Source: an uncultured Clostridia bacterium
GTDB taxonomy: Bacteria; Bacillota; Clostridia; Lachnospirales; Bianqueaceae
Direction: 5' to 3'
Assembly (NCBI GenBank): GCA_944376225.1
Contig: CALWBZ010000082.1
Location: 1-61,678, forward strand
DNA: 61,678 bases
Both the position numbers and the translations under genes were made by a program. The notes under the pieces are model-generated. The model was not told the DNA's origin. It saw only the letters and a list, made by a program, of their open reading frames with translations, and did no database searches. Positions 1 through 61,678 of this stretch are shown here, piece by piece. The number at the start of each line of letters is the position of its first letter. Position 1 is the first letter of the stretch.

Positions 1-3000
1 TCTTTTATGTAGAGTATCTTCATACCAAGAGCTTAATATATTTGAATGAAGTTTCTGCATTTTCTTTATTTCTCTTGAAGCCTTGTAAATATCCGTATCA
101 AGATACGTCTGTGGTAATATTGCAACACTCGTTTGTTGTTTTGGTGCTAACGGATTTTCGCTATTACCTTTAAGAAGTTTGACATATTCACCAAATATTG
201 TAGGGCAGTGCTTCTCCAATAAGGCCGAAATGGACGGATATACAATTTTGTTAATTATATCGGATGCCCAATACCCAGTTATTGATAAGTCAAACGGGTT
301 CACATATACGTGATTATAAAAATCAATGTCGATTATGCTCCCATGAATCGTACCAACTCCACCAATTCTTTTTACCATATCTGCAATACGCTTTTGAAAT
401 GAAGTAAACTTGTCAAGTGGCGTTTTTATTGTAGAAATCATGGAATCCATATTATCATAATAATACTGAACATCTTGAATTTCCAATTTTTTCATAGCTC
501 CACCATTAAGGATAGTAAGACTGCCACTTCTTGATTTGTGGATAAAACAATAATACCCATTCTTTTTTAACATATAGAGTACATTTACTTCTCGCTGGAA
601 GGTCATTGATATATTCTTTCCTCGGTAGAAGTCATTGTACTGTTCACGCGTAATCTCAAATATGCCATCCTCATAATCAAAAAAACTGTCATAATCGTTA
701 TCAATTAAAAAAGTTTTCAAATGAGGATTCTCACTATGGTATCCCACTTGATTGTCCGAATAGACTCTGTACTCACCATCATCATAGAAGAAATTTCTGT
801 GGGTATGTCCACTTACATAAACATAGTTTTTGTCAGGCTCTGCTTCTCTACACCAATCTTTTTTAGGCGTATGCGTTAAAATAATCGTGTTCTTATTGAT
901 TAGAATAGGGCGCAAACGATTATACAAATCTTCAAAAAATTTAGATTCTTTTATTTCAGTAGATCTGTCCACAGTCATTCGATAAACGCCGTTATCGGCA
1001 TTAAACTCCTTATTATATCCCGAAAATCCCAATCCACCGAGAATCACATATCTTGCACTTCGTAAGCGGTCAGCAATTTGCGTTTCATTCATTTGACACA
1101 AATCGTGATATTTAATCAAGTGTGTTCCTGTATTCGGATCAGCAAGCAAAGCGCAATCTTCTTTGTAAAGAAGATCGTTATGAAGTAAATACATACCATA
1201 TTCTTCTAAAATAGTTCGATACTTTGAAACGATTTGTTCTATTTGAAAGCCCGGAAAATTCCATAACTCATGATTTCCAAGCGTAAACACAACCTGTGTT
1301 TTCCGACGTAATGTTTTGGAAAGAATCTTTACAAATAACTGAAATATTTCAATATCTGATGCTACATCACCGTCAATCAATAATAAGCTTTTTGCTTCAT
1401 TAGCAATAGTATCAACTAGTTTTTGAATCACATATATAATATCTTCTTTTGAACGACAGCCTGCATTTTGTATTCTGTGCATAAGATGGATATCTGAAAT
1501 ATAGTGAACTCTTTGGCATTTGTTATCAGAAGCCAGATCAAAATTTGATAAGTCTCGCCCCGGTACTTCTGATACCAAATCTCTTGAAGATTGAAGAACT
1601 AAAGCAGTTTCAGATTCATTTTTTTCAATACACTCAAAAGATTCTATGACGTTCAAGTTGATCTCATAAGTATCATATTGTAGGCCAAACTTTTCACATA
1701 AGCTGCTTTTCATTTTTGCGCCTGTAAAGTCAATAAAATCCCATTGAGCTAAATTGTCAAGCCCATCACAAAAAAGCAAATCTGCATTAGATAGATTTCC
1801 TTTAAGAAAAACAACAAAATCAAAAAAATATTTAAATGTATTCTTATATTCTTTAAGTATGCTACCTGATTTATTGAGCCACTTCTGTACTACATAAAAT
1901 TTTCTATCATAATAGTATTTTTTTACAGAATATGTGACTTCCATATCTGCACGAATCGGAAGCTTTGTTGTTTCATCAACGATATACTTAGAAAAATCCT
2001 CATTACATTCAAGCATAGTAGATAAATCACAATTTCTCAAATCACCTTTTCGATAGATGATAAACTCATCAAATGATTCAAAATATCTACAAATTGTCGT
2101 GATTGGGAAATAATCAGTACATTTTCGATATCCTTTAATTTCTTCGCAATAGTAGTGTGTTTTCTTGTCAAAAAATGCTTTTGAATAAAAATCAATCTCT
2201 CCCTCTTTCAAGAGACGAATATACTCTTTTAATTTCTTCTTATGCTTATCTTTTGTCCTCTTTGATCCTGAAAAGTAATTGAATGATTGCATAACATCGT
2301 CAGAATCATATATTGAACATAAAGCGTTTATCATTTTGTATTCAGGATAAGCGCCGGAGGATATATACTCCATAATAACATTAAACCGATTCTTATTTTC
2401 AACATCAGCGAAAATATATTGAAAAAAGAAAAAAGTGACATCGACAATCTCCGCAATTTTAGCTTTGCGATAATTATTTGCAACTTTCGCAAGTTCATTA
2501 TAGCTATTGCAATTATTGAATTTTTTTAACCATTGCTGACACTGTTTATGTATTTGTGCCGCATTTTTATAGGCAAGGATTTCATCATTTGATGCTGACA
2601 AAGAATAATTATCTATACTATCTTCAACAAATGCTTTTCGCTTCATTAACCTTTTTAAATCTATTTTGCGAGAAGTAACTATATGCTCTGGGAAATGATA
2701 AAACGCATAACACGCATTATCATAGATGTTACCGTTTAGAAAATCGAAATATGAATCAAAATTATCAAAATTAGAAAAAACGTCCCTTTTGCGTTCTTCC
2801 CCATCTACAGCGTGAATTAAAGTTTCTTCAACAAAAAAGGTATTTGAGATAATATCGAATCCTTTTTTGACAGTTATGCGCAATCCAGCTTTTCGTTCAA
2901 AAGATACAAGTTGAATATCGTTCTTATATTCTTCTGGGACATCAAAAACCAGAATTTCATTTCTCTTTAATTGTCTGATTATTTTCCTTATTTCTGATTG

Positions 3001-3006
3001 TGCCAC
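1..3006 (-). CDS. Metallophosphoesterase with long N-terminal region (3' end cut by window edge)
   Basis: The minus strand is open from a GTG at 3006 to the left edge (1002 codons, no stop), so the C-terminus is missing. The calcineurin-like metallophosphoesterase motifs appear in order: SDIHLMH (D505, H507), a GDVASD block near 545, GNHE (N578, H579), THTP near 710 and GHTH (H734, H736). This predicts a two-metal phosphodiesterase or phosphatase. The first 480 or so residues match no family I recognise and are rich in K, N, Y and F. The start is set by AGGAGG eight bases upstream; the GTG lies two bases after the stop of the decayed XRE gene, so the two were once coupled. The DNA is far more AT-rich than the rest of the window, which suggests recent acquisition. 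The substrate is unknown. Confidence 0.8.
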   Translation of the reverse strand, partial: MAQSEIRKIIRQLKRNEILVFDVPEEYKNDIQLVSFERKAGLRITVKKGFDIISNTFFVEETLIHAVDGEERKRDVFSNFDNFDSYFDFLNGNIYDNACYAFYHFPEHIVTSRKIDLKRLMKRKAFVEDSIDNYSLSASNDEILAYKNAAQIHKQCQQWLKKFNNCNSYNELAKVANNYRKAKIAEIVDVTFFFFQYIFADVENKNRFNVIMEYISSGAYPEYKMINALCSIYDSDDVMQSFNYFSGSKRTKDKHKKKLKEYIRLLKEGEIDFYSKAFFDKKTHYYCEEIKGYRKCTDYFPITTICRYFESFDEFIIYRKGDLRNCDLSTMLECNEDFSKYIVDETTKLPIRADMEVTYSVKKYYYDRKFYVVQKWLNKSGSILKEYKNTFKYFFDFVVFLKGNLSNADLLFCDGLDNLAQWDFIDFTGAKMKSSLCEKFGLQYDTYEINLNVIESFECIEKNESETALVLQSSRDLVSEVPGRDLSNFDLASDNKCQRVHYISDIHLMHRIQNAGCRSKEDIIYVIQKLVDTIANEAKSLLLIDGDVASDIEIFQLFVKILSKTLRRKTQVVFTLGNHELWNFPGFQIEQIVSKYRTILEEYGMYLLHNDLLYKEDCALLADPNTGTHLIKYHDLCQMNETQIADRLRSARYVILGGLGFSGYNKEFNADNGVYRMTVDRSTEIKESKFFEDLYNRLRPILINKNTIILTHTPKKDWCREAEPDKNYVYVSGHTHRNFFYDDGEYRVYSDNQVGYHSENPHLKTFLIDNDYDSFFDYEDGIFEITREQYNDFYRGKNISMTFQREVNVLYMLKKNGYYCFIHKSRSGSLTILNGGAMKKLEIQDVQYYYDNMDSMISTIKTPLDKFTSFQKRIADMVKRIGGVGTIHGSIIDIDFYNHVYVNPFDLSITGYWASDIINKIVYPSISALLEKHCPTIFGEYVKLLKGNSENPLAPKQQTSVAILPQTYLDTDIYKASREIKKMQKLHSNILSSWYEDTLHKR

Positions 3007-3007
3007 A

Positions 3008-3815
3008 CTATTTTCCTCCTCTCTCTGTTTGTTCAATCATCTTTTTCGCCAGCTCTTGAAACAGGTCTGTGGTTTCCTCGTCCATCGGCTCAAACTCTCC
3101 GATCTGTTCGGCAACCATCGCTGTTACATCATCAATGAAAATCGGGTTATGCTTCTGCTCTGCCAATGCATTCCGCATAATCTGAAACATGGCGACGGTT
3201 ACAGCTTCCCAGGCTGTTCTCTATTTTCCATGTCTTTCTTAATGTCTCGCAGGATAGTAAGGAGCACGCTCTTGATTTTTTCAATCTCCGCTTCATGCTC
3301 TCCCATCTTCTGTGTGTTCAATGGCTGTAAATCCTGCCTTGCTTTTGTCCTGTGTCCTAGGTGTTCTTTCATCAGGTCGGACAGGAAAGCCGTCGCTATC
3401 TCGATAAGCTGGTTTCTCGCCGTTATCACCTTTGCCGCCGTATCTTGAAAATAAATCCGTATCAAATCTATCAGCCTCGGAAAGTTCCTGGGTTCCAGAA
3501 GGCGGTTAAGGATTTGCACATCGACTGCACCCGACACAAGTCCCCCCACGGCTCCCTCGGATAAGTCCAATTCAGAAATATCATAGCTTTCGCGGCACTC
3601 ACAGTGGACAAGCCCAGTATGTAGTCCGTTGATACCTTAAATTCCTTTGTCGCACCTATGAGAATATCGCTGCTAACCGTTCTTGTTTCGCCGTTGACAA
3701 TTCGGCTCAACTGGGAAGCGAAAACGCCTATCTTCTCCGCAAATTCCTTTTGTGTGATGTGGTTTCCGTTTCATAAATCGGAAATCCGCTGTCCGAGTGT
3801 TCCGGGTATAGTCAT
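3008..3815 (-). pseudogene. Decayed XRE-family transcriptional regulator
   Basis: Three reading-frame pieces join into one XRE regulator. It begins at ATG 3815 behind AGGAGG. TIPGTLGQRISDL is followed at once by an in-frame TGA. The helix-turn-helix continues as ITQKEFAEKIG and SQLSRIVNGETRT, and ITDYILGLS-like text ends helix 5. A frameshift near 3600 moves the reading into the LSEGAV...ILNRLLE stretch, and another near 3195 moves it into the MFQIMRN tail that ends at 3008. With one nonsense codon and two frameshifts it should make no working repressor. It probably once controlled itself and the metallophosphoesterase that follows directly. Confidence 0.75.
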
Positions 3816-3842
3816 AGACACGCACCTCCTCCGCATACCTCC

Positions 3843-3870
3843 ATTATACAACAAAATTGTAAAAATGCAA
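3843..3870 (-). promoter_or_regulatory. Sigma-A promoter of the XRE/metallophosphoesterase pair
   Basis: Read on the minus strand: TTGCAT (3865-3870), 16-base spacer, TATAAT (3843-3848). It lies about 30 bases upstream of the ATG at 3815 and may still drive the metallophosphoesterase despite loss of the regulator. Confidence 0.6.
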
Positions 3871-4077
3871 TTTCCAAAGTGTAAACTTCATCAAAATACA
3901 ATTCTCGCAAAATTCCGGGGATTGCTTTTTTCGTGTAGACTTAGGGGAGTTCATCGATGGAGTTAGAGTATAATTAAAGTTGGCAAACAAAAAGGGAAGT
4001 AGAGAAAAAAACTACCTCCCAATCATACCGTTTTCCTTTATGATATTAATTGACGAGATTAAGTCAAAGGAGTCGAT

Positions 4078-4197
4078 ATGATGAATTCTATTGTAAAGGA
4101 AAAACAGGAATCTTTCAAGGCTTTAGAGCAAAAATTTTTCGCATATGTCTGTGATGTAAATAGGTATGACCCAAAAGAGGAAGGATCTGTCCGATGA
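4078..4197 (+). pseudogene. Possible ISLre2-type (UPF0236) transposase start, cut off by the IS
   Basis: A 39-codon frame with ATGATG start and AAAGGAG upstream reads SIVKEKQESFKALEQKFFAY. This resembles the first residues of UPF0236/ISLre2 transposases, which normally run over 400 residues. The frame runs into the putative IS481-like terminus at about 4188 and stops. From 3816 to 4077 I see only the upstream promoter and a weak stem (GGGAAGTAG...CTACCTCCC, about 3993-4020). The family call rests on N-terminal resemblance only. Confidence 0.35.
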
Positions 4198-5307
4198 GGT
4201 AAAAACGGTTTCCATTTGCGTTGTGGCAAAGCCGCTGCGCAAATGGAAACCCCGCCAAGGCCGTTAGGCCGCGGCTAGCTTTTCCTGCAATAGCCGCAGC
4301 GGACTCCTGCCGCCGAGTGTGCGCATAGGCTTATTGTTGCTCCAGTTAAGGTGCTCCGCAAGCTTCTGATTGAGCGCTTTAATGTCCGAGAACTTCTCCC
4401 AGTCATAGAAGTATCTCTGATCGTTCCTGTGGCTTCGCTCTATCTTCCCATTGTGCCACGGCGTTCTTGGCGGTATGAGTTTGTGCTTGATCCCTAGTTC
4501 CGCCAGCACCCTATCAAATGGACATTCTTTTTCCTCGCTGATATATTTGTAGGTAAATTCCGTGCCGTTGTCCGTCTGCACTGTCTGGATCTTAAACGGA
4601 AATACCTTTATCAGCATCTTTAGAAATTTTACCGAGTTTCCCGGTATATGCTCTTCATACCCATACACAAACCGAAACCGCGTACATTCATCTATCGCCG
4701 TCCACTGGTAGAACCGTTTGCCAGCCTGTTTCGCTACGCCCTTAAGACAGCAATACGGCACTTCTTTCACATCTATCCGCACTTTCTCCTCAGGAACCGT
4801 CAAGTCCGGATATCTCCGCTCATGTTTGCGGAGCGGTTTTCCCTTCTCCTTCCCGCCGTACAGCCCCATCCGCTTGGCGGCATACAGAAATCCGCTGTAG
4901 CTACGGCTATACCCTTTCTCCTGAGCCGCCATGTACGCGCCTTTCCAGCCGTAGCGGAAGTATTTCTCTTTGATCCCTTGCTGATTCAGTTCCTCTTCCG
5001 CTGCCGTATGCTGCTTTGGATGGCTGTGCGGTCGGTGTGATCCCTCCTGCAGCGATTGCCATGTCCCGTCGTACCGCTTGCTCCATCGTTTCACGCTTGA
5101 CTGGCTTACTCCGTATATCTTCGCCGCAAAGCTTTTACCTTTTCGTATTGCTAGCTTCACTACCGCTTGATGATGTCGGACTTCTTGTGCTATCTTATTC
5201 ATGAGAAGTCTACTCCTTTGGGTGTATATGGTTTGTGGTGAACTCATTATACCACATTGGAGCTTTGACTTCTCTCTTTTTTAGGTCATATCATTTTAGC
5301 GCATACA
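4188..5307 (-). mobile_element. IS481-like insertion sequence, complete copy
   Basis: One DDE transposase gene is flanked by short ends. The right end is exact: comparing this copy with the second copy beginning at 5308 shows homology breaking at the base after 5307, so the terminus reads TGTATGCGCTAAAATGATAT inward. The other end is inferred at about 4188, where TGTCCGATGAGGTAAAAACG shares TGT and TAAAA with the first. Length is about 1.12 kb, normal for IS481. The element sits inside the second copy, but no matching target duplication is visible and the far half of the host copy is missing, so a deletion or recombination followed. Confidence 0.75.
4264..5202 (-). CDS. IS481-family transposase
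   Basis: An N-terminal helix-turn-helix (KSFAAKIYGVSQSSVKRWSK) is followed by an RNase H-like DDE core. First Asp in VRIDVKEV, second in QTDNGTEF, Glu in KIERSHRNDQ, the usual IS481 spacing. I chose ATG 5202 (312 residues) because AGGAG lies upstream and related transposases begin MNKIAQE. An in-frame ATG at 5247 would add 15 residues. The gene looks intact, so the element may still move. Confidence 0.88.
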   Translation of the reverse strand: MNKIAQEVRHHQAVVKLAIRKGKSFAAKIYGVSQSSVKRWSKRYDGTWQSLQEGSHRPHSHPKQHTAAEEELNQQGIKEKYFRYGWKGAYMAAQEKGYSRSYSGFLYAAKRMGLYGGKEKGKPLRKHERRYPDLTVPEEKVRIDVKEVPYCCLKGVAKQAGKRFYQWTAIDECTRFRFVYGYEEHIPGNSVKFLKMLIKVFPFKIQTVQTDNGTEFTYKYISEEKECPFDRVLAELGIKHKLIPPRTPWHNGKIERSHRNDQRYFYDWEKFSDIKALNQKLAEHLNWSNNKPMRTLGGRSPLRLLQEKLAAA

Positions 5308-5593
5308 GGCTGCGCGGTCGGTGTGAGCCCTCCCTCAGCGATTGCCATGTCCCATCGTATCGCTTGCTCCATCGTTTTACGCTTGACAGGCTTACTCCGT
5401 ATATCTTCGCCGCAAAACTTTTACCTTTTCGTATTGCTAGCTTTACTACCGCTTGACGATGTCGGGCTTCTTGTGCTATCGTATTCATGAGAAGTCTGCT
5501 CCTTTGGGTGTATATGGTTTGTGGTGAATTCATTATACCACATCGGAGTTTTGACTTCTCTCTTTTTTGGGTCATATCATTTTAGCACATACA
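5308..5593 (-). mobile_element. Second, truncated copy of the same IS (transposase 5' end)
   Basis: About 286 bases, nearly identical to the 5' end of the neighbouring element. They encode the first 70 or so transposase residues, then break where the complete copy begins; the chimeric frame ends RPRSLYALK. The outer terminus is at 5593 (GTCATATCATTTTAGCACAT then ACA). It is non-functional. It shows a tandem or nested insertion in the same orientation. Confidence 0.85.
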
Positions 5594-5913
5594 AGAATTT
5601 AAGAAAGCGATTTTGAGGAGCGATTCGGTTATCTGAAAAGAAAGGATGTCTACAGCGATCCTGGCATGGATAGGCCATCATAAAGAAAAACAAGAAAGTG
5701 CCAACGAGGACTTGACACAAACGACAGCTGATGTGGTATCATGAAAATCGAAGAGGAGGCATATGCGCGGCGAAGAGGCTGATTACCCTAAAAACATCTG
5801 CGAACAGAGCCGCAAAAAGTCTTTTGTGTGAGCTATCACCTTGAACATTTATGTTTTCAATCAATTCGGACTGGGATGACAAAAAATTATAGAGCCATCG
5901 CATTGTTCCGACC
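5594..5913. other. Non-coding stretch between IS remnants and BREX operon
   Basis: No convincing gene. A loose TTGACA (5712) and TATCAT (5737) pair lies 19 bases apart. Very short frames follow an AGGAGG at 5754, but their spacing is poor. I see no repeat array or tRNA. Confidence 0.5.
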
Positions 5914-5942
5914 TTGATTTCCACCCCTTTCTTCTGTATAAT
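5914..5942 (+). promoter_or_regulatory. Main BREX operon promoter
   Basis: TTGATT (5914-5919), 17-base spacer, TATAAT (5937-5942). This strong sigma-A promoter lies 51 bases before the XRE start, and genes follow with short gaps or overlaps as far as about 26.0 kb. The XRE protein is the obvious candidate to act on it. Confidence 0.75.
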
Positions 5943-5992
5943 AGTAACGTGACATGCCATGCTGTTCAGTAAGCAAATGGAAGGTGACGACG

Positions 5993-6214
5993 ATGGCTGT
6001 TAGCTACAAAAAGCTTTGGAAATTGCTGATAGATAAAGACGTGAAGAAGAAAGACCTTGCACAGGGCGCTCATATCAGCACATATATGATTAACAAATTG
6101 AATCGCGGCGATAACGTAAATACAGACACGCTTGTCAGAATCCGCATAGCCCTGGATTGTACTTTCGACGACATCATGGAAATGATTCCAGACGGCAAAC
6201 AGGAGGCGAAATGA
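5993..6214 (+). CDS. Small XRE-family regulator at head of BREX operon
   Basis: A 73-residue protein that is almost entirely one Cro/C1-type helix-turn-helix: KKLWKLLIDKDVKKKDLAQG, then STYMINKLNRGDNVNTDTLV with the recognition helix, then LDCTFDDIMEM. The start at 5993 follows GGAAGGTG; an upstream in-frame ATG at 5954 has no ribosome site. Its stop overlaps the brxA start (ATGATG), so the two are translationally coupled. It probably represses or tunes the operon. Type 1 BREX loci elsewhere often carry a WYL-type regulator (BrxR) instead; this one has no WYL domain. Confidence 0.8.
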   Translation: MAVSYKKLWKLLIDKDVKKKDLAQGAHISTYMINKLNRGDNVNTDTLVRIRIALDCTFDDIMEMIPDGKQEAK

Positions 6215-6840
6215 TGCAGACAAATACCGCAGCTTTGAGAGCTGCCAGCCCATATAATGCCGCGATTACGCGAGAACAGTTTTTGTTTTATGAGATGCGC
6301 ACTACAGCCAGACTGATGAGTGAGGGCCTGGACGATAACGAGGTTGCGGAGCGCATTGTAAAAGATAATTTATTCCAGTACCCGACGGAAAAGTCCATCC
6401 GAAAGATGGCCTTGGCCTGTATCCGGCGTCTGCGTGCGATGCAGGATGATACACTGATTTCCGCTCTGGCCTCTCAGCCTGCGGAAGTATCCAAACAGAT
6501 TTGCCTGTATGCGATGATGAAGCGGTATCGTCTGGTTTGGGACTTCATGGTGACAGTAATTGGTGAGAAGTACCGGCTGCAGGATACTTCTTTTGGGAAG
6601 ATTGATCTGAACACTTTCTTCCTTCGTTTGCAGGAACAGGACGACTGGGTGGCGACATGGAGTGATACGACCATCAAAAAGCTCAAGCAGGTGCTGGCGA
6701 AAATTCTTGTAGAGAATGAGTACCTCGACAGCGTTGCCGCTGATCATCTGAACCTGGTCTGGCTGTATCCGGTTTTGGAAAACGCCATTCGCAGTAACAA
6801 CGACGATGCCGTTTTACCGGCGTTCAACAATTTTTCGTAA
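6214..6840 (+). CDS. brxA: BREX protein BrxA (DUF1819)
   Basis: A 208-residue protein of the BrxA/DUF1819 family, a small DNA-binding member of type 1 BREX. Visible family features are the REQFLFYEMRTTARL opening, the NLFQYPTEKSIRKMALACI block and the LMKRYR-like KQICLYAMMKRYRLVWDFM stretch. AGGAGG at 6201-6206 gives seven bases to the ATG at 6214; the overlapping ATG at 6211 is the alternative. It lies directly before brxB, the standard type 1 order. Its biochemical role in restriction is not settled in the family. Confidence 0.88.
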   Translation: MQTNTAALRAASPYNAAITREQFLFYEMRTTARLMSEGLDDNEVAERIVKDNLFQYPTEKSIRKMALACIRRLRAMQDDTLISALASQPAEVSKQICLYAMMKRYRLVWDFMVTVIGEKYRLQDTSFGKIDLNTFFLRLQEQDDWVATWSDTTIKKLKQVLAKILVENEYLDSVAADHLNLVWLYPVLENAIRSNNDDAVLPAFNNFS

Positions 6841-6852
6841 GGGAGGCGCGGT

Positions 6853-7410
6853 ATGGTAAGTATCAAAGAGCGCTTAGATAAACTGCGCAGCACAATTCAG
6901 GAGCCAGAATTTCTAGAAGGAAATGGTCTGTCCAACGAGGTCAACATCCGCATTTTCTGCTATGACGCGGCGGATGAAATGACTGTGCGGCGATTCCTTG
7001 GACAGATTACGACCGATCAGACGCTTAGCTGTCATCTTATTGAGTGCAACCTGTATCAGATTTTCCTCTCCCTTTGCGATGACCTGGATATTACAGATGA
7101 TATTCCAGAGATGGAGGAAAGTGACGGCAGAGAGTATCTGCTGGAGCAGCTGCATTCCGCTATCGGGGAAAATGAGTTTATAGAGAAAATGCAGTATGGG
7201 CCACACGCATCTGGAGATGTGCTGCTGCTGACGGGCGTTGGCGATGTCTTCCCGTTTATGCGGGTACATACGCTTCTTGAGGCATTGCAGCCGTACTTCT
7301 CGGACATCCCGATTCTGGTGATGTATCCGGGGACTTTCGATGGGAGCTATGTAAGACTTTTTGACAAGCTGCCGCCGAACCCATACTACCGGGCATTTAA
7401 CGAAATTTGA
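6853..7410 (+). CDS. brxB: BREX protein BrxB (DUF1788)
   Basis: A 185-residue protein of the BrxB/DUF1788 family, found in nearly all type 1 BREX loci. Typical text includes SIKERLDKLRSTIQEPEFL at the start, GDVLLLTGVGDVFPFMRVHT in the middle and PILVMYPGTFDGSYVRLF near the end. It begins 12 bases after brxA with GGGAGG upstream, and ends 13 bases before brxC. Its function is unknown, though it is usually required for defence. Confidence 0.9.
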   Translation: MVSIKERLDKLRSTIQEPEFLEGNGLSNEVNIRIFCYDAADEMTVRRFLGQITTDQTLSCHLIECNLYQIFLSLCDDLDITDDIPEMEESDGREYLLEQLHSAIGENEFIEKMQYGPHASGDVLLLTGVGDVFPFMRVHTLLEALQPYFSDIPILVMYPGTFDGSYVRLFDKLPPNPYYRAFNEI

Positions 7411-7423
7411 GGGAGGCTTAAAG

Positions 7424-10400
7424 ATGCGAATTCAAAATATGTTCCAGGAGGACATCAACCGCCCGATTAACGGCGTCATCAAGGTTGATCAGGACGCGCA
7501 GGACGTGATCGAGCAGGAAGTCCGTGAGTATGTAATCACAAAAGAACTGCGAAAGCATTTTACGGCTTTCTTCAACTATTACAGCGAAGCATTTGAAACG
7601 CCAACCGCCGACATCGGCGTCTGGATTTCCGGCTTCTTTGGAAGTGGTAAATCTCACTTCCTGAAAATGCTGTCCTATATTCTGGAGAATAAAAGCGTCG
7701 GCGACACTACTACCGTGGAACTGTTCCGGAAAAAGTTTGACGACGACCCGGCTACTTTCATGCTGATTGATCGGGCGGCAAAGGTTCCGACGGAGACGAT
7801 TCTGTTCAATATCGACATCGAAAGCTCCATCAACAAGGATAAGACTGCCGTTATGCGTGTCTTTGCGAAGATGTTCTACAACCATCTCGGTTTCTATGGC
7901 GAAAATCTGAAGGTTGCCATGCTGGAGTATTACATCGAACAGAGTGGCAAGACGGAAGAATTCCGCCGTGTCTTCGAGGAGAAAAAGGGCAAGCCCTGGG
8001 TGGAAATGCGCCGCGCATTTGCCTTCAATGGAAAGTTCATCATCCCGACACTGATGGAAGTGCTGGATATGAGCGAGGAAGACGCAAAGAAATGGTTCAA
8101 TGATAAGACTGCCACCGAGCTTTCCATCGCCCAGCTGGTGCAGGATATCAAAGAGTATGTAGACAGGCAGCCGAAGGATTTCCGCCTACTCTTTATGATC
8201 GACGAGGTTGGCCAGTATGTCGGCACAGATACCGATATGCTTCTGAACCTCCAGTCCCTCACAGAGAAAATTGGCAGCGAGTGCCAGGGCAAGGTGTGGG
8301 TGGTCTGCACCGGTCAGGAGGCTATTGACGAGATTATCAAAGTCCGTGCGGACGAGTTCTCCCGGATTCAGGCACGGTTTAAGACGAGACTCTCTCTGTC
8401 CTCTTCTTCCGTGGATGAAGTCATCCAGAAGCGTATCCTGAAGAAAAAGCCGGAGGCCGGACAGGAATTGGAGCGTGTTTACAATCAGAACGACTCCGTG
8501 CTCCGCAACCTTTTTACCTTCAACGGGGCACAGCTGGACATCAAGGGCTTCGGCGGCCCGAACGAGTTTGCGGTCAACTTCCCGTTCGTGCCATACCAGT
8601 TCATTATCATGCAGAAGGTGTTTGCCGAGATTCGCAAGCATGGCAACTCTGGCAAGCATTTGTCCGGCGGCGAGCGCTCCATGCTGTCTGGGTTTCAGGA
8701 GGCCGCACAGAAGGTGCAGGATAAGGACGAGTTTGCACTTGTGCCATTCTTCCGCTTTTATGATACCGTACATACCTTCCTGGACGGTTCCATCCGCCGC
8801 GTGATCGAGCGCTGCTCCCGTGCGGCTGATGCCGGGGACGGCATCGAAGCCTATGATGTGGATGTATTGAAGCTGCTCTACCTGATTCGCTATATTGACA
8901 ACGACGTTCCGGCCAATCTGGATAATATTGTTGTCCTCATGGCGGATGACATTCGTGTGGATAAGATCAGCCTGCGTGAGGTTGTCCGGGAGTCTCTGAA
9001 CCGGCTTCTTTCCCAGAACTATATCGGCAGAACCGGCGATACCTACAACTTCCTGACCGACGAGGAGCAGGATATTCAGCGTGCCATCCGCAACGAGACC
9101 AGCGTGGATACCTCCGCGATTGTGGAGCGCATCGCGCAGATGATCTATGCGGACATTTATACGACCAAGAAGTTCCGCTATGGGAAGTACGACTTTGACT
9201 TTGACAAGATGGTGGACGGCGTGACCAGCGGTGCGCTGACCGGCGGAATGCGGCTGAAATTCCTGACGGTGGCGACGGACGCCGTGGAGAAATCCAAGCT
9301 CCGCCTGATGACCGAGTCGAAAGATCAGGCCATCGCCGTACTGGCGGACACCGACTATTACAACTCGCTGGAGCAGGCCATGAAAATCCGCAAGTACGTA
9401 AAGCAGCGGAACGTGGCGCAGCTGCCCCGGTCTGTGCAGGATATTATCCGAGACCAGCAGGACGAAGCAACCCGTCTGGAAAACTCTGCTGCGGAGGAAC
9501 TGCGCAAGGCTATCGCTGGTGCGGAGTTCTATGTGGCCGGAGAGCATATAGAGATCAAGGCCGGCGACGCAAAAGTGAAAATTGACCAGGCGCTGGAATA
9601 TCTGGTTATCCATGTGTACAGCGAGCTTGACCTGATTACGAAGAATGCTGAGACAGACGCGGATATTCTGGAAATCCTGACCGGCGGCGAGAACATGCTT
9701 GCCGGAACGGAGCCTAACCAGGATGCTGCCGCAAAGATGGAGGAATATCTGGACATTCAGCACCGGAAGAACCTCCCCACCTCTATGGCGGATGTGCAGA
9801 GCCGGTATCAGGCGATTCCCTACGGCTGGCGGGAAATTGACATTGCCGCTGTAGCTGCACGCCTGATCCGAGACCAGAAAGTGACAATCAAATACGCAGG
9901 AACCACCATTCAGCCCAGCAATCCGAAGTTGCCGGATATGCTCCGCAAAAAGAGTGAGATTGGAAAAACCAACATCTCCAAGCGTCAGGTGGTCTCTGTC
10001 GCCAAGATGAAGGAGGCCAGAGAATTCCTGAGGGAGTATCTGGACGTGATGGACGTACCCGACGACGAAGACGGACTGATCGCGTTCATTATCAAGAATT
10101 TCACAGAGCAGAAGGAGCATTATGAGCAGCTTCTTGCCCGGTATGATGGTCATAAATACCCGGATAAGGGCTTAGTCGCACAGGCGGTTCAGCTGATGGG
10201 CGACGTGCTGTCTCAGTCCAAGGATAATATTGCGCTCATTGACCGGCTGGTCAAAAAAGAAGACGATTTGGATGACAATAAGGAAAAGATGCAGCGTGTC
10301 GAAGGGTTCTTCAAGACGCAGGTGACAGTATTCGACGCTGCGGTGCAGCTGGAAGCTGACCTGCGGCATGAGCTGGACTACCTGAGCCATGAGCCAGAAG

Positions 10401-10975
10401 CTAATTCCGCCCTGAATCAGATTCGGCTGATTTGCGTGGCACAGGCCGGAAATCAGTTCAATTACAAGCGTATTCCGGAGCTGAACGGTCTGATGAACAT
10501 TGTTCACGAGGGACACGACCGCCTGCTTGCAGCAAAGCGCGAGGAACTTCTGGAGATTGTGCGCCAGTGCATGGAGGCCATTCATACAGCGGCCAGCAGC
10601 TGCAGAGACGACCAGGCCAGAAGCATTCAGGCGAAGGCTGACACTTTCTATACGCAAAAGAAGCAGCAGATCGCTGAACTGAAAAGCCTTGCCCTGCTGG
10701 ACGGCCTCCTGCCGCAGATGCTGCAGCAAAAGGATGAAGCAACAGACCGTCTCGAAATGCTGAGCAGGCCGCCTGTTGTGACGCCGAAGCCTCCGGTCAA
10801 TCCGCCGAAGGATATGCCGCCTGTGCAGAAGAAAATTTATAAGTCCCTGAACCGCTCCATTGTCTTCCCGGCGAAGCGCTTGGAGAGCGAATCGGACATT
10901 GACGCTTATGTAGAGAAAATGCGCGAAAGCCTGAAACAACTGCTGAAGAATTGTGACGGGATACAGTTAAAGTGA
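7424..10975 (+). CDS. brxC: BREX ATPase BrxC (PglY family)
   Basis: An 1183-residue P-loop ATPase, full length for BrxC. Walker A is GFFGSGKSHF (about residues 68-77) and Walker B is LLFMIDEVGQYV (about 255-266). The long C-terminal half has charged, coiled-coil-like stretches (EDDLDDNKEKMQRVEGFFK). BrxC is an essential BREX ATPase thought to work with PglX, PglZ and BrxB in both modification and phage exclusion. The start at ATG 7424 follows GGGAGG; the frame extends 21 codons upstream into brxB without a site. A 655-codon open frame on the opposite strand is a composition shadow. Confidence 0.93.
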   Translation: MRIQNMFQEDINRPINGVIKVDQDAQDVIEQEVREYVITKELRKHFTAFFNYYSEAFETPTADIGVWISGFFGSGKSHFLKMLSYILENKSVGDTTTVELFRKKFDDDPATFMLIDRAAKVPTETILFNIDIESSINKDKTAVMRVFAKMFYNHLGFYGENLKVAMLEYYIEQSGKTEEFRRVFEEKKGKPWVEMRRAFAFNGKFIIPTLMEVLDMSEEDAKKWFNDKTATELSIAQLVQDIKEYVDRQPKDFRLLFMIDEVGQYVGTDTDMLLNLQSLTEKIGSECQGKVWVVCTGQEAIDEIIKVRADEFSRIQARFKTRLSLSSSSVDEVIQKRILKKKPEAGQELERVYNQNDSVLRNLFTFNGAQLDIKGFGGPNEFAVNFPFVPYQFIIMQKVFAEIRKHGNSGKHLSGGERSMLSGFQEAAQKVQDKDEFALVPFFRFYDTVHTFLDGSIRRVIERCSRAADAGDGIEAYDVDVLKLLYLIRYIDNDVPANLDNIVVLMADDIRVDKISLREVVRESLNRLLSQNYIGRTGDTYNFLTDEEQDIQRAIRNETSVDTSAIVERIAQMIYADIYTTKKFRYGKYDFDFDKMVDGVTSGALTGGMRLKFLTVATDAVEKSKLRLMTESKDQAIAVLADTDYYNSLEQAMKIRKYVKQRNVAQLPRSVQDIIRDQQDEATRLENSAAEELRKAIAGAEFYVAGEHIEIKAGDAKVKIDQALEYLVIHVYSELDLITKNAETDADILEILTGGENMLAGTEPNQDAAAKMEEYLDIQHRKNLPTSMADVQSRYQAIPYGWREIDIAAVAARLIRDQKVTIKYAGTTIQPSNPKLPDMLRKKSEIGKTNISKRQVVSVAKMKEAREFLREYLDVMDVPDDEDGLIAFIIKNFTEQKEHYEQLLARYDGHKYPDKGLVAQAVQLMGDVLSQSKDNIALIDRLVKKEDDLDDNKEKMQRVEGFFKTQVTVFDAAVQLEADLRHELDYLSHEPEANSALNQIRLICVAQAGNQFNYKRIPELNGLMNIVHEGHDRLLAAKREELLEIVRQCMEAIHTAASSCRDDQARSIQAKADTFYTQKKQQIAELKSLALLDGLLPQMLQQKDEATDRLEMLSRPPVVTPKPPVNPPKDMPPVQKKIYKSLNRSIVFPAKRLESESDIDAYVEKMRESLKQLLKNCDGIQLK

Positions 10976-10985
10976 GGTGAATTAG

Positions 10986-11738
10986 ATGCAATATTTATAT
11001 TACGATTTAGGCCAACTTGAAGCCGGTAAAATAGTTGAAGTAACATTAACAAAAGCAGCAAATGTCCGTCTAATGGATTCATCTAACTATAACAATTATA
11101 AGGCTGGAAAGCGTCATCGCTTTTATGGTGGCTATGTTAAGCAAAGCCCATATAGAATACCAGTGCCGCATTTTGGCCACTGGTATGTAACGATAGACCT
11201 TGGCGGATACGCAGGAAGCTTACGTCATGGAGTTAGGGTCTTACCTGGTATGCTTCCAACAGCGCCTACCAGAATGCCTCTTGCCAAAGAACCAAATTTG
11301 TATGTTGATACGAGTGATGAAGGCAAGGAGTTTGATGTTTTCATCTCTCATGCGTTTGAGGATAAAGATGCCGTTGTCCGTCCGCTTGCAAATGCACTGA
11401 AAAGTAAAGGCTTATCTGTTTGGTATGATGAATTTGAGTTAAAGCTTGGTGACAGTCTCCGCAGAAAAATTGATCAAGGGTTAGCCAAGAGTAGATTTGG
11501 TATCGTCGTCATATCACGCTCTTTTATAAAAAAAGGATGGACGAATTATGAATTAGACGGGCTCATGACAAAAGCTATATCAGGCCAACAAACGCTTCTT
11601 CCTATTTGGCATGACATTACAAAGCAGGAAGTGATAGATTACAGTCCTTCCTTGGCCGATAAAGTTGCACGGAACACAAGCCAGGAAACAGTCGAGGAGA
11701 TTGCCGATGAAATAGCAGAAATGATTATCGGCGCATAA
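10986..11738 (+). CDS. DUF1883-TIR domain protein inside the BREX operon
   Basis: A 250-residue protein with two domains. Residues 1-85 match DUF1883 (YYDLGQLEAGKIVEVTL, SNYNNYKAGKRHRFYGG, HWYVTIDLGGYAG). Residues 115-250 form a TIR domain (FDVFISHAFEDKD, GLSVWYDEFELKLGDSLRRK). E189 in WTNYEL occupies the place of the catalytic glutamate of NAD-cleaving TIRs. No signal or membrane segment is seen. It sits 10 bases after brxC and 18 before pglX, with its own GTGAGGTGA site. Its DNA is clearly AT-richer than brxC and pglX, pointing to separate origin. I infer an NAD-consuming or signalling arm that could respond to phage that breaches BREX; this is untested, and TIR may act only as a protein-binding domain. 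Confidence 0.88.
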   Translation: MQYLYYDLGQLEAGKIVEVTLTKAANVRLMDSSNYNNYKAGKRHRFYGGYVKQSPYRIPVPHFGHWYVTIDLGGYAGSLRHGVRVLPGMLPTAPTRMPLAKEPNLYVDTSDEGKEFDVFISHAFEDKDAVVRPLANALKSKGLSVWYDEFELKLGDSLRRKIDQGLAKSRFGIVVISRSFIKKGWTNYELDGLMTKAISGQQTLLPIWHDITKQEVIDYSPSLADKVARNTSQETVEEIADEIAEMIIGA

Positions 11739-11756
11739 GTGAATGGAGCACAAAGT

Positions 11757-14700
11757 ATGGATAAGAATGCTATCAAAAAATACGCTGTCTGGGCGCGGAG
11801 GGAGTTGATTGCCCGCGTGACTCAGAGAGCGCTGCTATATGGAATCACGGAAAAGGAAATCGTTCCGGCAGATGCGACCAGCGTGAACGGGAATCTTCTG
11901 TCTGCCGCCGAGGTAAACCAGCGGAAGACGCTGATTGCCCGGATTCAAAAAAACGGCTTTGAGCAGGTCATGGAGGAAGTCGCCTATACATGGTTCAACC
12001 GCTTTTCTGCCCTGCGGTTTATGGAGGTCAACGGCTATCTGCCCTCTCACGTCCGGGTTTTCACAGATGACACTGGTGCATTCAAGCCGCAGATTCTGAC
12101 CGAGGCCATAAATCTGGAGCTGGACGGACTGGATATGGAGAAAGTCTATGCCCTGAAGGATGCTAATGACGAGGAAACGTTGTTCAAGTACCTCATCATT
12201 GTGCAGTGCAACGCCCTGAGTGCCATTCTGCCTGGGATGTTCCAGAAAATCGACGACTATACCGAGCTGCTGTTCCCGGACAATCTGCTTCGGGTAGGCA
12301 GCGCCATCGAGCAGATAGTCGCACAGATTGCTGAGGAGGACTGGCAGGATCAGGTGCAGATCATCGGCTGGCTGTATCAGTATTACAACACTGAGCCGAA
12401 GGACAAGGTATTTGCCGACCTGAAGAAGAACATTAAGATCAGTAAGGAGAACATCCCTGCTGCTACCCAGCTGTTTACCCCGGACTGGATCGTCCGATAC
12501 ATGGTGGAGAACTCTCTTGGCCGCCTGTGGGCGGAGGGACACCCGAATGAGGAACTGAAAGCAAGCTGGAAATATTATCTGGAGGAAGCCGAGCAGGAAC
12601 CGGAGGTGGAAACGCGGTTGGCAGAAATCCGGAAGGAATATGCTGCCCTGACGCCGGAGCAGATCAAGTGCATCGACCCCTGTTCCGGCAGCGGTCATAT
12701 CTGCGCCTATTTATTTGACGTGCTGGTGCAGATATATGAGGCTTACGGCTATACTGCTCGTGAAGCGGTATCCAGCATTGTGCAGAACAACCTCTACGGC
12801 TTGGACATTGACGAGCGTGCGGCGCAGCTGGCCTATTTTTCCGTGATGATGAAGGCGCGGCAGTATGACCGGCGCTTTTTTAGCCGCGGCATTCAGCCCC
12901 ATATCTATGCCATTCAGGAAAGCAACAGCATCGGGCAAGACCTGATCGACTACTTTGTGGACGGCGACGCCGCCCGGAAAAAGGCTATGGATACCATCGT
13001 GGACGAGCTGCACGATGCCAAGGAGTATGGTTCTATCCTGACCGTGACACCACAGGACTGGTCTGCCCTTTATGTCCGGTTTGACGAGATTGCTAATGAC
13101 ATCAACATCTATCGGGAGCCTGTGCTGAATCAGCTTCTGCCACTGGTGCAGTGCGCTGAGGCAATGGCACAGAAATATCAGGTCGTGACCACGAATCCGC
13201 CCTATATGAGCTCTTCTGGAATGGGTGCGAAGCTGTCAGAGTATGTGAAGAAGAACTATCCAGACAGCAAATCCGACCTTTTTGCCGTCTTTATCGAATG
13301 TTGTGGTGAAATGACGGCAAAAAACGGCTATCAGGCCATGATTACCCAACACTCTTGGATGTTTCTATCCAGCTTTGAAAAGCTGCGCACGAAGTTATTT
13401 CAGAAAGATACTGTCAATATGGTGCATTTGGGTGCAAGAGCTTTTGAGGAAATCGGTGGAGAGGTGGTTCAGACCACCAGCTTTGTGTTGCGCAAAAGCC
13501 ATGTTTCAGATTACAAGGGAACCTACTGCCGTCTGATTGAACCGACCACCCAACAGGGCAAGGAAGATATGTTCCTTGCAGGTGAAAATCGTTATACTGC
13601 CCAGCAGGACAACTTCCCCAAAATTCCGGGCAGCCCGGTAGCGTATTGGGTTTCCTCAAGATTTTGCAGAATTTTTGATTCACCGCTTTTCTATGAATAT
13701 TCCGTTTCGGATGGCCAAAATAAGACAGGAAATAACGCGAAGTTTGTTAGAGCATTCTGGGAAATCTCTAATGAAACTATAGGTATTGGAAAGAAATGGA
13801 TTTTTTATGCAAAAGGAGGTGGCGCGCGGAAGTGGAGTGGCAATCTAACTGAAGTCGTAAATTGGTCTGATGAAGCAAGAGCGTTTTATCGGAAAGACAG
13901 AATTTGCCGAATAATTCCCGAATATTTATGGTATAAAATTGGTATTACGTGGAGTTTAATTTCAAATAATCCAAGCTTTCGAGTGCTACCGAAAGATGCC
14001 ACGTTCGACGTAGGTGGTTCATCTGTTTTCCTAAAAGAAGATAAAGATCTGTACTATTATCTGGGATTATTGAATAGCAAAATCTTTTCCGCCGTTCAGA
14101 AAATTACAAATCCCACTATAAACATACAGGTTAAAGACATTCGCATTATGCCAATAAAGTGGGATTGCAAGGGACATGTTATGTTTATTGTCGGGGAATC
14201 TGTTCAAATAAGTAAAGATGACTGGGACGCTTTTGAAACCTCATGGGGGTTCAAGTGGCATCCGTTAGTCATGTATGCGCTCAAGAGTAGAGAACGTACA
14301 AACGGTGGCTGTTGGCACGGGCGTGTGAAGGATGCTTTTTGCTGGTGGAGCAACGAGTGTGACACCCGTTTCGCCCAACTCAAAGCCAATGAGGAAGAGC
14401 TAAATCGCATTTTCATCGACATCTACGGCTTGCAGGATGAGCTGACGCCGGAGGTCGAGGACAAGGACGTGACTGTCCGCAAGGCGGATTTGCAGCGGGA
14501 CATCAAGAGCCTGATTTCCTATGCCGTGGGCTGTATGTTTGGCCGCTACTCTCTGGATGTGGACGGGCTGGCCTATGCCGGCGGCGAGTGGGATGCTGAG
14601 AAATACAAGACCTTCCCGGCAGACAAGGATAATATTTTGCCTATCTGCGATGACGAGTATTTTACGGACGACATTGTAAGTCGCTTCGTGGATTTTATCC

Positions 14701-15200
14701 GCACCGTGTACGGCGAGGATACTCTGGAGGAGAATCTGCGCTTTATTGCCGATGCGCTCGGCGGCAAGGGACAGCCCCGTGACGTTATCAGGGACTATTT
14801 CCTGAACGGCTTCTATGCTGACCACCTGAAAATCTACCAGAAGCGCCCAATTTACTGGCTATTCGACAGCGGAAAAAAGAACGGCTTCAAGTGCCTGATC
14901 TATATGCATCGCTATCAGCCGGACACGATTGCCCGCATCCGCACGGACTATGTGCATGAGCAGCAGAGCCGCTATCGTACTTCTATCGCCGATTTGGAGC
15001 AGCGCATTGCGAACGCTTCTACCAGTGAGCGTGTGAAGCTGAATAAGCAGCTAACCAAGCTCCAGGCGCAGGCTGACGAGCTTTACAACTACGAGGAAAA
15101 GATTCACCATCTGGCCGATCAATATATCTCCATTGATCTGGACGATGGCGTGAAAGTGAACTATGCAAAATTTCAGGATGTGCTGGCGAAGATTAAGTGA
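11757..15200 (+). CDS. pglX: BREX adenine-specific DNA methyltransferase PglX
   Basis: An 1147-residue N6-adenine methyltransferase that marks host DNA so that BREX does not attack it. The SAM-binding motif is IDPCSGSGHI (about residue 305) and the catalytic motif NPPY (about residue 479, in TTNPPYMSS). The segment from about 640 to 840 should hold the target recognition domain and is AT-richer than its flanks. A helical C-terminus (RYRTSIADLEQRIANAS) ends VNYAKFQDVLAKIK. I chose ATG 11757, eight bases after GGAG; the GTG at 11739 in the same frame lacks a site. The target sequence cannot be read from the protein. Confidence 0.93.
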   Translation: MDKNAIKKYAVWARRELIARVTQRALLYGITEKEIVPADATSVNGNLLSAAEVNQRKTLIARIQKNGFEQVMEEVAYTWFNRFSALRFMEVNGYLPSHVRVFTDDTGAFKPQILTEAINLELDGLDMEKVYALKDANDEETLFKYLIIVQCNALSAILPGMFQKIDDYTELLFPDNLLRVGSAIEQIVAQIAEEDWQDQVQIIGWLYQYYNTEPKDKVFADLKKNIKISKENIPAATQLFTPDWIVRYMVENSLGRLWAEGHPNEELKASWKYYLEEAEQEPEVETRLAEIRKEYAALTPEQIKCIDPCSGSGHICAYLFDVLVQIYEAYGYTAREAVSSIVQNNLYGLDIDERAAQLAYFSVMMKARQYDRRFFSRGIQPHIYAIQESNSIGQDLIDYFVDGDAARKKAMDTIVDELHDAKEYGSILTVTPQDWSALYVRFDEIANDINIYREPVLNQLLPLVQCAEAMAQKYQVVTTNPPYMSSSGMGAKLSEYVKKNYPDSKSDLFAVFIECCGEMTAKNGYQAMITQHSWMFLSSFEKLRTKLFQKDTVNMVHLGARAFEEIGGEVVQTTSFVLRKSHVSDYKGTYCRLIEPTTQQGKEDMFLAGENRYTAQQDNFPKIPGSPVAYWVSSRFCRIFDSPLFYEYSVSDGQNKTGNNAKFVRAFWEISNETIGIGKKWIFYAKGGGARKWSGNLTEVVNWSDEARAFYRKDRICRIIPEYLWYKIGITWSLISNNPSFRVLPKDATFDVGGSSVFLKEDKDLYYYLGLLNSKIFSAVQKITNPTINIQVKDIRIMPIKWDCKGHVMFIVGESVQISKDDWDAFETSWGFKWHPLVMYALKSRERTNGGCWHGRVKDAFCWWSNECDTRFAQLKANEEELNRIFIDIYGLQDELTPEVEDKDVTVRKADLQRDIKSLISYAVGCMFGRYSLDVDGLAYAGGEWDAEKYKTFPADKDNILPICDDEYFTDDIVSRFVDFIRTVYGEDTLEENLRFIADALGGKGQPRDVIRDYFLNGFYADHLKIYQKRPIYWLFDSGKKNGFKCLIYMHRYQPDTIARIRTDYVHEQQSRYRTSIADLEQRIANASTSERVKLNKQLTKLQAQADELYNYEEKIHHLADQYISIDLDDGVKVNYAKFQDVLAKIK

Positions 15201-15213
15201 GGTGATTAGTGGT

Positions 15214-16824
15214 ATGCCATATTTAGAAACTGTTCAAGAACTTCTGGAAGCCAAAGAAGGCGAACATGTCCAATTCAAGGAAGCTAAAAATCGGTTTGAC
15301 TTTACTGAGGTGGCGAAATGCTGCTGTGCTTTGGTGAACAATGGCGGTGGCAAGCTGGTATTCGGCATTACAGATAAAAGACCTCGCAGTGTGGTAGGAA
15401 GCGCGGCGTTTGACCAGCCAGAGCGTACTCGCATGGGCTTGATTGAGAAATTGCGGATCAACATTGATTTCCAGCTTTTCAATTATGAAAGAAAGCGGGT
15501 TCTGGTCTTCAACGTAAAGAGCCGTCCAATCGGTTTGCCGGTACAATACGATGGCGTAGCGTGGATCTACGAAGGCGACACGCTCAAGCCTATGCCGGAA
15601 GATATGCGCCGCAGCATCTATGAAGAGACAGGCGGCGATTTCTCCGGGACAATTTGTGCTGGGGCAATGGTTGATGACCTGGATGAGACTGCCATTGAAG
15701 CCTTCCGCGCTAAGTGGATTGAAAAAAGCGGCAAAAAGCAGCTTTCCACACTTTCAAAGGAGCAACTCCTCCACGATTGCGGTGCAATCACAGATGACGG
15801 CGTGACATATGCCGCCCTGATCCTATTCGGAAAGAACGCAGCAATCATCAAGTATTTGCCGCAGGCGGAAATTATTTTTGAATACCGTTCTTCCGAAGCA
15901 TCGGGTCCTGCCAACCAGAGAGAAGAATTTAAGGTCGGATTCTTTGCCTGCTATGACCGCGTATGGGAACTTGTCAATTTGAGGAACGACAAGCAGCATT
16001 ATCAGGAAGGATTTTTTGTGTTTGACATTGCGACCTTCAACGAACGTGTTGTCCGCGAAGCAATCCTGAATGCGGTGAGCCACAGAAACTACCAGTTCGG
16101 CGGCAGCATCTTCGTCCGCCAGTTCCGCGACAGATTGGTTGTTGAAAGCCCAGGTGGACTTCCCTTCGGCATTACGCTTGACAATATACTGGATCGCCAG
16201 CTCCCACGCAATCGCCGCGTTGCAGAAATCCTTTCGCTGTGCGGCATGGTGGAACGCTCCGGGCAGGGCATGAACCTGATGTTTGAACTGAGTGTACAGG
16301 AGGCAAAGCCGCTTCCAGACTTCACAGGAACCGATGACTTCTTTGTCATCGTCACGCTGAATGGACTGATTATCGACAAAGCGATGCTTTCTGTTATCAA
16401 CCGAATCAGCGAAAAAGGTGCGGAGCTGCTGTCTACCGAAGACTTTTTGGTAATCGATGCGCTGTACCATGAAAGGCCGCTGAACGAAAAGATGCAATCC
16501 CGTCTGAACCGGCTGATCGAGATGGGCATTGTTGAACATATTGGTCGCAAAAAGTATGTTCTCGCAAGAAGCCTCTATGCGGCAACAGGCAAAACTGGTG
16601 TGCATACAAGACAGGTTGGCCTGGATCGAGATACCAATAAGGAGCTTCTGTTAAAACACATCCGTCGGAACAACGAAGTTGGTACTCCTTTCAAAGAATT
16701 ACAGCAAGTTTTGCCTGGACTTAATCGTGGGCAGATTCAAGTGCTGATGAGGGAACTTAAAGAAGACGGGAAAGTGCTTTGCAAAGGCAAAACAAGCGCT
16801 GCAAGATGGTTCATTGCCAAGTAA
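15214..16824 (+). CDS. AlbA_2 (Schlafen-like) / ATPase-type protein between pglX and pglZ
   Basis: 536 residues. Residues 10-120 form an AlbA_2 (Slfn) domain (EGEHVQFKEAK, NNGGGKLVFGI). The middle carries a GHKL/HATPase_c_4-like region (NERVVREAILNAVSHRNY, RLVVESPGGLPFGIT, MVERSGQGMNLMF). The end has winged-helix-like segments (LSTEDFLVIDALYHE; LNRGQIQVLMRELKEDGKV). Such proteins are usually nucleic-acid binding, some with ATPase or nuclease-linked roles. The start at ATG 15214 follows AGGTGA; the frame overlaps the end of pglX. It is not a BREX core gene, and a fragment of a second pglX 3' end lies just after it, so it seems to have arrived as an insertion. Its role in BREX is unknown. Confidence 0.85.
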   Translation: MPYLETVQELLEAKEGEHVQFKEAKNRFDFTEVAKCCCALVNNGGGKLVFGITDKRPRSVVGSAAFDQPERTRMGLIEKLRINIDFQLFNYERKRVLVFNVKSRPIGLPVQYDGVAWIYEGDTLKPMPEDMRRSIYEETGGDFSGTICAGAMVDDLDETAIEAFRAKWIEKSGKKQLSTLSKEQLLHDCGAITDDGVTYAALILFGKNAAIIKYLPQAEIIFEYRSSEASGPANQREEFKVGFFACYDRVWELVNLRNDKQHYQEGFFVFDIATFNERVVREAILNAVSHRNYQFGGSIFVRQFRDRLVVESPGGLPFGITLDNILDRQLPRNRRVAEILSLCGMVERSGQGMNLMFELSVQEAKPLPDFTGTDDFFVIVTLNGLIIDKAMLSVINRISEKGAELLSTEDFLVIDALYHERPLNEKMQSRLNRLIEMGIVEHIGRKKYVLARSLYAATGKTGVHTRQVGLDRDTNKELLLKHIRRNNEVGTPFKELQQVLPGLNRGQIQVLMRELKEDGKVLCKGKTSAARWFIAK

Positions 16825-16851
16825 TCCAACGGCGAGTTAGAATGCGTTTTT

Positions 16852-16917
16852 GCGACCAACTTGCAACCAACTTGCGACTAACTTAAAACTAACTTACGAC
16901 CAGCTTGCAACCTGTTC
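16852..16917 (+). repeat. Tandem 11-bp repeats upstream of pglZ
   Basis: Five units of 11 bases with consensus GCGACCAACTT (16852, 16863, 16874, 16885, 16896), then a partial sixth unit (GCAACC...) at 16907. The spacing is about one DNA turn. It may be a decayed coding repeat tail of the AlbA_2 gene or a protein-binding array. Confidence 0.8.
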
Positions 16918-16918
16918 G

Positions 16919-16961
16919 ACTGTTGACTATGCGAAGTTTCAAGATGTGTTAACAAGGATTG
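16919..16961 (+). pseudogene. Remnant of a second pglX 3' end
   Basis: The reading VDYAKFQDVLTRI closely matches the true pglX C-terminus VNYAKFQDVLAKIK, but the codons differ at many third positions. It is therefore a diverged allele, not a recent copy. It lies immediately upstream of pglZ, where pglX normally ends. Confidence 0.7.
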
Positions 16962-16986
16962 TCGACTCACTGTGTCGACAATCTTG
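16954..16986 (+). other. Strong hairpin in the pglZ leader
   Basis: ATTGTCGAC (16958-16966), seven-base loop, GTCGACAAT (16974-16982), extended by CAAG/CTTG with one bulged G. No T-run follows, so it is not a standard terminator. It could modulate RNA stability between the pglX and pglZ halves, or be an operator. Confidence 0.6.
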
Positions 16987-17024
16987 CTGGATTTGAAGAG
17001 ACAGAGGAAAGAGAGGAATCACAG

Positions 17025-19637
17025 ATGGCCGGAATCGATTCAGAAAAAATCATACAGGACTTAAACCGGCGGTTCGCTGCGCCTCTTCCGGAGTTTTACA
17101 AGCGCAGGATCATCTTCTGGTATGATGAAGACCGGGAATTTGAAGACAAGATCAGCGATATTGCGCTAAACGACGCAAAAATCCTGATCCTGACCGGAAC
17201 GAATACCTTTGCGGCGAAGAAGCTCCTTGCGGTGGACGATACAGCCAGCAACTATCTGGTCTATAGCCCGCTGACCTATGAAAAGCCGGAGGACAACTGG
17301 CTGCTGAATATAGAGATGTACAGCGAGGAGTTCCGTGCTGACCTGAATTCTATTTGGATGGACGAGATGGGGCTGCCGAATAACCCGACCGTGCGCCGCA
17401 TGGTGAAGGGCTATCGGAAATTCTTCAACAGCATGGAGCGTCGTAAGAGCGTTTCTGCGTTGGCGAAGAACATCAGCACGGCGTCACAGCTTCATCTGGC
17501 AGTGATGGCGTCTACCTGCGGCGAGCAGGAGTTAGAGCCTGCCGGTATCATCCGGGCGGTGCTGTGCAATTCCCTTGACCTGGAAACAAATAGCTTCTAT
17601 CAGGATTTCGTGAAGTACGGCGCACAGAATGCTTTCTGGGTCATGGTTTCACAAGCTACCGGCTACAATGAGGGTGACGATGTTGACCTTGGCAGGCTGG
17701 CAAGCCATATTCTGCTGACTGCGGCGACACGAACGCTGCGTCCAGAATATCTTGCCGGCCTGGACAGCTATCTTTCTACGCCCCACGCCAGTTTCTGCTA
17801 CGACCTGGTAGCCGACTGGCTTCAGTCCGGCAAGAAGAACGAGCTGTATCATGTCGCCCGGTTTGCGGAGCAGGAAGCAAGGTTGCCCTACCGCTTCATG
17901 AAACTGACCGTGGAGGATTTGTCTGGCACGGAGATTTTCCCGTGCATCAACGAGTGCATCCTGACGATCCTCATGAAAGAGATCAGCGATTATATCATCA
18001 ACGTGGATGCCATTACGAAAGTGGTCGAGAAACGTCGTGCGCTGGCGTGGTATGATGAGGTTTCCTGCTACTATGAAGGGCTTTTGCAGGTCGCCAATAT
18101 GCAAAGTTTCTTCCAGTCTCACGCCGCCGGTTTCCATCTGGCGAAAGCCCGTGAGGTCTGGAACGCCTATACCAGCGATTACTATAAGATGGACAGCTAT
18201 TACCGACAGTTCCATCTGTGCTTCCAGTGCAGTCTGAGCATCGGAAACGAAGTGCTGGACGATCTGTTCAAGCATGTGGTCGATAAGGTTGAAGGACTAT
18301 ATAGCAGCTGGTTCCTGACCGGCCTGAACAGCAACTGGTCGGACGTTTGCGCGGAGGAACTGGCGGAATATGGCCGGGTGCTGGAAGTAGACCAGCAGGA
18401 GGCGTTCTATCGCCGGAAGGTGGCAAATGCCGACACAAAGGTCTACGTCATTATCTCTGATGCTCTGCGTTATGAGGTGGCCGCTTCTCTTGCGGACCAG
18501 CTTCGGCAGGAGACACAGAGTAAGGTCAGCCTGAACAGCATGGAGGCCATTTTCCCAACCATCACGAAGTTCGGCATGGCTGCACTGCTCCCGCACAAAG
18601 AGCTGGAGGCGGTGCAGAAGCAAAACGATGGGCCGGTGATGGTGCTTGCCGATGGCTTCTCCACGGAAAGCAATAACCGGGATAAAGTCCTGAAAAATGC
18701 GCATGGTGCCAGCGTGGCTCTACAATATAAGAACATCATCGGTATGAAGCGCACAGAGCGGCAGGCGCTGGTCAAGGGCATGGATGTGGTCTACATCTAC
18801 CACGACAAGGTGGACGAGGCCAGCCATACGTCGGACAGCATGGTTTTCCCTGCCTGCGAGGATGCAATTACCGAGATTAAGAACATTGTCCGCATTATAT
18901 GCAATGAATTTGGCGGTACGAGGATTTACATCACTGCGGATCATGGCTTCCTGTATACATACAGTCCGCTGACTGAAGATGACAAGGTGGATAGGGCCGG
19001 TTTCGTCAACCGGGTGCTGGAATATGGCAGGCGCTTCGCCCTGATGCAGAAAAACTCCAATCCGGACTACCTCATTCCTGTCAAGTTCCTGGACGGGCGC
19101 AGTGATATGGACGCCTATGCCCCGCGGGAGAATGTCCGCATAAAGATGAATGGCAGCGGCTTGAATTTTGTTCACGGCGGTATCAGCCTGCAGGAAATGG
19201 TTGTGCCGGTGATTGAATATCAGTTCCTGCGCAATCAGAGCAAGCTCTATCAACGAAACCGGGAAAAATTCGATACCAAACCGGTGGAGGTGAGTCTGCT
19301 TTCTGCCGGGCGGAAGATCACGAATATGATTTTCTCCCTGAATTTCTACCAGAAAGAAGCGGTCGGGGCAAACCGCTCGGCCTGCAATTATCAGGTTTAC
19401 TTCACGGATTCCGAAGGTAAGCAGATCAGTGACATTGCCCGGATTATCGCAGACAAGACCAGCGACAACGGACAAGATCGCACGTTCAGGTGCAGCTTTA
19501 ACCTAAAGAGCCAGAAATACAGCAATCAGGATTCCTACTACCTGGTGATCGCAGACGAGTCCGGGCTTCAGGTTCCGGTGCGTGAGGAATTCCAGATCGA
19601 CATTGCATTTGCTCTGGATGAGTTTAATTTCTTCTAA
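17025..19637 (+). CDS. pglZ: BREX protein PglZ (alkaline-phosphatase superfamily)
   Basis: 870 residues, full length. The phosphatase-fold core has VYVIISDALRYEVA (metal ligand D479), FPTITKFGMAALLPH, VYIYHDKVDEASH and ITADHGF (D639, H640). PglZ is essential in all BREX types; the family is thought to be a metal-dependent phosphodiesterase or nuclease-like enzyme that interacts with BrxB and PglX. The start at ATG 17025 follows GAGAGGA. An upstream in-frame TTG at 16959 lies in the hairpin and is unlikely. It ends 12 bases before brxL. Confidence 0.93.
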   Translation: MAGIDSEKIIQDLNRRFAAPLPEFYKRRIIFWYDEDREFEDKISDIALNDAKILILTGTNTFAAKKLLAVDDTASNYLVYSPLTYEKPEDNWLLNIEMYSEEFRADLNSIWMDEMGLPNNPTVRRMVKGYRKFFNSMERRKSVSALAKNISTASQLHLAVMASTCGEQELEPAGIIRAVLCNSLDLETNSFYQDFVKYGAQNAFWVMVSQATGYNEGDDVDLGRLASHILLTAATRTLRPEYLAGLDSYLSTPHASFCYDLVADWLQSGKKNELYHVARFAEQEARLPYRFMKLTVEDLSGTEIFPCINECILTILMKEISDYIINVDAITKVVEKRRALAWYDEVSCYYEGLLQVANMQSFFQSHAAGFHLAKAREVWNAYTSDYYKMDSYYRQFHLCFQCSLSIGNEVLDDLFKHVVDKVEGLYSSWFLTGLNSNWSDVCAEELAEYGRVLEVDQQEAFYRRKVANADTKVYVIISDALRYEVAASLADQLRQETQSKVSLNSMEAIFPTITKFGMAALLPHKELEAVQKQNDGPVMVLADGFSTESNNRDKVLKNAHGASVALQYKNIIGMKRTERQALVKGMDVVYIYHDKVDEASHTSDSMVFPACEDAITEIKNIVRIICNEFGGTRIYITADHGFLYTYSPLTEDDKVDRAGFVNRVLEYGRRFALMQKNSNPDYLIPVKFLDGRSDMDAYAPRENVRIKMNGSGLNFVHGGISLQEMVVPVIEYQFLRNQSKLYQRNREKFDTKPVEVSLLSAGRKITNMIFSLNFYQKEAVGANRSACNYQVYFTDSEGKQISDIARIIADKTSDNGQDRTFRCSFNLKSQKYSNQDSYYLVIADESGLQVPVREEFQIDIAFALDEFNFF

Positions 19638-19649
19638 GGAGGTGCCCGT

Positions 19650-21713
19650 ATGGAGGAGCATGGGGCGGCCGTAACAAGCCGTGAAATCATTAAGGATAAG
19701 CTCCGCCAGTGTTTTGACGGAAAAATTGTCCGCAAAGACCTGACAAAGAAAATCAAAGAAGGGGCCAATGTCCCTGTTTATGTTCTGGAGTTCCTGCTGG
19801 GGCAATATTGCAGTTCGGATGACGAGGAAATCATCGAGCGAGGCGTGCAGAATGTAAAGCGGATTCTGGCGGATAACTTTGTGCGCCCCGATGAGGCACA
19901 GAAAATCCTCTCCGTCCTGCGCAAGAACGGCAGCCATACGGTTATCGACATGATCACGGTGCATCTGGACATCAAAAAGAACCGGTTCTTTGCGGAGTTC
20001 TCGAACCTTGGTTTGCGGGATGTGCCCATTGAAGATGAATATCCGGAGAAATATGACCGCCTGCTCTGCGGCGGCATCTGGTGCATTGTGCAGCTGAGTT
20101 ATGAATATAACGAGGAAGACAAGAAGAACGGCTACCCGATTCAGATTCGGAAGCTGACGCCGATTCAGATGCCCCACGTTGATATTGACGAGCTGAAAAA
20201 TGGCCGGAAGGCATTTACCAAAGAAGAATGGATGGACGTAATGCTCCGTTCCATCGGCATGGAGTCGGATGAATTGACTTACCGTGAAAAATGGCTGCTT
20301 ATCACCCGCATGATTCCGCTTGTAGAGAACAATTTTAACCTCTGTGAGCTGGGACCGCGCAGCACCGGCAAGAGTCACCTTTACAAAGAGATTTCCCCAA
20401 ACAGCATCCTTGTGTCTGGCGGACAGACGACGGTTGCAAACCTGTTTTATAACATGGGACGTAAGACGGTTGGTCTTGTTGGTCTGTGGGACTGTGTTGC
20501 CTTCGACGAAGTGGCCGGCATCCGCTTCAAGGATAAAGACGGCGTACAGATTATGAAGGACTACATGGCTTCCGGTTCCTTTGCCCGCGGCAAAGAGGAA
20601 AAGACGGCTTCTGCTTCGATGGTCTTCGTCGGCAACATCAATCAGAGTGTGGACGTGCTGCTGAAGACGTCCAGTCTGTTTGACCCGTTCCCGCCCGAAA
20701 TGGGCATCGACACAGCATTCCTTGACCGTATGCACTGCTATCTCCCCGGCTGGGAGGTGCCGAAGTTCCGCCCGGAACATTTTACAGATGACTACGGCTT
20801 TATCACGGACTATCTAGCGGAATTTATCCGGGAACTGCGCAAAGAACAGTATGGCGATGCAATCGACCACTATTTCCGTCTGGGCAAGAACTTGAATCAA
20901 CGCGACACGATTGCGGTGCGTCGCATGGTAGACGGCTACCTAAAACTTATCTATCCGGACGGTGAGTTTACAAAAGAAGAACTGGAAGAAGTGCTGCAGC
21001 TATCTCTGGAGATGCGCCGCCGTGTGAAGGAACAGCTCAAAAAGCTGGGCGGCATGGAGTTCTATGACGTGAACTTCTCCTACATCGATAACGAAACCTT
21101 TGAGGAACACTATGTTTCCGTTCCGGAACAGGGCGGCGGCAAGCTGATTCCGGAAGGTATGTGCAATCCGGGACAGGTTTACACTGTATCCCGCGGCAAG
21201 TCCGGTATGATCGGCGTGTTCCGTCTGGAAAGCCAGATGCTGCCCGGAAACGGCAAATTCGAGCGCACAGGCATTGGTTCTGACCGGGACTGCCGGGAGG
21301 CAACCAACACGGCCTTCAACTTCCTGAAGGCGAACGCGAACCGGATCAGCGGTTCCATCAGCACTACGATGAAGGATTACATCATCAATTATCAGGATTT
21401 GCAGGGCATCGGGATGACAGGCAAGCTGGCGCTGCCGTCATTGATTGCGTTATGTTCGATTGCACTTGCAAGACCGACGCAGAGTTCCCTCGTAGTTCTT
21501 GGCGAAATCAGCATCAGTGGTACGCTTATGAAGGTGGACAACCTTGCAGATACCCTCCAGGTATGTCTGGACAGCGGGGCGAAGAAAGTGCTGCTTCCGA
21601 TGACTTCTGCCGTAGATTTGGGAACCGTACCGGCGGAGTTGGTGAGCAGCTTCAATCTGATCTTTTACAGCAGTGCGGAGGATGCAGTGTTTAAGGCATT
21701 GGGAGTAGAGTAA
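19650..21713 (+). CDS. brxL: BREX Lon-like ATPase BrxL
   Basis: A 687-residue AAA+ protein with a C-terminal Lon-like fold; this gene marks the locus as type 1 BREX. Walker A is GPRSTGKS (235-242) and Walker B is VAFDEVAG (about 284-291). The C-terminal part (LVVLGEISISGTLMKVDNL) keeps the Lon S16 shape. I do not see a clear catalytic Ser-Lys pair, in keeping with BrxL acting as a DNA-binding ring ATPase, not a protease. AAGGAGGTG precedes the ATG. It is needed for phage exclusion but often not for methylation. Confidence 0.93.
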   Translation: MEEHGAAVTSREIIKDKLRQCFDGKIVRKDLTKKIKEGANVPVYVLEFLLGQYCSSDDEEIIERGVQNVKRILADNFVRPDEAQKILSVLRKNGSHTVIDMITVHLDIKKNRFFAEFSNLGLRDVPIEDEYPEKYDRLLCGGIWCIVQLSYEYNEEDKKNGYPIQIRKLTPIQMPHVDIDELKNGRKAFTKEEWMDVMLRSIGMESDELTYREKWLLITRMIPLVENNFNLCELGPRSTGKSHLYKEISPNSILVSGGQTTVANLFYNMGRKTVGLVGLWDCVAFDEVAGIRFKDKDGVQIMKDYMASGSFARGKEEKTASASMVFVGNINQSVDVLLKTSSLFDPFPPEMGIDTAFLDRMHCYLPGWEVPKFRPEHFTDDYGFITDYLAEFIRELRKEQYGDAIDHYFRLGKNLNQRDTIAVRRMVDGYLKLIYPDGEFTKEELEEVLQLSLEMRRRVKEQLKKLGGMEFYDVNFSYIDNETFEEHYVSVPEQGGGKLIPEGMCNPGQVYTVSRGKSGMIGVFRLESQMLPGNGKFERTGIGSDRDCREATNTAFNFLKANANRISGSISTTMKDYIINYQDLQGIGMTGKLALPSLIALCSIALARPTQSSLVVLGEISISGTLMKVDNLADTLQVCLDSGAKKVLLPMTSAVDLGTVPAELVSSFNLIFYSSAEDAVFKALGVE

Positions 21714-21737
21714 ATATTTCTGGGAGGTGCAGCGGCA

Positions 21738-22466
21738 ATGGCAAAGCGTAAGAAAAGTCGAAAAAGTTCAAAATGTCCGGAGCCGTTCAACTCCCTGACT
21801 GATCTGGCTGGTGGAATAGCTATGAATGCTATCGCCAACAGCATGGAGAAAAAGCACAACTATCACCAGCGCGGTGTTCCGAATCCCTACCGGGCGTCAG
21901 CCATTGGGATTGCTATAGGACGTATGAAAACTACTGAGGATATTATCCGGCTGGGCGGCGTCATGGGCGCAATGGGCGCCTTTGATGATGACATGGCATC
22001 GCCTGAACCATGGGAATTTGATGATATTGGTTCGGACTGCGTGAAGTCTGACAGTAACCGCTACGCATGGCGGCTTAATTGCGAAGACGGCAGCGAATAT
22101 GGAATAAGCCCGGAAGATTACGAGACTCGTGAGGAATACAATGCGGCTCTGCATGAAGCAAAGGTAGGGTGCACAGAGGCAGAAGAATCGGATAAATCCA
22201 CTGGTTTTGATTCTGTTGATACTTCTGTTGCTTCAAATGCAGAGATTGAGGATATGCAAGAGTACATATATTGCAGGGTATCAAGGTTTGACAATGGAAG
22301 CAATGAGTATTATCTGTCTGCTGATGCTGAGCTGCGAATCGGCAGCGTCGTGTCAGTTCCGACGCAAAGCGGAACTGCGCAGGCAGTAGTCCTTTCAGTG
22401 GAGAGACATACTCGCATGACTGCTCCGCAGCCGCCGGAGGAAACAGAACTTCTTATTGCTGATTAG
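21738..22466 (+). CDS. Unrecognised 242-residue protein in the BREX operon
   Basis: I cannot name a family. The N-terminus is very basic (AKRKKSRKSSK). Next comes an alanine/glycine-rich region (IIRLGGVMGAMGAFDDD), then an acidic block (CEDGSEYGISPEDYETREEY) and a serine-rich linker. Residues 185-240 look like a small beta-barrel (YIYCRVSRFDNG, LRIGSVVSVPTQSGTAQAVV) loosely like the PriA N-terminal fold. It begins 24 bases after brxL with GGGAGG, so it is cotranscribed. It could be an accessory adaptor, or a passenger gene common in these genomes. Confidence 0.6.
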   Translation: MAKRKKSRKSSKCPEPFNSLTDLAGGIAMNAIANSMEKKHNYHQRGVPNPYRASAIGIAIGRMKTTEDIIRLGGVMGAMGAFDDDMASPEPWEFDDIGSDCVKSDSNRYAWRLNCEDGSEYGISPEDYETREEYNAALHEAKVGCTEAEESDKSTGFDSVDTSVASNAEIEDMQEYIYCRVSRFDNGSNEYYLSADAELRIGSVVSVPTQSGTAQAVVLSVERHTRMTAPQPPEETELLIAD

Positions 22467-22499
22467 TACAGATGACCTTTTTAGAAAGAGAGGTGCCCT

Positions 22500-23822
22500 A
22501 TGCCAAATAATCCATTATCAGCTGATCGCTTAACCAGCATATTCAGAACAAGCTCAAAAGACCCACTGCGTATTATTAACCGGGAAGGTTCAACAATAGA
22601 ATTCAAAGAATCATATAATCATGCTGGCATGGCGCAGTATTTCAAAACTATTGCTGCTTTTGCCAATAACTCAGGCGGATATATCATCTTTGGTGTGGGT
22701 GATAAGCCTCGACGCCTGCTTGGGCTTAAGGACAAATTTCTGATGCAGTTCGAAAACCTGAAAGTGGAGGAATTTACTAAGAACCTCATGGATTATTTTT
22801 CACCAGAAATCAGATGGGATCATTGCACTTTTGAATTCAAGGGAATGAGCTTTGGCGTCATCTATACATTTCCGCTGTATAAGAAGCCATGTATATGCAA
22901 AAAGGCGTATGATGCGCAGAACCCGAAGTATACACTTAAGGAAGGTGATATTTTTTATCGCTACGGTGGCCGATCAGAACGCATTCATTATGCTGAGCTT
23001 TCAAATATTATTGATGCAGCTAGGAAAGCCGAGGAACGCCAATGGCTTGATTTTGCAAAACGTGCTGCAAAAATTGGCGTAGAGAATGCTTGCCTCCTTG
23101 ATCTTGAATCTGGCGTAGTATCAGGAACAGGAGCATCGTTGGTTGTTGACGAGGAATTGCTGTCAAAGCTCACCTTTATCAAAGAGGGAGAATTTGTTGA
23201 AACCAAAGGGAGTCCTGCGCTTCGATTGATAGGGGACATTAAAGGTATAAACGGAGGTAAAATTGTCGTCAAGGAAACTACAAAACGAGTAGTCAAGGCT
23301 ATTGAACCCGGAGATATTGTGAAAGCTTTCCTTGAAGGTACAAAAGTTGAAGAACCCTTAGAATATTTGCGGTCTTTATGTTCTGCTACTAGCGCTAACT
23401 ATCCTGTATACTTTCTGCTGAAACAGGCTAATGAAAATCTGGATAGCGCCATTAAGGTTGTGAATGATACTACAATACGGGGAACTGTAAAGCAACGCCT
23501 TTTAGATAGACTCAGGGGGAAAACCATTCCTCAGGCATCTGTTTCAGCGTCTAAGACTGCTGCCTCTATTAGTAAGGCAGCATATCGTCAGGCGTGGGAA
23601 CAAGAAAACGTAAGTCTAGAAGAGGATGAATTAAACTATTGCCTTGCTGCGTTAATGTCATTTGACGAGGAAGTCATAAAAAGCCATGAAGGCTACATAC
23701 GAAAAGAACTTCTGAAGATGTTTGATCTTTTTTACGAGAAAGCAAAATCTACCGTTGCTTCAGATATGAGAAAGGCGATATGCCGAGTTGATGAAGTCCT
23801 TTACTTAAAGGAGATTTCGTAG
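22500..23822 (+). CDS. Second AlbA_2 (Schlafen-like) domain protein
   Basis: 440 residues. The AlbA_2 domain covers about 25-175: STIEFKESYN, IAAFANNSGGYIIFGVGDKP, and KEGDIFYRYGGRSERI. The rest is a helical region unlike the ATPase of the first AlbA_2 protein at 15.2 kb; residues 215-290 suggest a small beta domain, and the C-terminus has paired helices. It probably binds RNA or DNA. It follows in the BREX operon (33-base gap, AGAGAGGTG site) and ends two bases before the next ATG. I cannot say whether it contributes to defence. Confidence 0.75.
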   Translation: MPNNPLSADRLTSIFRTSSKDPLRIINREGSTIEFKESYNHAGMAQYFKTIAAFANNSGGYIIFGVGDKPRRLLGLKDKFLMQFENLKVEEFTKNLMDYFSPEIRWDHCTFEFKGMSFGVIYTFPLYKKPCICKKAYDAQNPKYTLKEGDIFYRYGGRSERIHYAELSNIIDAARKAEERQWLDFAKRAAKIGVENACLLDLESGVVSGTGASLVVDEELLSKLTFIKEGEFVETKGSPALRLIGDIKGINGGKIVVKETTKRVVKAIEPGDIVKAFLEGTKVEEPLEYLRSLCSATSANYPVYFLLKQANENLDSAIKVVNDTTIRGTVKQRLLDRLRGKTIPQASVSASKTAASISKAAYRQAWEQENVSLEEDELNYCLAALMSFDEEVIKSHEGYIRKELLKMFDLFYEKAKSTVASDMRKAICRVDEVLYLKEIS

Positions 23823-23824
23823 CG

Positions 23825-24160
23825 ATGGTAGGAAAATATAAGATCATCACACTTTGCGGAAGTACCCGCTTCAAGGATCAATTTATGGAGACGCAAAAAC
23901 GTCTGACGCTGGAGGGCAATATTGTGATCAGCGTCGGCCTGTTTGGTCATTCAGGTGATGCGGAAGTCTGGGAGAACATGGACGAAGGCACTCTGACGAA
24001 AACCAAAGAGATGCTGGATGACATGCACAAACGCAAAATTGACATGGCGGACGAGATTTTTGTCATCAACGTCGGTGGTTATATCGGTTCCAGCACCCGG
24101 TCAGAAATTGCGTATGCAGCAGAGAAATGCAAAGTCATCCGTTATCTTGAAAAGAACTGA
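23825..24160 (+). CDS. Nucleoside 2-deoxyribosyltransferase-like protein
   Basis: 111 residues, a single Rossmann-like domain: KIITLCGSTRFKD (nucleotide loop), DDMHKRKIDMADEIFVINVG, GGYIGSSTRSEIAYAAEKCK. The pattern places it in the nucleoside deoxyribosyltransferase/DUF4406-like clan, related to SLOG nucleotide-sensing domains. The enzyme might cleave or bind a nucleotide or nucleoside. It is coupled to the AlbA_2 gene (two-base gap). Because a TIR protein is encoded in the same operon, a nucleotide-signal role is conceivable, but that is only a guess. Confidence 0.7.
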   Translation: MVGKYKIITLCGSTRFKDQFMETQKRLTLEGNIVISVGLFGHSGDAEVWENMDEGTLTKTKEMLDDMHKRKIDMADEIFVINVGGYIGSSTRSEIAYAAEKCKVIRYLEKN

Positions 24161-24205
24161 TTCGGAACGGATGCCTGAAATCAAAAGATATACAGGAGGT
24201 CGCAC

Positions 24206-26005
24206 ATGGCACAATTTGACGTTTACAGCACATCTGTGCAAAATATTATCAGCTAGATAAAATCCGGGGAGGTAGCAATCCCTGAGATTCAGTGTCCTTT
24301 CGTATGGGACGCTTCCAAGGTGCGCGACCTATTGGATTCGCTCTATAAGGGTTTCCCTGTCGGCTATATTATTGTATGGAAAAATCCGGATGTAAAGCTG
24401 AAAGACGGTTCTATTTCGTTCGGCAAAAAGATTTTGATTGACGGTCAGCAGTGTGTGACAGCATTACAGGCGGCTATTGCCGGAATGATGGTCACGGATG
24501 CCACCTACAAGAAAAAGCATATCCGGATTGCATTCAATCCGCAGACAGAATCGTTCGAGGTGCTGAACCCGGCGATTGAGAAGGACAGCAAATGGATACC
24601 GGATATTTCGCAGGTGTTTGATCCGTCCTTTGAAGAGTTCCACTTTATCATCAAATACTGTCAGAATAACGGCCTTTCTGGTCAGGAAGGAAGCATATCC
24701 AAGGTAATTTCCAAGCTGAAAAAGGTTCTCGACATCAATCTGGGCGTAACTGACCTAAACCAGAGCCTGACAATAGACGAAGTAACGGATATTTTTATCC
24801 GCATCAACTCGCAGGGAGTTGTTCTGTCGCAAGCTGACTTCGCCATGTCGAAGATTTCCGCAGATGACAAATACGGCGGCAACGGCATCCGGAAAATGAT
24901 TGATTACTTCTGCCATTTCATGCAGCGCCCTGCAGATTATGAGATGATAGCATCCAATGATACAGATTTTTCGAAGAGCGATGCAATGCAGAAAATAAAG
25001 TGGGTTGTGAACGAGACCGAGGACATCTATGTCCCTGCATACACGGATGTGCTGAGGGTGTCGTTTACTCACAAATTCAAGCGCGGCAAGATTTCCGACC
25101 TGGTAAGTCTTCTGTCCGGTCGTGACTTTGAAACCAGAGAGAACGTTGAAAGTATTGCCGAAGATTCCTTCGATCAGCTCCGGCAGGGCGTTGAGGCGTT
25201 TGTGAATGAGACGAACTTCAAGCGGTATATCATGATTGTCAAATCGACAGGCATCATAGATTCCTCTTTGGTTCGATCACAGAACGTTCTGAATTTTGGC
25301 TATATTCTGTATCTCACGCTGAAAGACCAGAAAGTGGACTCTGCGGTAATAGAGAAGCTGGTGCGGAAATGGATTGTGCTGACGATGTTGACCGGGCGCT
25401 ATTCCGGTTCTCCGGAATCGGCATTTGATTACGATATTAAGCATTTCTCCGAGCAGGACCCGGCGCAGTTCGTTAAGAACACAGAAAAGGGCGAACTGTC
25501 GGATGCGTTCTGGAATACCGTTCTCGTGCAGAGACTGGATACTTCTATGGCGAGCAGTCCGTATTTCAACGTATTCCTGATGGCGCAGGTCAAGGCGGGT
25601 TCCAGAGGGTTCCTGTCGGAACGGATCACGGTACAGTCCCTGATTGAGCAGCGGGGAGACATTCATCATATTTTTCCGAAGAAATATCTCCAGAAAAACG
25701 GCGTGAACAACCGTAAGGACTACAATCAGATTGCAAACTACGTTTATACGCAGTCTGAGATTAATATCAAGATTAAGGATGATGCTCCCTGCGAGTATAT
25801 GGCCTTGATGAAAGCCCAGATTGTTGGAGAAGGACTACATTATGGCGGCATTACAGACGAGTCTGATTTGAAGCGAAACCTGGCAGAAAACTGTGTTCCG
25901 GAAGAATTCATGGATATGGACATCTGGGGCTATGCGGAGTTTCTGGAGAAACGGCGCAGTCTGATGGCGCAGTTTATGCGGAATTATTACGAGAACCTGG
26001 ATTAA
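24206..26005 (+). pseudogene. DUF262-DUF1524 (GmrSD/BrxU-like) nuclease, interrupted by amber codon
   Basis: ATG 24206 with AGGAGG begins FDVYSTSVQNIIS, then TAG at 24254, then the frame continues to 26005. A GTG at 24320 could restart a 561-residue form lacking the first motif. DUF262 motifs remain, but two normally conserved arginines are cysteine: IPEIQCPFVW (usually QRPFVW) and IDGQQCVTAL (usually DGQQR). The C-terminal HNH domain is kept (DIHHIFPKKYL, then Asn-rich text). GmrSD/BrxU enzymes cut modified phage DNA and can accompany BREX. All three lesions fit C-to-T changes. I infer an inactivated type IV restriction gene. Confidence 0.8.
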
Positions 26006-26012
26006 TAGAAAG

Positions 26013-26065
26013 CCGCCGCATCACTTCTGCGTACTCGCACTGGTGATGCGGCGGTATTTTATTTA
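26013..26065. terminator. Terminator closing the BREX transcript
   Basis: CCGCCGCATCAC (26013-26024) pairs with GTGATGCGGCGG (26043-26054), followed by TATTTTATTTAT. The stem is perfect over 12 bases. It lies between convergent genes and may act both ways. Confidence 0.8.
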
Positions 26066-26223
26066 TCGTCATATCCAAATTCCCTGCGGAGTTGCCAGTA
26101 TTCCTTCTGTTCGCGTTCATCCGTTGGCCGGACATTTTCCTTACCGCAGTCCGGGCAACGGTCAACTTCTCCGGCCTGTTCAAACAGAAAGCGGCAGCTT
26201 TCGCATATATAACCCTGTTCAAT
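26059..26223 (-). CDS. Small zinc-ribbon protein with non-ATG start
   Basis: A 54-residue minus-strand frame carries two Cys pairs: YICESCRFLFEQ and VDRCPDCGKENV, i.e. CxxC-x13-CxxC, a zinc ribbon, then an acidic KEYWQLRREFGYDDK tail. No ATG is available: the frame opens with an ATT at 26223 just after a stop, preceded by AAGGAG. Either ATT is used, or the original ATG was lost. It overlaps the end of the upstream gene by five bases, as in an operon. The function is unknown. Confidence 0.6.
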   Translation of the reverse strand: MEQGYICESCRFLFEQAGEVDRCPDCGKENVRPTDEREQKEYWQLRREFGYDDK

Positions 26224-26716
26224 TCATACTCGCTCCTTGCGTAGATAGATTTTCTTTTGCTGCTTTCAGCCTCGCTCTCTGCTCTCTGGCGTAGATACGG
26301 GCATTTTCACGGCGCTCGGCACGGATTTCTTCTTCAATTTCTGCTCTGTACGCTGTGCGGCGGCGCTCATCGGCGGCCATATAGTTCTGATAGTAGTCAT
26401 CCACCATTTGCCCTTTCGGCCAGTCCGCGAAGCGTAAGCCTAAAAAGTCTAATCTCAGCAGCAGCTCTCGAAGGACTTTCATGCTGAAACCTTTCGTTTC
26501 GTAGAAGGTCATTCCGGGAGTGGCCGTCATTTGTCCAATCCGGTCATAGCCATTGCGTCTAAGCAGATTATAGAGTCGGACGGAACGATCCAGTTCTTCA
26601 ACCGGATCAGCTTCTGTGACATGGCAGCCGTCAGCAAGAAGAAAACAGCTGTTTTTGAAAATGTAATGAATCTGCCCCATTCCGCAAATACCTGCCTGCT
26701 TCCTCAATTCAATCAT
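26219..26716 (-). CDS. Unrecognised 165-residue protein
   Basis: No family recognised. The N-terminal half is compact (GMGQIHYIFKNSCFLLADG, NLLRRNGYDRIGQMTA, MTFYETKGFSM). The C-terminal 55 residues form a highly charged helix (YRAEIEEEIRAERRENARIY). Its ATG overlaps the last codons of the ImmA/IrrE gene by eight bases, so the two are translationally coupled. The charged helix suggests a protein or nucleic-acid partner. Confidence 0.65.
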   Translation of the reverse strand: MIELRKQAGICGMGQIHYIFKNSCFLLADGCHVTEADPVEELDRSVRLYNLLRRNGYDRIGQMTATPGMTFYETKGFSMKVLRELLLRLDFLGLRFADWPKGQMVDDYYQNYMAADERRRTAYRAEIEEEIRAERRENARIYAREQRARLKAAKENLSTQGASMN

Positions 26717-27251
26717 AATATTCCCCGTAAGTGCCGATGTCTTCTTTCAGGAACTTACTGGTGCGGTAGTCCATTGTCCGGTCGAGCAGTCCTTTCTCAC
26801 ACATCGCACGAAACTTGAAGTCCAGGAACGCCGCTGGGACGTAAAGACTCTGGGCTGCCTGAAAAAATGAGTAGTGTCGGAGTCTGTCCAGAACTTCCTT
26901 ATCATCCAGGTAAATTTCCACTGCGAACAGATTCGCCTCATTTTCTGTATATGCAGTAGAATCAAAGACTTCCATCTCGTGAAAGCCGTGCATCATGGCG
27001 ATATCTTTGTGAAGAACAGTGTGTCCCAGCTCATGTGCAACCAGGATGGGTTCCAACGTTTTGCTTACATTACTGTCGATGACGATGTTCGGTATCCGCG
27101 ACTGGTAGAAGAAAAATCCTTTCAGCTTACGGTTCAGGTCTATGTAACGTATTCTTATGCCAAGGCACTCGCACAGCTCGTATGGGGCGCGGGTGCCGTA
27201 TTTTTTTCCCAGATTTTCGACCACTTCGATGATATATCTGGTTGATAGCAA
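26709..27251 (-). CDS. ImmA/IrrE-family metallopeptidase
   Basis: 180 residues from a TTG start at 27251 behind GAGGTGA; upstream in-frame codons lack a site. The zinc motif is LVAHELGHTVLH (HExxH), with the third ligand glutamate in YTENEANLFA. ImmA/IrrE peptidases cut XRE repressors to relieve repression, and such pairs are usually adjacent. Here the upstream partner XRE gene (27345-27623) is ruined, so the peptidase may now lack a local substrate. Confidence 0.85.
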   Translation of the reverse strand: MLSTRYIIEVVENLGKKYGTRAPYELCECLGIRIRYIDLNRKLKGFFFYQSRIPNIVIDSNVSKTLEPILVAHELGHTVLHKDIAMMHGFHEMEVFDSTAYTENEANLFAVEIYLDDKEVLDRLRHYSFFQAAQSLYVPAAFLDFKFRAMCEKGLLDRTMDYRTSKFLKEDIGTYGEYYD

Positions 27252-27344
27252 AATAATCACCTCTGAAACCAGTGTGTCCGGGTTCTTTGCAAAGATTATT
27301 GTAACACAGAAGCTGTCCAAAAGTACGGACAGCAAAACCGAAGT

Positions 27345-27623
27345 TTACTTCTTATCTTCGCTCCGGGGCTTCCGGTATTTCTTTGGCGTGAACTTCTCCT
27401 TTGCATCCTCGTCCAGATCGTAGCCTGCCAGCAGGCTGCGGGTGCGTCCGATCACTTCGGCTGCCTCTTTTGCGCCCTTATAACCATAGTTGGACTTTGC
27501 TGATGCCACAAACAGCTCCTCGTCAATGTGGCTCTGGGTGTCGGTCTCCGTCTAGTCCAATAAATAGGGCGTTGTGACCTTCAACGCCAGCCTTGCTGCG
27601 GTTACTTTTTCTCCGAAAGTCAT
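27345..27623 (-). pseudogene. XRE repressor with internal deletion (ImmA/IrrE partner)
   Basis: The frame begins MTFGEKVTAARLAL, a normal XRE start, but jumps at once to VTTPYLLD, so most of the helix-turn-helix is deleted. A TAG at about 27552 follows, then the same frame resumes with the typical tail of this repressor family (HIDEELFVASAK, YGYKGAKEAAEVIGRTRSLL, KEKFTPKKYRK). The tail also seems shortened. No functional DNA-binding domain can be made. Confidence 0.7.
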
Positions 27624-27838
27624 CTTCCCATACCGCCCTCTAAAAATTTTCAAAAATTTTTCGCAACTTCTGATTAAATATTGACAAACTTCCGATTTTC
27701 CTGTAAACCGCAACAAGCGTTGGCATATCAACGCCCGGCAAAAGACATCCGGATCCTGCACAGTGGTCAGGGGAGTAAGTATACATCAAAAGCTTGCCCA
27801 CTAAAACTGATCAGCCAGCCATTTTTCTGGTAAAAGGA
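27624..27838. other. Non-coding stretch upstream of the DUF4011 helicase
   Basis: No gene seen. It contains an AT-rich section (about 27650-27700) with possible minus-strand promoter elements for the decayed XRE/ImmA pair. Confidence 0.4.
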
Positions 27839-27868
27839 TTGAATCATAGAGAGCAAGTATAGTATAAT
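27839..27868 (+). promoter_or_regulatory. Promoter of the DUF4011 helicase gene
   Basis: TTGAAT (27839-27844), 18-base spacer, TATAAT (27863-27868). The leader to the ATG at 28004 is about 130 bases and carries an inverted repeat, TTCCCTTTATAG (27884-27895) with CTATAAAAGGGAA (27922-27934), one bulge. This could be an operator or an RNA stem. Confidence 0.65.
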
Positions 27869-28003
27869 GTCTCTGAGCATGGGTTCCCTTTATAGATGTT
27901 TGTTTGGCGATAAGCAGTACACTATAAAAGGGAAGTCAAGGCTCTTTTCATTGCAGATTTCAAAAGGATTTAGATCCAAAACCATACCCTAGGAGGCCAC
28001 ACC

Positions 28004-31000
28004 ATGAATACCAAAAAACTGGACAAATGGGCAGAACTGCTGTTGGATACAGGAAAACGAAATAATCTGATTAATTTCAAGGATCGCAAGGCCATGACAG
28101 TGGAGGTGTTGTCTCCGTCCTCGGATGTTTTGTTTGAGAAGATTGATGGAAGCGCCTCCTTTGAAGTGTATGATCCCCAAATTGTGGAAGAAGAGGACGA
28201 GATAGAAGAAAGCAATGGCCAAGAGCAACCATCTGCTGTGCTGACAGTAGAAGATGAGGACAGCACGGATAAGAAAAAGGCGTATCACGCGCAGTATTCG
28301 GGCAAGATAAAACGACAGAATCAGCTATTGCTATACAATGAAGGCAGTGGGCCGCTGGCTGACGTGAAAAATATTGATAAGAGGTCTCGGGCTATGATTG
28401 AGGAGACCGGTGTCAATGTGGCGTACATGGCCTTTGGATTTATTCATTGGAAGGAAAATGGGGCTTCGACGGCAGATCTGCGCGCGCCGATACTGCTGGT
28501 TCCGATTCAGTTGGAACAGGCGTCGGTTGCGGATCCGTATATCATTCGTTCCACGGAGGATGATATTATTGTGAATCCGACGTTTGCCTATAAGATGGAT
28601 GCGGAGTATGGAATCAAGCTTCCGGACTACGATGACGAAGGTCTCATGGCCTATTTAGAGATAATTCGTAAGATCGTTTCCAAGCTGCAGTGGACAGTGT
28701 CGGCGGAATGTAAGATCGGGATCTTCTCGTTTCTCAAGATCAATATGTATCGGGACTTGAAAGATCATGCGGAAAAGATTTTGGAGAATCCCAATGTTTG
28801 TCGGCTGCTGGGAGAACCGATAGAGCTTCCGGAGGAGGAAAGCGGGGAGACAATAGACGATCCGTTAATAGAGCTGCATAGTGTGGTGGACGCGGATTCC
28901 AGTCAGATTGAAGCCATCGAGATGGCGAAATCCGGGAAGAGCTTTGTGCTGCAGGGCCCTCCGGGAACAGGAAAAAGCCAGACGATCACAAATATAATTG
29001 CGGAATGTCTCGGCGACGGGAAAAAAGTGTTGTTTGTGTCGGAGAAGCTGGCTGCGTTGAGTGTGGTATACGACAAATTGAAGCAGGCGGGTCTTTCAGA
29101 GTTTTGCCTGGAACTGCATAGTCATAAGGCGAATAAAAAAGATGTGATTTCCGATATCTGTCAAACGCTGTATGCATCGAAAAGTGTAGTTTCATCCAAG
29201 GCAAAAGAGGAGATCGCGGCCAAGCAGAAAGCCGAAAAACAGTTGGATGCCTATGCAGCGGAGCTGCATTGTAAGCGTCCCGGGATTGAGAAAAGCCTAT
29301 ATCAGCTGTATGGGGCGTATGCGGCCTTAGAGAAGGAGCCCAAGGTAGAGTGGGTGGTTCCGCAGCTTGCATCCTGCGGAGACGCCTATTTATCAGAAGT
29401 CGTATTATTGCTGGAGCAGTACGTGGACTATATTCCATCTGTCGGATATGACTATAGAAAAAATCCCTGGTATGGATATATGCATCAGGATCTATCCTAC
29501 CAGGCGAAACATGAAGTGCAGAATCATTTGAGTGCCGCAGCAGGCCTGGCGCAGAGTTTGGTTCCTCTGCTGCGCGAGATTTCCGAACGATATGAAATCC
29601 AATGTGTAAGCATAGAGGATGCCTATGCGTGGAAAGCATTTTTTGACGTAGTCGCGTCCTCGAAAATCATTACCCCTGGACTTCTGCAGAAGGAACGGTT
29701 TGATGCTGTATATCCGACGGTAAAGAAATTACAAGAAAAAAGTGCAGATCTGCTGGCGAGTCGTTCCGCGCTAGAGGCTGTTTTTGACAAGGATATTTAT
29801 AAAATAGACGGAGAGGCGTATTATAAGAAGCTAACACGACAGTTTGACGGCGTGTTTTCTAGGCTCTTTCAGGGAGAGTACAGGCAGCTGATGGCGGAGC
29901 TGCGTCTGTGTAAGAAGGATGGGAAAAAACTGTCTTATGATGAGGCTGTCGCCATGATGGAACGTCTTGCCTATTTTCAACAGAAGAGTGAGGAGTTCAT
30001 ACAAGCAGAAGCCCCCATCAAAGCGTATATGGGAGAGGCCTATCAGGGAATAGAGACTCCATGGGATTATGTAACGGAACAAATGGAAGCGCTGCAGGCC
30101 ATTATCTCGAAGGAGATCAACATTGGGAAACTAGCGCAGTATACAGACTTTTCATCAGAAAAAGAGGCCTTTGCGAATTATGCCCGGGCTCTGGGGATGG
30201 CTCTTCAGGCTTGCGATCGAGACATGCTGGATCACGCGGCAGCGTATTTTGACAGCGATATATGGAATATCAAAACGACGGAGTGCTTTGCGCTGCAGAC
30301 CCGGCTCGGACTGTGCCTGCAGGAGATGGATAAAGTGGATAACTGGTGTCATTTTAGGAGCCTGCTTTCGCAGTTAAAAGAACAGCGGGTGGATTCCTAT
30401 ATAGATACCGCGATCGCGCAAAACGTGGAACCGAACCACATGGTTGGAGCCTTCAAGAAGCTGTTTTATTTTCAATGGATCGATATGATTTTATCCGGTA
30501 CCCCGGTTTTATCTGTCTTCCATCGAATTTCGCAGGATAAGGCCGTCCGTGTTTTTTTGGAAAAAGATGTGGAACAATTTGAGATCAACAAGGCTACCAT
30601 TCGAGCCGAACTTTCCAACATGCGTCCATCGTTGGATATGATCGCGCCGGGAAGCGCGCTGGCCATCTTGCTGCGGGAAGGAGAGAAAAAGAGACGGCAG
30701 AAAAGTATTCGTTCCCTGCTGGCGGAGACGGGAGAAGTCATTCAGCGAGTTAAACCCTGTTTTCTGATGTCGCCGCTCAGCGTGAGTACGTTTTTGGCGC
30801 CGGATGCCGTGGACTTTGATGTGGTCATATTCGATGAGGCTTCTCAGATTTTTCCACAGGATGCGATTGGGGCGATCTATCGTGCAAAGCAGTTGATTGT
30901 AGTGGGAGACTCCAAACAGATGCCGCCCAGCAATTTCTTTAACGCTACGATAGAAGCGGAAAATGACGATGAAGAAACGGGAGATGTGACGGATTTTGAA

Positions 31001-32629
31001 TCGATTCTGGATCTGTGTTCTACCAGTATGCGGCAGTTACGGTTACGCTGGCATTATCGCAGTCGATATGAGCAGCTGATTACATTTTCCAATAAGAACT
31101 TCTACGATAATGATCTGATCACATTTCCATCGGCCAAGGCCAAGACGCAGGGCATAGGAGTGGATTATTATCATGTGGATGGAATCTTTGATCGAAAATC
31201 GCATACCAACCGCAAGGAGGCCGAGTATATTGTCGATCTGATCTATAAGAACATAGAGCAGTATCCGGAGAGAAGTCTGGGCGTGGTTGCGTTCAGTGTC
31301 GCGCAGCAGGATCTGATCGATAAGCTGTTGTCGAAACGGCGGCAGAGTATGCCGGAAAAGGAGTTCTTCTTCAAAAATGATAAAAAAGAGCCGTTCTTTG
31401 TCAAAAATCTGGAAACCGTGCAGGGCGATGAGCGGGATACGATCATATTCAGCATTGCCTATGGCCTCGATGCACAAGGACGGCTGCTGCATAATTTCGG
31501 CCCCCTGAATCGTGTAGGAGGCGAAAGAAGACTAAACGTGGCAGTCACTCGTGCCAAATGCAATGTGCAGCTGGTCTCCTCCATGCATTATACGGATATT
31601 GACCTGAAACGAACCTCTGCGGAAGGCGCCAGACTGCTCAGGGAGTATCTGGACTTTGCGGAAAATGGAGAAATTGCCCTGGAACGGTCTTTGAGTCTGA
31701 AACCCTTTGAACAGTTTGATTCGGAGTTTGAGATGCAGGTGTACGATTTCCTGAGGTCGAAAGGATTCTCTGTCGATACACAGGTGGGATGTTCTGGCTT
31801 TCGCATTGATCTGGGTCTGAAACGGCCGAATAGCTCGGATTATGTCCTGGCAATTGAATGCGATGGAGCCAATTACCATTCGGCACAGAATGCGCGCGAT
31901 CGAGATCGACTGCGGCAGAGCATACTAGAAGGCATGGGCTGGAAATTTTATCGTATCTGGTCGACGGATTGGTTCCGAAATCGGGGGATCGAGCAGGAAA
32001 GGCTTTTGGAGGCAGCCACAGAGGCTATCGAAAAGCAGGCTTCAACGACCAAGATCAGGCAGGAGGAACCGCAGCCCGTTGTTATATTTGAAGAGGAAGC
32101 GAAGGAAGAGGCGTTTGAATTTCCCGTGTATCAAGCGGCAGATATTCAAACACTGGCCGCCCAGTATCTTCCGAAGGATTATCAGGGATTGGTACGAGCG
32201 GTTCTGGATGTGGAAGCGCCGCTTTCGGAAGAGTTGTTCTTAAAGAGAATGCTCTGGTATTATAATCGAGAAAAGGTCACGAGCGTAGTCCGACGTATCC
32301 ATGAGAGCATGATGTTCGGATGTCAGGGACGCGGTATCGTGCGCAAAAAGGGGTTCCTGTATTTGAAGGAGGGTCCTGAAATTAAATTCCGGAGGCAGGG
32401 AGAGGTCGAACGTGAGATCAAACAGATAGCGCCCGAAGAGCTGGCAGCTGGCCTGTTGGGAATCTTAAATCATAATGTTGCCGCAGAGAAGACGGGGTTA
32501 TATCGCTCCTTGATCCAGCAATGCGGGATAGGACGTCTGACTAAGGGCGTCACGGAAACACTGGACCAGGCGCTGAAGCTCCTGGAGGATAAGGTGGACA
32601 TAGAAGGCGAGCAGGTGTCGCTGAAGTAA
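28004..32629 (+). CDS. DUF4011-helicase-nuclease defence protein (Hhe-like)
   Basis: 1541 residues. An N-terminal DUF4011 region (about 1-300) is followed by an SF1 helicase: Walker A GPPGTGKSQT (about 318), Walker B IFDEASQIF (D944), GDSKQMPPS, WHYRSRYE, and VTRAKCNVQLV. A Vsr/MTES_1575-type nuclease follows at about 1240-1330 (SGFRIDLGLKR, AIECDGANYHS with E1285, FYRIWSTDWF). A DUF3320-like tail ends the protein. Single-gene systems with this layout (named Hhe in a defence-system survey) give phage resistance. AGGAGG lies before ATG 28004 and the gene has its own promoter. It looks intact. The trigger and substrate are not readable from sequence. Confidence 0.85.
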   Translation: MNTKKLDKWAELLLDTGKRNNLINFKDRKAMTVEVLSPSSDVLFEKIDGSASFEVYDPQIVEEEDEIEESNGQEQPSAVLTVEDEDSTDKKKAYHAQYSGKIKRQNQLLLYNEGSGPLADVKNIDKRSRAMIEETGVNVAYMAFGFIHWKENGASTADLRAPILLVPIQLEQASVADPYIIRSTEDDIIVNPTFAYKMDAEYGIKLPDYDDEGLMAYLEIIRKIVSKLQWTVSAECKIGIFSFLKINMYRDLKDHAEKILENPNVCRLLGEPIELPEEESGETIDDPLIELHSVVDADSSQIEAIEMAKSGKSFVLQGPPGTGKSQTITNIIAECLGDGKKVLFVSEKLAALSVVYDKLKQAGLSEFCLELHSHKANKKDVISDICQTLYASKSVVSSKAKEEIAAKQKAEKQLDAYAAELHCKRPGIEKSLYQLYGAYAALEKEPKVEWVVPQLASCGDAYLSEVVLLLEQYVDYIPSVGYDYRKNPWYGYMHQDLSYQAKHEVQNHLSAAAGLAQSLVPLLREISERYEIQCVSIEDAYAWKAFFDVVASSKIITPGLLQKERFDAVYPTVKKLQEKSADLLASRSALEAVFDKDIYKIDGEAYYKKLTRQFDGVFSRLFQGEYRQLMAELRLCKKDGKKLSYDEAVAMMERLAYFQQKSEEFIQAEAPIKAYMGEAYQGIETPWDYVTEQMEALQAIISKEINIGKLAQYTDFSSEKEAFANYARALGMALQACDRDMLDHAAAYFDSDIWNIKTTECFALQTRLGLCLQEMDKVDNWCHFRSLLSQLKEQRVDSYIDTAIAQNVEPNHMVGAFKKLFYFQWIDMILSGTPVLSVFHRISQDKAVRVFLEKDVEQFEINKATIRAELSNMRPSLDMIAPGSALAILLREGEKKRRQKSIRSLLAETGEVIQRVKPCFLMSPLSVSTFLAPDAVDFDVVIFDEASQIFPQDAIGAIYRAKQLIVVGDSKQMPPSNFFNATIEAENDDEETGDVTDFESILDLCSTSMRQLRLRWHYRSRYEQLITFSNKNFYDNDLITFPSAKAKTQGIGVDYYHVDGIFDRKSHTNRKEAEYIVDLIYKNIEQYPERSLGVVAFSVAQQDLIDKLLSKRRQSMPEKEFFFKNDKKEPFFVKNLETVQGDERDTIIFSIAYGLDAQGRLLHNFGPLNRVGGERRLNVAVTRAKCNVQLVSSMHYTDIDLKRTSAEGARLLREYLDFAENGEIALERSLSLKPFEQFDSEFEMQVYDFLRSKGFSVDTQVGCSGFRIDLGLKRPNSSDYVLAIECDGANYHSAQNARDRDRLRQSILEGMGWKFYRIWSTDWFRNRGIEQERLLEAATEAIEKQASTTKIRQEEPQPVVIFEEEAKEEAFEFPVYQAADIQTLAAQYLPKDYQGLVRAVLDVEAPLSEELFLKRMLWYYNREKVTSVVRRIHESMMFGCQGRGIVRKKGFLYLKEGPEIKFRRQGEVEREIKQIAPEELAAGLLGILNHNVAAEKTGLYRSLIQQCGIGRLTKGVTETLDQALKLLEDKVDIEGEQVSLK

Positions 32630-32671
32630 CGCGGCGAGAAAAAGTTCCAAATACATATAGGGAGGAAGAAA

Positions 32672-33037
32672 ATGAAATATGTATTCCAGGTGATGATCAT
32701 CGGAGGGATCACCTTTGCGGGAGAACTGCTCCACGCCTGGCTGCCCCTGCCGGTACCAGCCAGCGTATACGGCATGATTCTACTGTTTTTATGCCTGTGT
32801 TTGAAGATCATCAAGGAAGATCAGATCCGAGAGACAGCAGACTTTCTGCTGCTCATTATGCCGGTTCTATTCGTGGGGCCGGGCGTGGGCATCATAGACA
32901 ATTACATGGCTGTATCGGATGCGATTCTGCCCTTTATCATCACGGTTTTTGCGACCACTATCATCGTCATGGCTGTGACCGGTCTGGTGTCCCAGGCGAT
33001 CATACGCCGGATGGGAGGAGGGAAGAACCATGAATGA
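32672..33037 (+). CDS. lrgA: LrgA/CidA holin-like membrane protein
   Basis: 121 residues with four hydrophobic segments (VFQVMIIGGITFAGELL; YGMILLFLCLCLKII; LLLIMPVLFVGPGVGI; ITVFATTIIVMAVTGLV). The family motif PVPASVYGMI is present. LrgA/CidA proteins form small holin-like channels linked to murein hydrolase control and to pyruvate or metabolite transport. AGGGAGG precedes the start. It overlaps lrgB by eight bases. Confidence 0.9.
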   Translation: MKYVFQVMIIGGITFAGELLHAWLPLPVPASVYGMILLFLCLCLKIIKEDQIRETADFLLLIMPVLFVGPGVGIIDNYMAVSDAILPFIITVFATTIIVMAVTGLVSQAIIRRMGGGKNHE

Positions 33038-33728
33038 ATTATTGGGTGATTCCGTTTTTTTCGGCCTGTTTCTGTCTCTTTTCACCTACTGGATCGGTGT
33101 GAAGATCAAGGCGCGGTTCCAATGGACCTTATTGAATCCGTTGCTGATCGCCATCGTCTTGTGTATCGTCTGTCTTGCCGTCGGAGATATCTCGTATGAA
33201 ACTTTTAACCAGGGCGCCCAATATCTGTCGTATCTACTAACGCCGGCCACCGTCTGTCTGGCGTTGCCCATGTACCGTCAGATGAAGGTACTGAAGGAAA
33301 ACTGGCTCCCGGTGCTGGCGGGCGTGCTTAGCGGTTGCGTCGTAACGCTGGGACTGGTGCTGGCCTGCGGCTGGCTTCTCAAGATGGAACAGACATTGAC
33401 GGTATCGTTATTGCCAAAATCGATCACGACCGCAATCGCCATCGGTGTGACAGAAGAATTGAACGGCATCTCTGCCATCACGGTGGCGGCGGTAATCATC
33501 ACCGGCATCATAGGGGCCGTGACAGCGGGGACGGTGTTTAAGCTGTTCCGGATCAACGAGCCCGTGGCCCAGGGACTGGCCTGCGGTACAGCAGCTCATG
33601 CCATTGGTACGACAAAGGCGCTGGAGATGGGGGAGATACAGGGCGCTATGAGTTCCCTGGCCATTGTGGCCAGCGGCCTGGTCACGGTTTTCGTCGCGCC
33701 CGTGGTGGCTTCCTGGATATTCGGATAG
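33030..33728 (+). CDS. lrgB: LrgB-family membrane protein
   Basis: 232 residues with several membrane spans and typical LrgB text (LLPKSITTAIAIGVTEELNG, GTAAHAIGTTKALEMGEIQG, SGLVTVFVAPVV). It acts with LrgA as an antiholin or pyruvate-transport pair. It is translationally coupled to lrgA. No dedicated LytST regulator lies nearby. Confidence 0.9.
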   Translation: MNELLGDSVFFGLFLSLFTYWIGVKIKARFQWTLLNPLLIAIVLCIVCLAVGDISYETFNQGAQYLSYLLTPATVCLALPMYRQMKVLKENWLPVLAGVLSGCVVTLGLVLACGWLLKMEQTLTVSLLPKSITTAIAIGVTEELNGISAITVAAVIITGIIGAVTAGTVFKLFRINEPVAQGLACGTAAHAIGTTKALEMGEIQGAMSSLAIVASGLVTVFVAPVVASWIFG

Positions 33729-33732
33729 AACC

Positions 33733-33774
33733 ATGTTTTACGTGATAGGTGATACCCATGGGGACTTCTTATGA
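33733..33774 (+). pseudogene. Metallophosphoesterase start cut off before the IS remnant
   Basis: Fourteen codons read MFYVIGDTHGDF and then stop. GDTHGDF is the first metal motif (DxH) of many calcineurin-like phosphoesterases. The rest of the gene is gone, and IS481-like sequence begins about 15 bases later. Confidence 0.5.
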
Positions 33775-33788
33775 CGCGGCGAGATAAA

Positions 33789-33948
33789 TTGCAAGCTTTA
33801 CTGCCGCTTGACGATGTCGGGCTTCTTGTGCTATCTTATTCATGAGGAGTCTGCTCCTGTGTGTGTATATGGTTTGTGGTGAATTCATTGAACCATATCG
33901 GAGCTTTGACTTCTCCCCTTCTTGGGTCATATCATTTTATCACATACA
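33789..33948 (-). mobile_element. Third, short remnant of the IS481-like element
   Basis: About 160 bases matching the transposase-5' end of the elements at 4.2-5.6 kb, in the same orientation, ending with the same terminus (CATATCATTTTATCACATAC then A). Only the first residues of the transposase remain (AIAS-type text). It lies directly upstream of the CoA-transferase gene. Confidence 0.85.
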
Positions 33949-33993
33949 GAAAACAGAAAATATATTGAAAAAGACAGAGGAGATAAGGTAATT

Positions 33994-35505
33994 ATGTATG
34001 AAATCATGAGCGCAGACGAAGCGATTCGCCTGATTCGGGATGGGGACTGTATTTGCGTAAATTCTTTTGTAGGCATTGAAAACCCGGTAGAACTCCATGA
34101 AGCCATCTATCGGCGTTATCTGAGAATGCAGTCGCCCAGGCATTTGACTATCGTATCCAGCGCCGGTTTTGGCGTTTGGGATGAGGAGCATAATGCGGAG
34201 GGCTACATCCGGGAAGGTGCGGTGGACAGATTGATCTGCGGCCATTTCGGCGCGATGTTGAGTACCAAAAAATTGGTGTTAGAAGATCGTTTTGAGGCGT
34301 ACAATCTTCCTCTGGGCTGTATCTCCCACGCGATTCGCGCTCAGGCCAGCGGACTGCCGGGCGCTTTATCCAAAGTGGGGTTGGATATTTTTGTGGATCC
34401 CAGGAGAGAAGGACCGGGGATCAACCGAATTTCCATAGACGATTCGCTGGTGAAGTATGTAGAAGTGGATGGAGAGGATTTTTTATATTATAAGCTGCCG
34501 AAGCTGAACGTGGCGTTGATTAAGGGGACGGCGGCTGACCGTAAGGGCAATATTTCCTTTGACGATATGTTTATGTCCGGGGATGCCTTATCCATCTGTC
34601 AGGCGGTAAAAGCCAATCGGGGGAAGGTCATTGTGCAGGTAGACCGTCTGGTGGAAACCCCTTCGCGGCCGAGAAACGCCATTATTCCTGGATGTCTGGT
34701 GGACGCCATCGTGGTGGCGGAGCCGGAAGAGCGCAACGATGCTTACGAGGCTCTCACAGGAAGCTTCGAGATACCCTATGAGGACTGGAGCATGTGGAAT
34801 GAAAGGATCGACACGGTTTCCACCATGCAGCTGCGCAATAACACCGTAGGCAATATCATCGGCAGAAGGGCGGCCAAGGAGCTTCGAGTGGATGATATCG
34901 TCAATATTGGGATCGGCCTGCCGGAGATGGTTTCCAGACATACCAGGAAAAACGGGATGCTGGACATGGTCACGCTGACGGTGGAATCCGGTGGGATAGG
35001 AGGTTTTCCTGTTTCGGGAAAGGTTTTTGGCGCGATGATCGGCGCTTCTTCCGTATACGATATGGCAAACCAATTTGATCTCTACGATAATGGCGGACTG
35101 GATATCTGCTTTATGGGTGCCCTGGAAGTGGACAAAGAGGGCAATGTCAATTCTCACAGGGGCCCGGGCGCCTTTTCCGGTATCGGAGGGTTTGCCAATA
35201 TCACGGCGAAGACGCCTACGGTGGTATTTTGCATGACTTTCAATACCAAAGGGCTGGAAGTGGAGCAGAAAAAAGGGGTGGTAACTATTCGACAGGAAGG
35301 TTCCATCGCCAAATTCGTGGACAAGGTGGGCAGTGTGAGCTTCTCGGCAAAACGAGCCGTTGCCAATGGGCAGAAGGTACTCTATGTGACGGAACGCTGC
35401 GTCTTCCGATTAACGCCAAAGGGTCTGAAGCTGGTGGAAGTCTATCCGGGAATCGACGCTGAGAAAGACATTCTTTCCCGACTGCCCTTTCAGGTGGAGC
35501 TGTGA
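33994..35505 (+). CDS. Acyl-CoA:acetate/3-keto-acid CoA-transferase (two-domain)
   Basis: 503 residues, a family I CoA-transferase with both halves fused. The N-terminal half has SFVGIENPVELHEA and GHFGAMLSTKKL; the C-terminal half has the catalytic glutamate in TVESGGIGGFP. It moves CoA between short-chain acyl donors and acetate or a keto acid, typical of fermentation (propionate, butyrate or 3-oxoacid). I set the start at ATG 33994 behind GAGGAGATAAGG; the frame runs 24 codons further into IS-derived sequence, which is unlikely to be translated. The promoter is not obvious and may have been altered by the IS remnant. Confidence 0.85.
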   Translation: MYEIMSADEAIRLIRDGDCICVNSFVGIENPVELHEAIYRRYLRMQSPRHLTIVSSAGFGVWDEEHNAEGYIREGAVDRLICGHFGAMLSTKKLVLEDRFEAYNLPLGCISHAIRAQASGLPGALSKVGLDIFVDPRREGPGINRISIDDSLVKYVEVDGEDFLYYKLPKLNVALIKGTAADRKGNISFDDMFMSGDALSICQAVKANRGKVIVQVDRLVETPSRPRNAIIPGCLVDAIVVAEPEERNDAYEALTGSFEIPYEDWSMWNERIDTVSTMQLRNNTVGNIIGRRAAKELRVDDIVNIGIGLPEMVSRHTRKNGMLDMVTLTVESGGIGGFPVSGKVFGAMIGASSVYDMANQFDLYDNGGLDICFMGALEVDKEGNVNSHRGPGAFSGIGGFANITAKTPTVVFCMTFNTKGLEVEQKKGVVTIRQEGSIAKFVDKVGSVSFSAKRAVANGQKVLYVTERCVFRLTPKGLKLVEVYPGIDAEKDILSRLPFQVEL

Positions 35506-35541
35506 TTCGACTGCGACAAATATAGACGGAGGAGGTATCGT

Positions 35542-36561
35542 ATGTCCGCATGGAAGGTATATTACGACGGAAATTTCTGGGGACACCACGGACGGGATCA
35601 TGCCGGCCGGGAAATCAGGATCGATAAATGGTTTATGTGGGCAGACCGCCAATGGTGGATTCCAGCGGCATATTCTTGCGGAAAGGGACTGGTGATGGAT
35701 TTTTGCATGCGGATCGAGGCAGAGCAGATCCAGGCGTTTATCAAACGTTGGAATCTGTCCGCTGAGAACGATTCGTGTGAGTGTTTCACGAAGGATCAGC
35801 AAATGGAGATGGAGAGAGAGAATCCGCTGAATCTGGACTTTACTCCGCAATTGGAAGCGAATGGAAAGAAATTGCGAATGAAGCACGGCTGCGCGATATG
35901 CTATAATCCGTGTCTGCCGGAAGGAACGAGGAACGAACGGGAAGCCGAGCGGGCAGCGGATCATTATCACCTGGATACCGCTTATGGGTGGGTCATCTAT
36001 CGATATGCCTTTCCGTGGAAAAGCGGGCGTCGGTCCGAGATTAGCAGCCTTTCGTTGACCATGATCCAACGGCCCGCAGCCCTTCCCGGAGCGAGATTTA
36101 GCGCGAAACGGGAGGGAGACAAGGTGAGCTTTACTCATCCTGTAAGCGGAGAGGAATACGTGCTGACGGTTTTGGAGATTCGGCAGCAAACGCTGCCGTT
36201 GTCGAACACTTTTGGATCGGAGCGGTGGGAATATCCGTCGCACTTTTGTACGATGCGTTATACACTCTGCCCGGAAATCCCAGAATCAGAGTTATCGATT
36301 ATAGACAGCGCGGAATGCGATCAACCAAGGCCAAAGGAAGGAACGCACGACGAATGTCAGCCTGGTGCAAGCTCCGGAGTGACGGCGGTCGGAATGATTG
36401 GCGGTGCGGATGGACCTACGACAATCATCATAAGCGCAAAAAATGAGGAGAAATCTAGGATTGCCAGTTCTGCTTTACATTACGCGCCGGTCACAGAAGT
36501 GGAATGGCGAATGATTTTTCGTGAAAAGCCATACGATGAGACGAGTGTAAAACTTTTTTGA
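35542..36561 (+). CDS. Unrecognised protein with GGADGPT tail motif
   Basis: 339 residues, no family recognised for residues 1-270, which are rich in Trp, Cys and charged residues (KWFMWADRQWWIP; HGCAICYNPCLPEG) and look soluble. Near residue 290 lies VGMIGGADGPTTIII, closely matching the IGIIGGADGPT segment of the beta subunit of sodium-pumping decarboxylases, here without other membrane spans. Short tails of this kind occur in assorted Firmicutes proteins. GGAGGAGGT precedes ATG 35542, 36 bases after the CoA-transferase. The function is unknown. Confidence 0.6.
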   Translation: MSAWKVYYDGNFWGHHGRDHAGREIRIDKWFMWADRQWWIPAAYSCGKGLVMDFCMRIEAEQIQAFIKRWNLSAENDSCECFTKDQQMEMERENPLNLDFTPQLEANGKKLRMKHGCAICYNPCLPEGTRNEREAERAADHYHLDTAYGWVIYRYAFPWKSGRRSEISSLSLTMIQRPAALPGARFSAKREGDKVSFTHPVSGEEYVLTVLEIRQQTLPLSNTFGSERWEYPSHFCTMRYTLCPEIPESELSIIDSAECDQPRPKEGTHDECQPGASSGVTAVGMIGGADGPTTIIISAKNEEKSRIASSALHYAPVTEVEWRMIFREKPYDETSVKLF

Positions 36562-36638
36562 CAGCATAAAAGGCCTCATTAGAATGGGGAGAAAGGAAAA
36601 ATCAACGCTCCTGTAGGAGAGTTGGCGTATGTAAAAAG

Positions 36639-37145
36639 ATGGAATGTCAAATTAGAAAATGGAAACTGGATGACGCGGCGGATCTGGCGGCGACTATTTC
36701 CAACAAAAACGTACAGGATAATCTTAGAGACGGTTTGCCCTATCCGTATACGGAAAAGGATGGAAGGGATTTCATCTCGGCTATGCTTTCGGCAGACGAC
36801 AGAGATAACTTTGCGTTTGCTATTGTAGTTAAGGGAAAGGTGATTGGAAGTATCAGCGCCTCTCGGCAAAGCAATATTCATGATAGAACAGCAGAATTAG
36901 GGTATTATATTGCCGAGGAATATTGGGGGAAAGGGATCGCCACAGAAGCGGTCAAACAACTCTGTGAATACGTCTTTTCCCATTCGGATATCATTCGAAT
37001 TTTCGCGGAACCCTTTGATTATAATATAGGCTCACAGCGTGTGCTCGAGAAAGCGGGATTTCAGTATGAGGGCACCCTTCGCCGGAACGCGGTGAAAAAC
37101 GGGCGGGTGCTGGATATGAAAATGTACGCGAGGATCAAGGAGTAA
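36639..37145 (+). CDS. GNAT N-acetyltransferase (RimJ/RimL type)
   Basis: 168 residues, one GNAT domain: [36 protein letters not shown] (the acetyl-CoA loop, with GKGIAT) and [20 protein letters not shown]. It probably acetylates a protein N-terminus or small amine. The substrate cannot be read. Confidence 0.88.
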
Positions 37146-37168
37146 GACAGAGTCTTAGGGAGGTCATC

Positions 37169-37519
37169 ATGTCACCCGATCAAGTATATCAAATGGATTT
37201 TAACCGTATCTACCCTTTACTGGTCGCGAAGGCAGAACGAAAGGGCAGAAGCCGGCAGGAAGTCGACACGGTCATATGTTGGCTGACCGGTTATGATGAG
37301 GAGCAGCTCAAAGAGCTGAAAAAACGCCCCATTACGTATGAGGCGTTTTTCGCGCAGGCTCCGGCCATGAATCCGAACAGAAAACTGATTAAGGGCGTTG
37401 TATGCGGTGTGCGCGTAGAAGAAATCCAGGAGCCCCTTATGCAGGAGATCCGCTATCTGGATAAACTGGTAGATGAACTAGCTAGGGGAAAAGCCTTGGA
37501 AAAGATTCTGCGATCATAA
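37169..37519 (+). CDS. DUF2200 family protein
   Basis: 116 residues, full DUF2200 family length: [55 protein letters not shown] and the ending [19 protein letters not shown]. The family is small, soluble and of unknown function. GGGAGG precedes the ATG. It converges with the CyuA gene, 19 bases away, with no clear terminator between. Confidence 0.85.
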
Positions 37520-37538
37520 AAACTATCCGCCGCCTTCA

Positions 37539-38816
37539 TCAGCAGCTCCCCACCATCATCTGAATAATTTCTTTATCCGTCTCGGCCATGCCCACACGGG
37601 CCAGTCTGCCGATGTTTTCGATGGTATTCTCCACGCCTTTTACGACGATACCGTCACCGCCGTAGAACTGAGTGCCCTGCATTTGCATCTGCATGCCCAG
37701 GAGCCCCGCTTCGACGGCCGAGGCGATCTTGGCGGCGCAGCTGGCTTTCGCCCCGTCGCAGATCATGCCGGAATTAATCGCTACGGCGTTGACGATGGTG
37801 TGGGCGATCTCATGGGCCCGACCGCCATAAAGATATGTAATGCCGGCTCCGGCGCCGCATCCCGCGCTGGTCGCTCCGCAGTAGGCGGAGAGGCATCCGA
37901 TGCCAGTTTTCAGATGGATGGTGATCAGGTTGGAAACGGTCAGGGCACGGTAAAGCTGCTCCTGAGAGGCTCCCAGATGTTTGGCGTAGACAATGACGGG
38001 CAGGGAGGCGGTCAGCCCCTGATTGCCGCTGCCGGAGTTAATGACCACCGGCAGCTCACAGCCGCTCATTCGGGCGTCTGACCCGGCGGCCGCCATGGCC
38101 TTAGCCCGGTTATGTACGTCGTCTCCGTAAGCGTGAAGCAGCACCCGGCCGATCGAAGCGCCCCAGTTACCGCGCAGTCCTTCCTCCGCGATGGCGGTGT
38201 TGCAAAGGATCTGCCGGTCCAAAATGGGTTGAATGTCGGAGACGGAGACCATATCCGCAAATCGGACGATATCCTCCACATTAAGAGCCTGATGATCCGT
38301 ACGCGGCCGTGACGAATCGGAAGAACAGGATTTTGACAGCAGCACCTGATCATCCTTCTCGACGCGTACAATATGGGTATGTCCGCCGGCGATACGGACG
38401 AGGGCGCGGTGAGAAGCGCCCTTTACTTCGATCTGAATATCAAAAACGAGACCGGAATCAGAGGGCGTGACGGATATAGGAGTCTGAGACAGATAGCGGG
38501 CAATATCCCGGATTTGCTCCGCCGTCACGCGGGAAAGGACTTCCAGCTTGCTGTTCGCGTCTCCGGCAATGATGCCGGCGGCTGCCGCTGCCTCGATTCC
38601 CCGCAGATTCCCCGTATGGGGGACGATGACGCTTTTTACATTCTTAATGATATTGGGGCTGACGCGGAGTTCGACGGATTGGGGAAGAACGCCGAGGGTT
38701 TCCCGGGCCAGGGCCGCGGCATAAGCCAGAGAAATCGGCTCAGTGCAGCCCATGGCGGGAATCAGTTCTTCCTGTAGGATAGAAAGATACTGTTGATAGG
38801 TTTCAGTCGTTAGCAT
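37539..38816 (-). CDS. L-cysteine desulfidase / UPF0597 protein (CyuA-like)
   Basis: 425 residues of the UPF0597/serine-dehydratase alpha-like family. AMGCTEPISLAYAAALA near the start and NSGMICDGAKASCAAKIASA near 360 hold the conserved Cys residues that bind an iron-sulfur cluster in this family. CyuA breaks down L-cysteine to pyruvate, ammonia and sulfide. It ends a minus-strand pair with the M16 peptidase (16-base gap). Confidence 0.85.
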   Translation of the reverse strand: MLTTETYQQYLSILQEELIPAMGCTEPISLAYAAALARETLGVLPQSVELRVSPNIIKNVKSVIVPHTGNLRGIEAAAAAGIIAGDANSKLEVLSRVTAEQIRDIARYLSQTPISVTPSDSGLVFDIQIEVKGASHRALVRIAGGHTHIVRVEKDDQVLLSKSCSSDSSRPRTDHQALNVEDIVRFADMVSVSDIQPILDRQILCNTAIAEEGLRGNWGASIGRVLLHAYGDDVHNRAKAMAAAGSDARMSGCELPVVINSGSGNQGLTASLPVIVYAKHLGASQEQLYRALTVSNLITIHLKTGIGCLSAYCGATSAGCGAGAGITYLYGGRAHEIAHTIVNAVAINSGMICDGAKASCAAKIASAVEAGLLGMQMQMQGTQFYGGDGIVVKGVENTIENIGRLARVGMAETDKEIIQMMVGSC

Positions 38817-38832
38817 GGTAACACTCCGAAGA

Positions 38833-41715
38833 TCAGATTTGGACGATGGTCAGATTTTCGTCCTTGCAGGAAGCAAGGGCCGCCTCATGACCCACCACGC
38901 AGACCGCGCCTTGCGAGGCCATCTCATTCAGCAGGGGCAGCCATTGGGATAGGCTGTCTTTCGTGCTGGAAAGGATTTCCTTTCGCTCGCGGACAAGATC
39001 TTCATGGGTCCTATGGCAGAGATAATTCTCATCTGCTGTGCGGCCTTCCTGGGCGGGAGACAGCAGGGGATCCGTATTGGTAATGGTGCTGATGATATAT
39101 TTATTCAGCGATTCAGGGGCGCTTTGGAGTTCTTTAATAAAATCCGAAATAGCGCGGTATACGGCAAGGGAACGGGCCGGAGAGGGGTCGCGATAAGAGT
39201 AGCAAAACAGGTTGCCGCTGGGGCGGGGGAGCATGCCGACGCCATAGGCGCCGCCCTGCACCCGGACCTGATTCCACAGATAATCATAGGAAACGACGTT
39301 ACCTAAAAGGCGCAGCGTGCCATTATAAGAATAGGAATCACAGGAAGCCTGATAGGCTAAAACCGCGTAGCTGACCTGCGCCGGAATCTGGATGCCCAGG
39401 CGCTTCGGCAGCGGACTCTCGTAATGCGCGCTTGCGGGAACGGAGGTGCCTGCCGGCAGCGTCTCGAGGAAATCGGAGAGATCCAGCGGAGACTCCGTCG
39501 TGAGAGAAGCCGTGAGGCGCGCGCGGCAGAGGGACTGGGTCATCACGCGGGTAAGAGCGGAGAGGAAGTCCGGATATTGGCCGTCAAAATCTTTCGCGAA
39601 ATCATGGAGCCAGCGAACGGAAGAATAACCGTTTACCGCCTCATTCACGGCGGCGCGGGCGGAAAAATGAGACAGGGCACAAATACCGGCAAGGGCGTGT
39701 CCGTTGGTAATGCCGATTTGCTGTGCGGTAGTCTCGGCTTGGAGTACGACCGGACGGATCCGCTCGGGCTGATCCAGAATCGTTTTGGTGAGAATCTCCG
39801 CTAAAAGGGCCGTGCCCGCGGCATAGTTTTCCTTCAGCATGCTGCAGTATACGCATAGATAAGGGGTGCACTCCTGTACGGAATCCCTTTCGGCATAGGA
39901 GGTAATATCAAAACGAAGTTCGCCCAGGAGGCTCTTGACGGCGCTCTGTAAGGAAAGGGAATCATGTTCCGTCGTGGCGAGTTTACCGAGAAGGCGGGGC
40001 AGCAAGGAGAGCCTGGTCAGATCCTGAAGAGAAAGATCGGCAAGGGAGAAATAAAGGTTTAAGTGCACGATGCCGTTGGTATTTATGGTATGACAGAGTA
40101 CCGTCACATCGGAAACCGTATCTTCCGTGGTGGGGATGAGGGGAGGATCCGGGCTGATCTCGGAAAGATCCAGAAGGGGAAGGGTGGCCAGAGCCTCCGG
40201 TGAGTCGGGAGTCTGCTGCCAGGCCTTGAGAGCGGCCTCTTCTTCCTGGATTCGGGACAGATCCTCTGGGGAAAGTCCCGCTAAGGTCTCGCTGAGCCGG
40301 GCCTGTTCTTTAGCGCGGATCTCTTCGCCCAAAGAAAGAGAAGGAAGGACATGGAGTTCGCAGAGGGTATCTTCTTCCAGCAGGAGGGATTTCAAAAGAC
40401 GCTCAAAGCCGTCGGAAGCCGCCATGGCGCGCAGCTGCGCGATCATCTGATCAAAATGCAGGTTTTGCATGGGATCTCCGTCATAAAGCCAGCTGTTCAT
40501 CACCAAAATACCGCGAATCAGCGCCTGGGGTTCCTGCATATTTTGCAAATGGAAAGCAAAACGGTTGATGGAGGCCTCGAGGGATTCTTTAGGAATTCCC
40601 TGTTCTGCCAGATCGGTCACCGTTTCACGAACGAGGGCATGAATCTTCTCGGAATTGGCGTCGTTCATGTTATGCACCCGCAGGGTAAACCAGGGCTGTA
40701 AAACGCCGTCAACGACGGATAGGGTCACGTTTTGTCCCAGTCCCGCGTCGAGGATGGCTTTTTTGAGGGGCGCGTCATTGGAACCCGTCAAAATGTCGCT
40801 TAAAACCTCCGCGGCAAAGAGCGTGGTCTGGTCTTTCCAATCGCCGAAAATTTTGCTCCATACGATCTGCGCTTGGTTTTCCAGATCATCTTTGCTGGGG
40901 GCCTCGTAATACACGGTTTTTTGGGCCGCGCGGGGTTCCTGAAAAGCAAAGGCAGGGGAGGAAGAAGCGGCCTCATACCGAGAAAGATAACCCTCTAAGA
41001 GGCTGAGGGTCTCTTCCAGGGGAATATCTCCGTCCAGATAGATTCGGGCGTTGGAAGGATGATAATGGCGTTGATAGGAGTCCAAGAACTGTTCATAAGT
41101 CAGGTTCGGAATGGCGGCAGGATCTCCGCCGGAGTTGCAGCCGTAGGAAGTATCCGGAAACAAGAGGGATGAAACGGCATCTTCAATAACGCCTTCCACG
41201 CTGGAGGAGGCTCCCTTCATCTCGTTAAATACAACGCCGTTATAGGCGAGCTTGTCCCCGTCATATTCGTAATGCCAGCCCTCTTGACGGAAAATATTCG
41301 GGTTGGTGAGAATCCTGGGGGAGAAGACGGCGTCCAGATAGACGGAGGTCAGGTTCAGATAATCCTGGGAATTACGACTGGAGACGGGGTACAGCGTCTT
41401 ATCCGGGAAAGTCATCGCGTTCAAAAACGTGTTCATCGAACTTTTCAGCAGTTCCACAAAGGGCTCTTTCACCGGGTATTTCTCAGAACCGCATAGGACG
41501 GAATGCTCCAGGATGTGAAACACTCCCGTGTCGTCACTGGGCAAGGTCTTGAAACCAATGGCAAACAACTTGTTAGCGGCGCCGTTATTTACCCAGACGA
41601 GTTCGGTCCGGGTTTTATCATATGTCATCTCCACAAACTCTCCCGTCTGGCCCGGAATGGGACGAATACGTCCCACGGTGAAACCGTGAAAATGATCCTT
41701 TACTTTCAGATTCAT
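38833..41715 (-). CDS. M16C metallopeptidase (presequence-protease type)
   Basis: 960 residues, the usual length for M16C. The inverted zinc motif is FHILEH (H67, E70, H71), followed by the typical VKEPFVELLKSSMNTFLNAM and by EMKGASSSVEGV. Four homologous halves form a peptide-cleaving chamber. No signal peptide is seen, so it acts inside the cell on peptides. RBS and start are clear (GGAGGATT before ATG). Confidence 0.92.
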   Translation of the reverse strand: MNLKVKDHFHGFTVGRIRPIPGQTGEFVEMTYDKTRTELVWVNNGAANKLFAIGFKTLPSDDTGVFHILEHSVLCGSEKYPVKEPFVELLKSSMNTFLNAMTFPDKTLYPVSSRNSQDYLNLTSVYLDAVFSPRILTNPNIFRQEGWHYEYDGDKLAYNGVVFNEMKGASSSVEGVIEDAVSSLLFPDTSYGCNSGGDPAAIPNLTYEQFLDSYQRHYHPSNARIYLDGDIPLEETLSLLEGYLSRYEAASSSPAFAFQEPRAAQKTVYYEAPSKDDLENQAQIVWSKIFGDWKDQTTLFAAEVLSDILTGSNDAPLKKAILDAGLGQNVTLSVVDGVLQPWFTLRVHNMNDANSEKIHALVRETVTDLAEQGIPKESLEASINRFAFHLQNMQEPQALIRGILVMNSWLYDGDPMQNLHFDQMIAQLRAMAASDGFERLLKSLLLEEDTLCELHVLPSLSLGEEIRAKEQARLSETLAGLSPEDLSRIQEEEAALKAWQQTPDSPEALATLPLLDLSEISPDPPLIPTTEDTVSDVTVLCHTINTNGIVHLNLYFSLADLSLQDLTRLSLLPRLLGKLATTEHDSLSLQSAVKSLLGELRFDITSYAERDSVQECTPYLCVYCSMLKENYAAGTALLAEILTKTILDQPERIRPVVLQAETTAQQIGITNGHALAGICALSHFSARAAVNEAVNGYSSVRWLHDFAKDFDGQYPDFLSALTRVMTQSLCRARLTASLTTESPLDLSDFLETLPAGTSVPASAHYESPLPKRLGIQIPAQVSYAVLAYQASCDSYSYNGTLRLLGNVVSYDYLWNQVRVQGGAYGVGMLPRPSGNLFCYSYRDPSPARSLAVYRAISDFIKELQSAPESLNKYIISTITNTDPLLSPAQEGRTADENYLCHRTHEDLVRERKEILSSTKDSLSQWLPLLNEMASQGAVCVVGHEAALASCKDENLTIVQI

Positions 41716-41747
41716 TAGAAATCCTCCTTCACATTAAATATAATCCC

Positions 41748-41776
41748 ATTGTACACCGAAACACGCGTAAATGCAA
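41748..41776 (-). promoter_or_regulatory. Promoter of the M16C-cyuA pair
   Basis: On the minus strand: TTGCAT (41771-41776), 17-base spacer, TACAAT (41748-41753). Confidence 0.65.
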
Positions 41777-41803
41777 GACAGAACGGTTGTCCGCTATCCT
41801 GTA

Positions 41804-42529
41804 TCAGCCGTCCAGCAGCCAGTCCAGCAGGTTCAGAGACTTGATTCCTTCATAGGAAGGGTCAAGACCCGGTTCCAGCGATAGCACGATCTTCTCATAA
41901 TTATCCCGGATCTTCTGCAATGGGGAAAGCTCCCGCCTGCGGACATCCTCGCTCCGCATGGATTCCGTTACCTGGAGGTAGAGTTTTTCGTCGGCGGTTG
42001 TGGCGACGAAGTCCACTTCCTGGTTGCCGATCTTCCCGATAGCGACGTCGTATCCTCGGCGGAGCAGTTCAAAATAGACCACATTTTCAATGGCGTGGCC
42101 GCTGTCCCGGTTGCGGAAACCCATAAGATAGTTCCGAAGCCCAATGTCCACGAGGTAGTATTTGCCCAGGGTACGCAAGTATTCCTTACCCTTGATGTCA
42201 AATCTCTTGATCTCATAGAAGAAGTAGCTTTCCAGCAGCGCGTCGATATAAGCCTGCACCGTATGAGCGCTTGGCGTTCCCTTGCGGTTTCCGCCCGCTA
42301 ACAACCCTTCATTCATCAGGGTATGCCCGATGTCCGCGATGCCGGGCATCCCGCCAAAACGCATATAGGCGTCAAAGGCTTCCCGAAGGTCATAGCGTTC
42401 CCCCTTTTTATCGAACAGCTGGCGGCGCGTTCCTCCCAGGGCGCTGTTCGTTTCTTTTATCTCAAAATCATGAAAGTAGAGAAACTCCGAAAAAGAAAGG
42501 GGCAGCATCTTGATTTCCACATATCTGCA
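41804..42529 (-). pseudogene. DUF4143 ATPase, N-terminal AAA domain lost
   Basis: The reading begins mid-protein at RYVEIKMLPLSFSEFL, a segment that in whole proteins follows about 150 residues of AAA ATPase. An in-frame stop (42530-42532) lies just upstream and no Walker motifs exist. The DUF4143 nuclease-like tail is intact (IKGKEYLRTLGKYYLVDIGL, HAIENVVYFELLRRGYDV, EVDFVA). It is either a pseudogene, or a short protein from the GTG at 42520. The small inverted repeat CATAAACT/AGTTTATG (42536-42564) lies just beyond. Confidence 0.75.
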
Positions 42530-42600
42530 TCATAGCATAAACTCAAATATTAATCAAGTTTATGACGCGAAAAGCATAAACTTATAAATTCCGACAAAAA

Positions 42601-42639
42601 ACGGTGTAGATCGCATATGGATTGATCTGCACCGTTTTT
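42601..42639. terminator. Terminator-like hairpin
   Basis: ACGGTGTAGATC (42601-42612) pairs with GATCTGCACCGT (42624-42635), one G-T pair, followed by TTTTT and preceded by AAAAAA, so it could work in both directions. Confidence 0.75.
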
Positions 42640-42733
42640 GACCACGACCGTCAAAGACGGAACGAGTCCGTCTTGACGATCCGGAAGGTTGTCCGCTATA
42701 ATGGATGGGAGAAAAGTGATAAGGAGAAAGAGG

Positions 42734-43201
42734 ATGACCAGAATTTTATTCGTATGTTTAGGAAATATCTGCCGTTCGCCCATGGCCCAGTTCGTCATGC
42801 AGGAGCTGGTTCGCCGGGAAGGTTTGGAGGATAGGTTCGAGATCGATTCCGCAGCGACAAGCCGAGAGGAAATCGGGAATCTACCCCATTACGGGACTCG
42901 AAACAAACTCGCGCAAATGGGCATTCCTATGGGAGCGCATCGGGCGCGGCAGATGACAGGGGCGGATTATCAAAAATATGATCTACTGATCGGCATGGAG
43001 AGATGGAACCTGAAAGCCATGCAGCGGATCGCCGGAGGCGATCCGGATCATAAGATGCGTCTGCTTTTAGATTACACGGCCCGCAAAGGCGATATCGCCG
43101 ATCCCTGGTATACCGGTGATTTTGACCGGACTTTTGACGATATCTGGGAAGGCTGTCAGGCTCTCCTGCGGCATTTGACAAATCCCCGCGTTACAGAGTA
43201 A
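42734..43201 (+). CDS. Low-molecular-weight protein-tyrosine phosphatase
   Basis: 155 residues. The phosphate loop is CLGNICRS (nucleophile C8, R14) and the general acid is D123 in ADPWYTG, the complete LMW-PTP set. It removes phosphate from tyrosine, or arginine in some Gram-positives. ATG 42734 follows AGGAGAAAGAGG. Its last 11 bases overlap the end of the convergent HAD gene. Confidence 0.92.
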   Translation: MTRILFVCLGNICRSPMAQFVMQELVRREGLEDRFEIDSAATSREEIGNLPHYGTRNKLAQMGIPMGAHRARQMTGADYQKYDLLIGMERWNLKAMQRIAGGDPDHKMRLLLDYTARKGDIADPWYTGDFDRTFDDIWEGCQALLRHLTNPRVTE

Positions 43202-43793
43202 GAAGGGACGAAAGCGCCCGGTCCGTCTCCTCTCGGTTTCGATGGACGATGCCTTGCATGCCGAGAGAACGGGCGGTGTCGATGTTGGCGGAGTTATCGT
43301 CGATGAAGACGCACTCTTCGGGAATAAGAGAATACTTTTCCAAAAGAACGCGGTAGATCGCGGGCTCCGGTTTGATCTCCTGCACTTCATAGGAGATGAC
43401 GCGTCCATCCGCCAGGCTTAAGAAAGAGAAGGGAGGGCGGACGCTCTCAAAGGATAGGCGAGCATAGTTGCTCAGCAGATAAATGCCGTATCCTTTTTCT
43501 TTATAGGAACGCAGCCACTCATAAGAATAGGGATATTCCCGGCAGATCTCGCCGATGTGATCAAAATAAAGACGAATCTGGGGGGCGTAAGCGGGATCGA
43601 GGGCGCAGCACATTTCGCGAATCTCTTCACCGGAGATTCGGCTGCGGTCAAATTCATTCCAATAAGGCCCCTGTACGGTGGCGCGGGCGGTATGTTCTAA
43701 GGCTTCGCCCGTGATACCCAGTTCCTGCATGAGGTCTCTCCAGCGGAAATCCACCAATACCATGCCGATGTCAAAAACGAGATGACGGATCAT
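43191..43793 (-). CDS. HAD-superfamily hydrolase (YihX-like)
   Basis: 200 residues: motif I FDIGMVLVDF (nucleophile D8), motif II LLSNYA, motif III Lys in EIKPEPAIY, motif IV VFIDDNSANI. The alpha-helical cap between motifs I and II is the type seen in YihX-like sugar-phosphate phosphatases. One oddity is Gly instead of Asp two residues after the nucleophile, usual for this subgroup. Its ATG overlaps the epimerase stop by four bases. Confidence 0.88.
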   Translation of the reverse strand: MIRHLVFDIGMVLVDFRWRDLMQELGITGEALEHTARATVQGPYWNEFDRSRISGEEIREMCCALDPAYAPQIRLYFDHIGEICREYPYSYEWLRSYKEKGYGIYLLSNYARLSFESVRPPFSFLSLADGRVISYEVQEIKPEPAIYRVLLEKYSLIPEECVFIDDNSANIDTARSLGMQGIVHRNREETDRALSSLLTL

Positions 43794-44890
43794 GAGAGTC
43801 TTGCCTCCCCGTTCAAGCCGGGAACTTTGGTGATGCCGAGCCCCGGCGCGTCGGTCATATGAATCATATTGGCTTCAAAGCGAGGGCCGCCGGTATAAGG
43901 ATCGATCCGACACAGGCCGGGACCGTCCAGGTCCGCCCGCGTGATGATCGATTTGGCCGCGGTCAGGTGGGCGGCGGCGCTGACGGCGATTTTACTCTCC
44001 AACATGCAGCCCATCATGCACTCTACGCCGTAGATCTCCGCAATGCCGGCGATTTTCAGCGCTTCGTAGATGCCGCCGGTTTTCATGAGCTTGATGTTAA
44101 TCAGATCCGCGGCGCCCATCTGAATGATCCGGATGGCGTCCTCGGCACAAAACACGCTCTCGTCCGCCAGGATGGGCGTATACGTATTCTGGGTCACATA
44201 TTGCATACCCGCCAGATCGTGGGCGCCTACGGGCTGTTCGACGAGGTCGATATTCAGGGAGAGATCTTCCAAACGGCGGATAATTCGCACGGCTTCTTTG
44301 GGATTCCACCCTTGGTTAGCGTCTACGCGGATGGCCACATCCGGCCCCACGGCCTCGCGGATCGCGCGGATGCGCTCCACATCGGCCATGCCCTCTTTGC
44401 CCACTTTGACTTTCAGGACGCGGTAACCCTGGGAAACGGCGGCTAAGCTGTCCGCCACCATCTTATCGATACTGTCCACACTGATCGTCAGGTCGGTTTC
44501 CACCCTGTCGGAGGCCCCGCCCAGTACTTTGTAAAGGGGCATCCCCAGGTTTTGGGCGTACAGGTCGTATACCGCCATATCTACGCAGGCCTTGGCGGAA
44601 GTGTTTTTCAGGATGGCGTGATGCATGCGGTTCATGATACCGTCCAAATCCGTAATCTCCATACCGATAATCGCGGGGGCGATAAAATCCCGGATGGCCG
44701 TCACGATCGATCCCTTGGTATCGCCGGTGATGACAGCGGTGGGGGGCGCCTCGCCGTAACCCACGGCCTCCGTGTCCGTATGGATACAGATCACGATATC
44801 CTCCACGTTTTCGACGGTGCGCAGAGCCGTCTTGAAGGGCGTTACCAACGGAACAAATATCTCGCCGATCTCGATGGATGTAATCTTCAT
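43790..44890 (-). CDS. Dipeptide epimerase (enolase superfamily)
   Basis: 366 residues with the full muconate-lactonizing/dipeptide-epimerase catalytic set: KVKV (K160, K162), RVDANQGW (D190), LVEQP (E218), ADES (D243) and NIKLMKTGG (K267). These enzymes swap the configuration of L-Ala-D/L-Glu-type dipeptides from murein recycling. The substrate is inferred from the family. It leads a two-gene operon with the HAD phosphatase. Confidence 0.88.
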   Translation of the reverse strand: MKITSIEIGEIFVPLVTPFKTALRTVENVEDIVICIHTDTEAVGYGEAPPTAVITGDTKGSIVTAIRDFIAPAIIGMEITDLDGIMNRMHHAILKNTSAKACVDMAVYDLYAQNLGMPLYKVLGGASDRVETDLTISVDSIDKMVADSLAAVSQGYRVLKVKVGKEGMADVERIRAIREAVGPDVAIRVDANQGWNPKEAVRIIRRLEDLSLNIDLVEQPVGAHDLAGMQYVTQNTYTPILADESVFCAEDAIRIIQMGAADLINIKLMKTGGIYEALKIAGIAEIYGVECMMGCMLESKIAVSAAAHLTAAKSIITRADLDGPGLCRIDPYTGGPRFEANMIHMTDAPGLGITKVPGLNGEARLS

Positions 44891-44919
44891 AAAGAGAGCC
44901 TCCTATGTGTGTTTTTCTC

Positions 44920-44948
44920 ATTATAGACCGAAACGGAAAAATACGCAA
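44920..44948 (-). promoter_or_regulatory. Epimerase-HAD promoter
   Basis: On the minus strand: TTGCGT (44943-44948), 17 bases, TATAAT (44920-44925). It is divergent from the acetyltransferase promoter; the two -35 regions are four bases apart. Confidence 0.7.
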
Positions 44949-44951
44949 GCC

Positions 44952-44980
44952 TTTACTTTTGTCCGGATCTAGTGTAAGAT
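44952..44980 (+). promoter_or_regulatory. Acetyltransferase promoter
   Basis: TTTACT (44952-44957), 17 bases, TAAGAT (44975-44980), 24 bases before the start codon. Confidence 0.6.
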
Positions 44981-45003
44981 AGCAAAAGAAGGGAGAGGTA
45001 GGA

Positions 45004-46062
45004 ATGGTGGAAATGAAGATCTTGACGCGGCATGACGACCCGGACCTGATCGATTTTATCAATTATGTGTTTAGCATGGATGGCGAACCTACGGATTTTG
45101 TGAAACTTCTGCCCAAGGCTTACGAGCCGGAGACGGGGCATGATATTTTACATCTTACTTTACAGGAGGAAGGCAAAATTGTGGCGGCCGTTTCGCTGCT
45201 ATTTGAAACTTATCGGCGCGGCGCGGATACTTTAAGAATCGGATTTGTCGGCAATGTGAGTACGCATCCCTATAGGCGCGGCAGGGGATATATGAAGTGG
45301 TTGATGGGGGAAGCCGACCGAGTCATGGAGGAAAGAGGCTGCGATATAGCAGTCTTAAGCGGGCAGAGGCAGCGTTACGAATACTTTGGGTATGCCCAGG
45401 CAGGCCTACAGACCTGTTTTGTCGTGACGAAAGACAATCTGCGGCATGGACTTGGGAAGGAACATGGTGGAATTTTTTTGCAGGACCCGGAGGGAGAGCC
45501 GGATACATTGTATGAGATCTACCGACAGCAAAGCGTTATCTGCCGTGACAGAAAGAGTTTCTATCAGGATTGTCGGAGTTGGCAGGGGGAGCCGACGGCT
45601 GTCTGCCGGAGAGGGGAGCCGATCGGTTATGTCGTGGCGGATCCCGATCATAAAAACTGGTTGGAGGCGGTAATGCCGGCGCAAGACTATCCGGGGGCAT
45701 TGGCCTCCTTCATGGAAGCTTATGGAGTGGAAGAGGTTCGAGTCAGGAAGCCTTTATACGAAACGGAGATCTTGAGAATATTGGAAGCCATATCGGAGGA
45801 ACAGCATGTGGAAAAGAGCCTGATGATCAAGGTTTTTCATTGGGAAGCCTTTCTCACCTACTGTCTGCGGTTGAAACCACAGAAGAGAGGATGCTGGAGG
45901 TTAGGACCTTACCGGGTGACGATACAGGGAGAAAGTGTAAAAGTAGAAAAAAGGGGAGAAGAGGAATTATCGGCAGATCGTCTATTTTCCCTTTTTCCGA
46001 GGGAAGAAGATCCCGAATTTTTGCCGCTGTTATTTTGGATGAGCGAGCAGGATACATTCTAA
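45004..46062 (+). CDS. Eis-like GNAT acetyltransferase
   Basis: 352 residues. The N-terminal GNAT domain has an acetyl-CoA loop VSTHPYRRGRGYMKWLM; the second, weaker GNAT-like half and C-terminal segment follow Eis-type enzymes. ILSGQRQRYEYFGYAQAG-like text is typical. Eis proteins acetylate lysines or aminoglycosides; no substrate is predicted here. Confidence 0.85.
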   Translation: MVEMKILTRHDDPDLIDFINYVFSMDGEPTDFVKLLPKAYEPETGHDILHLTLQEEGKIVAAVSLLFETYRRGADTLRIGFVGNVSTHPYRRGRGYMKWLMGEADRVMEERGCDIAVLSGQRQRYEYFGYAQAGLQTCFVVTKDNLRHGLGKEHGGIFLQDPEGEPDTLYEIYRQQSVICRDRKSFYQDCRSWQGEPTAVCRRGEPIGYVVADPDHKNWLEAVMPAQDYPGALASFMEAYGVEEVRVRKPLYETEILRILEAISEEQHVEKSLMIKVFHWEAFLTYCLRLKPQKRGCWRLGPYRVTIQGESVKVEKRGEEELSADRLFSLFPREEDPEFLPLLFWMSEQDTF

Positions 46063-46150
46063 TAAAATTCTAATCTTTTTCCCAAGACTCCTTAATCCGT
46101 GTTCTTTATAATGGGTATTGTAAGAGATAAAACACAGGGAGGTTTATCAT

Positions 46151-46675
46151 ATGGACCATTTAGAAAAGGTGGAAAAACTGGCAAAGAAGGCGGGGGTCTC
46201 CTATGAAGACGCGAAGATGGCGCTGGAAGCCTGCGACTGGGATATGCTGGACGCGTTGGTGTATCTGGAGAAACTGGGGAAGACGGGGTACGGCGCCGCC
46301 TGGTATTCTACGGACGGGCCGGAACCGGACGGCACCGTGTTTGAAGACGTGCCGCCCAGGGATAAGGATACGACGTTCGGGGAGCTGTGCGGTAAATTCT
46401 TCGGTTTTATCGGAAGGCTGATCGAGAAAGGCAATCAGAATTATCTGGATGTGACCCACAAGGGGAAGCATGTCCTGAGCGTATCCATGACGGTGCTGGT
46501 GCTGTTGTTAATTCTGGGATTCTGGGCCATTATCCCGCTGATGGTCGTGGGCCTTTTCTTCCAGTTCCAATATCATTTCAGAGGAACCGGGAGCGAGGAG
46601 GATATCAACAGCATCCTGGATAAGGCTTCTAACGCGGCGGAGAGCGTGAAGCGTGAAATGAAGGGGAAGGACTGA
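46151..46675 (+). CDS. UBA-like membrane protein upstream of two-component system
   Basis: 174 residues. Residues 1-45 are a UBA/DUF4342-like three-helix unit (KVEKLAKKAGVSYEDAKMAL, WDMLDALVYLEKLG). One or two membrane spans sit near 110-140 (VSMTVLVLLLILGFWAIIPL). The stop overlaps the response-regulator start (TGATGG), so the three genes form one unit. It may be a membrane partner of the sensor kinase. Confidence 0.75.
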   Translation: MDHLEKVEKLAKKAGVSYEDAKMALEACDWDMLDALVYLEKLGKTGYGAAWYSTDGPEPDGTVFEDVPPRDKDTTFGELCGKFFGFIGRLIEKGNQNYLDVTHKGKHVLSVSMTVLVLLLILGFWAIIPLMVVGLFFQFQYHFRGTGSEEDINSILDKASNAAESVKREMKGKD

Positions 46676-47364
46676 TGGCGGAGGAACGGATTCTCATCGT
46701 AGAGGATGAGGAGAAGATTGCCCGCTTCGTGGAGCTGGAACTCCTCCACGAAGGCTATCGGGCGGATAAGGCGGCCGACGGACGTACGGGGCTCGCGATG
46801 GCGGAGAGCGGGAAATACGATCTGATGCTCTTAGACGTCATGCTGCCGGGTCTTTCCGGCACGGAAGTCCTGCGCCGCCTGCGCAAGACTTCTCAGATGC
46901 CCGTGATTCTTCTGACGGCCAGGGACGGCGTCATGGATCGGGTATCGGGGCTAGATCTGGGGGCGGACGACTATATTACCAAGCCCTTTTTCATCGAGGA
47001 GCTTCTGGCCAGGATTCGGGCGGCCCTGCGAAAGAAGGGACGTGGGGAGGCCGTATCCGATGTGAAGAGACTGGGGAAGCTTTCCTTGTCGGAAGCGCGG
47101 CACGAGGTAACCTATGATGGACATCCGGTGGAGCTCACCGGTAAGGAATTCGCGCTGCTGGATTATCTATTGTGCAACCAGGGCATCGTGTTATCCAGAG
47201 ACGTGCTCTTGGATAAGGTGTGGGGCTACGGATACATGGGAGAAACCAACGTGGTGGATGTGTATATCCGCTATTTACGGGCGAAGATCGACGATGTCTA
47301 TCATGTAAAACTGATTCATACGGTGCGGGGCGTGGGCTATGTCCTGCGGGAAGATCATGGCTGA
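46675..47364 (+). CDS. OmpR-family response regulator
   Basis: 229 residues. Receiver domain with phospho-acceptor D54 (DLMLLDVMLPG), conserved TA and K (LTARDGV; DYITKPF). A winged-helix DNA-binding domain ends the protein (VELTGKEFALLDYLL, VDVYIRYLRAKID, VRGVGYVL). It works with the next kinase gene, overlapping it by eight bases. The regulated genes are unknown. Confidence 0.93.
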   Translation: MAEERILIVEDEEKIARFVELELLHEGYRADKAADGRTGLAMAESGKYDLMLLDVMLPGLSGTEVLRRLRKTSQMPVILLTARDGVMDRVSGLDLGADDYITKPFFIEELLARIRAALRKKGRGEAVSDVKRLGKLSLSEARHEVTYDGHPVELTGKEFALLDYLLCNQGIVLSRDVLLDKVWGYGYMGETNVVDVYIRYLRAKIDDVYHVKLIHTVRGVGYVLREDHG

Positions 47365-48598
47365 GCAGCGAGGCAGCCTGTCCACCGCCTGGAAGATCAC
47401 TTGGAGCTTCATGGGAAGACTGGCGCTCTTGATGATTGTGATCGACGTGTTGTTTGTGACGGTTTGCGGCTGCGCCTTCTTCTATACCCAGGAAAAGACG
47501 GTCATGGGAGAGGCTTGGCGTTGGGATATGGAACGGATGTTTGAAAACGGCTTCTATGTCTTCGACGGAACACACAGGCTGGATCTTGTCCCATATAAGA
47601 CGCCCCTCATCGTCGTGGGGGGAACGATAGCCGGGATCGAGCTGCTCATCTGGCTCATAGAGATTCCCCACAGCGTCAACCGGGCCAGGCGGTACTTGCG
47701 GCCCTTAGACGAGATCGCGCAGGCAACCCGGAAACTGGCGGAGCTGGAAGAGGAGCAGAGGCTGTATGGCAATAAGATTCGGGAGGCGGAAGAGGCGATC
47801 AGCCATTTCGCGCCGGGACAGCCGGATGCCAAACTGTATACGGGGGATCGGGATCTGGCGGGCATCGAGAACGCGGTGAATACGCTGTTAGCAAGGATTC
47901 ATCAGTCCTACCGTCAACAGATTCGCTTTGTGTCCGACGCCTCCCACGAGCTGCGCACGCCCATCTCCGTCATCCAGGGTTATGCGGACATGCTGGACCG
48001 CTGGGGAAAAGAGGACGGAGCGATTCTAGCGGAGTCGATTCACGCGATTCAGTCTGAGTCGGAGAACATGAAGAAGCTGGTGGAGCAGCTCCTCTTTCTG
48101 GCCCGGGGGGACAGCGGAAGGAATCCCCTGACCATGGAAGAACTCCGCTTAGACCAGGTAGTACAGGAGGTCTATGAGGAGTATATGATGATCGATGAGC
48201 ATCATCAGTGGCAGTTGGAGGCTCCTATGTCGGTACAGGCCCGGGGGGACGGGGCCATGCTGAAGCAAGCCTTTCGTATCCTGGCAGATAACGCCAGCAA
48301 GTACACGCCCCAGGGAGAGAAGATCTGTCTGCGGGCCTATTATAATGAACAGGGTTGTCCCTGTATGGAAGTACAGGATCAGGGAATCGGCATGAGCGCC
48401 GAAGAAGCGAGCCATATTTTCGAGCGATTTTATCGGGCGGACGAGGCCAGAAGCCACAGTGGATCCGGATTGGGGCTCGCCATTGCCAAATGGATTGTGG
48501 ACCGCCACGGCGGTCATTTCGAGGTGTTAAGCCGAGAAGAATTGGGTACCAGAATGACACTGGTGCTGGAAGAAGAAAAAAACCGACACGCTTCATGA
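47357..48598 (+). CDS. Sensor histidine kinase
   Basis: 413 residues from ATG 47357. Two membrane spans (about 20-45 and 85-105) enclose a short 40-residue outside loop. The HisKA box holds H197 (SDASHELRTPISVIQGY). The ATP domain has N (DNASKYTP), G1 (QDQGIGMS) and G2 (GSGLGLAIAKW). The short loop suggests sensing in or near the membrane, perhaps through the UBA-like protein two genes upstream. Confidence 0.92.
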   Translation: MAEQRGSLSTAWKITWSFMGRLALLMIVIDVLFVTVCGCAFFYTQEKTVMGEAWRWDMERMFENGFYVFDGTHRLDLVPYKTPLIVVGGTIAGIELLIWLIEIPHSVNRARRYLRPLDEIAQATRKLAELEEEQRLYGNKIREAEEAISHFAPGQPDAKLYTGDRDLAGIENAVNTLLARIHQSYRQQIRFVSDASHELRTPISVIQGYADMLDRWGKEDGAILAESIHAIQSESENMKKLVEQLLFLARGDSGRNPLTMEELRLDQVVQEVYEEYMMIDEHHQWQLEAPMSVQARGDGAMLKQAFRILADNASKYTPQGEKICLRAYYNEQGCPCMEVQDQGIGMSAEEASHIFERFYRADEARSHSGSGLGLAIAKWIVDRHGGHFEVLSREELGTRMTLVLEEEKNRHAS

Positions 48599-48625
48599 TG
48601 CAGTCATGAGCGCGTCGGGTTTTTT
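48583..48625. terminator. Bidirectional terminator
   Basis: CCGACACGCT (48583-48592) pairs with AGCGCGTCGG (48609-48618), one mismatch, then TTTTTT. The loop carries a second small stem (TCATGA...TCATGA). AAAAAAA precedes it, so it can also end the opposing purine operon. Confidence 0.8.
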
Positions 48626-48637
48626 CAAAATAAAATT

Positions 48638-49816
48638 TTAATGATGGAACAGCCTGAGCCCGGTGAAGGCCATGACCATGTTATGCTTATCGCAGGCGGA
48701 TATGACGTTGTCGTCCCGTACGGAGCCGCCGGGTTCCGCCACGTATTGTACGCCGCTCTTGAAGGCGCGTTCGATATTATCGCCAAAGGGGAAGAATGCG
48801 TCCGAACCCAAGGATACCCCGGTCAGCTTATCCAGCCAAGCCCGCTTTTCCTCCCGGGTGAAGACAGGGGGCTTCTCGGTAAAGGTCTGCTCCCAGACGC
48901 CGTCGGCCAAAAGATCCATGTACTCGTCGCCGATGTACAGATCGATGGCGTTGTCCCGGTCGGGACGGCTAATCTTTTCTTTGAAGGGAAGATTAAGCAC
49001 CTGGGGAGCCTGGCGCAGCCACCAGTTGTCGGCCTTATTGCCCGCCAAACGGGTACAGTGGATGCGGGACTGCTGCCCGGCGCCGATACCGATGGCCTGC
49101 CCATCCTTGACATAACACACCGAGTTGGACTGGGTGTATTTGAGAGTAATCATGGCGATGGCCAGATCCGTCTTGGCTTGCTCGGGCAGATCCTTGTTCT
49201 GGGTCACGATGTTGGAGAAGAAATTCTCATCGATCTTGAGCTCGTTCCGGCCCTGCTCGAAGGTGATGCCGTAGACTTGTTTGCGTTCCAGGGGCGCGGG
49301 ACGGTAGGCGGGATCGATCTGCAATACGCAGTAGGCGCCTTTCTTCTTTTCCCGCAAAAGTTCCAGCGCCTTGGGCTCATAACCGGGGGCGATCACGCCG
49401 TCGGACACCTCGCGCTTGATCAGGCGAGCAGTGGGCACGTCGCACACGTCCGACAGAGCGATAAAATCGCCGAAGGAGGACATGCGGTCCGCGCCGCGGG
49501 CGCGGGCGTAGGCGCAGGAAAGGGGGGAGAACGTCTTAACGTCGTCCACCCAATAGATCTTCTTCAGCGTGTCGTCCAGAGGCAGCCCCACCGCCGCGCC
49601 GGCGGGCGAAACATGCTTAAAGGAAGTGGCCGCGGGCAGGCCGCTGACCGCCTTCAGTTCGGATACCAGCTGCCAGCCGTTCAGCGCGTCCAGCAGGTTG
49701 ATGTAGCCGGGGCGGCCGGAAAGCACGGTGATGGGCAGATCGCTGCCGTCTTCCATGAAGATGCGGGAAGGCTTCTGATTAGGGTTGCAGCCGTATTTTA
49801 ACATCATCTCGTTCAT
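48638..49816 (-). CDS. purH: AICAR transformylase (stand-alone PurH C-terminal domain)
   Basis: 392 residues, only the formyltransferase half of Pur[13 protein letters not shown], then [11 protein letters not shown] with the catalytic K67-H68 pair. It transfers a formyl group from 10-formyl-tetrahydrofolate to AICAR, giving FAICAR, the penultimate IMP step. The cyclohydrolase half is absent because the adjacent purO supplies that step. It lies 13 bases after purO under the same riboswitch. A 386-codon plus-strand shadow frame covers it. Confidence 0.9.
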
Positions 49817-49829
49817 GACAATTTCCTCC

Positions 49830-50543
49830 TCAATGGTTCTTATTCACGATCCGGGTTTCGTAAGCGCCCGTCTCGATATCGATAAAACGCACGAACAGCG
49901 AGACTTTATTATCCTCGTTCAGGCTGTTCCACAGAAGATCGGTGAAAGCGTCCAAATCATTGGGGATCTCCACCGGGACCGGTTCGCCTTCAAAGCTGGG
50001 CAGAGGATTGCCGTCGCCCTGATAAGTATGGATGAAGTGTCCCTCGCCGGGTTTGGCGTTGTTATAGGCGAAGGTAAAGCGCAGGCAGGAGGAAGGATCT
50101 CCGTTGTTGCTCTTTAAGATAGACATGGCGTAGTTATAATGGCCCTGCTCCACGTGCAGGATGCCGGAGATCCGGGGCGTGTAATTGGGGGCGTCCGGTT
50201 CAAACTCTCGGGTACGCAGCGCCTGCTCGAAGGTCTGCTGCTTGTCCATCAGCTCGTAGATCGTATCGGTCTGATCGCCGTTGGTTACGATGGTTTTATT
50301 GCCCAAAACCCGAACCGGCGCGTAGATAATCAGACTGGGATCGGTCAGTTTGGAAGGGTCAAAAGCCTGGGTGCGAATGCCCGCGCCGTCCTCCACAAAG
50401 ACCCGGTTGCGGCTGTTCTCGCTGCGGCCCATGATAAAATACGCTGTCACGGCCTGCTTTCCGTCTTCGCTGCGGCCGATGATGATGCCGCGGCCGGGAT
50501 AGGAATTGCCGCGAAGCTCCTGCTCGATAGAAACTGTCTTCAT
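49830..50543 (-). CDS. purO: IMP cyclohydrolase, PurO type
   Basis: 237 residues: [19 protein letters not shown] and [11 protein letters not shown] at the start, [18 protein letters not shown], and [20 protein letters not shown]. PurO closes FAICAR to IMP; it is the archaeal-type enzyme also found in some Clostridia. ATG 50543 follows GGAGG by eight bases; an upstream in-frame TTG at 50552 is unlikely. It is the first gene after the ZTP riboswitch. Confidence 0.88.
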
Positions 50544-50568
50544 TGGAATCAACCTCCATTTGTTGAAA

Positions 50569-50692
50569 TAAAAAACAGCATCGTGAAATCACGGTGCTGC
50601 CCAGACGGTCGGCTTACCCTATGGGTAAGATCAGCCTGCTGCTTCCCGGTGGTAACCCACCTTGATTCCGTCAGTCACAGCGGCCTTTCATC
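50569..50692 (-). promoter_or_regulatory. ZTP (pfl) riboswitch upstream of purO-purH
   Basis: On the minus strand: GTGACTGACGG, AAGGTGGG, CACCGGGAAGCAGC, then GCCGACCGTCTGGGC, the conserved pieces of the ZTP/ZMP riboswitch in order. It runs straight into a terminator stem CAGCACCGTGA/TCACGATGCTG (50576-50599) with TTTTTT. ZTP/ZMP rises when formyl-folate is short, which should open the terminator and switch on the two enzymes that consume ZMP. Confidence 0.93.
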
Positions 50693-50698
50693 CCCTTC

Positions 50699-50727
50699 AT
50701 CATATCATAAACCGGAACGGGTGTCAA
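50699..50727 (-). promoter_or_regulatory. Promoter of the ZTP riboswitch transcript
   Basis: On the minus strand: TTGACA (50722-50727), 17-base spacer, TATGAT (50699-50704). It overlaps the last codons of the upstream GH43 gene (stop at 50705). Confidence 0.8.
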
Positions 50728-52780
50728 AGGATTTTTCCAGAAAGGAACCGCCTGTATAGATAAAATCTTCAAATTCGGCGTGGAAGGGCTTCTGATCCCC
50801 GTGACGGGCATAGAGACCAACCAGAGGACCGGTGAACCGCTTGCCTTTACGGGAACCTTCGTCGCAGAGATAATCCACACCGGAAAGCTGCGCCGCCCGT
50901 TGGTAGTGAACGCCGTCGAAGCTGACTTCCATGGCGCGGGAAAAAACATGGGTGACGATCCGGAACCAGACCCGTTCGGTGTCGGGCGGCACGGGAAGGG
51001 CAGAGTGGCTTCGTTCCGTATCTTCGATATGTTCGCATACGTGAATGGCGCCGTCACCACAGAAGGCGAACTTGATATAGGTCAGCTCGTCATAGTAGCA
51101 GACCATCCCTGCTTCCTGACGGGAATCCAGGGAGGGAAGGCGCATGAGACAGTCGGCGGTAAAGGCCGTGTCGGTCTGGCGGCGCAGGATAATCCCTTCC
51201 GCATCCAGAGAGCATAGATCCTCGCGACCGGAGGCTAGGCGCAGAACGCCGTCCTGGAAGGCCCAGGAATCCTTGGCGGGAACGCGGGGGGTCATCCAGT
51301 ATAAGCGAAAGGCTTCTTGGGAAAAATCAGGATAGACGGGCGCGGCCGGTGCCGGAAGCGCCGGGGCGATCTGTAGGGCGGAGGGGCCGTCCAATTGATT
51401 GGCAATGGGCCAGCCGTCCGGCGTCCAGCAAACAGGATCGAGACCCGTCTCCCGGCCCAGGATGCTCCTGGGTTCTCCGTCGCCCCCTATGTATTTGCGT
51501 CCGCAAAGGTAGACCATGTACCAAGATCCATCCGGCGTCTCCACCAGATCTCCGTGGCCGCACCGCTGAATCCGGGCTGCCGGGTTTCGCTGCGTCATGA
51601 TCGGATTGTAGGGACAGGGTTCATAGACGCCCCGCAGGGTGCGGCTGCGGGCCGCGGTCACCATGTGCCCGTAACCGGTGCCGCCTTCGGCCAGGAAAAG
51701 ATAGTAATATCCGTCCTTATACAGCAAGTGAGGGCCTTCGGGATTGCGTTTGTTGTCACCGTAATACAGCATTTCCGCGGGGGAAATCCTGTGTGTCGCC
51801 GTACTGTCCAGTTCCAGGATACGAGCCCCTCGGTTGAGCAGCATATACCGCCGTCCGTCCGTATCCACAAACAGGCTGGGATCGATGCCGTCTTCTTCGA
51901 TAATGGCCGGCCGAGAATAAGGCCCTTCGGGCCGGTCGGAACTGACCACGATTTGAAGACGAAAAGCCTGGGCGTTGTCGTTGTGACGGAGAAGAGGACG
52001 CCCGTCTTTGTAGGCGTGCCCGCCGATGACGGAGATGCTTTCTCCGACAAAGTCCGCTTTGTCTACAGAGGCGAGTTCTCCGGGAAACGCTTCCGCAGGC
52101 AGGGGATCGTCGTTCAGACGCAATGTCACGGTGATGTAAAACCGTCCGTCATGATAGGAAATATCCGGGGCCCAGTATCCGTTGCCGCTGCGGATGCCGT
52201 CCAGCATGGACCACTCGGGATTGGTGATTCCGTGACCGATGATCTGCCAGTGAACGAGATCGGTGGAGTGGGATACGGGGATGCAGGGGAAGAAGGCAAA
52301 TGTGGAATTGACCATGTAATAGTCGTTACCCACACGGACGATGGAAGGGTCAGGAAAGAATCCCGTCCGCACGGGATTGTGGTACATCTTGGAAAGCGGA
52401 GCGCCGACGACGCTTTCAAAATAGGAAACAAGATCCTCATGCCCCATGCGGGAGGCAATCTCATAAGGGGTATCCAGATCCAGATCGCCTTCGGTAGGAG
52501 ACATGCCGGCGCGTTCCACAAGAAAACGGCACAGGGGGAGGCTGCCGGAGAGGGCGGCATGATGCAGGATATTCCGTTGTTTATCGTCCCGCATGTTCAT
52601 GCTCAACCCGGTATATTCCAGGAGATATTGGACGATGGGAAGACAACCGGTCTGGGCGGCCAGGAAGGCAAGGGGAAGCCCCTCATCGGTGGTTCCTTGG
52701 ATAAGGCGGGAGTTTTGTCCGGTTAATTCTTTGAGCCGGGATAAATCGCCGGCGAGGATGGCCTGTCGGATGGTTTCCAT
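50705..52780 (-). CDS. Ankyrin-repeat / glycoside hydrolase family 43 fusion
   Basis: 691 residues without signal peptide. Residues 1-130 carry three or four ankyrin repeats (GLPLAFLAAQTGCLPIVQYL, RNILHHAALSGSLPLCRFLV, TPYEIASRMGHEDLVSYF). Residues 135-470 form a GH43 five-blade propeller: NPVRTGFFPDPSIVRVGNDY (base Asp), WAPDISYHDGRFYI, and GPHLLYKDGYYYLFLAEGG (acid Glu). The C-terminus is a beta-sandwich (MVCYYDELTYIKFAF) as in GH43 xylosidases. It should cleave arabinose or xylose side chains inside the cell. The N-terminal ankyrin set is unusual for GH43. Confidence 0.9.
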   Translation of the reverse strand: METIRQAILAGDLSRLKELTGQNSRLIQGTTDEGLPLAFLAAQTGCLPIVQYLLEYTGLSMNMRDDKQRNILHHAALSGSLPLCRFLVERAGMSPTEGDLDLDTPYEIASRMGHEDLVSYFESVVGAPLSKMYHNPVRTGFFPDPSIVRVGNDYYMVNSTFAFFPCIPVSHSTDLVHWQIIGHGITNPEWSMLDGIRSGNGYWAPDISYHDGRFYITVTLRLNDDPLPAEAFPGELASVDKADFVGESISVIGGHAYKDGRPLLRHNDNAQAFRLQIVVSSDRPEGPYSRPAIIEEDGIDPSLFVDTDGRRYMLLNRGARILELDSTATHRISPAEMLYYGDNKRNPEGPHLLYKDGYYYLFLAEGGTGYGHMVTAARSRTLRGVYEPCPYNPIMTQRNPAARIQRCGHGDLVETPDGSWYMVYLCGRKYIGGDGEPRSILGRETGLDPVCWTPDGWPIANQLDGPSALQIAPALPAPAAPVYPDFSQEAFRLYWMTPRVPAKDSWAFQDGVLRLASGREDLCSLDAEGIILRRQTDTAFTADCLMRLPSLDSRQEAGMVCYYDELTYIKFAFCGDGAIHVCEHIEDTERSHSALPVPPDTERVWFRIVTHVFSRAMEVSFDGVHYQRAAQLSGVDYLCDEGSRKGKRFTGPLVGLYARHGDQKPFHAEFEDFIYTGGSFLEKSFDTRSGL

Positions 52781-52816
52781 AGTAAGAAAGCTCCTTTCGC
52801 GTGTGGTTTTATGACC

Positions 52817-52845
52817 ATCTTAACCGTTGTTATGGTATTTGTCAA
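52817..52845 (-). promoter_or_regulatory. Promoter of the ankyrin-GH43 gene
   Basis: On the minus strand: TTGACA (52840-52845), 17 bases, TAAGAT (52817-52822). Confidence 0.75.
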
Positions 52846-52903
52846 GCAAAGGAGAAAAAACAAGAAAAAATTCCGAAAATGTGCTGAAATGTCGGGTTTC
52901 TGT

Positions 52904-52932
52904 TTGACTTTTTCGCTTTATTCTCTTATAAT
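52904..52932 (+). promoter_or_regulatory. Promoter of lysA operon
   Basis: TTGACT (52904-52909), 17 bases, TATAAT (52927-52932). The transcript start would be near 52940, leaving a short 5' leader with no room for a lysine riboswitch. Confidence 0.8.
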
Positions 52933-52962
52933 GGAAACATCTTCGGGAGAGGAGAGAAGAAA

Positions 52963-54219
52963 ATGGCATTTTATTATGATGGATATACAGGACCGCAGAA
53001 GTTTTGGGGACGGACGAGTCCGGAGGAGTTAGTGAGAGAGTACGGGACGCCGTTATATGTTTATAATGAAAGAATTTTGAGGGAACGCTGCCGGGAGATG
53101 AAGAATCTCGTGAAGTATCCCAACTTTGCCGTGAATTATTCGGCTAAAGCGAATTCCAACTTGCATTTTCTTCGCATTGTGCGGGAAGAAGGGTTGGTGG
53201 TGGACGCTATGTCCCTGGGGGAGATCGCCGTGGAAGAGGCGGCGGGATTCGACCATGATCATATCTTCTTTATCAGCAATAACATGAGCCGGGAGGAGAT
53301 GGCCGCCGTAATCGAGAAGGGCATCCTGATCAGCGTGGACTCTCTTTCCCAGCTGGAGATGTTCGGAGGGTTGTGCCCGGGAGGAGACATCTGTGTACGC
53401 CTTAATACCGGGATTGGCGCCGGCCACAGCGCGAAGGTGGTGACGGGGGGCCATGAGACCAAGTTTGCCATCGATCTCGGGAAGATAGAAGAGATGAAAG
53501 GGATTTTGGAGAAGTACAACTTGAGGCTCGTAGGTGTGAATCAACACATCGGCTCGTTGTTCATGGATCCGGAACCCTATCTGGAGAGCATGAAGGCGCT
53601 GCTTGAGTTGTGTAAGCAGTTTCCCGATCTTAAAATCATCGATTTTGGCGGTGGTTTTGGGGTTCCCTATCATAAGCTGGACGGTCAGGAGAGGCTGGAT
53701 CTCGCGAGTCTTGGCAGACGTATGGACGAGCTTTTCGCGGAATTCGTCAGGGAATACGGCCGAGAGGTTCAGTTTAAGATCGAGCCGGGGCGGTATATCA
53801 GCGCGGAGTGCTGCGTATTATTAGGAAAGGTCCATGCCGTGAAGACGGTATATGAGAACAAATACGCCGGGACGGATCTGGGCTTTAATGTGCTGGTGCG
53901 TCCGGTCATGTACGATTCCTGGCACGATGTGGAAATCTACCGAGAAGACGGGGAGGACACGGGCAGAAGGGAAGAGATATCCGTTGTGGGCAATATCTGC
54001 GAGAGCGGAGACATCATCGCCAAGAAGCGGATGCTGCCGGAGATCCTGGAGAACGATATCATCGGCGTTCTGGACGCGGGAGCCTATGGGTATGCCATGT
54101 CTTCTAACTATAATAACCGTCTGCGGCCGGCGGAGGTTCTGATTCAGGAAGACGGAAAAGCGCGGCTTATCCGGCGCCGGGATACGATCGAGGATCTGCT
54201 GCGCGGCTTTCCGGAATAA
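52963..54219 (+). CDS. lysA: Diaminopimelate decarboxylase
   Basis: 418 residues, PLP-dependent fold-III enzyme. The PLP lysine is K62 (NYSAKANSN), the glycine loop is IDFGGGFGVPY, and the active-site Cys is C346 (NICESGD). It decarboxylates meso-diaminopimelate to L-lysine, the last lysine step. AGGAG precedes ATG 52963. Its stop overlaps the next ATG (TAATG). Confidence 0.88.
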   Translation: MAFYYDGYTGPQKFWGRTSPEELVREYGTPLYVYNERILRERCREMKNLVKYPNFAVNYSAKANSNLHFLRIVREEGLVVDAMSLGEIAVEEAAGFDHDHIFFISNNMSREEMAAVIEKGILISVDSLSQLEMFGGLCPGGDICVRLNTGIGAGHSAKVVTGGHETKFAIDLGKIEEMKGILEKYNLRLVGVNQHIGSLFMDPEPYLESMKALLELCKQFPDLKIIDFGGGFGVPYHKLDGQERLDLASLGRRMDELFAEFVREYGREVQFKIEPGRYISAECCVLLGKVHAVKTVYENKYAGTDLGFNVLVRPVMYDSWHDVEIYREDGEDTGRREEISVVGNICESGDIIAKKRMLPEILENDIIGVLDAGAYGYAMSSNYNNRLRPAEVLIQEDGKARLIRRRDTIEDLLRGFPE

Positions 54220-54977
54220 TGACGGCCGTTTTCGGGGTCTTCTTCACGGTTCTGGGGCTCTTGGCTTTTTTCTACGCCGCCCTGCTCCGGCGTGTGGTAG
54301 GACTCGGAAGGAATTTTACGCTGTTCTGGCCGGGCCTGGGGTGCGCCAGTCTGGTGACGGCGCTCATCCTATGGCTGGAAGTTCTCGGCTTCTGTCGGGT
54401 GCCGGCCATGATCTGGCACCCTCTCGCGGTTGCCGCCGGAACACTTTTTCTATTGATCCTGTATCTGGAGGCGCGGATTCTGCGGGCGGGAAGCCGGTCT
54501 CCCGTCGAGGACGCGGATTATTGCATCGTGCTGGGATGCAAGGTTAACGGAGAGAGGCCTTCCACAGCCCTGCGTTACCGCATCGAGGCGGCCGCGGAAT
54601 ATCTCAGGGAGAATCCCCGTACCGTCGCGATCGCTTCCGGCGGGCAGGGGCCGGATGAGGGCATCTCCGAGGCGCTGTGTATCAAGCGGGAACTGGTCGA
54701 TGCAGGCATCGCCGAAGGGAGAATTTTATTGGAAGATCATTCCACGTCCACCATGGAGAACATACATTACAGCCGGGAATTGATCCGAGACCGAGAGGCG
54801 CGGGTGGTGATGATCACGAGCAATTACCATGTGTACCGCGGCATGGAGCTGGCAAGGAAAGCGGGTTTCTCCAGGGTCAGCGGCCTGGGGGCCGAGCCGG
54901 GCCCCGTCATGGCGCTGCACTATTTTGTTCGCGAGGCCTTCGCGCTGGTGAAGGATTATTTGGTTGGAAATCTATAA
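54219..54977 (+). CDS. DUF218 (YdcF/SanA-type) membrane protein
   Basis: 252 residues. Two or three N-terminal membrane spans ([39 protein letters not shown]), then the DUF218 domain: [51 protein letters not shown] and [15 protein letters not shown]218 proteins bind nucleotide-like ligands and are linked to envelope integrity. Translationally coupled to lysA; asnA follows after 14 bases. Confidence 0.88.
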
Positions 54978-54991
54978 ACAGGAGGCAATCT

Positions 54992-55999
54992 ATGCAGCTG
55001 ATTTTACCGCAGGGTTATGATCCGCGGCTGTCCGTCCGAGAGACGGAGGCCGCCATTAAATATATACGGGACACCTTTCAGAAGGAGCTGGGCTCGCAGA
55101 TGAATCTGGAGAGGATCTCCGCGCCGCTGTTTGTGGCGAGAAGTTCCGGACTCAACGACAATCTGAACGGGGTGGAAAGGCCCGTATCCTTTGACATGCC
55201 GTCGCTGCCCGGCGAGGAGATGGAGGTGGTGCATTCTCTGGCCAAGTGGAAGAGGATGGCCCTCCATGAGTACGGGTTCCGGGTGGGAGAGGGTCTTTAC
55301 ACCAACATGAACGCGATCCGCAGGGATGAGGAGCCGGACAATCTGCACTCCTGCTATGTGGACCAGTGGGACTGGGAGATGGTGATCCGCAAGGAAGAAC
55401 GCACGACGGAGAAACTGATGGAGGTGGTCCGTCAGATCTTCAAGATCATCAAGCATATGGAACATGAGGTTTGGTATAAGTATCCCCAGGCGGTAAAAAA
55501 ACTGCCCGAGGAGATTCATTTCATCACCAGTCAGGAATTGGAGGATCGTTATCCGGATCTGTCTCCGAAAGAGAGGGAGAACCGTATCACCAAGGAGTTG
55601 GGCTGCGTATTTCTAATGCAGATCGGCGATAAGCTTAAGAGCGGCAAGCCCCATGACGGCCGTGCGCCGGACTATGATGACTGGCAGCTAAACGGCGATA
55701 TCCTGTTCTGGTACGAGACGCTGGGCTGCGCCTTGGAGATTTCCAGCATGGGGATTCGGGTGGATGAGAAGTCTTTGGCGGAGCAGCTTGCGAAGGCGGG
55801 ATGCCCGGAACGGGCGGAGCTTCCTTATCATAAGATGCTCCTTGAGGGCGAACTGCCCTATACGATTGGCGGCGGTATCGGACAGTCCAGGCTCTGCATG
55901 CTGCTTCTAGATCGCGCCCATATCGGAGAGGTTCAGGCGGGAATTTGGCCGGAGGAGATGCGGGAGAACTGTCGGGAGCACGGGATTATTTTGCTATAA
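54992..55999 (+). CDS. asnA: Aspartate-ammonia ligase (asparagine synthetase A)
   Basis: 335 residues, full AsnA length, class II synthetase fold: [47 protein letters not shown] and [14 protein letters not shown]. It makes asparagine from aspartate, ammonia and ATP. ATG 54992 follows AGGAGG. It shares the lysA transcript and lies directly before the Asp/Asn-tRNA gene cluster. Confidence 0.95.
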
Positions 56000-56094
56000 T
56001 TTGTGTTTGCCGTAAAACTTCCGGCTACTATTAGGGAAGGCAGATTTTACGAAAAAAATTCCGATCCGCTTTTGTTTTTCGTAAAAATAGGGTG

Positions 56095-56123
56095 TTGCGT
56101 TTTGCATAAGAGCGTGCTATTAT
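56095..56123 (+). promoter_or_regulatory. Promoter of the T-box leader
   Basis: TTGCGT (56095-56100), 17 bases, TATTAT (56118-56123). The 56000-56094 stretch holds no gene. Confidence 0.65.
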
Positions 56124-56129
56124 ACATAC

Positions 56130-56379
56130 CATAAAGCCTAAATGCAGAGAAGGAGACTCTTGTCCCGGAACTCGACAGGAATACGGCGTCACCGACTGAG
56201 AGCGCTGTTTGAGGGAACGGACTCATAGGGAACACTCCGGAGCAGACTGTTTGAAGGAGGAGTAGGGCAGTCCGTAAGCGCCCGTTACGCGCGGAAAGCG
56301 GCGGGGCTCTGCGCCCTGCAAGCTGGGTGGTACCGCGGTAGATGACCGTCCCGGAATCGTGTAGATTCCGGGATTTTTT
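56130..56379 (+). promoter_or_regulatory. T-box leader of aspS-gatCAB
   Basis: The invariant T-box AGCTGGGTGGTACCGCGG lies at 56321-56338. A terminator follows: TCCCGGAATC (56349-56358) and GATTCCGGGA (56364-56373), then TTTTTT. Stem I occupies about 56140-56250. The specifier codon is not certain: AAC (56216-56218) and GAC (56220-56222) lie side by side in the candidate loop, matching Asn or Asp. Uncharged tRNA binding should prevent termination and raise synthesis of the downstream enzymes. Confidence 0.9.
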
Positions 56380-56432
56380 ATTTTCGATTTAGGCTGACCC
56401 CTCAATATTATCGGATGGAAAGGAGAAGGACG

Positions 56433-57746
56433 ATGGAGTATGTAAGCGCGGCCCTGTGGCAGGAAACGATGGAGAGTTGTAAGCAAAACGCGGGAAAGGA
56501 GCAGGTGGTTCGGGTCAATGGAACGGTGCATGCCATCCGGAATATGGGCGAGGTCTGTTTCGTGGTTCTGCGCGGCCGGGAAGGCCTTTTACAATGCGTC
56601 TGCTCAAAGCAGACGGCGAAGGAGCTAAAGGAGGAGATGGCGGTCACGGTATGGGGGACTGTATCCCAAGAGGAAAGGGCGCCGGGAGGCGTGGAGCTGC
56701 ATTTGACCCAAGTGCAGATTCTCAGCCGTCCCGCGGAACCCCTGCCCCTCGCCGTCTCCAAGAAAAAACTCAATACTTCGCTGGAGGCCAAGCTGAATCT
56801 GCGGTCCGTCTCATTGCGCAACATGACGGAGCGAGCTAAGTTTAAGATACAGGAGGGCTTGGTGCGAGGCTTTCGGGACTATCTCTATGCCCAAGGGTTT
56901 ACGGAGATCCATACTCCCAAGATCGGCGCGAAGGGCGCCGAAGGCGGAGCCAATATCTTTAAGCTGGATTATTTTCATCAGAAGGCGGTGCTGGAGCAGA
57001 GTCCTCAGCTCTACAAACAGATGATGGTGGGAGTCTTTGAGCGGGTTTTTGAGACCGGGCCTGTGTTTCGGGCGGAAAAGCATAATACCAAGCGCCATTT
57101 GAACGAGTATACAAGCCTGGATTTGGAGATGGGATTCATCGAAAGTTTTGAAGATCTGATGGCCATGGAAACCGGATTCCTCCAGTATGCCATGGAACTT
57201 TTGCAAGGTTCCTACGGCGGGGAGCTTGCTCTTCTGGGCGTGGAGCTTCCCAAGACGGAGGAGATTCCCCTGGTGCGTTTCGACCGGGCGAAGGAGATGG
57301 TGGCGGAGAAGTACGGAAGGCCGATCAGAAACCCCTACGACCTGGAGCCGGAGGAGGAACAGCTCATTGGTCGCCTGTTTTGGGAAGATTACGGGGCGGA
57401 TTTTGTCTTCATAACCCATTATCCCTCGAAGAAGCGACCGTTCTATGCCATGGACGATCCCTCGGATCCGCGGTTTACGCTTAGTTTCGATCTGTTGTTT
57501 AGGGGCCTGGAGGTGACCACGGGAGGACAGCGGATTCATGATTATGAGCAGCTTGTGGGGAAGATCGCGGAGAGAAACATGTCGACGGAAGGACTGGAAT
57601 ACTATTTGGACGCTTTTCGATATGGCATGCCGCCCCACGGAGGACTGGGCATCGGTTTGGAACGCCTGACCATGCAGTTATTGGGCGAGGAAAACGTGCG
57701 GGAGACCACGCTGTTTCCCAGAGACTTAAACCGGTTAGAACCGTAA
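56433..57746 (+). CDS. aspS: Aspartyl-tRNA synthetase, archaeal/non-discriminating type
   Basis: 437 residues, the short archaeal-type AspRS. N-terminal anticodon-binding OB fold (VRVNGTVHAIRNMGEVCFVV), class II motif 2 (FETGPVFRAEKHNTKRHLNE) and motif 3 (GGLGIGLERLTMQL). In discriminating archaeal enzymes a Trp precedes the VH of the first strand; here it is Thr (GTVH), which fits charging of both tRNA-Asp and tRNA-Asn. With gatCAB following, Asp-tRNA-Asn would be amidated. ATG 56433 is preferred over 56415 because AGGAGAAGG lies between them. Confidence 0.88.
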   Translation: MEYVSAALWQETMESCKQNAGKEQVVRVNGTVHAIRNMGEVCFVVLRGREGLLQCVCSKQTAKELKEEMAVTVWGTVSQEERAPGGVELHLTQVQILSRPAEPLPLAVSKKKLNTSLEAKLNLRSVSLRNMTERAKFKIQEGLVRGFRDYLYAQGFTEIHTPKIGAKGAEGGANIFKLDYFHQKAVLEQSPQLYKQMMVGVFERVFETGPVFRAEKHNTKRHLNEYTSLDLEMGFIESFEDLMAMETGFLQYAMELLQGSYGGELALLGVELPKTEEIPLVRFDRAKEMVAEKYGRPIRNPYDLEPEEEQLIGRLFWEDYGADFVFITHYPSKKRPFYAMDDPSDPRFTLSFDLLFRGLEVTTGGQRIHDYEQLVGKIAERNMSTEGLEYYLDAFRYGMPPHGGLGIGLERLTMQLLGEENVRETTLFPRDLNRLEP

Positions 57747-57758
57747 GGAGGGAAAAGA

Positions 57759-58049
57759 ATGCGCCGAATCAATGACGAGACGATGGAATATGTGGGGATT
57801 CTGGCCAAGCTGGAATTATCCCCCGAAGAACGGGAAAAGGCCCGGGAAGACATGGAGAAGATGCTCGATTATATCGACATGCTGCAAGAATTGGACACGG
57901 AGGGCGTGGAGCCCATGGTTCATATCTTTCCCGTACAGAATGTCATGCGTGAGGATGAAGTGACGGAAGGGGATCAGAAAGAAGCCATGCTGGGAAACGC
58001 CCCCCAGGTCAAGGACGGTTGTTATCAGGTGCCGAAGACGGTGGAGTAA
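57759..58049 (+). CDS. gatC: Aspartyl/glutamyl-tRNA amidotransferase subunit C
   Basis: 96 residues: INDETMEYVGILAKLELSPE at the start, DMLQELDTEGVEPMVH in the middle, and REDEV, the usual GatC features. GatC wraps the GatA-GatB interface. AAGGAGGG precedes it, 12 bases after aspS. Confidence 0.92.
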   Translation: MRRINDETMEYVGILAKLELSPEEREKAREDMEKMLDYIDMLQELDTEGVEPMVHIFPVQNVMREDEVTEGDQKEAMLGNAPQVKDGCYQVPKTVE

Positions 58050-58059
58050 GGAGGAGCCC

Positions 58060-59508
58060 ATGGAGATTTTGCAGTATACCGCGCTGGAACTAGGACGTAA
58101 GATTCAGAGTCATGAGATCAGCGCGAAGGAAGCGCTTAAGGCGGTGCTCGACCGGATTGATGAAAGGGAATCCTCCCTCCATGCCTATCTCTACTTGGAT
58201 CCGGAGGGCGCCCTCCGTCAGTCGGAGCTCGTGGAAGAGCGGATTCTAAAGGGAGACCTGGGTCATCCCCTGGCGGGGGTGCCCGTGGCGATCAAGGATA
58301 ACCTGTGTACCAAGGAGATGCCCACGACCTGCGCCTCCCGCATTTTGGAAGGGTTCAGATCCCCGTTTACCGCGAAGGCGGTGGAGAATCTGGAGCGTGT
58401 CGGAGCCGTCATTCTCGGAAAGACAAATATGGATGAGTTTGCCATGGGCAGTACGACGGAGACGTCCGCCTACGGCCCCACCCAGAATCCCGCGAAGGAA
58501 GGCTATGTGCCCGGCGGTTCCTCCGGCGGTTCCTGCGCGGCGGTGGCGGCGGGGGAGTGTTTCTACGCTTTGGGGACGGATACGGGAGGGTCGATCCGTC
58601 AGCCCAGTTCTTTCTGCGGAGTGACGGGGCTGAAGCCCACCTACGGAACTGTATCCCGTTACGGCTTGATCGCCTACGGATCTTCCCTCGATCAGGCAGG
58701 CCCCATCGCGAAGGACGTGTCGGACTGCGCGGCGATTCTGGAGGCCATTGCATCCCATGATCTCAGGGACAGCACGTCAGTAGCGCGAAAGGATCTGGAT
58801 TTCACCTCCGCCCTCGTGGATGACGCGCGGGGATTGCGGATCGGGATTCCTAGAGATTACTTCGGAGAGGGACTGGATCCGGAGGTGTCGAGAAAGGTTC
58901 TCGCGACGGCGGATATCCTGCGGGCGCGGGGAGCCGTCGTGGAAGAATTCGACCTGAGCCTGGTCTCCTACGCCATCCCCGCGTACTATGTTATCGCCTG
59001 TGCCGAAGCGAGTTCCAATCTGGCGCGTTTCGACGGGGTAAAGTACGGCTACCGGGCGGCGGATTACGAGGACCTGCATGCCATGTATAAAAAGAGCCGC
59101 TCCCAGGGCTTTGGCGAAGAGGTGAAGCGGCGAATCATGCTGGGGTCCTTCGTGCTGAGTTCCGGCTATTACGACGCGTATTATCTGAAAGCCTTAAAGA
59201 CAAAGGCATTGATCAAACAGGCCTTTGACGCGGCCTTTCAGAAATATGACGTCTTACTGGGCCCCACGGCGCCCCAGACCGCGCCTAAAATGGGCGAATC
59301 CCTCAGCGATCCGCTGAAGATGTATCTGGGAGACATCTATACGGTCTCCGTCAATCTGGCGGGTTTGCCCGCCGTCAGCATCCCCTGCGGAGAAGACGAG
59401 AAAGGATTGCCCATTGGCGTACAACTGATCGGCGACTGTTTCCAGGAGAAAAAGATCCTGCGGGCAGGATACAGCTACGAGCAAGGCAGGAAGGAGGCGG
59501 AAGGATGA
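58060..59508 (+). CDS. gatA: Aspartyl/glutamyl-tRNA amidotransferase subunit A
   Basis: 482 residues, amidase-signature enzyme. The Ser-cisSer-Lys triad is complete: K79 (VAIKDNL), S154 (PGGSSGGSCAA) and S178 (GTDTGGSIRQPSSF). It releases ammonia from glutamine (or asparagine) and channels it to GatB. GGAGGAG precedes ATG 58060. Its last codons overlap gatB by four bases. Confidence 0.95.
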   Translation: MEILQYTALELGRKIQSHEISAKEALKAVLDRIDERESSLHAYLYLDPEGALRQSELVEERILKGDLGHPLAGVPVAIKDNLCTKEMPTTCASRILEGFRSPFTAKAVENLERVGAVILGKTNMDEFAMGSTTETSAYGPTQNPAKEGYVPGGSSGGSCAAVAAGECFYALGTDTGGSIRQPSSFCGVTGLKPTYGTVSRYGLIAYGSSLDQAGPIAKDVSDCAAILEAIASHDLRDSTSVARKDLDFTSALVDDARGLRIGIPRDYFGEGLDPEVSRKVLATADILRARGAVVEEFDLSLVSYAIPAYYVIACAEASSNLARFDGVKYGYRAADYEDLHAMYKKSRSQGFGEEVKRRIMLGSFVLSSGYYDAYYLKALKTKALIKQAFDAAFQKYDVLLGPTAPQTAPKMGESLSDPLKMYLGDIYTVSVNLAGLPAVSIPCGEDEKGLPIGVQLIGDCFQEKKILRAGYSYEQGRKEAEG

Positions 59509-60944
59509 GCGTACAATACGAAATCATGATCGGACTGGAGGTTCATGTGGAACTGGCCACCAAGACCAAGATCTTCTGCGGTTGTTCTACGGCCTTCGGC
59601 GGAGAGCCCAATACCCACACCTGTCCCGTATGTACGGGCATGCCCGGCGCGCTGCCGGTATTAAATAAAAAGGTGGTAGAGCTGGCCGTGGCCGTGGGTT
59701 TGGCGGCCGGATGCAAGATCCGTTCCTACTGCCGCTTCGATCGCAAAAACTATTTCTATCCGGATAACCCGCAGAACTATCAGATCTCCCAGCTCTATCT
59801 GCCTGTCTGTTACGACGGCGGCATCGAGATCGAAACGGCTTCCGGACAGAAGGTGATCCGCATACATGAGATCCACATGGAAGAAGACGCGGGAAAACTC
59901 GTGCATGACGAATGGTCCGACAGCTCTCTGGTGGATTATAACCGCAGCGGAGTGCCCCTGATCGAGATCGTATCCGAGCCGGACATGAGCAGCGCCGATG
60001 AGGTGATCGCTTATCTGGAGAAACTGCGGATGATGATCCAGTATCTGGGGGCGTCGGACTGTAAACTGCAGGAAGGCTCCATGCGGGCGGATGTAAACCT
60101 GTCCGTACGGCCCGTAGGCAGCGAGCGGATGGGGACGCGGACGGAGATGAAGAACCTGAATTCCTTTAAGGCCATCGCGAGAGCCATCGAGGGGGAACGG
60201 GCCCGCCAGATCGAGCTTCTGGAGGAGGGCAAGGCGGTGGTGCAGGAGACCCGCCGCTGGGACGATAATAAGGAATATTCTTACGCCATGCGTTCTAAGG
60301 AGGACGCCCAGGATTATCGCTATTTCCCCGATCCGGATCTGCCGCCGGTGGTCCTGCGGGCCGATTGGATCGAATCGATCCGCGCCCGGCAGCCGGAGAT
60401 GCGGGATGAGAAGCGCGCCCGGTATACGGCGGAATTGGGCCTTCCGGAATACGACGCGAAGATCCTGACGGAATCGAAGAAACTGGCGGATCTCTTTGAG
60501 GAGACCACTGCAATCTGCCATAAGCCGAAAAAGGTCTCGAACTGGCTCATGGGAGAAACTCTTCGTCTGCTGAAGGAAAAGGAGCAGGATTCCGCGGACA
60601 TTGCTTTTTCTGCGGCTCATCTGGCTAGGTTGATCGATCTGGCAGACGAGGGAGCGGTCAACAGCACCGTGGCCAAGGAGGTCTTTGAGCAGATTTTCCT
60701 ACACGATGCGGATCCCGACCGATATATCGAAGAAAACGGCTTGGCTACCGTCAGCGACAGCGGCCTTCTGGGGCAGGTAATCTCCCAGGCCATGGCGGAG
60801 AACCCCCAGTCGGTCATCGACTATAAAAACGGCAAGAAAAAGGCCATGGGTTACCTGGTCGGTCAGGTGATGAAAGCCATGAAGGGCAAGGCAGATCCCG
60901 CGCTGGTCAATCAGATGCTGAAAGAAGAACTGGAGAAGGAATGA
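59505..60944 (+). CDS. gatB: Aspartyl/glutamyl-tRNA amidotransferase subunit B
   Basis: 479 residues: EIMIGLEVHVELATKTKIFC start, zinc cysteines in FCGCST and CPVCTGMPGA, kinase-like core (DRKNYFYPDNPQNYQISQLY, GKLVHDE), and YqeY-like tail (NSTVAKEVFEQIF). It activates the mischarged Asp or Glu on tRNA and adds the ammonia. It is the last gene of the T-box operon. No clear terminator is seen in 60945-61010. Confidence 0.95.
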   Translation: MSVQYEIMIGLEVHVELATKTKIFCGCSTAFGGEPNTHTCPVCTGMPGALPVLNKKVVELAVAVGLAAGCKIRSYCRFDRKNYFYPDNPQNYQISQLYLPVCYDGGIEIETASGQKVIRIHEIHMEEDAGKLVHDEWSDSSLVDYNRSGVPLIEIVSEPDMSSADEVIAYLEKLRMMIQYLGASDCKLQEGSMRADVNLSVRPVGSERMGTRTEMKNLNSFKAIARAIEGERARQIELLEEGKAVVQETRRWDDNKEYSYAMRSKEDAQDYRYFPDPDLPPVVLRADWIESIRARQPEMRDEKRARYTAELGLPEYDAKILTESKKLADLFEETTAICHKPKKVSNWLMGETLRLLKEKEQDSADIAFSAAHLARLIDLADEGAVNSTVAKEVFEQIFLHDADPDRYIEENGLATVSDSGLLGQVISQAMAENPQSVIDYKNGKKKAMGYLVGQVMKAMKGKADPALVNQMLKEELEKE

Positions 60945-61010
60945 AGCCCATAGGGATTTCCTGGGGACAGTCGGCGACTCCGGGTTCGATGATGAATTTA
61001 GTGTTAAATT

Positions 61011-61052
61011 TTCGTGCATAGTATTGTTTTCTTCGTGCAAATGGAATATAAT
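61011..61052 (+). promoter_or_regulatory. Promoter and possible operator of the RelB/YafQ pair
   Basis: TTGTTT (61024-61029), 17 bases, TATAAT (61047-61052). A direct repeat TTCGTGCA (61011-61018 and 61032-61039), start-to-start 21 bases, i.e. two helical turns, overlaps the promoter and could be bound by the RelB-type antitoxin. Confidence 0.6.
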
Positions 61053-61081
61053 AAAAGCATCAGCAGAAAGGGGTTGAGGAT

Positions 61082-61360
61082 ATGGCTGGAAATACCACAA
61101 ACATCAGTATCCGCATGGACGCGGATTTGAAAGCACAGGCCGACGCCCTGTTCGCGGAACTCGGCATGAATTTGTCTACGGCGTTCAACATCTTTGTGCG
61201 CCAGTCTCTTCGTGAAGGCGGTATTCCCTTTGAAGTGAAACTGGAACAGCCCAACAAAGAAACGCTTGCTGCCATGCTGGAGGCAGAAAGGATTGCAAAA
61301 GACCCGTCCGTAAAGGGTTATAATGACCTTGACGAGTTGTTTGCTGACCTGAAAAGATGA
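61082..61360 (+). CDS. RelB/DinJ-family antitoxin
   Basis: 92 residues: ribbon-helix-helix start (NISIRMDADLKAQADALFAE, GMNLSTAFNIFVRQSLRE), then an acidic tail (GYNDLDELFADLKR). It binds and neutralises the next gene's toxin and represses the pair's promoter. Its stop overlaps the toxin ATG by four bases. Confidence 0.9.
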   Translation: MAGNTTNISIRMDADLKAQADALFAELGMNLSTAFNIFVRQSLREGGIPFEVKLEQPNKETLAAMLEAERIAKDPSVKGYNDLDELFADLKR

Positions 61361-61647
61361 GGAAAACGAAGTACACGGTCAAGTACACGACGGGTTTCAA
61401 AAAGGACTACAAACGGGCAATCAGGCGCGGCCTCAAAATCGAATTGCTGGAACAGGTGGTGGCGCTGCTTGCAATGGGCGAACCGCTGCCGGAGAAGAAC
61501 CGCGATCACGATTTGTCCGGCGATTGGACAGGGCATCGGGAATGTCACATTCTCCCGGACTGGCTGCTCATCTACCGCATCGAAGATGATGTGCTGGTGC
61601 TGACGCTGGCCCGCACCGGGACGCACAGCGATTTATTCGGCAAATGA
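61357..61647 (+). CDS. yafQ: YafQ-family mRNA interferase toxin
   Basis: 96 residues, RelE/YafQ fold: TTGFKKDYKRAIRRG, HDLSGDWTGHRECHILPDW and the ending RTGTHSDLFG. The His and Asp residues and C-terminal Phe of YafQ are in place, so it is probably active, cutting mRNA in the ribosome. It ends 31 bases before the window edge. Confidence 0.9.
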   Translation: MRKTKYTVKYTTGFKKDYKRAIRRGLKIELLEQVVALLAMGEPLPEKNRDHDLSGDWTGHRECHILPDWLLIYRIEDDVLVLTLARTGTHSDLFGK

Positions 61648-61678
61648 AAGCTGCCGTCGTATGGGGAAACCTGTACGG

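Follow-up and report, generated by a model that had tools for sequence, protein, structure and literature searches.

In Type I BREX systems, the junction between pglX and pglZ is a place where accessory genes can come and go: comparison of Salmonella LT2 with E. coli HS reveals an indel of such genes at this position (PMC9009780). Schlafen accessory genes are known companions of BREX, and one survey counts at least 1017 taxa in which they are linked to BREX core loci (PMC12839542). A third precedent comes from the T6SS clusters of V. cholerae and from Rhs loci, where effector 3' ends have been displaced and immunity genes orphaned. For the T6SS effector loci, one-sided homologous recombination has been proposed to displace the old gene 3' ends (PMC5361080).

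How does the locus described here compare? As in the Salmonella/E. coli case, accessory genes are present or absent exactly at the pglX-pglZ junction. There, however, the indel is an ATPase and DUF4435 pair, whereas here it is an AlbA_2 gene with what is probably an old pglX tail behind it (PMC9009780). The AlbA_2 protein resembles the BREX-linked Schlafen proteins in its predicted Schlafen domain and minimal histidine-kinase-type ATPase; any RNase or abortive activity of this protein is putative. The accessible text of the survey does not treat insertion scars, whereas this AlbA_2 gene has one behind it (PMC12839542). The likeness to the T6SS and Rhs loci would be that a new module replaces a gene, held by homology at one edge and joined illegitimately at the other, with the old 3' end pushed downstream. 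Those loci, though, show repeated events and retained immunity genes, while here a single short, probably useless fragment sits in a defence operon (PMC5361080). A literature search on pglX inversion returned no papers.

The window, meaning the whole 61,678-nucleotide stretch from an uncultured Clostridia bacterium that was analysed, contains a Type I BREX operon with the core order brxA, brxB, brxC, pglX, pglZ, brxL; all features discussed below lie on the plus strand. brxA (6157 to 6840; PADLOC BrxA, 1.5e-67) and brxB (6853 to 7410; PADLOC BrxB, 2.4e-74) are followed by brxC (7361 to 10975; PADLOC BrxC, E = 0, match from residue 22), whose open reading frame begins at TTG and whose real start is probably a little downstream. 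Next to the resident pglX allele (11739 to 15200; PADLOC PglX, E = 0), which ends in VNYAKFQDVLAKIK and a stop, lies the cargo gene, encoding Schlafen AlbA_2 and HATPase_c_4 domains (15223 to 16824; PF04326, 4e-11, and PF13749, 2e-15). With SLFN_AlbA_2 and HATPase-type domains above the cut-off in the pglX-pglZ interval, it classes as a BREX-linked Schlafen accessory gene, and locus L072 carries a 75% homologue of its protein at the equivalent position. pglZ (17025 to 19637; PADLOC PglZ, 8e-270), with its nearest relative in L068 (81%), and brxL (19650 to 21713; PADLOC BrxL, E = 0) complete the operon. The brxC-pglX interval is a second cargo point. It holds a separate DUF1883-TIR gene (10986 to 11738; Pfam DUF1883, 7e-35, and TIR_2, 6e-21), whose protein finds no match at E 1e-4 among the related loci, and gaps at this position also occur in L033, L149, and L069.

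Just upstream of pglZ lies a second pglX ending. This scar, VDYAKFQDVLTRI (16922 to 16960), was recognized by motif, profile, and repeat comparisons and comprises 13 codons of a pglX 3' end, 64 bp from pglZ. It has no pglX stop codon, the likeness to pglX ending at ATT (16960). Together with the resident tail it forms a direct repeat spaced by 1766 bp, in which 29 of 39 bases are identical. A degenerate pattern for the tail occurs at exactly two sites in the window, the scar and the resident tail, and at none in 100 dinucleotide shuffles. Scored with a profile built on the pglX ends of relatives, the scar reaches 22.4 bits; the maximum over 20 mononucleotide shuffles of all 77 pglX-pglZ gaps (93 kb) is 14.2 bits, and the best other real gap reaches 10.0. 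The first-pass annotation had reported a diverged pglX ending between 16825 and 17024, and both its presence and its standing above chance are confirmed. The scar is so far unique among the 77 gaps. No further copies were found in its own genome (where a 200-bp DNA query matched only itself), in 398 genomes of the phylum, or in the related loci retrieved, and a plasmid collection gave only distant matches to pglX and pglZ.

What does this junction look like elsewhere? Among 68 related loci in which both pglX and pglZ are readable, the two genes are 6 to 20 bp apart in 15, including the nearest relative, L068, whose empty junction has a gap of 12 bp. The proposal that the ancestral operon ran from pglX directly into pglZ is therefore well supported. 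The other 53 loci carry cargo belonging to 32 families, the largest being SLFN_AlbA_2 with HATPase (17 loci); YhcG/DUF1016 nucleases, AAA ATPases, TIR, SIR2, DUF3990, and unknown proteins are also represented. With 15 empty and 53 loaded examples, this junction is a site for cargo; in the window it appears to have taken up a single insertion whose right edge is untidy. In several loci the insert lies between copies of the stop/ribosome-binding sequence seen at the empty site, as in L154 (5670 to 6000; TAAGGAGGTGGC) and L082 (6739 to 8000; TAAGGAG and AGAAGGAG). Most inserts other than that of the window have clean, scar-free ends at or near that sequence, and L072, which has the closest BREX-embedded AlbA_2 gene, is likewise without a scar. 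DNA alignment for tail-like remnants in the other gaps gave nothing convincing; a stretch in L103 comes near in score (17, the window having 19), but it sits 118 bp before pglZ.

The explanation that we favor, and consider probable though well short of certain, is that the scar is the last 13 codons of an old pglX, stranded when the AlbA_2 gene was inserted at the pglX-pglZ junction. The starting state would have been a former pglX running directly into pglZ, and the incoming fragment would have carried a pglX 3' end and, behind it, AlbA_2, a Schlafen-type accessory defence gene. The two edges would then have been joined differently. (i) On the left, homologous recombination in or near the resident pglX would have rebuilt a complete pglX end. 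(ii) On the right, illegitimate joining, requiring no homology, would have fallen inside the final 13 codons of the former pglX, leaving its tail ahead of pglZ. We infer that this was a single event, as we do the homologous nature of the left side and its extent. The state of this locus before the insertion was found in no genome; a pglX tail of the old allele would carry GTTGACTATGCGAAGTTTCAAGATGTGTTAACAAGGATT, or something near it, in a pglX-pglZ locus that has no AlbA_2 gene.

How much of pglX was replaced? The first-pass annotation suggested that a different pglX had taken over most of the old one. That a second allele was involved is likely from the divergence of the scar (p about 0.007, discussed below), but the proposed extent does not stand. 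The window pairs with L068 both in the tree of PglX residues 1 to 450 and in the PglZ tree, giving the operon and the 5' part of pglX a common history; any replaced portion is accordingly at most the 3' part. Residues 851 to 1153 group neither with L068 nor with the AlbA_2 carriers L072 and L096, neither grouping being rejected (p-AU 0.36 to 0.43). At the DNA level, the 3' part of pglX is 74 to 76% identical to the four nearest loci, much like pglZ (73 to 76%), and thus does not look foreign.

A more far-reaching alternative is that the 3' part of a foreign pglX, target-recognition region (TRD) included, was imported in one piece with AlbA_2, changing BREX specificity and leaving the old last codons behind. 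Residues 1 to 300 of PglX are indeed closest to L068 while residues 451 to 850 are unlike it (58% and 35%), residues 451 to 600 are as close to the AlbA_2 carrier L072 as to any locus (79%), and L062 also shows a pglX end, albeit a broken one, followed by AlbA_2. However, residues 601 to 850 are only 41% identical to L072, and the 451-to-850 region is hypervariable in nearly all pairs, including the cargo-less L078 and L086 (PglZ 96% identical, TRD 27%). We regard joint import as unlikely, and the broader comparison of loci also leaves the first-pass suggestion of a pglX and AlbA_2 specificity cassette unsupported. Tested across loci, cargo and TRD are not coinherited but vary largely independently. 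Cargo that is 95 to 98% identical sits beside TRDs that are 36 to 55% identical in most pairs, the exception being L088/L095, which are alike throughout. Conversely, two of the three pairs with TRD identity of at least 75% have no cargo in common, and both L080/L083 and L122/L125 combine TRDs that are 82% identical with different cargo. The PglZ of L082 is 95 to 96% identical to those of L078 and L086; L082 carries an AlbA_2-domain gene absent from both, and its pglX end is intact. The AlbA_2 homologues in L058 to L061 and L063 to L065 have no BREX gene within the stretch read. Given the uncoupling of cargo and TRD, L082, and these homologues outside BREX, pglX and AlbA_2 do not form a fixed cassette. 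Pairs that share cargo do have slightly higher TRD identity (a residual of +5.5 points, permutation p 0.008, with phylogeny crudely corrected), a weak association that may be explained by shared ancestry.

Two side observations concern these same loci. In L122 and L125, PglX residues 601 to 850 are 82% alike while PglZ is only 67% alike, and the recognition region appears, from these identities, to have moved alone. In L062 (900 to 1900), the pglX gene has a deleted middle, and the AlbA_2 gene that follows, 68 to 70% like that of the window, is itself shortened.

Could the scar instead be a copy of the resident tail, duplicated in place (for example, at insertion) and then decayed neutrally? 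The resident tail does tie as its best match (29 of 39 bases, equaled by L130 and followed by L084 and L068 with 28 each), and scar and tail alike fall in the VxYAKFQ class; the expectation that pglX ends from AlbA_2-less loci would fit better accordingly failed. The pattern of change, on the other hand, makes such a duplication rather improbable. Scar and resident tail are unlike at 10 of 39 bases, yet seven of these ten differences are synonymous, just 3 of 13 residues are changed, and there is no stop codon. Simulated neutral decay of the resident tail yields such a pattern in 0.7% of draws (p about 0.007), and the same simulation from three other candidate ancestors does so in 0.1 to 0.6%. 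The scar therefore most likely derives from a pglX allele other than the resident one, even though no pglX end matches it better. Its three changed residues are near-invariant among 68 pglX ends (N in 66, A in 64, and K in 65), and the whole is consistent with an allele diverging while still functional and drifting once cut off. At only 39 bp, the scar is too short for placement in a tree or for naming the donor lineage.

The surroundings of the scar bear on whether it does anything. Past the AlbA_2 stop lie 11-bp direct repeats (16850 to 16915; repeat family D1), five to six units with the consensus TTGCRACYAAC. Similar repeats are found 3' of the AlbA_2 homologues in L072, L096, L061, and L064, and they are perhaps candidate binding sites for the gene's own product. 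At the other side, a hairpin with a 12-bp stem and a 7-nt loop (AGGATTGTCGAC-TCACTGT-GTCGACAATCTT, 16955 to 16985) overlaps the end of the scar, and a 48-codon frame spans the scar. The scar might thus be imagined as a regulatory site, a small peptide, or a recombination site for cargo exchange, yet we give this very little credence. The scar has no counterpart in any other gap, nor has the hairpin in the other loci searched, and folding of the region is not stronger than in shuffles (z -0.45). Against the recombination-site reading, 35 bp at 77% identity would make a short and divergent substrate for homologous recombination. Between scar and pglZ, the 64 bp, hairpin included, match no relative examined and lack the usual pglX stop and ribosome-binding sequence. 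Most likely, the scar has no function. Chance resemblance, to which only the shortness of the scar lends anything, can be set aside given its score, the shuffle results, and its correct strand and place.

Has the same thing happened more than once? L096 carries a decayed AlbA_2 gene of the window's family and its repeats, and then AAAATTAAGTAG, 25 nt before pglZ. Found by motif only, this is possibly a shorter pglX-end remnant of perhaps 12 to 17 bp; since the expected number of such motifs is about 0.23 in the 53 gaps together and, by scaling, about 0.01 in the two loci that carry this AlbA_2, it is suggestive only. It is a long shot that the AlbA_2 family enters BREX repeatedly by way of a pglX anchor, leaving tail remnants of variable length, 39 bp here and perhaps 12 to 17 bp in L096. 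If it does, accessory defence genes would be landing repeatedly at the conserved pglX 3' end.

Overall, the scar is most likely the fossil of an ordinary process, a physical trace of the entry of an accessory gene into a phage-defence operon. Across the clostridial BREX loci compared, the cargo at the junction changes largely independently of PglX specificity.
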